A stretch of DNA of 37,334 bases from Chloroflexota bacterium (GTDB taxonomy: Bacteria > Chloroflexota > Anaerolineae > Promineifilales > Promineifilaceae), in NCBI GenBank assembly GCA_003696605.1, contig RFGV01000058.1, positions 1 through 37,334 of the forward strand. Reading direction: 5' to 3'. Below, piece by piece: positions 1-37,334 of the stretch. Position 1 is the stretch's first letter, and every line of letters starts with the position of its first letter. The notes beneath the pieces are model-generated. The model worked only from the letters and a program-made list of their open reading frames with translations, was not told the DNA's origin and did not search any database. The position numbers were made by a program, and so were the translations under genes.

Positions 1-381
1 CCCCAATTCACACAATAACCGTAAAAAATCCCCTTGCCCAGCCCCAATTTCCACAATCTGCTTGCCACGCAATCCATACCGACTAATCAGCCGTTCGGCT
101 AATTCAACCGCATATTGCTGAAAACGGGGAGAAAAGTGAAGCGAATTCTCATAAACGGCCGTGTACGCCATTCTCTCCACTTCAAAAGACGTATTTGCCA
201 CATGACCACACACCCCACAAAACCCCAACGTAATATCCCCACGCGGGGCAGTGCGAGCCGCCTCCGGCGACGACCACAACACATTACAAAATACCGGCAC
301 CCCTTCTAACCGGGCAAAAACCTGCAACATTCCCCGCCCACAAACAGGACACACCACACCACTCTCAGTCAACATACCCAT
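1..381 (-). CDS. Class I SAM-dependent methyltransferase with N-terminal zinc-binding segment (3' truncated by window edge)
   Basis: Only the first 127 codons are in the window; the frame is open to position 1. The N-terminus carries paired cysteines (CPVC near residues 11-14 and CGVC near 55-58), as in the putative zinc-binding domain that precedes many sugar methyltransferases. Near residues 111-121 is methyltransferase motif I, VEIGAGQGDFL, which binds S-adenosylmethionine. The domain order matches the complete gene at 8595-9776, with similar wording around the cysteines and motif I, so the two are paralogues. ATG at 381 is chosen over the in-frame ATG at 375 because an AAGGGGA-like ribosome site lies about 8 nt upstream. 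Substrate is unknown; transfer to a sugar or glycan is inferred from the neighbourhood. Confidence 0.8.
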   Translation of the reverse strand, partial: MGMLTESGVVCPVCGRGMLQVFARLEGVPVFCNVLWSSPEAARTAPRGDITLGFCGVCGHVANTSFEVERMAYTAVYENSLHFSPRFQQYAVELAERLISRYGLRGKQIVEIGAGQGDFLRLLCELG

Positions 382-512
382 CACACCATTCCCCTTACCA
401 CCGGCAAATTACACCCACCAACATCTTCCCTTGTTCACATGATAACCGGCAGCAAACAATCCCGCAATGGGAAATATCCCAATATCGTGTTTCATCAGGT
501 GCAAGAAAAACC

Positions 513-559
513 AGGATCACATCATTCTGGCAAAGACAATAATTGGAGGCCGTGATCCT
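513..559 (-). terminator. Possible hairpin terminator at the end of the GT-C gene
   Basis: The arms AGGATCAC (513-520) and GTGATCCT (552-559) form a perfect 8-bp stem around a long 31-nt loop that includes the stop codon of the 522-1847 gene. Read leftward, the second arm is followed by GGTTTTTC. The loop is longer than in typical intrinsic terminators, so this is a weak call. Confidence 0.35.
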
Positions 560-1847
560 TTTGCAAATCAAGCAGCAACCCCAAAGTGGCCAAAATTAGC
601 ACAACCCCAACATAATTATGATGAAAAAAGCGCGAAAGAAAACCAAAAACAAAAACAAATACGGCCGATGCAAAAAGCATCCCCCCCAAACCACGTCGAT
701 ATTGATACCACAACATACCAACCAATACAGGCACTCCACCTAAAATCTGTAACCACTGAAAAGGAAAGGGAGAAATATAAGTAGGGATAACACCAGCCCC
801 CATTAACAAACGCCCTATAGTAAACCCGCGAATAGGATAAAGAAACTCCGCTCGTCCGGCAGGAAAAGCAAAAGTATCTGTGTAAAACGCATCAAAATTC
901 CAAAGAGCAAAAGGCAAAACAGAAAAAACAACAATGCCGCTCATTAAACCAGCCACCTTTACCAATTGTTGCCCTCGTTTTTCGGGCGTTGCCTGTTCCC
1001 AAACATACAAAAAGTAAAATGGAGTCATTAACCAGGTATATTGTTTGAGCGCACAGGCAATTCCCCAAAAAAACGTCGCCCACAAGATATGTTTTCTTTG
1101 CAAAAATAATATAGCTATCACAATAGCCAAAAGAGGAGCAACATCATTCATACCGGGTATTACCGATTCGGTAAAAAGTGGATTTAGCCCAATTGCACTA
1201 ACCAACGCCAATTTGTGAGTTGGCGATTCAGCCAGAAGCGGCAAAAAAAAGATAAGACACACATAAAGAATTAGATAAACAATTCGTTGATCGTAGAACG
1301 AAAACAATGACTGAGTAAGTTTATAAATAGGATACGAGATATATAGAGAGCCTGGAAAATATACAAAATAGTGCAAAGCGGGATCCTGCCAATTTGGATC
1401 CGTAATATCTTGCCACTGATAAAAACGCATTGGAGTATCCGCGTAACTCTCAACATACGGATTTCTCCCCTGCTCAAGGAAAGCTAACGCCAACTCTGTT
1501 TGAAATGCACTGTCAGAAAGCGTAATGTTTGCGGGGGAATATCCATCCTCCTCAACTGGTGTCGTCTGACGCTCCACGATATTCATAATGGTAGGAAGAA
1601 TAACTATAGCCGTAATAGCAATCCATATACAGGTCAAACGAAGCACAAAACCTATACGGCTTTTAACTTCCGGTTGTGTGGCATGCGAACTCAATGGAAG
1701 CAAACTGCTCACTACCAAATATATTAACAAGACAACAACTACTAAAAAGGCATCTTGATTGACTATATGAGCTGGTACTACCAGCAAAAAAACAAAAATA
1801 TCTAGTGAAAAAATATTTTGGGGAGTAATTGCTTTTTTAGGGGGCAT
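522..1847 (-). CDS. Polytopic membrane glycosyltransferase, GT-C / GT87-like
   Basis: This 441-residue protein is mostly hydrophobic, with roughly ten membrane segments. After the first segments there is a soluble loop with acidic residues and a segment like FLEQGRNPYVESY, as seen in polyprenol-phosphate-sugar-dependent GT-C enzymes (GT87/DUF2029-like). Such enzymes add a hexose from a lipid-phosphate donor on the outer face of the membrane. The exact donor is not readable. ATG at 1847 is preferred to an in-frame TTG at 1862 because GGA lies about 5 nt upstream of the ATG. The gene is separated from the cluster by the terminator at 1911-1952 and is visibly more AT-rich. It has no exact ACGGCCGT copy, only one variant near 661, so it may have been acquired separately. 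Confidence 0.72.
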   Translation of the reverse strand: MPPKKAITPQNIFSLDIFVFLLVVPAHIVNQDAFLVVVVLLIYLVVSSLLPLSSHATQPEVKSRIGFVLRLTCIWIAITAIVILPTIMNIVERQTTPVEEDGYSPANITLSDSAFQTELALAFLEQGRNPYVESYADTPMRFYQWQDITDPNWQDPALHYFVYFPGSLYISYPIYKLTQSLFSFYDQRIVYLILYVCLIFFLPLLAESPTHKLALVSAIGLNPLFTESVIPGMNDVAPLLAIVIAILFLQRKHILWATFFWGIACALKQYTWLMTPFYFLYVWEQATPEKRGQQLVKVAGLMSGIVVFSVLPFALWNFDAFYTDTFAFPAGRAEFLYPIRGFTIGRLLMGAGVIPTYISPFPFQWLQILGGVPVLVGMLWYQYRRGLGGMLFASAVFVFVFGFLSRFFHHNYVGVVLILATLGLLLDLQKDHGLQLLSLPE

Positions 1848-1861
1848 CTTTTCCAGGTCCA

Positions 1862-1889
1862 ATTATTTGTTTAAATGTCTGTATTTCAA
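1862..1889 (-). promoter_or_regulatory. Candidate sigma-70-like promoter for the GT-C gene
   Basis: On the minus strand TTGAAA (1884-1889) and AATAAT (1862-1867) are separated by 16 nt, each matching the consensus at five of six positions. The position fits because the preceding gene ends in a terminator just upstream, so this gene needs its own promoter. The implied leader before ATG 1847 would be very short, which lowers confidence. Confidence 0.3.
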
Positions 1890-1910
1890 AATGATATGTA
1901 TAGTAATTAA

Positions 1911-1952
1911 AAACCCGTGCCGGAACAAGTATTTTCTGACCGGCACGGGTTT
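1911..1952 (-). terminator. Strong intrinsic terminator after the beta-helix gene
   Basis: Arms AAACCCGTGCCGG (1911-1923) and CCGGCACGGGTTT (1940-1952) form a perfect 13-bp GC-rich stem with a 16-nt loop. In the leftward transcript the stem is followed by a short U-run. It starts 12 nt beyond the stop codon of the gene ending at 1965 and probably marks the 3' end of the long polysaccharide transcript. Confidence 0.85.
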
Positions 1953-1964
1953 GGGTTTTACTGT

Positions 1965-3464
1965 TTACCGACTTAGCAGGGGAATATACAAACGTTCGGG
2001 CAAGCCTACGGCTGAAACAGGCGTGGTGCTACCATATTCAAACGCTCCAATATCTGGCAAATCATCTCGCATTAAATCATGGAAATCCCCTAATACACCT
2101 GTAACTGCTACCCCTGCGTCTCGTGCCGGTGAGTTAGCTAAAAGGTGATACCAGTTGGCGTCAATGGTCATGTTCCCATTGATAATAATTGGATTGACCA
2201 GCAGAGGATCGGCTATCATTCCGCCGCCTGCCAGCCACTCCGATTCAACTGGTTGGGTGTATAGATTGTGGCTAAATACAATGTCTGGGTCTGATGCGCC
2301 ATCTCCGCGGGCTATATATTCATCACTTTGCCAGACCAGATTGTTGGCAAATATTGCACCAGTATGATCGCCGGGCATGATGATGATGTTGGAATATTCG
2401 CTACCAGCATCTCCTCGTGCCTCAACAAAGGTGTTGAAGGCTATCACAGCTCCTTTCAGGCCAGCATCTGGTCGCTGGGTGAATACGGCAAAGTTGACAC
2501 CGCACCCTACGACAATGTTATTGATGACTGTGCGGTTGTTGCCGGTTTCTGGCCAGCCACCACCAGTTTCATCGTTAATGATTAAGCCATTGCCTGCGCG
2601 TAAACCTGTGCCTGTTCCGCCCGTGCGCCAAAATTCCCGATTGTCGGTGCAGTAGATGAGATTGCGCCGGGCAACGGCCGTTTGGTCTAGCGAAAGATAC
2701 AGATTGGCATGTCGATTATCATAGATGATGTTCTCTTCTACAATAATATTGGTAGAACGAAACGGACTTAACCCTTCGCCATGATTGTTAAATACCACAT
2801 TTCGTCGTGCAGTTACCTGGTCACTTTCCCGAATTTGAAAGCCACCACCGCCGATAATGCCTGCTTCTGGCCGGGCGCGAATGTTTTGCCACACTACCGA
2901 GTCTTCCACCAAAACATTGGTTGAAGATTCCACCTGCAACCCCACATTCCAGTGGTGGTGTGTGTTTACATTACTAATTAGCACATCATCAGCCTGAAAA
3001 ACCTGTAATCCTCGCGCAGTTGAGTTACGGATCTCAAAGCCACGAAAGATGATGTGGTTGGCTTTGATTTGAACCAAAGGGGTGTATGTCCCTTCGTTGG
3101 GCAGTTTTCCCACTCCGTCGATGATTGGTTCTTCACCGGAAAAGGCAGCAATAACAATGGGGTTGCCTGGCTCACCAGATCGGGTGATATTGATTTTTTC
3201 TGTGTATATGCCACCCCGTACGTAAATATATGTACCGGGCGTTGCTTGATCAACGGCGTGCTGGATGGTAGCAAATGGTTTATCGAATGTCCCCGGGTTA
3301 TTGTCATTGCCGGCAGGGGAGACGTAATAAAGTGTGGGGGAAGCTGCATTGGCACCGGGATGCAAGGTAAGCAGAATGCCAAGGAGGAAAACGGCCGTTA
3401 TGCCCCATTTTATCCATTCACCTGGCCAGTATTCATACTTATTCAGCAATTTTTTCAGTTTCAT
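1965..3464 (-). CDS. Secreted right-handed parallel beta-helix protein (DUF1565 / pectate lyase 9-like)
   Basis: The 499-residue protein begins with a lysine-rich N-region and a hydrophobic signal segment ending near GANA. Then comes YYVSPAGNDNNPGT, the DUF1565-type opening of right-handed beta-helix proteins related to polysaccharide lyase 9. The middle shows helix-turn repeats with many Asn and Val residues (NNIVVG, HNLY). Near the C-terminus is PDIGAFEYG, common in this family, and the last residues are LYIPLLSR. I see no decisive catalytic residues, so lyase, epimerase or structural roles are all possible. ATG 3464 is preferred over ATG 3470 because GGAG (3473-3476) is 8 nt from the former and only 2 nt from the latter. 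It is a paralogue of the next gene upstream (3658-5229). Confidence 0.8.
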   Translation of the reverse strand: MKLKKLLNKYEYWPGEWIKWGITAVFLLGILLTLHPGANAASPTLYYVSPAGNDNNPGTFDKPFATIQHAVDQATPGTYIYVRGGIYTEKINITRSGEPGNPIVIAAFSGEEPIIDGVGKLPNEGTYTPLVQIKANHIIFRGFEIRNSTARGLQVFQADDVLISNVNTHHHWNVGLQVESSTNVLVEDSVVWQNIRARPEAGIIGGGGFQIRESDQVTARRNVVFNNHGEGLSPFRSTNIIVEENIIYDNRHANLYLSLDQTAVARRNLIYCTDNREFWRTGGTGTGLRAGNGLIINDETGGGWPETGNNRTVINNIVVGCGVNFAVFTQRPDAGLKGAVIAFNTFVEARGDAGSEYSNIIIMPGDHTGAIFANNLVWQSDEYIARGDGASDPDIVFSHNLYTQPVESEWLAGGGMIADPLLVNPIIINGNMTIDANWYHLLANSPARDAGVAVTGVLGDFHDLMRDDLPDIGAFEYGSTTPVSAVGLPERLYIPLLSR

Positions 3465-3657
3465 TGGCATCTCTCCATTTAGCGGGAGATGCTATCGGGG
3501 AAACTTTGCACCTGATGTACACACAAACAAATACGCTGTGTGGTCAAATTTGCAGGGGCAATAAACAGAAAGGCAATAATGAGGAATGATTGTGTGAAGT
3601 TGCGTCCCCACTATACAAGGGAGAAGCTGCCAGGGAAATAGGAAAAAAGAGTCAGTT

Positions 3658-5229
3658 TTAGCGACGTGATAACCGAAGCAAAAGCAAAAGAAGAAGCAAT
3701 ATGGGGAAAATTAAAAAGATCGGCCCCAAAAATACAGGTGAGGCAGGCGGGCGAGTTGGAGAAACGGCCGTTTCCCCACCATACCCTGCCGGTTGTGGCC
3801 GGGTGTCTCCTTCTGGTAACTCCCATGCGCCAATATCCGGCCGTTCTGAACGGCTGCGCCCACCAAAATCAGTGACTACATCCGAAAGCGGTTTTGCCCG
3901 ATCGCGGGCTGGAGAGTTCGTCTGCAGGCTATACCATGCAGGATCGAGGCGGGTGCGCGTGTTTGGAATAAACGGCCGTTGTAAAAGTGGGTCCTCTATC
4001 ACATCATCTGGACTTCGGAATGCTGCTGGCACATCCCGACTGTATAAATTATGTGAAAACTGAATCGCATCATCCGCTGCCCCCAACCCAGTTGCCACTT
4101 GTCCTGTGCTTTGCAAAATCAGATTATTCACAAACAAGGCATTCTCATGCTGGCCAGGAGCAATATGCACAGCACGAACCGTTTCCGGGTCATCACCACG
4201 CGCCTCTACAAAAGTGTTGTAGGCAATCAGCGCATTGCGCACACCCGCCTGTGGATGTTGAGTAAAAATGGCAAAATTCAGACCACAACCAACCACAATA
4301 TTGTTGACAACAATACGGCCGTTACTCACCGGCACATCCGGGTCAATCTCAAATACCTCATCCTGCAAAATCAACCCATTCCCTGCTCGCAACGCCTCCC
4401 CCGTCCCCGTTCGCCAAAATGTACGATCATCTGTGCAATACACCAGATTGCGGCGAGCGACAGTATGACGGGTATTCAGCAAATAAAGATTGGCATGCCG
4501 GTTATCCCACACCACATTTTCTTCCAAAACAATATTTTCTGTCCGGCGGCCAGCCACCAGTCCTTCACCAAAATTGTTATATACCTGATTCCCCCGGGCA
4601 ACGCTGTCACGTGTTTCTACAAAAGCAAATCCAGAACCACCTATAATGCCTGCCTGGGGGCGAGCCTGAATGTTTTGCCAAACCAGCGAATCTTCCACCA
4701 CGATATGGTCTGCTTTACTGACCTGAAGGCCATCCTTCCAGTTATGATGAATGTTTAGTCCCAAAAGTGTTACGTGGCTAGCTTGCTCAATAAGAACGCC
4801 CCGACCGGTACTATTGGCTACTTCCAGCCCGCTAATGGTGACATAGCTGGCGGTTATTTTGAGCAGAGGCGCAAATTCTCCCTTTCCTTCCGGCAGACGA
4901 TTTTGTCCATCAAGGCGTGGTTGCTCGCCCGGATAGGCAGCAATAAAAATGACTTGTTCAGGTGTGCCAGAAGTCGTCAGGGTGAGTTGTTCGGGATATG
5001 TCCCTTCACGAATATAAAGTGTGTCTCCAGGCTGAAGCTGCATAACGGCATGTTGCAAGGTGCGAAACGGCCGTTGTTGACTCCCCTCATTCTCATCACT
5101 CCCCTCCGGCGCCACATAAAACACCCGACCAGAAGGAGCAAATATTGGTGCTGCCCTCATCGGCAAAACGGCCGTCATCACGCCCCATAACAAACATACC
5201 CAAAACACCCCCCAACCCAACCTTCTCAT
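3658..5229 (-). CDS. Second secreted beta-helix protein with C-terminal membrane anchor
   Basis: This 523-residue paralogue of the 1965-3464 product has a signal peptide (MRRLGWGVFWVCLLWG, ending near MRAAP) and the DUF1565-type opening FYVAPEGSDENEGS. It shares long aligned stretches with its neighbour, such as VVWQNI-ARP-AGIIGG-GF, the R-NLVYCTD-R-FWRTG region and PDIGA-E near the end. It differs by ending in a Pro-rich linker and a Leu-rich transmembrane segment followed by RLSRR, so it is probably held in the membrane. ATG 5229 overlaps the TGA of the upstream glycosyltransferase (ATGA); an in-frame GTG at 5235 is an alternative. A polysaccharide-modifying role at the cell surface is inferred from fold and context. 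Confidence 0.8.
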   Translation of the reverse strand: MRRLGWGVFWVCLLWGVMTAVLPMRAAPIFAPSGRVFYVAPEGSDENEGSQQRPFRTLQHAVMQLQPGDTLYIREGTYPEQLTLTTSGTPEQVIFIAAYPGEQPRLDGQNRLPEGKGEFAPLLKITASYVTISGLEVANSTGRGVLIEQASHVTLLGLNIHHNWKDGLQVSKADHIVVEDSLVWQNIQARPQAGIIGGSGFAFVETRDSVARGNQVYNNFGEGLVAGRRTENIVLEENVVWDNRHANLYLLNTRHTVARRNLVYCTDDRTFWRTGTGEALRAGNGLILQDEVFEIDPDVPVSNGRIVVNNIVVGCGLNFAIFTQHPQAGVRNALIAYNTFVEARGDDPETVRAVHIAPGQHENALFVNNLILQSTGQVATGLGAADDAIQFSHNLYSRDVPAAFRSPDDVIEDPLLQRPFIPNTRTRLDPAWYSLQTNSPARDRAKPLSDVVTDFGGRSRSERPDIGAWELPEGDTRPQPAGYGGETAVSPTRPPASPVFLGPIFLIFPILLLLLLLLRLSRR

Positions 5230-6362
5230 CTCCACACCCCAGCCAAAACTGGCTCAATACACCGCCGAATCTCTTGCCCGACCCGTTCCCATGAATAACG
5301 CTGCGCGTATTCCCGTGCCCGCTCACCAAACAAACGCCGTCGCTCCCCATCAGCCAGCAACCGATCCAGGGCGGCTGCCAGTGCCGACACATCTCCCGGC
5401 TCAACCAGATACCCATTTTCACCATCTCGCACCATATCGGGCACAGCCCCCACCCGCGTGGCAACAATCGGCAGTCCATACGTCAACGCCTCTGCAAAAA
5501 CCACGCCAAATGGCTCCAGCCGGGTGGGCATACAAAAAATCGAAGCATCCTGATAAAACTGTCTCATGGCATGCAAAGGAACACGGCCAACCACCCGACA
5601 ATTAGGCACGTCAACAGCAGGGCGACAACCTACAATAGTCAACCGCGCATCTGGATGATGAACGAGTACCTGACGAAATGCAGCCACAAGATCAGGACCA
5701 CCTTTGCGTACCCAATCCATACCTACAAAAAGAATATGTTTTTTGTGATAAGGAGGAGAGGAGGAAACGGCCGTTATCGGTACATTACTCCCTGCATACA
5801 CACATATCACCTTATCTGGCAATACATCATACTGCTCAATAACCGAACGGCGCACATTGGCACTTCGGACAAATATCAGCTGCGCATGTTTATAAATCTC
5901 CCTTTCCAGACGAATCCATGCCGGAGAATAAAGCACCCGCCGCAAATCAATTTGTGGATACCACAAATTGGCCAACACCGTATGGTCTGTATACACAAAA
6001 TGGGGCACTCCCGGCAAACTGGCATCAAACAACGACTGCATCTGAAAAGTAAACAAATACTGTTCAGTAGCCAAATATTGCCGCAACAACCGGCGAATCT
6101 GCCGAAACATATAACTGGTTACCAAAAAAAAACGTGACCAGGATTTGCGCCCAGTCAGAATATCCACACCATATTCTCGTATCAACGGCCACAAGTTTCC
6201 TGCCAGCACAGATTTGTGCGAACGCAACAAATCAATAACATCTACCACATCAACTTGCATTTCCGGAAAGCTGGCCTGTAACACAGAAGCCATAATCTGG
6301 TTGGCGTATGGACGGCCTGGTAACATGCGTATATAAGCTATTTTGGCTTCATGCTTGTTCAT
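5226..6362 (-). CDS. GT4-family glycosyltransferase
   Basis: This protein of about 378 residues has a GT-B fold. The C-terminal domain opens with ILFVGMDWVRKGG, runs through RLTIVG, and has the GT4 nucleotide-sugar motif EPFGVVFAE (E-x7-E) followed by GLPIVATRVGAVPDMV. It should transfer a sugar from a nucleotide donor to the growing lipid-linked repeat unit in the cytoplasm. ATG 6362 keeps the conserved opening KIAYIRML; ATG 6380 and the start at 6392 are also in frame and no ribosome site clearly decides. The start overlaps the end of the sulfotransferase by 14 nt and the end overlaps the next gene by ATGA. Confidence 0.88.
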   Translation of the reverse strand: MNKHEAKIAYIRMLPGRPYANQIMASVLQASFPEMQVDVVDVIDLLRSHKSVLAGNLWPLIREYGVDILTGRKSWSRFFLVTSYMFRQIRRLLRQYLATEQYLFTFQMQSLFDASLPGVPHFVYTDHTVLANLWYPQIDLRRVLYSPAWIRLEREIYKHAQLIFVRSANVRRSVIEQYDVLPDKVICVYAGSNVPITAVSSSPPYHKKHILFVGMDWVRKGGPDLVAAFRQVLVHHPDARLTIVGCRPAVDVPNCRVVGRVPLHAMRQFYQDASIFCMPTRLEPFGVVFAEALTYGLPIVATRVGAVPDMVRDGENGYLVEPGDVSALAAALDRLLADGERRRLFGERAREYAQRYSWERVGQEIRRCIEPVLAGVWR

Positions 6363-7221
6363 AACGCCCGATTTGTTCATATACCCGGTCAAGCCTTACC
6401 AGCAAATCGGCACATAAAGCCTCAACTTCTGGTGAAAGAACGGCCGTGTTTCCCCGCTGAATTGCTCGTGGATGCACATCACGCACAATATGATCTCCCG
6501 GATACGGCCGATTCACAAACGCATAAATCTCCCGCATCACCATCGCCGGTTGCTGCCCCAAAGCTTCGTACCGACACAACCGCACTCGTGGTTCCATATC
6601 CAGCCCCAACTCAAAAAACAGCCGATTTCGTGCCCACCAAAACAACGCTGCCGCATCCAGGGGAGGCATATCTTCAGCAAAAAACCGCGCGATTGTAGCC
6701 CGTGTTTCTGCCGACACACCTTCCGCCCGCCAGTTTCCCGGCTCATTTTGCACAATCGGGCGCAAATCATTAATTCCGTTCCTCTCACCAAACGCCTTCA
6801 GGTTAGAAACAGCCACTGCCCGATAATGTCGGTACATCCACAAGGCACGGGCATCAGGCAATGCGGCCAACAACTGATGTGCATTTTGCGACTCTACCAA
6901 TGGTTTGAGTACCACCAAAGGTGCATTGTGTCGTTCAATTTTTGCCCGCACTTCCGGCAAAGGGTCCAGGCGCAGTCGCAACGGCCGATCTTGAGACGAC
7001 AAATTGCTTGATTCCCGGTAAATTCGAGTATTCAGATCTCGCTCAAAAATCCAGTACATCAGACTTGTGCCAGAACGCTGGCAACCCAAAATGAGCAATG
7101 TAGTCAAACGGCCGTTTCGTGCAAGCATCACCTTCTGATAAATCCGCTTGTACACACGAAACAACCCAAAAGCCAGATAATGCCGGTTCAGTAAAACCCG
7201 CCAGGTCAGGTTACCACTCAT
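6349..7221 (-). CDS. Sulfotransferase-family protein
   Basis: The 290-residue protein has the PAPS 5'-phosphosulfate-binding loop LLILGCQRSGTSLMYW near residues 41-56. The segment ALWMYRHYRAVAVSN, near 129-143, fits the 3'-phosphate-binding motif. These mark the P-loop-like sulfotransferase family that moves sulfate from PAPS to a hydroxyl or amino group. ATG 7221 overlaps the TGA of the preceding sulfatase-fold gene (ATGA), which fixes the start. It is one of four sulfotransferase genes in the window and lies next to a sulfatase-fold enzyme and a GT4, so glycan sulfation is the likely role. The acceptor is unknown. Confidence 0.82.
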   Translation of the reverse strand: MSGNLTWRVLLNRHYLAFGLFRVYKRIYQKVMLARNGRLTTLLILGCQRSGTSLMYWIFERDLNTRIYRESSNLSSQDRPLRLRLDPLPEVRAKIERHNAPLVVLKPLVESQNAHQLLAALPDARALWMYRHYRAVAVSNLKAFGERNGINDLRPIVQNEPGNWRAEGVSAETRATIARFFAEDMPPLDAAALFWWARNRLFFELGLDMEPRVRLCRYEALGQQPAMVMREIYAFVNRPYPGDHIVRDVHPRAIQRGNTAVLSPEVEALCADLLVRLDRVYEQIGRYEQA

Positions 7222-8570
7222 TCAATATACCCCAAATTCTCCAGCCGTCGGCTCAGGCGGGCCAACTCCTCAGCAGACAACTCCTCATCCAGCCGCACAC
7301 CGGTATAGGGTTGTCGCTGAAAATGTTGTTGAAGTAACGCACGAAATTCGGCCGTTTGCTCTGGATATTGGGTGGCCACATTATGTCGCTCTTCCGGATC
7401 GGCCGTCAGATCATACAATTCTTCTGGCACGGACGGATCGTGCACGTGAGCCGCATACTTCCAACGGCGAGTTCGCACTCCCGCAAAACCGGATGGTTCA
7501 CGGGTATTTTGGCAAGTCTCGATGAAAACAGGCACATCAGGGCGAACGTGGCCATGAATAAGGGGAAGAACACTTTCGCCTTCTACGGTTTCTGGCACGG
7601 CCGAAATGCCTGCCAACTCCAGAATAGTCGGCATCAGATCGATTTGGCGCACAGGGGTTTCTATTACCTTGCCTGCCGCAAGTTCCGAATGGCCATATAT
7701 TATCAGGGGCACCCGCACCAGGGAGTCATATACATGATAGCCATGTCCGGTAACAGTGATGAGTGGGCTTTCTACCAGACCTGCCCGATGTAAACGGCGA
7801 ATGGCAGCATACCAGAGTTTGCGACCACGCACAATCAGGCGGCGTGCCTGACGAGCAAGTGGATTCTTGAAACGATTGACGCGGGTAAACGGCCGTTTCC
7901 ACCGCTCAATTCGGGCTTCCATCACATTTTCTGGAATCTTCTCCCCATGATCACCCGTCACCAGCACAGTGGTATTGGCAGGCAACACTGCCATCAGTTC
8001 ACCCAGGCGGGCATCCAATGTTGAAATTGCCCGATCATAACTTGTCGCACCAAACTCTGGCCGATCGAATCGGGGTAATACCTGCCGCGGCTGATGTACT
8101 TCCCACAAATGCAAATACAAAAACCAGGGCTCAGCATATTCTCCACGAGCCATTCGCGCCAAAAAATCATCCCCCCACTTCCCCAGCAAGCTTTCCTCGA
8201 CACCTCGCCGCAAATTGTAAACAGAAAACCCCCTGTCCAGACGATAATAGGGACTCAGTGGATTGCATACTTCAGCATAGGTGTGATACCCGCACGCTTG
8301 CAGTTGTTCGGCTAATAAGGGAATATCGTCATGCACCCGAAAGCCCTGCATAGCCCGCACCCCATGCGCCACCGGGTACATACCGGTAAATGTGGTGGTC
8401 ATACACGGGATGGTCATGGAATTGGCAGTGATGAGATGGGTGAAGAGCGTGCCTTCTGCGGCTAATCGGCTAAGCGTGGGAATTTTGGCTGTTCGCGCTG
8501 GACCAAAAGTCCGATCAGCTCGTAAACAGTCAATGACTATAAGAAGTATATTGGGGGATCTCTCACCCAT
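7218..8570 (-). CDS. Sulfatase-fold hydrolase or transferase with Thr at the nucleophile position
   Basis: The 450-residue protein belongs to the alkaline phosphatase superfamily. NILLIVIDCLRAD (residues 7-19) supplies the first metal-binding Asp, VTGDHGE is the second metal site, and the C-terminal half has typical sulfatase wording (RVPLIIYG, IDLMPTILELAG, EELYDLTADPEE). The formylglycine site normally reads C/S-x-P-S-R; here the aligned stretch is T53-I-P-C-M, ending TFTG. It therefore lacks both the Cys/Ser that is converted to formylglycine and the adjacent Arg. Thr nucleophiles are known in phosphodiesterases and phospho-group transferases of this superfamily, so a non-sulfatase activity is possible. 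GGAGG (8578-8582), 7 nt upstream, supports ATG 8570. There is no signal peptide. Confidence 0.83.
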   Translation of the reverse strand: MGERSPNILLIVIDCLRADRTFGPARTAKIPTLSRLAAEGTLFTHLITANSMTIPCMTTTFTGMYPVAHGVRAMQGFRVHDDIPLLAEQLQACGYHTYAEVCNPLSPYYRLDRGFSVYNLRRGVEESLLGKWGDDFLARMARGEYAEPWFLYLHLWEVHQPRQVLPRFDRPEFGATSYDRAISTLDARLGELMAVLPANTTVLVTGDHGEKIPENVMEARIERWKRPFTRVNRFKNPLARQARRLIVRGRKLWYAAIRRLHRAGLVESPLITVTGHGYHVYDSLVRVPLIIYGHSELAAGKVIETPVRQIDLMPTILELAGISAVPETVEGESVLPLIHGHVRPDVPVFIETCQNTREPSGFAGVRTRRWKYAAHVHDPSVPEELYDLTADPEERHNVATQYPEQTAEFRALLQQHFQRQPYTGVRLDEELSAEELARLSRRLENLGYIE

Positions 8571-8594
8571 TGGAAAACCTCCAGAAACGGCCGT

Positions 8595-9776
8595 TTACAC
8601 CGTTAGCAAACGCGCCGACACACCCAGCCTCTCCAGATCAGCCTGGATTTCATCACAATATACCGGATTCATAACAATCACCACATCTGGCTGGTAAGTC
8701 TGCAAAAATTCCGGTAACACAATTTCATGGCCAGTTCCCGGCATAAATGTCCCCTTTTTCTTGGGGTTAATATCTACGCCATAGCCAATTTCATCCGTCA
8801 CTTTCAATGTAGTCAGGAACGAAACCCCTTTAGAACCAGCTCCCCAAATAACCGCTCTTTCCCCTTTTTCCTGAATCTCATCCAACACACGCCGCCAGCG
8901 GGATATTTGCAACGGGTAATATGTGCTAAAGTGAGAAACATCCTGCAAAACCTGTGTCACCGGCTCTTCTTGGGGTAATAGGCGGGAAGACGGCCGTTGT
9001 GTAGGGCGGGCTTCAATCATCAGGTACTGATTATCATACTCTGCGGCCAGGTCTATTACCTCAAAACCGCATAGCCGAAACAAACGTGCCAACGCACCAG
9101 GGGTAAAGTAGGAGCAATGTTCATAATAAATATCCCAAAAAGCGACATCTCGCAGAATGCGGGTAGCGTTTGGCACTTGAAAAAAGACGATGGTATCTGT
9201 TTTAGAGCCAATGGAACGACGCACCATACTGACAAATTCGGCCGTTTTAGGGATATGCTCCAGGGTCATCTTGCAACAGACAAAATCCCCATGATAATCA
9301 GCATACTTCTCTGAATAAAAGTCACTAATAAACTCTATTCGGTCTGCAGCTGAGCTATTCATCTCATACGGCCGAAATGCCGGATCGAACCCAACGCCCC
9401 GATTATCACCCATTTCACACAACAACGTCAGGAACTCTCCTTGCCCACACCCAATTTCAATGACATCTTTGCCGCGCAGGTCATACCGTTCAATCAAATG
9501 GCGTGCCAATTGGCGATGAAATGTGTTAAAGGTAGGCGAATAACTTTGGGTAGCTTCGTAGCGGGGCGAATACTCATTTAGTGCAGGTTCATAAGCAATG
9601 TTGGTAATAAAACCACACTCCTGACACACAGCCAGGTGAATGTTGCCCCGTGGATAAGTAACTGCCTCCAAACGGGTAAGCATCAACAAAACGCTGTGTA
9701 CTGGTACATCTTCGGCCACGTAGAAAAGCGACAGTTTTTCGCTCTCACACCCGGGACAGTTTATAGCTAGTTGCAT
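8595..9776 (-). CDS. Sugar C-methyltransferase-like protein (three-domain)
   Basis: The 393-residue protein starts with paired cysteines (CPGC, CQEC). A class I methyltransferase domain follows, with motif I VIEIGCGQGEFL, then a C-terminal Rossmann-like domain AVIWGAGSKGVSFL ... YGVDINPKKKGTFMPGTG. This order (zinc-binding, Methyltransf, C-methyltransferase C-terminal domain) is that of nucleotide-sugar C-methyltransferases such as TylC3 relatives. ATG 9776 is chosen because GAGGAG (9783-9788) sits 6 nt upstream; the frame is open to 9812. It lies in tandem with a second protein of the same architecture (9839-11071), downstream of rfbF and an SDR gene, and is a paralogue of the truncated gene at the left edge. 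Confidence 0.85.
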   Translation of the reverse strand: MQLAINCPGCESEKLSLFYVAEDVPVHSVLLMLTRLEAVTYPRGNIHLAVCQECGFITNIAYEPALNEYSPRYEATQSYSPTFNTFHRQLARHLIERYDLRGKDVIEIGCGQGEFLTLLCEMGDNRGVGFDPAFRPYEMNSSAADRIEFISDFYSEKYADYHGDFVCCKMTLEHIPKTAEFVSMVRRSIGSKTDTIVFFQVPNATRILRDVAFWDIYYEHCSYFTPGALARLFRLCGFEVIDLAAEYDNQYLMIEARPTQRPSSRLLPQEEPVTQVLQDVSHFSTYYPLQISRWRRVLDEIQEKGERAVIWGAGSKGVSFLTTLKVTDEIGYGVDINPKKKGTFMPGTGHEIVLPEFLQTYQPDVVIVMNPVYCDEIQADLERLGVSARLLTV

Positions 9777-9838
9777 AAGTTTCTCCTCTGAACAAGTTCC
9801 TCTGGCACCCAAACTTTACTTGCCCAAATCATTTCCTT

Positions 9839-11071
9839 TCAGGCAATGCGTGGTTCAGGGATGGGAATGATAAATTGACCACCGCGCTGCCGGTATGTTT
9901 CTTGTTGATGCATGATTTCTTCGGCAAAGTTCCAGGCCAGTAAAAGTACATAGTCAGGTTGGTCTTCAAGCAGTTTTTCGGTAGGGTAAATGGGTAAATG
10001 GTTTCCCCCCATAAAACGGCCGTGTTTGTACGGGTTCAGGTCCACGACATAATCTACCAGCGTGCGATCAATGCCACAATAAGCCAGCAAGGTTGTCGCT
10101 TTAGCCGCTGCCCCATAAGCTGCAATCCGCTTTCCCTCTTGTTTGAGCTGACAAAGAATTGTCATCAAAGATTGCTTGAGTGCTGCCACCCGATTGGCAA
10201 AGTCCTGATAAAAATCAATCTGGTCCACTTTCCGCGCCCGCTCTTCGGCCAGCAAATCCACAACAGATGGCTGCACATCTTCAAATGGGGAAACAAACAG
10301 GCGCAATGATCCACCATGAATAGGAACACGCTTGATGTGGTTGAGGTAAAGATTGTGGCGACGAAACAGATGGTCGAGTGCTGTAACAGAGAAATAGCAA
10401 AGGTGTTGATGGTAAATTGTATCGAATTCACAATGGTCAACGAGATCCACGACATAGGGTGCTTCAATAACGGCCGTTCCTGTATCCTTCAATACCAGTC
10501 GAATACCATCCACAAAACCATTCAAGTCAGGCACATGCGCCAACACATTGTTTGCCAAAAAAATATCTGCCCGTTTTCCCTGTGCCCGTAATTCAGCCGC
10601 CAGTTTTCGCCCAAAAAAAGTACACAACGTAGGAATCCCTGCTGCCTGTGCGGCTTCAGCCGGTGCTTTGGCCGGATCAATTCCCAACACAGGAATTCCC
10701 TGCTCTACAAAATTGCGCAACATATATCCATCATTGCTGGCAGCCTCAATAACCAGGCTTTGTTCATTCAGGTTATACGTTTCAATAATGTGTCGGGCAC
10801 TTTCACGGAAGTGGGCTACCAGCGAGGGAGAAACTGATGAAAAGTATGGATATTCGGCGTAAAACAACACGGCCGGATCAACTGTCTCCCGAATTTGAGC
10901 CAGAGAGCAATCAGAGCAAAAAACAAGGGTGAGTGGCGCCAACAATTCCGGCTCTGTCAGCTTGTCGGCTGTGAGCAAGCGGTCAGCCAGTGGTGTGATA
11001 CCAAATGAGAGAATGGTTTTTAATTCAGAACTGCCACAAGAGCGGCATTGTGTCTCGTCATGGTGTATCAT
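9839..11071 (-). CDS. Nucleotide-sugar C-methyltransferase (TylC3/NovU-like architecture)
   Basis: The 410-residue protein opens with a zinc-binding domain (CRSC and CSDC pairs) containing [14 protein letters not shown], the signature start of the sugar C-methyltransferase family. The methyltransferase domain has [12 protein letters not shown] as motif I and [11 protein letters not shown] segment [12 protein letters not shown] matches the His/Tyr-rich active-site region of TylC3-type enzymes. The C-terminal domain contains [19 protein letters not shown] and [13 protein letters not shown]. These enzymes methylate carbon 3 of keto-deoxy nucleotide sugars. GGAG five nt upstream supports ATG 11071. 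The neighbouring rfbF and SDR genes suggest that the substrate is a CDP-linked sugar. Confidence 0.88.
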
Positions 11072-11081
11072 CTTATCTCCT

Positions 11082-12125
11082 TTAGGCGGGTATAGGTTGT
11101 AACCAGCGAAGTTCGGGGGACAAACGGCCGTTTTCCATCAACCACTTGATATGCTTGATACGCCGATAACGTGGCCCCTCAAACTCTTCCAGCCGCAACC
11201 CCACCCGCTGATACGCCTCATACAACTGCTTGGCCCCCATTCGCGCATCCCAACATGGCTGATACGACGGTAACACACGAGCAATCTTGCTACTATCCAC
11301 CCGGTAGCATCGCTTATCCGGCCCTGCCCCCTCTGCATATTCAATCACACTACCCGGTACAGTCTCCGCCACAATCTCAGCCAATTCTCTAATCCGGTAA
11401 TTCTCCTCTGGTCGCCCTACATTAAACGCCTCGTTGTGCACCAATTCCCTGGGTGCTTCCAGCACAGCCAGAAATGCCCGCGACATATCTTCTATGTGAA
11501 CAATTGGTCGCCAGGGTGTGCCATCACTCTTAAGAAACACCCGGCCTGTCGTGTATGCCCAGGCTACCAGGTTGTTCAACACCAGGTCAAAACGCAGACG
11601 TGGCGAAACACCATAAGCCGTAGCACTCCGCAAAAAAACAGGGCTGAACTTGTCATCAGCCAGCCTGGATACCACCTGTTCTACCATCACTTTGGAACGG
11701 CCGTATGGCGTCACCGGATTAAATGGCGAATTTTCATCCAACCAATCCTCCCCACCAGCCCCATAGTTACTACACGAAGACGAGAAGATAAAACGAGAAA
11801 CCCCCACTTGTTTGGCCAGCTTCGCCAGCCGCACCGACGCCCGAAAATTAATCTCATACGTCAAATCCGGATTCAAGTCTCCCAACGGGTCATTAGAAAG
11901 ACCAGCCAGATGAATAATGGCATCAAACCCCTCCAGGTCGGCTGGCTCAACATCCCGAATATCTTTCACCAATGCCGGAACCAACCGGGTTTCATTTTCC
12001 TCACCAAATGTTGAGCCAGCATAGAGGTTAGTATCCAGTCCCACCACCTCATGTCCGGCTGCTACCAACATAGGGGTCATCACTGTACCTACGTAACCAT
12101 TGTGTCCTGTTACTAAAACGCGCAT
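11082..12125 (-). CDS. Extended SDR nucleotide-sugar epimerase/dehydratase
   Basis: The 347-residue protein has the NAD-binding motif GHNGYVG near residues 7-13, the conserved HLAG segment, SSSCSNYG and the catalytic YGRSK, all typical of the extended short-chain dehydrogenase family acting on nucleotide sugars. It lies between the cytidylyltransferase and two C-methyltransferases, so a CDP-hexose is the probable substrate. Epimerase, dehydratase and reductase cannot be told apart from sequence alone. GGAAGG just upstream of ATG 12125 supports the start. The stop at 11082 lies immediately upstream of the ribosome site of the next gene. Confidence 0.87.
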
Positions 12126-12175
12126 TTTTTCCTTCCTTGACTAACTTGAACGCTTTCGCGCAACAATCAACAAAT

Positions 12176-12949
12176 TCAGTCTTCCCAAATCTTCCATGGG
12201 GCTTTTCCGGAAGCCCACATGGTTTCCAGAATGTGCTTTTCGCGTAAGGTATCCATACACTGCCAGAATGAAGTATGCTTGTATGCCATGAGCTGGCCAT
12301 CCCGTGCCAATCGCTCCAGTGGTTCGCGCTCCCACTGGGTGTCGTCACCGTCAATATAATCGAACACACCCGGCTCCAACACGAAAAACGCACCATTGAT
12401 CCAGCCTTCGCCGATTTGGGGTTTTTCGTTGAATTCCGCTACGCGATTGCCATCGAAGACAAGATGGCCATAGCGTGCAGGTGGACGAACGGCCGTTAGT
12501 GTAGCCAGCTTGCCATGCGACCGATGAAAGGCCAACAATTCTCGCAAATTAACATCAGACACCCCATCTCCCCAGGTAAGCATAAATGTTTCATTTCCCA
12601 GGTAAGGTTGCAATCGTTTGATTCGCCCCCCAGTCATCGTTTCCATACCCGTATCAATCAATTCCACAGTCCAATCGGGACGCATTCCACCGTGCATGGT
12701 TACTTCGCCGGAACGAAGATTGACCGTCAGGTTACCATTGAGGGCAGCGTAATCTGTCATGTATTTTTTGATGACTTCCCCTTTGTAACCCAAAGCAATG
12801 ACAAAATGATTAAACCCATAACAGGCATAATGCATCATGATGTGCCACAAAATGGGCTTGCCGCCGATCTCAACCATTGGCTTGGGGCGAATTGAGGTTT
12901 CTTCCGCCAGACGAGACCCTTTACCTCCTGCAAGTATTGCGACTTTCAT
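12176..12949 (-). CDS. rfbF: Glucose-1-phosphate cytidylyltransferase
   Basis: The 257-residue protein begins MKVAILAGGKGSRLAEET and continues RPKPMVEIGGKPILWHIM, the nucleotidyltransferase signature. The wording through FMLTWGDGVSDVN, LTAVRPPARYG, EKPQIGEGWINGAFFV and the end FWQCMDTLREK is that of RfbF/DdhA enzymes (EC 2.7.7.33), which make CDP-glucose from CTP and glucose-1-phosphate. The length is standard for the family. GGAGG 5 nt upstream supports ATG 12949. No gene clearly recognisable as CDP-glucose 4,6-dehydratase (rfbG) or the rfbH dehydratase is in the window. The adjacent SDR may take that step, or the genes lie elsewhere. Confidence 0.95.
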   Translation of the reverse strand: MKVAILAGGKGSRLAEETSIRPKPMVEIGGKPILWHIMMHYACYGFNHFVIALGYKGEVIKKYMTDYAALNGNLTVNLRSGEVTMHGGMRPDWTVELIDTGMETMTGGRIKRLQPYLGNETFMLTWGDGVSDVNLRELLAFHRSHGKLATLTAVRPPARYGHLVFDGNRVAEFNEKPQIGEGWINGAFFVLEPGVFDYIDGDDTQWEREPLERLARDGQLMAYKHTSFWQCMDTLREKHILETMWASGKAPWKIWED

Positions 12950-13042
12950 TGTTGCCTCCTTATCTCAAACTAACGGGTTTCTTAAGCATTTACAATCTAG
13001 TATTCACCCCAAATCTGACTATAAAAATAAAGGTCTCTGCAC

Positions 13043-15007
13043 TTATGGTGATAAGTTGTTTATGAAAGGCAGGTAGGTGGTTCGGGGTGAGACAATAATC
13101 TGAAAAGTTGTTGTGTCTGTGTCTTCTCCGTCGAATGCTGTGACCATGATGGTGTGCTGGCCGACGTCAGCTAACGTGGGTGTCCATTGGAAAACGGCCG
13201 TTCCGTCACCGTTGTCCGTCCACTGGGCACCATCGGGAACAGGACTGGCTGTCAGTGTGGGAATTGTCCCATTCGGATCGGTTGCACTCACTGTGAGGGA
13301 GATGGTTTCACCAGCAAATACGTTCTGGTCTGGCACAGCATTCAGTTGTGGCGGCTGGTTGGGTTCTGGCTGGACGGTGATTCGGAAGTTTTCAGTGTCG
13401 GTATATACCCCATCAGAGGCAGTTACAGTAATGGTGTACTGGCCAACATGGCTTGGGGTGGGTGTCCATTGGAAAACGGCCGTTCCGTCACCGTTGTCCG
13501 TCCACTGAGCGCCATCGGGAACAGGACTGGCTGTCAGTGTGGGAATTGTTCCATTCGGATCGGTTGCCGTTGCCGTTACGGTCACACTTTCTTTGGCAAA
13601 GATATTCACGTCAGTCAGGGTAGCCAATTGGGGTGGCTGGTTTTGCTCAAAAACGGCCGTAATGGAAACATTCTGAGTCAGGGTAACAACCTGCGTCATC
13701 TGTTGGCCAGTCATATCGCCACTCCAGCCAGAAAACAACCAGCCGCTGGCAGGCGTTGCCGTAAAAGTCACCACATCCCCATACACATATGCGGCCGATG
13801 TACCAGACAAAATCGGTGTAATCTGGAGAGAGCCATTTCCAACTGTGCCAGTCATCACTTCGATCAGTGGCAAAACAGTCACATCCCCAAAAGTAACATC
13901 AGCCTCATGGGCGACAAGCAAAACAGACCCATTGAACATTTCTTCTGGTGGTCCGTCTTGTACCTCAAAATACCACGTGGCCGGTTCTGGCTGTCCTGTT
14001 GGCCAAACCTTGAAACTATAAAAACCACTTAAGCCAGGGGATTTGGTCTGCACACGCAATTTGTAATAGTAAGGTGTGCCTAAAGTGAGGGTAACGCTGT
14101 AATTGGTTTGCAGATCGGTTTTGCCGGTGCGTAATACCAGATGTGGCCCGCCGTTAGCCTGACTGCGGTTGCGATAATAAGCATACGCCCCAAGATTCCA
14201 CCAACCGGTTCCGGGCTGTTCACCTGCCTCAACAAAATGGCTTTGCCATCTGGCAAGAATACCTACGCCACCAGTATTGGACTTGGGGAAGTTGTGGATG
14301 GTAATGGGTACGGTGATTTCAAAGTCGTCCCAGGTGATGTCTCCCAGGGCTAAAAGGCGATCGTAACCGGTAACGGCCGTTTTGACACCACCATTTGTCA
14401 ATACCCATTGGCCATCTACCACCTCAACGGCTTCTGTGATGGCGTTTGTGTGTGCCCAGTTGATCCAATACGGTAATGGCCAAACCTGCCCTGATGTGTA
14501 CTGCACAACGACTGTTTTGACTGCCTGCTCCCCTAATGTATCTGTACCGGTAATCACGATGGTGTTCACCCCGCTAATGAGCAAGGTTGTGCTGATTTCG
14601 ATGTTGAAATCACCTGGGGAAACGAGGCGGGGGTTATCAGCAGGTGCAGTGGGGAAAACGGCCGTTTCTCCACCCTCACTTAACCCCATGGCCAACACAC
14701 TGCTTGTAGATGCCCCATTCCCAATGCTAACTTCGGTTGGGGAACTCCCATTAAGCGAATATTTGAGAGAAGCCATCCCATCAGCATCGGATACATTGCC
14801 CAGAATGTTGATCAGGGTTTGGGGATTGCCAGGCGTGCCAAATTTCTGTGTGTCGCCATACCAAATGGTAATCACGGGCGCAGTAGTTGGTGCAAGCAAT
14901 TGTTGCACGGGTGGCGTGTCTGTCCAGGCGTTTACTTCGCGCCACAAGAGCAAGAGCAAAATTCCCCACAGGAAACGGCCGTTTGTCAATGTACGTAGCA
15001 CCATCAT
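13043..15007 (-). CDS. Secreted multidomain protein with InlB-type repeat and two Ig-like repeats
   Basis: Starting at ATG 15007, which overlaps the flippase TGA (ATGA), the 654-residue product has a signal peptide (MMVLRTLTNGRFLWG, ending near REVNA). Next come a beta-rich region with WYGDTQKFGTPGNPQT and a central domain that reads like a carbohydrate- or lectin-type jelly roll (WDDFEITVPITIHN, GGVGILARWQ). A divergent InlB B-repeat follows (GDVVTFTATPASGWLFSGWSG), then two near-identical Ig-like repeats containing ATDPNGTIPTLTASPVPD. The C-terminus is TTYLPFINNLSP. It is probably exported and cell-surface-associated, perhaps binding the polysaccharide, though no function can be assigned. 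Frame continues upstream to 15073 but would then lack a proper signal peptide. Confidence 0.82.
   Translation of the reverse strand: MMVLRTLTNGRFLWGILLLLLWREVNAWTDTPPVQQLLAPTTAPVITIWYGDTQKFGTPGNPQTLINILGNVSDADGMASLKYSLNGSSPTEVSIGNGASTSSVLAMGLSEGGETAVFPTAPADNPRLVSPGDFNIEISTTLLISGVNTIVITGTDTLGEQAVKTVVVQYTSGQVWPLPYWINWAHTNAITEAVEVVDGQWVLTNGGVKTAVTGYDRLLALGDITWDDFEITVPITIHNFPKSNTGGVGILARWQSHFVEAGEQPGTGWWNLGAYAYYRNRSQANGGPHLVLRTGKTDLQTNYSVTLTLGTPYYYKLRVQTKSPGLSGFYSFKVWPTGQPEPATWYFEVQDGPPEEMFNGSVLLVAHEADVTFGDVTVLPLIEVMTGTVGNGSLQITPILSGTSAAYVYGDVVTFTATPASGWLFSGWSGDMTGQQMTQVVTLTQNVSITAVFEQNQPPQLATLTDVNIFAKESVTVTATATDPNGTIPTLTASPVPDGAQWTDNGDGTAVFQWTPTPSHVGQYTITVTASDGVYTDTENFRITVQPEPNQPPQLNAVPDQNVFAGETISLTVSATDPNGTIPTLTASPVPDGAQWTDNGDGTAVFQWTPTLADVGQHTIMVTAFDGEDTDTTTFQIIVSPRTTYLPFINNLSP
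13176..13285 (-). repeat. 110-bp near-identical coding repeat, copy A
   Basis: This matches 13458-13567 with only three differences over 110 bp that I can see. It encodes part of the C-terminal Ig-like repeat (TDPNGTIPTLTASP to FQWTPT) and contains one ACGGCCGT palindrome at 13194. The high nucleotide identity points to recent duplication or gene conversion. Confidence 0.9.
13458..13567 (-). repeat. 110-bp near-identical coding repeat, copy B
   Basis: Partner of 13176-13285 in the preceding Ig-like repeat, with an offset of 282 bp, so the domain unit is 94 codons. It carries the palindrome at the equivalent place (13476). Confidence 0.9.
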
Positions 15008-16521
15008 ACCCCCTGCCCTTCCATTTGTGGCCGCCCCGCCACCCGGCGTCGGCGTCGTTGAAGCACTTGCCAAAACAGAAGCACCGCTTCCCGAATCAGT
15101 GTTTTTTGCAACAGGTAAGCCATAGCCAGGTATGTAACGGCTCCCACCAAAACCATGCCTGTTAAGGTAAGCCAGTTGTGTTGACCACCAGCAAAATCGG
15201 CCAGAAAAGGCTTGCTGACATAAACGGCCGTAACCATCATTCCACCCGAAATCAGCGCTGGCAGCACTGCCCGCAACATCTGGGGAGCAACACCGGGCAA
15301 TATCCGATTGGCCTGATAAACGTTAAACAACAGCCCCACCAAATGGGCAAAAGTAACAGCAAAGGCCACCCCTACAATTCCCTGTGACAACAACAACAAA
15401 ACAAGTGGTGCCATCACCCCCAGCAACAACAAGCCAACATGCACGTTATAATTAGGGCGACCAACAGCCTGGAATAAGGGAGAGGTTGTGCCAGATAACG
15501 GCCGAATCAATGCCATCAGGGCAAAAATTTGCAACGTTGGAATCATAGGTATCCACTTCTCCCCCAACAAAATTGGCACACCTTCCTGAGCCACAGCCAA
15601 AACCCCCAGTGCCATCGGCGTCATCACCAGCGCCACAATGCCCAACGTCTTCAAGTACAGTCGCGCCAAACGGGGACGATCATCCTGAATACGGGCAAAC
15701 GACGGAAAAAAGACCCCGCTCATTACCCGTCGGTTAAATCCAGTAATCGTCTTGTTGCTCAAGTTGTACGCTTTGGAATAAAACCCCAGGGGAGTTGTAC
15801 CCAGCACCCGCCCTACCAGCCAGTCATCCCAGTTGGAATTGAAAAACGACAAGAAGCCACTACTGGTATTTTGTATGCCAAACCCCAACAATTCACGCAA
15901 GTCAGCCCAACGCCACCGTCGCGGAATGATCCAATCCCACCCCTCGCAGGCACGCCATACCACAAAATTGCGCGTGACTGAAGCGATGATCTTGCCATAC
16001 ACCAGACTCCAATACCCAAATCCGAGCCAGGCCAGCGTGAGAGAAAGAGTTGTATTGGCAATTTCTGCCAGTAAGGTAGCCGTACTAACCCAACCGATAC
16101 GCAAATCCTTGCGAAGCAACGCTGCCGGAATGATGTAAAGGGCGTCCAGCAAAATGAGCAGGGAGAGCACCCTCACTACCGGCACAACTTCTTCGTTGCC
16201 CAGCAACCCAGCCCAAAAGTGCGCGTTGGGGAAAACAAGTAAAAATAGCAGGGAACTGATTATCATGTTGGTCAGAAAGGCAGGAAAGGCTGTCTGGCGG
16301 CGGGGGAGTTTGGTATGTATCAGGGCTGAGTCCATACCCAGGCCGGAGAATAAATTGGTGGCGGTGAAAACAAGCATGGCTAAAGCAACAACCCCAAAAT
16401 CGTGGGGGTCGAGTAAACGGGCCATGATAATGCCGGAGATGATGTTGATGGGACGAATGAGGAAGGTAACGGCCGTCATGGCCAGCGTGCCACGTGCTGT
16501 TTGCAATTTCAGATTGCTAAT
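15004..16521 (-). CDS. Wzx-type polysaccharide flippase (MOP/WzxC-like)
   Basis: The protein of about 505 residues has some twelve to fourteen membrane segments and typical WzxC-like wording: IISGIIMARLLDPHDFGVVAL, FSGLGMDSALIHTK, IQNTSSGFLSFFNSNWDDWLVGRVLG, LGFYSKAYNLS. It should move the lipid-linked repeat unit across the membrane. The start is unusual. The nearest conventional candidate is TTG 16506 without a well-placed ribosome site, whereas ATT 16521-16519 lies 6 nt from GGAGG (16528-16532). ATT would give the family-like opening xSNLKLQTARG. The start region overlaps the kinase gene end, and the gene end overlaps the secreted-protein start by ATGA. Confidence 0.88.
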   Translation of the reverse strand: MSNLKLQTARGTLAMTAVTFLIRPINIISGIIMARLLDPHDFGVVALAMLVFTATNLFSGLGMDSALIHTKLPRRQTAFPAFLTNMIISSLLFLLVFPNAHFWAGLLGNEEVVPVVRVLSLLILLDALYIIPAALLRKDLRIGWVSTATLLAEIANTTLSLTLAWLGFGYWSLVYGKIIASVTRNFVVWRACEGWDWIIPRRWRWADLRELLGFGIQNTSSGFLSFFNSNWDDWLVGRVLGTTPLGFYSKAYNLSNKTITGFNRRVMSGVFFPSFARIQDDRPRLARLYLKTLGIVALVMTPMALGVLAVAQEGVPILLGEKWIPMIPTLQIFALMALIRPLSGTTSPLFQAVGRPNYNVHVGLLLLGVMAPLVLLLLSQGIVGVAFAVTFAHLVGLLFNVYQANRILPGVAPQMLRAVLPALISGGMMVTAVYVSKPFLADFAGGQHNWLTLTGMVLVGAVTYLAMAYLLQKTLIREAVLLFWQVLQRRRRRVAGRPQMEGQGV

Positions 16522-17654
16522 GGCGCACCTCCCGTCAAATAATTGACTGCCCGTTGTACGCGCAGGGCAGATTGGTGAATGTAGGCTGGTATCCAGGTGA
16601 CTGGGCGTGTTCCGTATAATTGCTGCCGGGCGAGAAAAGCGATGTCCATCAGTCCACGTTCAAGTTGACACCATTCGTAAAGGCGACGATGTTGGGCAAG
16701 AGAAACGGCCGTATTTTGTGCAGCATACACAGCCAATGCATCCTGCTCAACACTGACAGGAGCACGGTTCAACAACGTTGCCAGGTCTGTATGAGGCAAA
16801 CCAATACCAGCCCACTCCCAATCAATTAACTTAAAGAAAAATGGAACACGCCTCTGAATATAAATATTGGTCACATGAAAATCGCCATGAATGGGCTGGA
16901 GCCTGGCTGGATCGTGAAATTCATCGGCAATGAGCAGGCGAGCTAACGTAATCCAGTTATCCATCAGCACAGAAACGGCCGTTTCTGGCACATGCTCCAG
17001 ATACTCCGTCAAATTTGTCCATATATAAACCGTCAGTGCATCCGCAAACGCCTGGTCATACCGGATAAGCGACGACTCACCTACTGCACCAGCCCACCAG
17101 AACAACCGTTCATGCACTTTGGGCAATGCTGACACCGCTTGCAACACCCAGCGATAACGGCGGCGCAACTGTCGGGCCTGATTGCGGCTCAATGGTTCAT
17201 ACCAGCGCCCCAAATCCTCAAGCAAATACCGATAATGGTGGCCGGGAACCAGCTCTTGCGCCAGATAGACAGCAGGAATATATGGCTGAAGTGTTTCGGA
17301 AGAATAGGCCAGGAATTCCGGCAAGCCAGGGCATACCGGAAAATCGGCAAGTGCAGGTATGTGGGATTCGGTGTAGATGGCATTTTTGTAGATGAGAGAA
17401 TGGGAACGGCCGTTTACCGCCCGCACATACACACGGAACGCCCCGGCTTGCTTCCAGCCCGACAAATGCACATGAGCAGCTTTTTGCAAAGGCGAACCAA
17501 GCAACTCCCGACACACCTTATCCACCACCAACCAGGGCAGCCCATCTGGCAGACCAGATACAGGTTGAGGACGGTTTACCCAACGCCGCCACAACCGCCC
17601 CAGGCGAGTCAGTATGATACGGTCCAGTCGGCCTAGTTTTTGCACCACTGTCAT
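16509..17654 (-). CDS. APH-fold phosphotransferase (aminoglycoside/choline kinase-like)
   Basis: The 381-residue protein has the APH-family catalytic loop IHGDFHVTNI near residue 260 and the metal-binding LIDWEWAGIG about 25 residues later. These mark ATP-dependent kinases of small hydroxyl substrates (choline, sugars, aminoglycosides). ATG 17654 overlaps the preceding TGA by one base (TGATG), with GGAGG (17662-17666) 7 nt upstream. Location between a sulfotransferase and the flippase, inside a polysaccharide operon, makes antibiotic resistance unlikely. A kinase for a sugar, a lipid-linked intermediate or a phospho-decoration is more plausible, but this is inferred from position only. Confidence 0.8.
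   Translation of the reverse strand: MTVVQKLGRLDRIILTRLGRLWRRWVNRPQPVSGLPDGLPWLVVDKVCRELLGSPLQKAAHVHLSGWKQAGAFRVYVRAVNGRSHSLIYKNAIYTESHIPALADFPVCPGLPEFLAYSSETLQPYIPAVYLAQELVPGHHYRYLLEDLGRWYEPLSRNQARQLRRRYRWVLQAVSALPKVHERLFWWAGAVGESSLIRYDQAFADALTVYIWTNLTEYLEHVPETAVSVLMDNWITLARLLIADEFHDPARLQPIHGDFHVTNIYIQRRVPFFFKLIDWEWAGIGLPHTDLATLLNRAPVSVEQDALAVYAAQNTAVSLAQHRRLYEWCQLERGLMDIAFLARQQLYGTRPVTWIPAYIHQSALRVQRAVNYLTGGAPLAI
16528..16532 (-). promoter_or_regulatory. Ribosome binding site pointing to an ATT start for the flippase
   Basis: GGAGG on the minus strand lies exactly 6 nt before ATT (16521-16519), which is in frame with the flippase. No ATG or GTG lies at a proper distance. The site is inside the coding end of the APH-like gene. 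Confidence 0.55.
16970..16987. repeat. Longest perfect palindrome of the ACGGCCGT family
   Basis: CAGAAACGGCCGTTTCTG is an 18-bp perfect palindrome inside the APH-like kinase gene. Other long perfect examples are 23088-23103 and 33677-33692 (GGAAACGGCCGTTTCC), 26094-26109 (AAAAACGGCCGTTTTT) and 29722-29737 (AATAACGGCCGTTATT). Confidence 0.9.
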
Positions 17655-18544
17655 CACGCCACCTCCTCCACACCGTACCCCAATTGAGCCAGCATATTTG
17701 CAGCCACTTGCATAATCGTTCGTTGCTGGGCTGCACTTAATTGATGTGACCATTTGTGATTCATGTTAGTCAAGCGGGCAGGCAAAAGGCGGCGAAATTC
17801 GGCCGTGTCTGCCAATCCAACGAATGCCAAAATTTGGCCAATCGTGGTGCCGGGAGACTCGACAAGCTCTTCATAACGGATTTCCAGATACCGGTCAGCA
17901 AATAAATGCCGGTTTTCCAGAATAACAGCGACATCCCGTTGCCAGTGGCGAATGCACAATTCAATTGGGTCATTGCCAGCAGTTGCCCAATCGGTCGGGG
18001 TTTGCCCTAACCACCACACTCGGATATGTGGCCACCAACGCACTCGGGCTAACGAGGCCGCCACCGCTCGCCCATCTCGAATAATGTGTACAAAGCGGGC
18101 ATCGGGAAAAAGTGCATTGATGAGTCGTATGTGCTGGTTGTTTGTAGTTTGCTTGGCCAGGAATCGGGTTTTACCGGTGTAGTACAGGTGTGTCTGGATA
18201 ATGTGGTGGAAGCGATGTGTTATTTGGGGGGTAAGGTCGTTTTCGCTGAGAAAACGGCCGTTATCCAACCCCACATAAGCATGATAAATCCGATTGGCCT
18301 CGCTGGGGCGCAACGATGGTCGGGTTCGCTGCCAGAACTGCCGTTTCATCCACTGCCCCAGAACAGGCAGATCAACCAGACGATGAGTAGTTGCCAGCCA
18401 GGGCCAAGACGGCCGTTTTTCTGTCAGGTTAGAAAACCAGCACACATCCTCATGCATGGCCAACAAGTTGTAGAGCAATGTCGTACCAGACCGTCCTGCA
18501 CCCACAATAAAAATTGGGTGGTAAATGGTTGATGATTTTTTCAT
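17654..18544 (-). CDS. Sulfotransferase (Sulfotransfer_3-like)
   Basis: This 296-residue protein opens with HPIFIVGAGRSGTTLLYN (residues 9-26), the PAPS 5'-phosphosulfate loop. The middle segment FVHIIRDGRAVAAS is the 3'-phosphate-binding motif. It likely transfers sulfate from PAPS to a glycan hydroxyl. ATG 18544 overlaps the TGA of the upstream sulfotransferase (ATGA); the frame stays open to 18700, but that extension is Cys-rich and unlike the family. Three genes in a row (two sulfotransferases and the APH-like kinase) sit immediately before the flippase, which suggests decoration before export. Confidence 0.87.
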   Translation of the reverse strand: MKKSSTIYHPIFIVGAGRSGTTLLYNLLAMHEDVCWFSNLTEKRPSWPWLATTHRLVDLPVLGQWMKRQFWQRTRPSLRPSEANRIYHAYVGLDNGRFLSENDLTPQITHRFHHIIQTHLYYTGKTRFLAKQTTNNQHIRLINALFPDARFVHIIRDGRAVAASLARVRWWPHIRVWWLGQTPTDWATAGNDPIELCIRHWQRDVAVILENRHLFADRYLEIRYEELVESPGTTIGQILAFVGLADTAEFRRLLPARLTNMNHKWSHQLSAAQQRTIMQVAANMLAQLGYGVEEVA

Positions 18545-19329
18545 GATGTTGTCTCCAAAAACGGCCGTACTTCTTGCCCTCGTTCTCGCAATACACGCAT
18601 CAACACATATGGCCGCACATATTTCCAATAAGGCACACGCACCCCATTCAACAAATGAAACAACAACCAGCTTGTATGCGGCACAGATACATCCCCCCAT
18701 TCCGGCGGAAACTCATATCCCCACATTTTCATGAACGGACCAAACACACGCACAGCCCGACGCCTGACTTCCGGGGTGTCATAATAACTCAGGTACGTTT
18801 GGCGTTTGCCGGCTGTTTTGTTCACCACTGGCAACGGCCGTTGTGGCTCCAGACCAATCAGCCTCAATACACGCTCAAAATCTGCCGCCAAATGTTCAAA
18901 TCGAATCACAAAATCACAACGGGAATGTGTGATTGCGCTCCAATTGTTGTATGGCCAGCTATAAAATCGCAAGAAATAAGCAGCAAACCCGGCATCTTGC
19001 TGACGAATGTACCGAAAGCGGCGCAAACGCGGAAAATTAACCAGACGAGTAAAGAAACGGCCGTTATCAATCGCCGAAAACTGCCCCTTATGATCATTTC
19101 GATACTTAAAATAAAGACTCACCGCATCATCCAGCGGATTGCGAATACCCGAAAAGACAAAATAATCGCGCACTTTTTTAGGAGCTATTCGCCACAACTC
19201 CTCTAGCGTGGCATGTCGATACAAAACCGGCACACCCCCATACAACTCACACAACTCATGGCTAACCGCTGTGGAGCCAGTGCGCGGCAACTCTACAAAC
19301 ACATAACGATACTGATGACTGATAATCAT
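18541..19329 (-). CDS. Sulfotransferase-family protein
   Basis: The 262-residue protein starts MIISHQYRYVFVELPRTGSTAVSHEL, in which ELPRTGSTAVS is the PAPS-binding loop. DYFVFSGIRNPLDDAVSLYFKY is a good 3'-phosphate-binding segment. The wording resembles the Sulfotransfer_2-type carbohydrate sulfotransferases. ATG 19329 overlaps the TGA of the upstream GT4 (ATGA), and the gene itself ends in an ATGA overlap with the next sulfotransferase. Tandem but dissimilar sulfotransferases suggest two different acceptor positions. Confidence 0.83.
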   Translation of the reverse strand: MIISHQYRYVFVELPRTGSTAVSHELCELYGGVPVLYRHATLEELWRIAPKKVRDYFVFSGIRNPLDDAVSLYFKYRNDHKGQFSAIDNGRFFTRLVNFPRLRRFRYIRQQDAGFAAYFLRFYSWPYNNWSAITHSRCDFVIRFEHLAADFERVLRLIGLEPQRPLPVVNKTAGKRQTYLSYYDTPEVRRRAVRVFGPFMKMWGYEFPPEWGDVSVPHTSWLLFHLLNGVRVPYWKYVRPYVLMRVLRERGQEVRPFLETTS

Positions 19330-20519
19330 ATGGTTTCTCTCGTCAACTGACCGTCCACTCCCAATAACGGCCGATACACCAGCCTCTCATACATGGCCGC
19401 CACATCATCCCACGACAACCCCTGCCGCATTTGCTGCGCCCGTTGTCGGCAACGGTGCAAAAACGGCCGATCCAGCACAAACCGCGCCATCCCCTCGGCC
19501 AACGCTGCTGCTGTATCTGCCACCAGCAACCCATTTACCCCTGCCATTACCACATCCCGATGCGTTGCCACATCCGTAGAAAGAATAGGCAATCCCAGCG
19601 CCCGATATTCCAGCACCTTTATCGTCGGCTGATAATGCCAGGTCGGTCGATCAGGCACATATGCCAGGCCCACATCATACTCTGCCAACAACGCCGGTAT
19701 CTGCTCATATGGCACAGCAGGCAAAATCGCCACCACATCCCCCACCCCCATCTTATCCACCACCTGCCGGTAATACCCATCGCTTGTATCCGGCCCAACC
19801 AGGTGCACACAAAAATCGGCCGTTTTTTGCCGCAAGAGCGCCGCCGCTTCAATTACCCGTTCCAGATTTCGCAAACGGCTCAACGTCCCTACATAAACAA
19901 ACCGCACTCGTTCATCATCAGCCACCACACGCACATACGGCTGACGCACAAACGCCAAATCCACCCCAACAGGCACAACCACCCCTCGCCGCGCCCAATC
20001 CTCACCCAAAATTCGTCGGGCAGCTGCTTCATGGCAAAAACAAGTGCGCGGATACACAAACCGGGTGTAAATCTGACGACTCGTTATTTGTGCCCGCTCT
20101 TTTAATCGCACACGCCACGCCTTGCTAACCGCCTCATTTATCTGGCGAATGTCATACACAAACCGCATACGGGGTGGCATAAATAAAGGTAACAACCACG
20201 CAAAATGATTGGTATTCACCTGGACAATATCTGGCCGATGCTGGCGCAAAAAACGGCGCACTTGCCAGATAAACAAGAAGTAGCCAAGGCGGAGAAACAA
20301 GGCGCGAAGTAATGGCACACGCCGAAGAGCGGAGGGCAAAATATGCCAGGGACCGGGTATAACCGCAAATTGCTGGTTGCCATCATACCAATGGAGGTCG
20401 CCAGTGTCGGTGCGGGTACCTACCCACACTGTATGGCCACGACGACGAAGCGCGTTCGCCAATTCCTGATAAACAGGATTTGGTTTTCGGGAATAAAAGT
20501 GAAAGAGTGCAATATGCAT
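19326..20519 (-). CDS. GT4-family glycosyltransferase
   Basis: The 397-residue GT-B enzyme opens MHIALFHFYSRKPNPVYQELANALRRRGH, followed by DIVQVNTNHFAWLLP. The C-terminal donor-binding domain has FVYVGTLSRLRNLERVIEAAALL and then KVLEYRALGLPILSTDVATHRDVV, where a KVLEY segment takes the usual place of E-x7-E. ATG 20519 is used because it begins the conserved sequence; it lies 7 nt after the upstream stop. There is no exact ACGGCCGT copy in the gene, but three near-variants occur at about 19369, 19464 and 19816. Confidence 0.86.
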   Translation of the reverse strand: MHIALFHFYSRKPNPVYQELANALRRRGHTVWVGTRTDTGDLHWYDGNQQFAVIPGPWHILPSALRRVPLLRALFLRLGYFLFIWQVRRFLRQHRPDIVQVNTNHFAWLLPLFMPPRMRFVYDIRQINEAVSKAWRVRLKERAQITSRQIYTRFVYPRTCFCHEAAARRILGEDWARRGVVVPVGVDLAFVRQPYVRVVADDERVRFVYVGTLSRLRNLERVIEAAALLRQKTADFCVHLVGPDTSDGYYRQVVDKMGVGDVVAILPAVPYEQIPALLAEYDVGLAYVPDRPTWHYQPTIKVLEYRALGLPILSTDVATHRDVVMAGVNGLLVADTAAALAEGMARFVLDRPFLHRCRQRAQQMRQGLSWDDVAAMYERLVYRPLLGVDGQLTRETI

Positions 20520-20526
20520 GGTTTTC

Positions 20527-21441
20527 TCACACAACTCTGTGGCGAGCGCGGTTGATGCGCTGCCAAAAACCGACTGGATCGAGTGAAAAACTGTGCATAG
20601 CCCGAAGAACGGCCGTTATTGGCTGACGCCGATACCAATACACCCGTGCCAATCCCCAATATGCACCGGCCAGACGCCGTTGCAACACCTGCCTGTGAGC
20701 AGCAGGCAAATGTGAAAAACGACGTAAAATATCCCGATATAGCCATACCTGCATCCACCGCCCATCCTGAGCCAGCGGCGCATGGGAAGCCGTCAATCGT
20801 TGCTCATTAGCCGTGGCGGTCATGATTGCCCCAATGCTATTGACAGCACAGGCCGCCCCGCCTAATCCCAATTTCAGAAACAAATGGGTATCTTCCCGTG
20901 TATGCAGGCGTGGCCAGCAACCACCCGATTCCAGATAGGCATCTCGCCGAAAAACGGTGGACTGAAGCATCATGGGCTGTATCCGCATAAGTACCCATTC
21001 AGTGGCATCGTCCACGTAGCAATGGGGTTCGTTGATGTGAAAGCTGGCGCGTTCCCATTGCCGATGTTGTGGCTCGTTGGGGGGACGAATGGTGTCGGCA
21101 AAGTAGAAGCGGGCACGGCCGTTTGTGGCCTGAATGGCAGCAGCGATATGGGTCAGGTGATCTTCGTGCCAGTAGTCGTCGGAATCGAGGAAGGCAATCC
21201 AGGGTGAAACGGCCGTTTCCACTCCCAGATTTCGGGCTGCGGCTGCACCCTTGTTGGTCTGAAACACATATCGTACCCGATCAGCATATGCCCGTACCAC
21301 TACGGCCGTTTCATCCGTAGAGCCATCATCCACCACCACAATTTCTGCTGGTGGGTATGTTTGTCGCAAGGCACTTTCAATCGCCCGCTTCACCAATTCC
21401 TGCCGATTCCAGACAGGTATGACCACACTAATTGGCAGCAT
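20527..21441 (-). CDS. GT2-family glycosyltransferase
   Basis: This 304-residue GT-A enzyme has ISVVIPVWNRQELV, the EIVVVDDGSTDET nucleotide-binding motif, and AFLDSDDYW as the metal-binding DXD-type motif. HTREDTHLFLKLGL follows where the acceptor-side acidic residues are expected. It should add one sugar to the cytoplasmic lipid-linked intermediate. ATG 21441 overlaps the previous gene by 14 nt. The stretch GVETAVSPWIAFLDSDD shows an ACGGCCGT copy placed exactly where the family normally has a variable ARG/GEY-type stretch. It therefore replaces residues rather than inserting new ones. Confidence 0.9.
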   Translation of the reverse strand: MLPISVVIPVWNRQELVKRAIESALRQTYPPAEIVVVDDGSTDETAVVVRAYADRVRYVFQTNKGAAAARNLGVETAVSPWIAFLDSDDYWHEDHLTHIAAAIQATNGRARFYFADTIRPPNEPQHRQWERASFHINEPHCYVDDATEWVLMRIQPMMLQSTVFRRDAYLESGGCWPRLHTREDTHLFLKLGLGGAACAVNSIGAIMTATANEQRLTASHAPLAQDGRWMQVWLYRDILRRFSHLPAAHRQVLQRRLAGAYWGLARVYWYRRQPITAVLRAMHSFSLDPVGFWQRINRARHRVV

Positions 21442-22393
21442 CTACCACCTCAGAATATTCATCCTGCATGCCCGATTTTGAGGCCGCCGCCGACAAATAG
21501 CGACGAGAGAGCCAACGCCATGCCCAAACCAAATCATGCCACAGCCGTTTGCGACTACGCCACACCCAATAGACCATATGCCAGTGACATTTTGCCCGTT
21601 CTGACAAAGAGAGAGGCACTCGCCAGATAACACGCCACGTGGCCCAAAACTGGTGCCAGTTGGGAAAAACCAGCCTGTTGGCTGCCGCAGGATTGAACCA
21701 GACAACACGTTGATGGCGAGACGGCCGTTCTGCCACTGAGCTCTGGTTATGCAAGCGATGATAAAAAAGCACTTCCGGAATCTCGTAAAATGGCCCATAC
21801 AACCCCAACTCCGCCAACAAAGTGCGGTCCGAATCCGGGAAATAGTCAATCAGGCGTGTACGTACCAGGACAGACCGACGGATAAGCCCAAAAACCTCCT
21901 CACACGTGTACACCGGACGCACCAGAGCCAGGTCCCGAAATCGGGCGTGGGGCTGTGGCAAGCCAGCACGGGTAACTGCCTGTCGGGTTTGAATCCGCTG
22001 ACTGTGCTCGTCCACATCATCAAACCAGCAAAAACACAGGACGACTTCCGGACGTGAATCCAAAATCTGAACGCACTTTTCCAAAAAAGTATTGGCCAGA
22101 TAGTCGTCGGCGGCAGCCCACTTGAAGTATTGACCACGCGACAGGGCAAAGACACGGTTATAATTCCAGGCTGCCCCCCGATTTTCATGATGTCGTTCGT
22201 ATTGAATACGGCCGTCTTTGGCAGCATACGCCCGGCAAATGGCTTCTGTCTGGTCAGTTGAGCCATTATCAGAGATGATCAGCTCAAAATCGGTAAATGT
22301 TTGTGCCAAAATCGAGTTTATGGCTTGTGCCAGATACCTTTCTCCATTAAATACAGGCAGCCCAATGCTGACTTTTGGATGTTCAGGGTTCAT
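21428..22393 (-). CDS. GT2-family glycosyltransferase
   Basis: The 321-residue protein has VSIGLPVFNGERYLAQAI, ELIISDNGSTDQTE (nucleotide-binding) and YFKWAAADDYL (DXD-type metal site), which define a GT2 enzyme. It closely resembles rhamnosyltransferase-type and other short GT2 proteins of O-antigen clusters, but the sugar is not readable. ATG 22393 has AAGGA about 7 nt upstream. The 142 bp between this gene and the next (22394-22535) hold no gene or obvious hairpin. Confidence 0.9.
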   Translation of the reverse strand: MNPEHPKVSIGLPVFNGERYLAQAINSILAQTFTDFELIISDNGSTDQTEAICRAYAAKDGRIQYERHHENRGAAWNYNRVFALSRGQYFKWAAADDYLANTFLEKCVQILDSRPEVVLCFCWFDDVDEHSQRIQTRQAVTRAGLPQPHARFRDLALVRPVYTCEEVFGLIRRSVLVRTRLIDYFPDSDRTLLAELGLYGPFYEIPEVLFYHRLHNQSSVAERPSRHQRVVWFNPAAANRLVFPNWHQFWATWRVIWRVPLSLSERAKCHWHMVYWVWRSRKRLWHDLVWAWRWLSRRYLSAAASKSGMQDEYSEVVDAAN

Positions 22394-22535
22394 GGTTCAT
22401 CCTTTCGTGCGGTGCATTTCATGCTTCAGTTCGCCTTTCGGCATATCAAGTTTTTGTGAACAACCTGCTTGTTTCTGGCAACGATGAGAGTAAAGCGTTT
22501 ATATTCAGGTTATCTGATGAGAATTACAAATTGGC

Positions 22536-23642
22536 TTACACCGTCTCATATAGCCGCTCGTATGCCCGGACAATTTGGGGCCAGAGATAGTTTTCTCGTA
22601 CCCAGTTTTGGGCGTTCTGGCCCATACGGTGCATCTCTTCAGGATGTGCCAGTGCCCAGGTGAGTTTTTGCCGCAAATCATCAGGATCGGCCGAATGGAA
22701 GTAAAGTAGCTGGTCGGAGAAGGCGGCTTTGTTTTCGGGAATGTCGCTACACAGGATAGGTGTGCCACATACGGCCGTTTCCAGCAACATCATGGACATT
22801 CCTTCTACCAGGGAGGGGAACACAAACAAACGCGCCGCTTTTACCAGACCAAACAGTGTACCTTTGTCGGCAACAAACGGCACAAACCGGACACGTTCGT
22901 CGGCCATTTGCCGCAGCTTTTGCTCATATGCCGGAATGTGCCCCATATCTCCTACGATAACCAGTGGCAGGTCTGTCTCCAGTTGGCGATAGGCTTCCAG
23001 CAAGAGATGGCAACCTTTGGTGGGAATGATGCGTCCGGCAGCGAAGAGAATAAACTGGCCGGGCTGAATGTGATACCGCTGCATAAGGGAAACGGCCGTT
23101 TCCTCATCTATCTCTGCTTCTTCAGCCACCCCATTCGGCAAATACACAACAGGCCGATGATATTGCTGCCTGTAATACTCTGCCAGTGGCAAAGAAACCG
23201 TTGTCCGCTGATTAGACAACATGACAAACGGGTATTCCATCAATTGAATCAGCCTTCGGGCTACACGCCCCCATTTTTCGCGCGCCTGTGCTGCTCCATG
23301 CGAAGTGGAAATAACCCTGTACCGCAGGCGCAGCAATGGCAACACAAAACATGCTTCCACATTATGAACGTGTACCATGTGATAATTGCCAAACAAAAGG
23401 GCATGCAAAGCAGAAATCAGGTACAGAGAAAAGGCGTGTAAATGCTTGCCTGGCAGGAAGGGCATCCGCACCAGGCGCACGCCAGGGATGTATGTGTGGG
23501 GTGGTACATGTCGCTGGCTGCAATAGACTACTGGCTGGTATCGTTGCAAGTCCAGTCGCCGTACAATGGCTTCAACAACACGATCGACGCCTGCCTGTGA
23601 TGGCAAGCCTTTGATGCCTATGTAAGCGATTTTCTTGGGCAT
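22536..23642 (-). CDS. GT4-family glycosyltransferase with DUF1972-like N-terminus
   Basis: The 368-residue protein opens with IAYIGIKGLPSQAGVDRVVE, as in DUF1972-type rhamnosyltransferase-like enzymes. The donor domain has ILFAAGRIIPTKGCHLLLEAY, LVIVGDMG, and PSLVEGMSMMLLETAVCGTPIL, including the GT4 E-x7-E motif. In the last segment the family norm LEAMACGTP reads LETAVCGTP because of a palindrome at 22771. GGAG about 8 nt upstream supports ATG 23642, which is 3 nt from the preceding stop. Confidence 0.9.
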   Translation of the reverse strand: MPKKIAYIGIKGLPSQAGVDRVVEAIVRRLDLQRYQPVVYCSQRHVPPHTYIPGVRLVRMPFLPGKHLHAFSLYLISALHALLFGNYHMVHVHNVEACFVLPLLRLRYRVISTSHGAAQAREKWGRVARRLIQLMEYPFVMLSNQRTTVSLPLAEYYRQQYHRPVVYLPNGVAEEAEIDEETAVSLMQRYHIQPGQFILFAAGRIIPTKGCHLLLEAYRQLETDLPLVIVGDMGHIPAYEQKLRQMADERVRFVPFVADKGTLFGLVKAARLFVFPSLVEGMSMMLLETAVCGTPILCSDIPENKAAFSDQLLYFHSADPDDLRQKLTWALAHPEEMHRMGQNAQNWVRENYLWPQIVRAYERLYETV

Positions 23643-23645
23643 TGG

Positions 23646-24926
23646 TCACTCTCCTGCACTAAAGACGGCCGTTTCTGTTGCATGTGCTGCTCGTTTTTGG
23701 GCCAGCAATTCCTGATACAGACTCATCGTTTGCTGGTAATGTCGCTCCGGATTATTCACGCGGGTTACTTGCAAACGGCCGTTTTGCCCCATTCCTCTGG
23801 CCAGTTCGGGGCGTGCCCACAAAAACCGTATCTTTGTCACCAATTCGGCCGTGTCGCCGGGCCTGAACAACAACCCCGTTTGCCCCTCATGCACCAATTC
23901 CGGAATCCCGCCAATTCTGGAGCCAATTACGGGCGTGCCACAAGCCAGTGATTCCAATACTGACATGGGATAGTTTTCATACCATTCCGAAGGGACAACG
24001 GTAAAACGGGCACGTCGAATCAAGTCCACCAATTCGGCCGTTTTCAAATGCCCCAACAGTTCTACATGGGTCAGGTCATGCTTGCGAATAAACGCCTCTG
24101 CCCACGTCCGCAACTCACCATCACCAGCCACCAACAAGCGAGCCTGCCGAACTTCACACATTGCCGTCAACAACGTCTTAATCCCCTTAATCCCCACCAG
24201 TCGCCCACTAAACAAAATGTAATCTTCAGGCTCATCACACGGCCGAAAACGATCCACATCTATAAAATTGGGAATATGTACCACCGGATTGGAAATGCCA
24301 TATTCCTTCAGCTTGTGCTGCAAAAACTGACTGGGCGTTATAAACACATCCACATTACGCTCATAAATCCGCCATGCCTTGTGTATGGTCGCTTCCAGAG
24401 CGGCTAATAAACTGGCAGCAAGGGAGCCGCGTTTGCAACGATAGCGGACGGCATTGTAATAACGATGTCCTTTGCACGCTTCGCAAATACGGCCGTTTGA
24501 GACAAAACTGGTATTCGGGCATAACAGCTTATAGTCATGCAACGTTTGTACCACCGGAATACCCGCCCGCCGCAGCACGGGCAACACAGAAGGGGACATT
24601 TCATGAGCAATGCCGTGAACATGCGCAATGTCTGGTTTGGTTTCGGCAATGAGAGCCGCCAGGCGATCTCGTGCTTCGCGGGAGTAAACAACGCGCTCCA
24701 ACACTGTCCATTTGTCCCGCCAGCTTCCACCTTGCCGCAATCGCTCCGGGAAATTGATGTGGCTGATAAAATGGGAAGCATATGGTGTTGGTCTGTTGCG
24801 CTCATCTGTCATGCAAAAGGGGATGACCTCGTGTCCGTGTGCAGCAAGCAAAGCCATCAGGTCTAAAAAGCACCTTTCGGCACCACCACGCAAATAAAAG
24901 AAGCTGTTGATCATCAAAATTCGCAT
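23646..24926 (-). CDS. GT4-family glycosyltransferase
   Basis: The 426-residue enzyme starts MRILMINSFFYLRGGAERCFLDL, the classic GT4 donor-fold opening. A four-Cys segment follows (CPNTSFVSNGRICEACKGHRYYNAVRYRCKR), as seen in a subset of GT4 proteins, where it probably binds zinc. The C-terminal domain has YILFSGRLVGIKGIKTLL and SEWYENYPMSVLESLACGTPVIGS with the E-x7-E motif. ATG 24926 overlaps the upstream TAA by one base (TAATG), with a GAGG ribosome site. The frame extends to 25169, but that part is low-quality sequence antisense to the neighbour. Confidence 0.9.
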   Translation of the reverse strand: MRILMINSFFYLRGGAERCFLDLMALLAAHGHEVIPFCMTDERNRPTPYASHFISHINFPERLRQGGSWRDKWTVLERVVYSREARDRLAALIAETKPDIAHVHGIAHEMSPSVLPVLRRAGIPVVQTLHDYKLLCPNTSFVSNGRICEACKGHRYYNAVRYRCKRGSLAASLLAALEATIHKAWRIYERNVDVFITPSQFLQHKLKEYGISNPVVHIPNFIDVDRFRPCDEPEDYILFSGRLVGIKGIKTLLTAMCEVRQARLLVAGDGELRTWAEAFIRKHDLTHVELLGHLKTAELVDLIRRARFTVVPSEWYENYPMSVLESLACGTPVIGSRIGGIPELVHEGQTGLLFRPGDTAELVTKIRFLWARPELARGMGQNGRLQVTRVNNPERHYQQTMSLYQELLAQKRAAHATETAVFSAGE

Positions 24927-26119
24927 TATTGCACCTCTGGCTGATTGGCAGGAATATGTGCTAATGATCCTGTCAATAAGGCGCGATGCAGCTTTTGGGC
25001 AGATGCTTGCCATGTCCATTGGCGCGCAACTTGTGCGGCGTCGGCAGCAAGGCGGGGCAGCTGTTGGCGGTTTTCCCAAAGCTGGTGCAGAGTGTGACGT
25101 ATGTGTACAGGGTCTGGGGATTCTATCCAGAAGGCGAAACGGCCGTTTCCCACCACTTCTGTATGACACACATTCCTCATAGCCAAAACCGGCATCCCCG
25201 CGGCCAAATATTCAAACAACTTGACCGGGCTAGATGCCTGGTACTTTATTAGCGAATGGGCTGGTAGCGAAGTAACGCCAACATGCGCCTGCGCCAGCCG
25301 TGTGGGGATTTCGGTGTGGGGTATTGGTGGCAGCACAGTCAGGGCTGACTTGTTGGCCTTTGCCAATGCCGTCAATCGGTCGGCATCATCCCCATCGCCA
25401 ATTAACGTCAGTGTGAAACGTGCGCCTTCCTTATTGGCAGCAATAACAGCTTCTGCTAACGGGGCCAGATTTCGTTCTCGCATTAAACGGCCGATGTAAA
25501 TGAGCTGAATTGGTTCGTCTGGTGCAGGCCATTGTCGCTGTTGCTGGCAGGGAGCAAACTGTTCTGGCAGGACGCCAGATGGCCAAATACCCCATAGCTG
25601 GTGGGGTGGAATTTGCACCAGGCGGGCCATACGCGGGGTAATGGCGGTTTGTCCATCGGCCAGACGTGTGGCCAGTCGATACACAAGCCGGTAAAGTTGT
25701 CGGCGCAGGCGTAATTTGAGCGTGCCCTGGCTGAAGTCGGGAAGATCGCGTGAATCCATGACAAAAAACGGCCGTTTTTCGCCCCACATCTGCCGCCAGA
25801 GCATCCACGGGAACAGCCACAATGCCGAAATTTGATGAAACAACACCACATCCACATCCTGAATCATCTGCCATAACAGACGCCACACCCCCAAATGAAA
25901 TACCCATTGCCCCCAAAAATACACAGGGGGATGGGGAACACAACAAATCTCTACACCGTTGCGTGTATAACGGTCCGGGCTTCCCTTGCCGATCAGGCAA
26001 ACACGCCAACCCAACTGGTGCAGTTCGGCAGATGTGGCCAGCCAGGTAATAGCATCCAGACTGGTGCGGGGATTAATGGTAGAAACCCAGAGCAAAAACG
26101 GCCGTTTTTCTTCCCTCAT
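24926..26119 (-). CDS. GT4-like glycosyltransferase
   Basis: This protein of about 397 residues begins MREEKRPFLLWVSTINPRTSLDA. It has a donor domain with IQLIYIGRLMRERNLAPLAEAV, FTLTLIGDGDD and SPVKLFEYLAAGMPVLAM, matching GT-B family 4 enzymes. The N-terminal KRPF and an internal EKRPFF are both coded by full AAACGGCCGTTT palindromes (26098 and 25768), and VGNGRFAF by another (25139). ATG 26119 overlaps the TGA of the polymerase gene (ATGA). It probably acts on the lipid-linked repeat unit. Confidence 0.86.
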   Translation of the reverse strand: MREEKRPFLLWVSTINPRTSLDAITWLATSAELHQLGWRVCLIGKGSPDRYTRNGVEICCVPHPPVYFWGQWVFHLGVWRLLWQMIQDVDVVLFHQISALWLFPWMLWRQMWGEKRPFFVMDSRDLPDFSQGTLKLRLRRQLYRLVYRLATRLADGQTAITPRMARLVQIPPHQLWGIWPSGVLPEQFAPCQQQRQWPAPDEPIQLIYIGRLMRERNLAPLAEAVIAANKEGARFTLTLIGDGDDADRLTALAKANKSALTVLPPIPHTEIPTRLAQAHVGVTSLPAHSLIKYQASSPVKLFEYLAAGMPVLAMRNVCHTEVVGNGRFAFWIESPDPVHIRHTLHQLWENRQQLPRLAADAAQVARQWTWQASAQKLHRALLTGSLAHIPANQPEVQ

Positions 26120-27477
26120 GCCACTTCCTCCCCAGCCGGTTCCACCCTCTGAACCTGATTCAAAACAAACCCCAACACACACCAATACAAAATCATAGGC
26201 ACAGCAAAATCCCACACCCGGTGATACCACAACCAAAACGGCCAAAACAGCGTAAACAACAACGTCCCATACAACAAAATCGCCAAATCAGTATGCTGCG
26301 CCCGCATTGCTTCGCGCCACAAACGCCCCACAAGCCACAACACAACACCAGCAAACGCTGCCAGCCCCGTCATCCCCATTTCCTGCATCATCACCAACAG
26401 ACTTGTTCCCGATGTCAGCCCGTAATACCCTTGCAACAACCCCTGACCAGCTATCCCCAACGAAACACTAGAACTGCGCGAACCCAATCCTGTGCCAAAT
26501 AAAAAGGTAACGCCATCCTGCTGAATAATGTTCCAGCCGTATCGCAAGGCAAAATTGCGCCCCAGCCGATACCGCCCGCCGCCTCGCCCGCCATCCGTAT
26601 CCAGATATTCCAGCGTTGTTTCCAAATTCAGGTATTCTTCAAATCGGCGCTTCCCCCTTCCCTCGGCAATAACAATGTTATATAGAGAAATAAACGCATA
26701 AGAAATTACAACAAATGAAACAACGTAAATTATCAATCGGCGCACCTGACCGCCTCGAATCATGTGAACGGATAATGTGCCCAATCCCAACAAAACAAGC
26801 ACCGCCGGAAATGCCTTGATTTCGCTCAGGGCACTGGCTGCCATACCACACCCCAAAGCGAATAGCAAAACTCGCCAGTTTCCAGTTACCAACCAGTTTC
26901 CTAAAGCCAGGCAAATCACAAATGCCAGGAAGAAGATAAGTGGCCCGACCCCCCGCCGGCCAAATGTTCCGGCCAGATCGTCCCCTGGTGTTTGTCCATT
27001 CAGATATTGCCATAGCTGGAACAGAAGGTTGGCGGCCAGTAGCCACATGCAAAATCGCCATAGTTGTCCGGCAAGCTTTTCTGGCCAGTAGGGATGTTGG
27101 TAGGCATAAAGCCCCATCATGGGGTATTTGAACATACGCATCCAACCCCATAAGGTGGCGCTTAATCCCTGTCCTTGTAAAACGGCCGAAGCAATGCCCA
27201 AAGTGGAAAGCCCCAGAATAAGAACGGCCGCTTTGGGGATGCGATTGAATACCAGCATTCGCAATACAGCCAAAACGATAACCAATATCGTGGCCACGTC
27301 CCCTACCCAGCGCAAGGAAGCAGGTAAATATCCCTTCCAGATAAAATAAGGTGTCAGCAACTCTGTGAAAAAGGCTACCAGCAAGAACAAATCGTACTGT
27401 ACCCAAAGGCCAGGGGTATAGCTCTTTTTATCCAGCCGCAAACGATAATATGGTGGAATAATGGTGCTTAGTCGCAT
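26116..27477 (-). CDS. Wzy-like O-antigen/exopolysaccharide polymerase
   Basis: The 453-residue protein is almost wholly membrane-embedded, with some ten to twelve hydrophobic segments. One larger extracytoplasmic loop (LETTLEYLDTDGGRGGG to LRYGWNIIQQDG) sits before a late cluster of membrane spans. This layout, together with FGTGLGSRSSS and a Gly-rich stretch, fits the O-antigen ligase/polymerase (Wzy_C-like) family, which joins repeat units on the outer face. Similarity in this family is low, so the call rests on topology and context between a sulfotransferase and glycosyltransferases. ATG 27477 has AAAGGA 8 nt upstream and overlaps the previous gene by 10 nt. Confidence 0.78.
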   Translation of the reverse strand: MRLSTIIPPYYRLRLDKKSYTPGLWVQYDLFLLVAFFTELLTPYFIWKGYLPASLRWVGDVATILVIVLAVLRMLVFNRIPKAAVLILGLSTLGIASAVLQGQGLSATLWGWMRMFKYPMMGLYAYQHPYWPEKLAGQLWRFCMWLLAANLLFQLWQYLNGQTPGDDLAGTFGRRGVGPLIFFLAFVICLALGNWLVTGNWRVLLFALGCGMAASALSEIKAFPAVLVLLGLGTLSVHMIRGGQVRRLIIYVVSFVVISYAFISLYNIVIAEGRGKRRFEEYLNLETTLEYLDTDGGRGGGRYRLGRNFALRYGWNIIQQDGVTFLFGTGLGSRSSSVSLGIAGQGLLQGYYGLTSGTSLLVMMQEMGMTGLAAFAGVVLWLVGRLWREAMRAQHTDLAILLYGTLLFTLFWPFWLWYHRVWDFAVPMILYWCVLGFVLNQVQRVEPAGEEVA

Positions 27478-28355
27478 ACGTCGTATCCTTTGCGCCAAAT
27501 GGTCAGGCGACGTTGTAGCCAGGTTTCCACTACGCGCACATCATCTACCAAAAATTCCCAGATAAGCTGGCGAAGTTCTGGCGAAAAATAGGGTTTTTTG
27601 TCCAGATGGCCGGAAAGGCGACGGCGTACTGGTTGGCGAATGGTAGCGGGAATAAACGGCCGTATTGCCTGAAATGCACGAGTGTGGACAAGTTTTCGGA
27701 TGGTATCGTGGCGCAAGTACCAATGGCCAGTGGTTTGATGCCGTACCACTGGCTCATCAGTGGGAAAGGCATGGGGATCGATGCCCAAAAAGCGGGCGAC
27801 CTGGTGCAGGGTGGTTGTCTGATCAGCTATGTAGTCCTCGAATATGAGCAAGAGGATGTTTTCGGGGGGGAAGTGGCGCCGATACGGCCGTATTTGTACG
27901 GCATATCGGCTACGGTTGATATAGCAGGGGTAATCGAAAACGGCCGTTTCCGGTGGTTCCTTAATCCATCCCCGCACCAGATCATGCGCATAACCAGAAA
28001 TAACCCGCTCTACCGGTTGCCGCATGATGTAAATCAGCTTCAAATCCGGGTTATATGCCTGCAACCGGGCTGGAGTTCCTTGCCATTCCGGCAAAAAAGT
28101 GTACATCGTGGAAGCCTCTCCCAACAGTTGGCCAGGCAAAGGATCAAACAACCGGTGATATTCATCCAGGCGCGACTGCCAATCTGTGACAGCATTAAAG
28201 AAACCCGGCTCCTTGATACGGGCAAAGCAAACCTGCGGGTGTGCAGCCAGTTGTGCAGCCAGGCTGGTTGTGCCGCACTTTTGTGCCCCAATGATCATGA
28301 AGTCAACCCGCTTCACATCTGTTCGCTTATTTTTCGTCTTGTAGTGCACGACCAT
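27468..28355 (-). CDS. Sulfotransferase (Sulfotransfer_1 / heparan-sulfate-type)
   Basis: The protein of up to 295 residues has VDFMIIGAQKCGTTSLAAQL, the classic PAPS 5'-phosphosulfate loop. It also has KEPGFF, the GEASTMYTF segment and LIYIMRQPVERVISGYAHDL, the 3'-phosphate-binding motif. The order closely follows heparan-sulfate-type sulfotransferases that act on polysaccharide. The start is not settled: ATG 28355 gives a 29-nt overlap with the upstream gene, whereas GTG 28316 would begin just before the conserved domain. It lies next to the polymerase gene and is the strongest of the four sulfotransferase matches. Confidence 0.88.
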   Translation of the reverse strand: MVVHYKTKNKRTDVKRVDFMIIGAQKCGTTSLAAQLAAHPQVCFARIKEPGFFNAVTDWQSRLDEYHRLFDPLPGQLLGEASTMYTFLPEWQGTPARLQAYNPDLKLIYIMRQPVERVISGYAHDLVRGWIKEPPETAVFDYPCYINRSRYAVQIRPYRRHFPPENILLLIFEDYIADQTTTLHQVARFLGIDPHAFPTDEPVVRHQTTGHWYLRHDTIRKLVHTRAFQAIRPFIPATIRQPVRRRLSGHLDKKPYFSPELRQLIWEFLVDDVRVVETWLQRRLTIWRKGYDVCD

Positions 28356-30318
28356 AACGAATCACTATTTCCATAGTAGTGTGTGGCGGAAGTTCAACAT
28401 CGAGGCGTAAAAAGCCATTAGCCAGGGTATAAGGAAAAGAACGGCCGTTTACCACCACATCTTTAATAGGCACATTTAACGGCTCTTCCTTCTGCACGTG
28501 ATACACCCGCCGTTCATCCGATTCATTGACCACAATCAAATGATTACTGGAAAACATCCAGACATCCACACTCCCATCATCATTTTGCTTTTCCAGATAC
28601 AACCGACGCACAATATTCCCCAAACTCAGCCATGTCACATCGCCATACAACCCATTTATCTGGTCAGCAATCGGGCTAAACGAATCAATCCCACCAGAAA
28701 ACAACTCTCCTACATGAGAATTCAGCAAAACCGGCCTATCCAGAAACAAACGATACACGGGCGTCAGCGGATCATATAAGGCAGGATCGGGAATAGGCCG
28801 ACGGCGAACCAGGGGAAATCCGGCATATTCAAACGTTGCCGGATACATCAGATAGTCCCACCGATCTGAACCAGGGGCATCCAGCGGTTTGATGTTTCCC
28901 TGCACCACAGCCAGATAGTTGTATTGCTTAAGCACCTCAAAGGTGGGCGCAGGAGAAATACCCCAAGGAAAAACCATAATCCGGTCAAAGGGAATACCTG
29001 TGCGGGACTGATGCAAAATAAGACGGGAGAGACCTTCTTTAATATCGGCTTCTTGCTCAAAGAGTGGCCGGGCTGGCCATTGGTCTGTTTCGTCTGTCTC
29101 GTATCGGTAAAACTCGTATCCGTCAGCATTGTTGCCATGTTGCACCAGGGAAAAGTATTCTGGATATTGCTTAAAGAGAGAGACAATGCCACCTTCAGAC
29201 GTTTCCCAGTAACGTGGAATAAACGCAATGGTTGTATGAAAATTATGCTGTTGCATCTCGGCCAGTAATAAGCGATAGTCCATGAAACGGAGTGAGCCGC
29301 TCATGTTGTTTTGCAAAGGAGGGTCGTCTATGGTGAGGTTGGCGTAATCTTCGTCCCGGTGCCAGACTTCGTTGCCTAGCATGTAGCGCATGGCAAACAT
29401 GAGGGGGATGATTTTGGTAAAGTCGGTCTGGCTGAAATAAAGTGTGGTCAGGGTTGCTTCGTCAATGGATTCGGCAGGCATACCGGCATCGAGAAAAATC
29501 CAGCCTTGCCCCATTGGCTGTGCGGCAAAGATGGTATAGGGTTGTCCGTTATTGTCGGTGGCTGTGATGAGGGGGATGAAGGAATCGGCCGTTTTGGCCA
29601 CCAGTGCAAAATCTGCCTGCCGTATTGGTCGGTCAAACTCAATGTGCTGATCGGTAAATTCTCGTGTTATCTGAGGCATGGCAGTGGTAACGTACCATTC
29701 TCGCTGGCTATCTTCGGGAGAAATAACGGCCGTTATTCCATCCTCTGTCAGCTCTTGCACAGAAGACAAATTCGACCATCGAGTCAACTTGCTCACAAAT
29801 ACCCCAACGCCACCATAAACCACAGCCTGCCGCAACAACGACAGTTCCGCCGAATCAAAATTGGCTGGGCGCAATGTATTGCTGCTAATACCAATCAGCC
29901 GAAAATAATCACCAGCCCGATCCCGCAAAAGGTCATCGGTCAACTCCACCTGGCTGACATCCACACGGCGGCACAACAAACCATAATAAGTGGCAATGCG
30001 ACAAAAATTGGTATCGAAAGGCTGGGGGGCTGCACTGTCATAAAGGAGGAGCACATCGGTTATATCAACTTTTTGGGAAGAAGCAGGTTGAAGTTGGGGC
30101 AAGGTGTTGGCTCGTGTGGGGGCGAGGTCAAGGGAAAGGGTAGCATTTGAAGCAGTGGCAACAGGAATAGGTGTGGGATCGAAAAGTGTGGTACGAGGGA
30201 AAACGGCTGTTTCCGCCCCATCACCACCTGCCAGCAACGCACCAGCCATCACCACCAGCCCCCCCAACAACAAAGAAAACAACAATACACCAGCCCATTC
30301 CGCCCTACGTGTCACCAT
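28327..30318 (-). CDS. Membrane-anchored polysaccharide-deacetylase-like protein
   Basis: The 663-residue protein has an N-terminal membrane segment near residues 9-30 and then a Thr/Pro-rich linker. A domain of about 250 residues follows (DVLLLYDSAAP to QPMGQGWIFLDAG) that looks like a glutamine-amidotransferase or Rossmann-type fold. At about residues 329-334 comes TIDDPP, and near 394 SLVQHGNN, which resemble the metal-binding Asp pair and His of NodB/CE4-type deacetylases. The end is beta-rich (VDVWMFSSNHLIVVN). Activity on the exported glycan is inferred. ATG 30318 lies two bases beyond the previous stop; TTG 30324 is an alternative. A decayed motif copy, AAAACGGCTGTTTCC, sits near 30200. 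Confidence 0.65.
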   Translation of the reverse strand: MVTRRAEWAGVLLFSLLLGGLVVMAGALLAGGDGAETAVFPRTTLFDPTPIPVATASNATLSLDLAPTRANTLPQLQPASSQKVDITDVLLLYDSAAPQPFDTNFCRIATYYGLLCRRVDVSQVELTDDLLRDRAGDYFRLIGISSNTLRPANFDSAELSLLRQAVVYGGVGVFVSKLTRWSNLSSVQELTEDGITAVISPEDSQREWYVTTAMPQITREFTDQHIEFDRPIRQADFALVAKTADSFIPLITATDNNGQPYTIFAAQPMGQGWIFLDAGMPAESIDEATLTTLYFSQTDFTKIIPLMFAMRYMLGNEVWHRDEDYANLTIDDPPLQNNMSGSLRFMDYRLLLAEMQQHNFHTTIAFIPRYWETSEGGIVSLFKQYPEYFSLVQHGNNADGYEFYRYETDETDQWPARPLFEQEADIKEGLSRLILHQSRTGIPFDRIMVFPWGISPAPTFEVLKQYNYLAVVQGNIKPLDAPGSDRWDYLMYPATFEYAGFPLVRRRPIPDPALYDPLTPVYRLFLDRPVLLNSHVGELFSGGIDSFSPIADQINGLYGDVTWLSLGNIVRRLYLEKQNDDGSVDVWMFSSNHLIVVNESDERRVYHVQKEEPLNVPIKDVVVNGRSFPYTLANGFLRLDVELPPHTTMEIVIRYGRALQDEK

Positions 30319-30320
30319 TA

Positions 30321-31826
30321 TCAATACGCCCGCACACCATTCTGTTCTGCTCGATTGACCACCACACCAATCGAACGAACATTCACATTCAAAAGCTGAT
30401 CACGCACCGCCACCACAGCCTCTCGGCGCGAACGCGTACGCGCCACCACCAAAATCACATGATCCACCTGTGGCGCCAACACAGCCGCATCCGTCACCGA
30501 CAACAATGCCGGTGTATCCAGCAACACCACATCATACGATTCCTTCAGCTCCGCCAACAGCTCCCACATCCGCGCAGAACCTAACAATTCCGTCGGATTG
30601 GGTGGCAACGGACCACTGGGAATAACAGCCACTCGCGGAAAAGCTGTTTCCTGAATCACATCAACCAATGAAACACCTTCGGCCAACGCACTTGTCAGCC
30701 CCAAATCATTGGGCAGGTCAAAAATTTTGTGCATAGTGGGCAACCGCATATCACAATCCACCACAGCCACCCGCCGTCCCGATTGAGCAATAATCACTGC
30801 CAGATTGGCGACAATAGTAGATTTGCCTTCACCACGTTCGGCACTTGTCACCAGCAACGTATAGGGGCTTTGTTGCTGGTCAGGACTCAGAATATTGGTG
30901 CGTAGTCGCCGAAACGCCTCCAAATGGGGTTGAAAGCCATTTCCCAAATGAACAATCTGTAATTTGCCATTTTCAGCATCCGGAATCTTGCCCAATGTGG
31001 ACAAGCGAGTAGTTTCTTCGATTTCTTGTGTGGTGTAGAGGCGTGTATCTAAATTCTCGAACAAAAACGCCAGGCCAATACCACCAACCAGACCACCCAA
31101 TATCCCCATTGCCAGGTTCAGGTCATAACGAGGGCGAGCGGGTTGTCTGGGTGTGTAAGCCGGCTCAACGACAGAAACTGTGTTGGCCCGTAATGCCTCT
31201 CCTACCCGTGCGTTTTCGTATTGCTCAAGCAGGGTGGCATAAGTACGCTCTTTCAGGGCAATTGATTGGCTGGCGGCCGTAATGGCCACTGAATTGTCAG
31301 GGTCCTCAATGAGTAATCGTTCGTATTCCTGGCGAGCTGTGTTGAGTTCTCCTTCAATTTGCTGAATTTGTTGGCGCAAAATTTCCTGTGTGGTTTGCCC
31401 GTTGCCGCTATATAGCTGTCGGCTTTGCTCAATGAGTAAAAAGGCAGCCGCATCGGCTACCTGACGGGCTGTGGTTGGATCGGTGGCTTCGGCTTTGACT
31501 TTGATGAGTTCGGTGTCGGGAATGAGCTCTACTTTGATAACCGGCGGTTCGCTTAAATTGAGTTGTTGCATGATGTCGCTGCGAACGCTGCCGCTGGTGA
31601 TGATTTGGGCGTAGGTGTTGATAAGTCGTTCGGTGTAGCCGATATCCGGACGGCCGTATTCGATAACGCCGCTACCTATTGTTGCCACGCGCAATGTGGT
31701 GGCAGAAACATAAACGGGTGTTGTGGTAAAAGTGAAAATCGCCGCGATGGCTGTGGTAATAACGGCCGTTACCAACACAATCCACCGCCGTCGCCACAAA
31801 ATAGACAAATACGTTCTCAATTCCAT
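30321..31826 (-). CDS. Fused Wzz / BY-kinase chain-length and export regulator
   Basis: The 501-residue protein has an N-terminal membrane span (about 14-36) and an extracytoplasmic Wzz domain. A second span (about 238-258) precedes a cytoplasmic P-loop ATPase with Walker A SAERGEGKST (about 328-337), Walker A' VVDCDMRLP and Walker B DVVLLDTPAL. This is the Wzc/CapAB-type tyrosine autokinase layout that sets polymer length. The usual C-terminal tyrosine cluster is reduced to one terminal Tyr (GVRAY). ATG 31826 is preferred, since GGGGGA lies upstream and TTG 31832 is less well placed; it follows the preceding stop by two bases. Position after the sugar-synthesis genes is standard for such loci. 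Confidence 0.92.
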   Translation of the reverse strand: MELRTYLSILWRRRWIVLVTAVITTAIAAIFTFTTTPVYVSATTLRVATIGSGVIEYGRPDIGYTERLINTYAQIITSGSVRSDIMQQLNLSEPPVIKVELIPDTELIKVKAEATDPTTARQVADAAAFLLIEQSRQLYSGNGQTTQEILRQQIQQIEGELNTARQEYERLLIEDPDNSVAITAASQSIALKERTYATLLEQYENARVGEALRANTVSVVEPAYTPRQPARPRYDLNLAMGILGGLVGGIGLAFLFENLDTRLYTTQEIEETTRLSTLGKIPDAENGKLQIVHLGNGFQPHLEAFRRLRTNILSPDQQQSPYTLLVTSAERGEGKSTIVANLAVIIAQSGRRVAVVDCDMRLPTMHKIFDLPNDLGLTSALAEGVSLVDVIQETAFPRVAVIPSGPLPPNPTELLGSARMWELLAELKESYDVVLLDTPALLSVTDAAVLAPQVDHVILVVARTRSRREAVVAVRDQLLNVNVRSIGVVVNRAEQNGVRAY

Positions 31827-31828
31827 AG

Positions 31829-32983
31829 TCAATCCCCCGTTACAGTTGTCACAGCCGGGTGTGATAACTGCACGTCTGTCGCAAACGCACCAATTGCCTC
31901 TACGACATACTCCACCGCTTCCGGCAGCAATTCCGGATACATTGGCAACGATAAAATTTCAGATGACAATCTTTCTGATACTGGAAAATCTCCTGGCTTA
32001 TAACCCAAATCAGCAAAAGCAGGCTGTAAATGTACGGGAGTTGGATAGTGCAATCCCGTTGCAATCCCCCATTCACGCAAATAACGTTGCATCTCATCTC
32101 GCTGATTTGTACGAATGACGTACAGGTGATACACCGAGGTCGCCCAATCTGGTTCAAGAGGCGTAATTACAGGCAAACCTGCCAGCAACTGATTGTACTG
32201 TTCCGCTATTCGTCGCCGGGCAGCATTCCACGCATCCAACTGGGGCAACTTGACACACAACACTGCTGCCTGCAAGGTGTCCAGCCGATGATTAAAGCCT
32301 TTAATTTCATGCCGATATTTCACCCGCTGACCTACATTACGCAAAAGACGAATTCGATCGGCCAAATCCAGGTCGTTGGTGACCACTGCGCCCCCATCGC
32401 CATATGCACCCAGGTTTTTGGCTGGATAAAAACTGAATGCGGCTGCATCTCCCAAACTTCCTGCCCGTTTACCTTTATAGAAAGCACCATGTGCCTGACA
32501 TGCGTCTTCGATAACGCGCAAGTCATAGTAGCGAGCAATCTCCAGAATGGGGTCCATGTGTGCTGGCTGACCGTATAAATGGACAGGAATAATGGCACGA
32601 GTTGCCGTAGAGATAACACGCTCTAGCTGCTGAACGTCCATATTGCAGGTATCTGGGTCCACATCCACCAAAATTGGTCGGGCACCAACGGCCGTTATAG
32701 CCAGCACCGTAGCTACAAACGTGTTCGCCACTGTGATAACTTCATCGCCAGGACCAATACCATATGCCCGTAAAATCAATTCCAGTGCCGAATAACCGGA
32801 ATCCACACCAACGGCCGTTTTCGCCCCGCAATATTCAGCAAAAGCCGACTCAAACGCTGCAACTGCCTCCCCCAACACAAAATCAACTCGTGCCAACACA
32901 TTGGCAATCGCTTCGTCCACATCTTCTTTAATAGATGCATACTGCGCCCGCAAATCCACAAATGGTACTTCTATCTTTTTCAC
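31829..32983 (-). CDS. DegT/DnrJ/EryC1 PLP-dependent sugar aminotransferase
   Basis: The 384-residue protein opens [21 protein letters not shown], and has [37 protein letters not shown] and the PLP-lysine segment [17 protein letters not shown]. These are diagnostic of nucleotide-sugar aminotransferases, which put an amino group on a keto sugar. The GTG start at 32983 has GGGAGA about 8-10 nt upstream. With the dehydrogenase and acyltransferase next upstream it forms a likely oxidise, aminate, acylate set, as in the WbpB/D/E or WlbA/B/C systems. The precise sugar is not readable. Confidence 0.93.
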
Positions 32984-33004
32984 CTCTTACTTCTCCCGTT
33001 GTGT

Positions 33005-33661
33005 TTATTTTTCATGTTGTCTGGCTCGCCGATCACGGCCGTTTACATACGCCCGCCCCTCCGGATCATGTGGGCAAACCAGTTCATCTACCAACTTGGC
33101 CACACGGGCAGGATTGCCATAAACCACTGCTTTAGGGGGAACATCCCGCGTCACTACACTCCCCGCCCCCACAAGAGCATACTCACCAATCACCACTCCC
33201 GGCAAAATCGTCACATTTACCCCAATTCGCGCCCCCTTTTTAATGGTTGGTCCCTGCTCACGGGTACAATCTGGGCATAGCGGGTGGGGATCATTGGCAA
33301 TAGTTACTCCGGGCGCAATGAACACATCGTCTTCGATGGTGGTAAATTGAGCAACATACACATTGGAATGAATACGCACCCGGTTGCCAACGCGACATCC
33401 ATAATCAATAACCGAATTACTCCAAATCCCCACATCATCCCCAATGATGTTTTCTTCGCGAATAATGACGTTGTGCCCTGTTTCCAGCCCATACCCAATG
33501 GTTGACCCGGCGTAAATAATAGTACCGGCTCGTAAATGGGCGTTTGTACCTAGCCGCAAGGTAAAATCCGGAATAGGACGACCTGTCATGTACCCCAGAA
33601 TTACGTTGTCGTCTATCTGCACAGAACCATCAATCTGAACATGTGGCGGAATATCAAACAT
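33005..33661 (-). CDS. Hexapeptide-repeat (left-handed beta-helix) acyltransferase
   Basis: The 218-residue protein is built of hexapeptide turns, [LIV]-G-x4, through VIIREENIIGDDVGIW, VRIHSNVYVAQFTTI and IGVNVTILPGVVIGEYALVGAGSVVTRDVP. It contains an ANDPHPLCPDC segment with the catalytic-type His region and ends PAKAVVYGNPAR-like (PPKAVVYGNPARVA), typical of WbpD/WlbB-like N-acetyltransferases. ATG 33661 with AGGG 8 nt upstream is better than GTG 33670. It overlaps the dehydrogenase by 8 nt. Acetyl transfer to an amino sugar is inferred. Confidence 0.9.
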   Translation of the reverse strand: MFDIPPHVQIDGSVQIDDNVILGYMTGRPIPDFTLRLGTNAHLRAGTIIYAGSTIGYGLETGHNVIIREENIIGDDVGIWSNSVIDYGCRVGNRVRIHSNVYVAQFTTIEDDVFIAPGVTIANDPHPLCPDCTREQGPTIKKGARIGVNVTILPGVVIGEYALVGAGSVVTRDVPPKAVVYGNPARVAKLVDELVCPHDPEGRAYVNGRDRRARQHEK

Positions 33662-34724
33662 TGAGTGCACCCTGCTGGAAACGGCCGTTTCCCACCACCG
33701 GATACAAACTCGAAGCCACCGGTATCACCTTCCCATTTTGCGCCAGCGACTCCTGTGCCGCCTCCACAATTTCAACCACACGCAACCCATTAAATGCTCC
33801 CGTTTGCGGTTCCTTCCCCTCTTGCACACACGTCAAAAAATGCTGGCACTGCACCCGCAACGGCTCCTCAAAATGAATATACGGAATCACCACATCGCCA
33901 TAGTGATACGCAAACTGAAACTCCCCAAACGTATCCGTTCGCCGAATCGCCTTCACCCCCTTGTCATACACCTTAATCTTTTCCAGGCTCTCTACATCAT
34001 CATAAATCACCATCTTTTTGCTCCCCACCACCGTTACTCGCCGCGTCTTACACGGATCCAACCAGCTCAACCGTACATGCGCCAGCAAATCATCCGGAAA
34101 AACAAGCGTCAGATACGCCACATCAGCAATCCCTTCTTGCACACATCCACTCCCCCATGTACTAACCTGCAACGGCTCCTGCCCTAAAACAAAACGCAAA
34201 ATAGACACCGCGTGTGGCGCAAGATCCCAAACCACATTCACTTTCGTCTGAAACAATCCCAGGCTGGCCCAAACTGCATCAATATAATGCACACGACCTA
34301 TCTCACCACTGGCAACCATTTCCTTTAGCACATGAACGGCCGGGTTATACTCAAATGTATGCCCCACCATCAAAACCCGGCTTTTTTGCCGTGCCAACAA
34401 CAGCAATTCCCTTGCATCCTGGCTCCTGGTAGTCAGCGGTTTTTCCACCAACACATGATGCCCTTTTTCCAGGCACTCCCGTGCCAGCCTGAAATGCGTA
34501 TGTGGCGGTGTAGCAATTACAATCGCATCCAGATCTAACTGAAAAAGATTTGTGTAATCTCGCGTAGCTACTTGAATCTGGGGATAACGACTCTGGATAT
34601 GCTTTAGTCTGTCTCGTTGCAAGTCGGCCACAGCAACAACTTCGGATTCAGGTAATTCCACAAAATTACGAATCAGGTTGGGTCCCCAATACCCACATCC
34701 AATAACACCTACTTTAATTGTCAT
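33654..34724 (-). CDS. Gfo/Idh/MocA-family sugar dehydrogenase
   Basis: The 356-residue enzyme starts IKVGVIGCGYWGPNLIRNF, the NAD-binding Rossmann loop. It has IATPPHTHFRLARECLEKG, then HVLVEKPLT with the conserved EKP lysine, and MVGHTFEYNPAVHVLKEM. Members oxidise a hydroxyl of a nucleotide sugar; WlbA/WbpB homologues oxidise carbon 3 before amination. The ATG at 34724 lies one base from the upstream stop, with AAGGGGG near by. It probably works with the next two genes. Near the C-terminus VVGNGRFQQG is coded by a perfect 16-bp palindrome at 33677-33692. Confidence 0.92.
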   Translation of the reverse strand: MTIKVGVIGCGYWGPNLIRNFVELPESEVVAVADLQRDRLKHIQSRYPQIQVATRDYTNLFQLDLDAIVIATPPHTHFRLARECLEKGHHVLVEKPLTTRSQDARELLLLARQKSRVLMVGHTFEYNPAVHVLKEMVASGEIGRVHYIDAVWASLGLFQTKVNVVWDLAPHAVSILRFVLGQEPLQVSTWGSGCVQEGIADVAYLTLVFPDDLLAHVRLSWLDPCKTRRVTVVGSKKMVIYDDVESLEKIKVYDKGVKAIRRTDTFGEFQFAYHYGDVVIPYIHFEEPLRVQCQHFLTCVQEGKEPQTGAFNGLRVVEIVEAAQESLAQNGKVIPVASSLYPVVGNGRFQQGALNV

Positions 34725-34725
34725 A

Positions 34726-35475
34726 TCAGCGCGCCCCCTTGCCGCGCAAAACAGCCGGTACAGTCATGGCAAGAATGTACAAATCGAACCAAAAAGATTG
34801 CCGTCTAATGTAATCAAGATCCATCGCTACCATTTCATCAAAGGTTGTTGCACTACGCCCCTTGACTTGCCACCAACCGGTGATTCCTGCCATTGTGTTT
34901 AGTCGTTGCCGATGCCATGGTTGATATAAAGCCACCTCATATGGCAGGGGAGGACGAGGGCCTACCAGGCTCATTTCTCCTTTGAGCACGTTGAAAATCT
35001 GTGGCAGTTCATCCAAACTGGTTTTGCGCAGAAAACGGCCGACTTTTGTTACGCGTGGGTCTCCAGTCAGTTTGTAACGATTCTGTTCCTGTTGGTTTTT
35101 CTCTGCCTGCAACTCAGCCATTCGTTGCTCATCACCAGCAATATAGGCTCGGATAAATGCCCGATGTAATTCAGAAGATGCACCGTTACGCATGGTGCGA
35201 AACTTGTAGAGGGTAAATGGGACGTGCTCCCACACAACACGGCCGTTTTTCACACACCGCTTCCCCCGTATCCGTTCCTGTCGAAACAAAACCGGCCCTG
35301 GAGAATCCAGCTTAATGGCAATGGCTATCAGCAAAAACAACGGCCAGAGAAAAAAGAACGAAAAAGTAACCAACACAACATCAAACGCACGCTTAAGAGA
35401 AAAATAGAGAGGTCGATCTTTCTCCCCCTCCTCCTGAATATTGGCACTAGAGATAACGCGACTGATTTCTGTCAT
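34726..35475 (-). CDS. Initiating sugar-phosphate transferase (WcaJ/RfbP-like)
   Basis: The 249-residue protein has one membrane segment near residues 31-55 ([19 protein letters not shown]). The catalytic domain of bacterial sugar transferases follows: [60 protein letters not shown] and [13 protein letters not shown]. It places the first sugar-1-phosphate on undecaprenyl phosphate. The length is that of the short catalytic form without the N-terminal CoA-binding-like region. AAGGAG (35482-35487), 6 nt upstream, fixes ATG 35475. It is the first gene of the minus-strand cluster. Confidence 0.95.
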
Positions 35476-35592
35476 CCTGTACTCCTTCTTTACCAGGCAA
35501 CAGGCAAGCCAAAATACCCATACACTGGCTCAATTGCAGCAAATCCACTCGATTGTGACACTAACTTGTGCTGCGTATCCCGCCCATACTGG

Positions 35593-35621
35593 CAAAAATG
35601 GGTAATAAACTTACATTTTTG
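35593..35621. repeat. Inverted repeat in the cluster leader
   Basis: CAAAAATG (35593-35600) pairs with CATTTTTG (35614-35621) around 13 nt. Outer GGC/GCC bases nearly extend the stem with a TT bulge. It lies about 120 bp before the first cluster gene, so a leader hairpin or operator is possible. Confidence 0.4.
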
Positions 35622-35721
35622 TTGCCCACAAAACACAGGCAACGAGAATAATTCCTGGTGAAATACGCTACTACACTATTCTATATTGATTAACTTTTGA
35701 ACTGGGCTTCTATGTGAGTAC

Positions 35722-35745
35722 GTTGCATTCCTGGCTTGATGCAAC
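35722..35745. repeat. Inverted repeat, possible operator
   Basis: GTTGCAT (35722-35728) and ATGCAAC (35739-35745) are perfect arms with a 10-nt spacer. Dyads of this size with a one-turn spacing are common binding sites for dimeric regulators. Function is not shown. Confidence 0.4.
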
Positions 35746-35886
35746 TCAGCAAAGAGGAAAACAGGCTTCGATTTAATAATGACGATATTTCTACCCCAAA
35801 TCTAACACAAAAAACTTACAAAATGACTTACGCAAAACTTTCGAGGGTTTTTAGGCAGCTAAAGAAAATAAACCTCTATTCCTGTG

Positions 35887-35892
35887 TATAAT
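35887..35892 (+). promoter_or_regulatory. -10 element (TATAAT) for the LysM pseudokinase gene
   Basis: A perfect TATAAT lies 60 nt upstream of the TTG start at 35952. No good -35 hexamer is found 16-18 nt further upstream, so an activator may be needed or the hexamer may be fortuitous. Confidence 0.4.
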
Positions 35893-35951
35893 AGAGAAGA
35901 TCGTTGTGTCAGGCGTGCCTACTTAGCCAATCCAAACCAGGAATCAAGCTC

Positions 35952-37334
35952 TTGAGTAATAATCTTTTTGGTCTCTACGTTGCTGAAACGGAATTAACCA
36001 GCCTTTCGGGAAGTCAGATATTATGGGGGCGGCATGTGAAAACGGCCGAATCAGTCCTCATTGAATTCCCTTTCTCTGAATCTGCACCGGCCAAAGATCT
36101 GGTGAGTCGCTGCCTGAAACGTGCCGACCTGCTAGGTCAGCTTTCCCATCCAGCATTGCCACGCGTACAGGAAACGGCCGTTACTCCTGAAGGCCTCCCC
36201 TACACCATCCTTACCCCAGCCCCCAAACGCACCCTCGCCGACCAGATAGCCCAATGGCAAAACCAACCCCCTGCACCTGTTTCTGCCCTGCACCTGGTTC
36301 GACAAATTGCCGAAGCCCTGAAAACGGCCGAATCAGCCAACCTGATTCACCACCACCTGCACCCTGCCCTTATCCTGCTTACCGAAGAAAACCAACCACT
36401 CATTACCGGCTTCACACTCCCCCCTCCCCCTCTCCCCCTCACTCTTCCTGCCGATCATCAACTGGATTACATCCCACCAGAATACAAACAAAATCAAACA
36501 CTCACCTTCCAAAGCAACATCTACACCCTGGGAATCATTTTATACGAACTACTCGCCGGACATCGCCCAAAATTGCCAATTTCCGAATGGGACATCTTTG
36601 AAACAAACACATTGCCACGCGAAATTCCATTGGACCAGGCCTGTCCAGGACTGCAACCAGCCACATATCAAGCGGTCAAGAACTGCCTCTGGCGACACAC
36701 CTGGGCTCGTTATGAATCATATGATTCGTTATTGGCGGCTCTGGACGAGGCAATTGCGGCTGAAGAATCTCCCCCACCGCCCAGACGGACCCTGGGATTG
36801 GCTATTCCCTGGCCATTAACCGGCATTGCTGGCGGAGTGATCATTTTGTTGTTGGCGGGAATGCTCTGGTTCAACGGGCGTCCTTCCAGTCCATTACCGC
36901 CCCCTACCCCTGTTCTTGTTACGGAAACGGCCGTTTTCACTCCCACCCCATCCCCATCTCCATCCCCTCTCGCCACTTCTCTACCTGCTCAAGTCATCCA
37001 AACCACCACTTCTGCAACAGCCACCCCTACCCTCTTGCCCACTTCCACTTCCACTCCTACCGCCACTCACACAAAAACACCCTCTTCTACCCCGTCAGCT
37101 ACGGCAACATCCATACTCACAAATACTCCCATCCCCACAGAAACGGCCGTTTGTACCCCCGCGCCCCCACCCGGCTGGCAACCCTACACCATTCAGGCTG
37201 GCGATACACTCTTCAACCTGGCCTTGCAAACAGGCACAACCGTCAGCCAAATAAGCAGTGTGAACTGCCTTGTCAACAATATTTTGACCGTCGGGCAAAC
37301 CATATGGCTACCCCCTCTCCCCACACTTCCCCCC
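35952..37334 (+). CDS. Transmembrane pseudokinase with extracytoplasmic Thr/Pro stalk and LysM domain (3' truncated)
   Basis: This is the only plus-strand gene, with 461 codons in the window and no stop before the edge. TTG 35952 has AGGA (35939-35942) 9 nt upstream; there is no ATG near. Residues 1 to about 275 follow the Ser/Thr kinase fold, but the catalytic elements are lost. The beta-3 Lys is replaced (VLIEFPF), the HRD loop reads HHH with no Asp or Asn (about residues 133-143), and DFG reads GFT; only the late segment NIYTLGIILYELLAG looks normal. A membrane span lies at about 280-308, then a 100-residue Pro/Thr/Ser stalk, then LysM (YTIQAGDTLFNLALQTGTTVSQI to GQTIWLPP). It may sense or anchor to the cell wall. 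Confidence 0.8.
   Translation, partial: MSNNLFGLYVAETELTSLSGSQILWGRHVKTAESVLIEFPFSESAPAKDLVSRCLKRADLLGQLSHPALPRVQETAVTPEGLPYTILTPAPKRTLADQIAQWQNQPPAPVSALHLVRQIAEALKTAESANLIHHHLHPALILLTEENQPLITGFTLPPPPLPLTLPADHQLDYIPPEYKQNQTLTFQSNIYTLGIILYELLAGHRPKLPISEWDIFETNTLPREIPLDQACPGLQPATYQAVKNCLWRHTWARYESYDSLLAALDEAIAAEESPPPPRRTLGLAIPWPLTGIAGGVIILLLAGMLWFNGRPSSPLPPPTPVLVTETAVFTPTPSPSPSPLATSLPAQVIQTTTSATATPTLLPTSTSTPTATHTKTPSSTPSATATSILTNTPIPTETAVCTPAPPPGWQPYTIQAGDTLFNLALQTGTTVSQISSVNCLVNNILTVGQTIWLPPLPTLPP

Follow-up and report, generated by a model that had tools for sequence, protein, structure and literature searches.

LysM-bearing transmembrane pseudokinases form a conserved family in the Promineifilaceae (Chloroflexota) and are genomically tied to secreted surface proteins

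The last gene in the 37,334-base stretch of Chloroflexota DNA analysed here (the window) encodes a protein with a degraded kinase domain, predicted to lie inside the cell, and a LysM domain, predicted to lie outside it. It belongs to a family of conserved transmembrane pseudokinases found in one Chloroflexota family, the Promineifilaceae as judged by the named relatives. In the genomes, its members are linked to secreted proteins bearing a C-terminal domain that resembles PPC and collagen-binding domains; a second pseudokinase is often present as well, as is a small membrane-anchored Ig-like protein. The family is real and conserved, its members are laid out like LysM receptors, and it is apparently new to the literature on bacterial pseudokinases. 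A search of the open-licence literature for a bacterial LysM pseudokinase returned none, matches for LysM and pseudokinase being mainly plant receptors, and LysM and Chloroflexi both go unmentioned in a 2025 review of bacterial pseudokinase families (PMC12599244).

A sequence-only reading of the window had proposed a LysM receptor-like pseudokinase with a Thr/Pro stalk, and this was borne out, with the layout holding across a family of orthologues (Table 1). The open reading frame lies where that reading placed it and is the only plus-strand gene, as claimed, other long plus-strand frames either overlapping a longer minus-strand frame or sitting inside this gene. From the proposed TTG start, which is preceded by AGGA nine bases 5', 461 codons are present in frame. 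A further in-frame TTG lies at 35904, and relatives mostly appear to begin about 5-10 residues upstream of the equivalent position, which leaves the precise start in doubt. The window spans the whole of contig C248, one of 705 in its genome (G000), and ends at base 37334; the 3' end of the gene is therefore missing. The tail of the window gene is of low complexity, and relatives have an extra P/T-rich tail of roughly 30-100 residues beyond the point of the cut. A search at DNA level with the final 135 bases, together with a comparison of ends for exact overlap against 15 loci of the same genome, found no continuation.

Table 1. Features of the pseudokinase gene and its upstream region (window coordinates)
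Feature	Position	Strand	Basis
LysM transmembrane pseudokinase gene	35952..37334	+	ORF, Pfam; 3' end cut by contig end
Cytoplasmic pseudokinase domain, residues about 1-281	35952..36794	+	PF07714/PF00069; AlphaFold pLDDT 87.3; PknB Z 25.5
E38 replacing beta-3 ATP-binding Lys (Lys72)	36063..36065	+	Alignment
R57 replacing alphaC Glu (Glu91)	36120..36122	+	Alignment; Arg/Lys in all covered clade members
HHH (H133-H134-H135) replacing HRD	36348..36356	+	Alignment; catalytic Asp -> His135
GFT (G153-F154-T155) replacing DFG	36408..36416	+	Alignment; metal-binding Asp -> Gly153
Single transmembrane segment, residues about 282-308	36795..36875	+	Hydropathy, sequence; Arg-Arg at N-terminal side
Thr/Pro-rich extracytoplasmic stalk	36876..37151	+	Sequence
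LysM domain, residues 412-454	37185..37313	+	PF01476, 40 bits
Divergent intergenic region, sugar transferase / pseudokinase	35476..35951	.	ORF map; promoter scan at chance level

The kinase fold is preserved, as the sequence-only reading had supposed. Both kinase models exceed their Pfam cut-offs (PF07714 at 43.4 bits, PF00069 at 36.4 bits), and the AlphaFold model, built from 24 sequences, has its best PDB match in PknB (rmsd 3.1 A over 248 residues). The best 60 matches in a sequence search of solved structures were active kinases and LysM proteins only. Across the membrane, the LysM match is also above its cut-off and spans model positions 1-43 of 43. The Arg-Arg pair N-terminal to the membrane segment is consistent with the kinase domain lying inside and the LysM domain outside. 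C401 and C439 are invariant across the aligned LysM-bearing relatives, a pattern that makes a disulphide between them possible.

Residue losses were read by alignment to active kinases of the same genome, and the earlier claim that the ATP Lys, the HRD Asp and the DFG Asp are gone proved correct at all three positions. Beyond these, L140 replaces the catalytic Asn171 and an Asn replaces Asp220, while the APE Glu and Arg280 are retained. In place of the VAIK Lys, alphaC Glu, HRD Asp, catalytic Asn and DFG Asp of an active Hanks-type Ser/Thr kinase, the window protein therefore has E38, R57, H135, L140 and G153. Relatives with intact catalytic residues had been named as a possible sign of a sequencing or assembly error in the window; most relatives do keep the HxD and DxG aspartates, but none keeps the Lys or the alphaC Glu. 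Such an error was ruled out as the source of the losses, Lys72 and Glu91 being lost clade-wide and the reading frame being intact over all domains.

Relatives were sought in 52 genomes of the same family, and 28 were examined with their surroundings. High-scoring relatives are 33-47% identical to the window protein, include orthologues with the same layout, and carry names such as Promineifilum, Ardenticatenia/Anaerolineae and Chloroflexota MAGs. In a tree of 108 kinase domains (LG+C20+F+G4), 43 pseudokinase domains form one clade (support 100/99) nested within active kinases. The clade holds three types: lone pseudokinases with LysM, pseudokinases that form the second domain of tandem proteins, and the type called here the second pseudokinase, which has an SH3 domain in both of the two members examined for domains. 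The window protein falls within a 31-row LysM clade (100/99) and a starred 7-row group (100/93), its closest grouping being with two g11 copies (98/77). Group labels were set by motif; two loci labelled 'second' (L153 and L157) are active-type kinase fragments and were excluded from the counts, and one labelled 'single' (L035) probably represents a tandem protein truncated at its contig end. No second pseudokinase was found in the window's genome, its other tree-placed matches falling with active-type kinases. A class-wide search of 396 genomes returned matches at 1e-56 to 1e-65 in six genomes outside the family; because intact kinases reach similar scores (for example, 9.5e-96 for locus L160 of G005, with Lys/Asp/Asp intact), we do not claim these six as members.

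The clade has a clear residue signature. Lys72 and Glu91 are absent from all covered members of the 43, one row not covering the region, and both are retained by the 63 related domains that form the active set. Loss of the ATP Lys happened a single time, at the clade's base. Glu or Asp stands at the Lys72 position in 28/43 rows and Arg or Lys at the Glu91 position in every covered row, a swap that, as read from sequence, may amount to a reversal of the ion pair. The Gly-rich loop is missing in most members. Among the lone, single-domain members, the HxD Asp is retained in 20/24, the Asn in 19/24 and the DxG Asp in 21/24. The window protein lies inside this clade with both defining residues lost, and has Asn at the Asp220 position as LysM members do. 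By its motifs it is among the most degraded members: it has HHH where most relatives have HHD, and only it and L055, among the lone LysM members, have lost all three of Lys72, Asp166 and Asp184. It nevertheless keeps 26 of the 28 columns that are invariant in other members, which indicates that the fold is constrained although catalysis is gone, as well as 41 of the 50 columns conserved at 90% (0.82, against a leave-one-out range of 0.81-1.0 for the others).

Seven relatives (L026, L032, L048, L051, L053, L150 and L151) are tandem proteins, in which an intact kinase is followed by a pseudokinase of the clade, a membrane segment, a stalk and LysM; in Pfam, for example, L048 shows two kinase stretches and one LysM. 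This fusion points to a kinase as the partner of the pseudokinase. The neighbours of three tandem proteins differ, that of L051 being a TgpA-like transglutaminase. Other loci in relatives (L144, L145, L147 and L161) each pack about five or six active Ser/Thr kinases in tandem into one stretch of 14-19 kb.

Clustering of neighbouring genes revealed a recurring order around the family: a small protein, the LysM pseudokinase, one or more secreted proteins, the second pseudokinase, and a further secreted protein. The small protein, found upstream of many relatives, has about 210 residues, a membrane segment and an Ig-like 'LLGPPD' region. One copy (L054:8025-8654) weakly resembles an anti-sigma factor model, at 22.2 bits, below the model's cut-off of 100. 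The secreted neighbours are large and often cadherin-like, with cadherin, Big_9, DUF11-like or PKD repeats, and the copies found by profile have in common a C-terminal domain of about 120 residues. The model of this domain (pLDDT 84.6) matches the collagen-binding/PPC domains of collagenases (Z 14.0, rmsd 2.0 A, 107 residues).

Three measures describe how closely this partner follows the family. Firstly, the secreted-protein cluster comes next in 18 of the 21 relatives with readable downstream DNA; in 16 of these a cluster gene is next on the same strand and in two the second pseudokinase intervenes, some cluster genes being cut by contig ends before their C-terminal domain. Secondly, the C-terminal domain is rare: it occurs in 35 of the 52 genomes, at 1-5 copies each, and 37 of the 69 listed copies lie within 15 kb of a clade pseudokinase, where rough arithmetic on position would give fewer than 1-2. 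Thirdly, 24 of the 25 genomes that encode a clade member with LysM have the domain, compared with 11 of the 27 others (Fisher p 1.8e-5, from a presence table compiled by hand and with kinship ignored). The three exceptions among the 21 (L036, L038 and L058) are copies that have no ectodomain, and their genomes also have no partner C-terminal domain. In these copies (L036:863-1861, L038:10519-11493 and L058:18312-19241) the gene stops at or before the membrane segment, and the next 1.5 kb contain no LysM. At one further locus (G025:C1:512412-519881), about 6 kb separate a kinase-like match from the partner domain.

The window's own genome has one copy of the partner domain, on another contig (C621:5834-7363), with its 5' end cut by the contig end. 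It scores the same as the copy adjoining the pseudokinase in G022 (2.6e-57 and 2.4e-57), and contig C621 carries the iterated palindrome of this genome, described below, which marks it as native. We think that C621 follows C248, though no sequence overlap proves it.

How such a protein might act is a matter for interpretation. The reading we favour, and hold at about even confidence, is that the window protein is a catalytically dead, wall-anchored receptor or adaptor for the surface-protein module, probably working through active kinases in trans. The LysM domain, outside the cell, would bind peptidoglycan or a related glycan and so place or gate the protein; the genome encodes peptidoglycan transpeptidases (8 matches). 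The kinase-fold domain, inside, would switch or recruit a partner rather than transfer phosphate, and that partner would most likely be an active Hanks kinase of the cell, such as is fused to the pseudokinase in the tandem relatives; Hanks kinases of the window's genome lie on contigs C582, C199, C230, C322, C349, C468 and C220. The output may be control of the making, exporting or holding of the neighbouring surface proteins.

The same context also fits a purely structural role, and a scaffold, with the pseudokinase domain as a docking platform for the export or anchoring of giant secreted proteins, is a possibility that we take seriously but consider less probable. A precedent exists in EssB/YukC, a transmembrane pseudokinase in which all three motifs are degraded and which has a scaffolding role (PMC12599244), and the window copy, with no catalytic residue left, would suit such a part. 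However, in seven relatives the pseudokinase is fused to an intact, active kinase, which suggests a signalling partner, and the neighbouring-gene clusters show no recurrent secretion machinery. EssB/YukC resembles the window protein in being a transmembrane pseudokinase tied to secretion, but is part of the T7SSb of Firmicutes, whereas our family is from Chloroflexota and has a LysM ectodomain; the two were compared by description only.

Many relatives keep the HxD and DxG aspartates, and these may bind nucleotide or have residual activity. The family as a whole might accordingly be read as a residual or altered enzyme that retains nucleotide binding or a non-phosphotransfer reaction, with the window copy as its extreme, and the bacterial pseudokinases SidJ and SelO do have new chemistry (PMC12599244). 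We judge this improbable, given the absence of Lys72 and Glu91 from every covered member and of the Gly-rich loop from most, and the further loss of Asp166, Asn171 and Asp184 in the window copy.

A regulator of the adjoining polysaccharide cluster, as the sequence-only reading had suggested in proposing a link between cell-wall state and polymer production, is very unlikely. The pseudokinase gene does diverge from the cluster across a gap of 476 bases, so the supposed shared region exists, but its single promoter-like site is the number expected by chance. By Pfam, the other window genes encode a sugar transferase, Wzz/AAA_31, an aminotransferase, a sulfotransferase and glycosyltransferases, and the chain-length, tyrosine-kinase-like and sugar-transferase genes lie adjacent. 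Around the 28 relatives, however, no homologue of any of these window genes occurs (E 1e-8). We also located the sugar transferase across the 52 genomes: the closest copies, 62-65% identical, are in Promineifilum genomes, and where both genes occur they occupy separate contigs or, in the near-complete G032, lie at 1.745 Mb (sugar transferase) and 3.490 Mb (pseudokinase), with 1.74 Mb between them. A conserved polysaccharide linkage was ruled out on these grounds, and the survey that had been suggested, for the same gene beside sugar-transferase operons, uncovered conserved linkage to secreted surface proteins instead. Within the cluster, two long frames (28327-30324, minus strand, 665 aa; 26116-27498, minus strand, 460 aa) have no Pfam match at 0.001 and are possibly a flippase or polymerase.

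A pseudogene decaying in this lineage is likewise hardly credible: the window branch (1.06) is the longest among close kin, further active-site residues are lost and three relatives have shed the ectodomain, yet the frame is open through the kinase domain, membrane segment and LysM, the conserved columns persist and the LysM still scores 40 bits.

Returning to the receptor or adaptor reading, known systems offer several points of comparison. NFR5 is a plant LysM receptor pseudokinase, and plant LysM receptor kinases carry an N-terminal, triple-LysM ectodomain; the window protein differs in having one LysM, at the C-terminus, with polarity reversed. Tandem kinase-pseudokinase proteins are known as the JAK type, and the seven tandem relatives also combine an active kinase with a pseudokinase in a single polypeptide, although with the active domain first, followed by pseudokinase, membrane and LysM, while the window gene has the pseudokinase alone. 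Plant AtLYK5 has LysM outside and a pseudokinase inside, as proposed for the window protein, a parallel in layout only for which we claim no shared ancestry, and acts in complex with the active LysM kinase CERK1 (PMC7300259). More tentatively than the receptor role itself, we suggest that the family could be a bacterial counterpart of such pairs of LysM pseudo-receptor and active kinase: lineage-specific dead LysM receptors, some of them kinase-fused, each devoted to giant surface proteins encoded close by. On this view, the ATP Lys would have gone first, with reversal of the Lys-Glu ion pair, and the other active-site residues later, lineage by lineage.

PASTA Ser/Thr kinases (PknB, PrkC, Stk1) are similar to the window protein in their Hanks fold, N-terminal kinase inside, one membrane pass and wall-facing ectodomain, but the window protein has no catalytic residues and bears LysM on a Thr/Pro stalk in place of PASTA. 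It reaches 61.7 bits with NCBIfam NF033483 (PASTA-domain Ser/Thr kinase), against a cut-off of 450, and has no PASTA match in Pfam. Bacterial pseudokinase families already described include ActPs1-3 (with MviN), GLW, CP1, DYD and DLHK; like the window protein, they have lost VAIK/HRD/DFG residues, and several have a C-terminal membrane segment (PMC12599244). Our family is not GLW, in which GLW replaces HRD (HHH in the window, HHD in most relatives), nor DYD, in which DYD replaces DFG and is paired with a beta-3 Arg (GFT and a beta-3 Glu in the window). DLHK and CP1 have no membrane segment, whereas the window protein and its LysM-bearing relatives have one. ActPs3/MviN, with a deletion in the activation loop and an ATP pocket occupied by aromatic residues, was set against the window family by description only.

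Bacterial pseudokinases are largely unexplored by experiment, and this family gives a readable evolutionary series from active kinase through tandem kinase-pseudokinase and lone pseudokinase to fully degraded pseudokinase. The PPC-tipped secreted protein offers bench scientists a specific, testable partner. Several named relatives are Promineifilum, and Ca. Promineofilum, a spelling variant of that name, denotes a genus of filamentous bacteria that abounds in wastewater plants (PMC10746286); surface proteins may matter for flocs and filaments there.

A separate observation concerns the genome itself. A HIP1-like iterated palindrome, AAACGGCCGTTT, occurs throughout the window (for example, at 36172, 36925 and 37141), and a search of the literature for its core gave no match beyond cyanobacterial HIP1. 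The 10-mer AAACGGCCGT gives 66 strand matches across the window, where 0.13 would be expected. The 12-mer occurs 0-3 times in each of G014, G020, G025, G035 and G043 and 0-2 times in ten genomes outside the family, versus 950 times in the window's genome (where a control pattern occurs 4 times), 1156 times in G040 and 788 times in G041.
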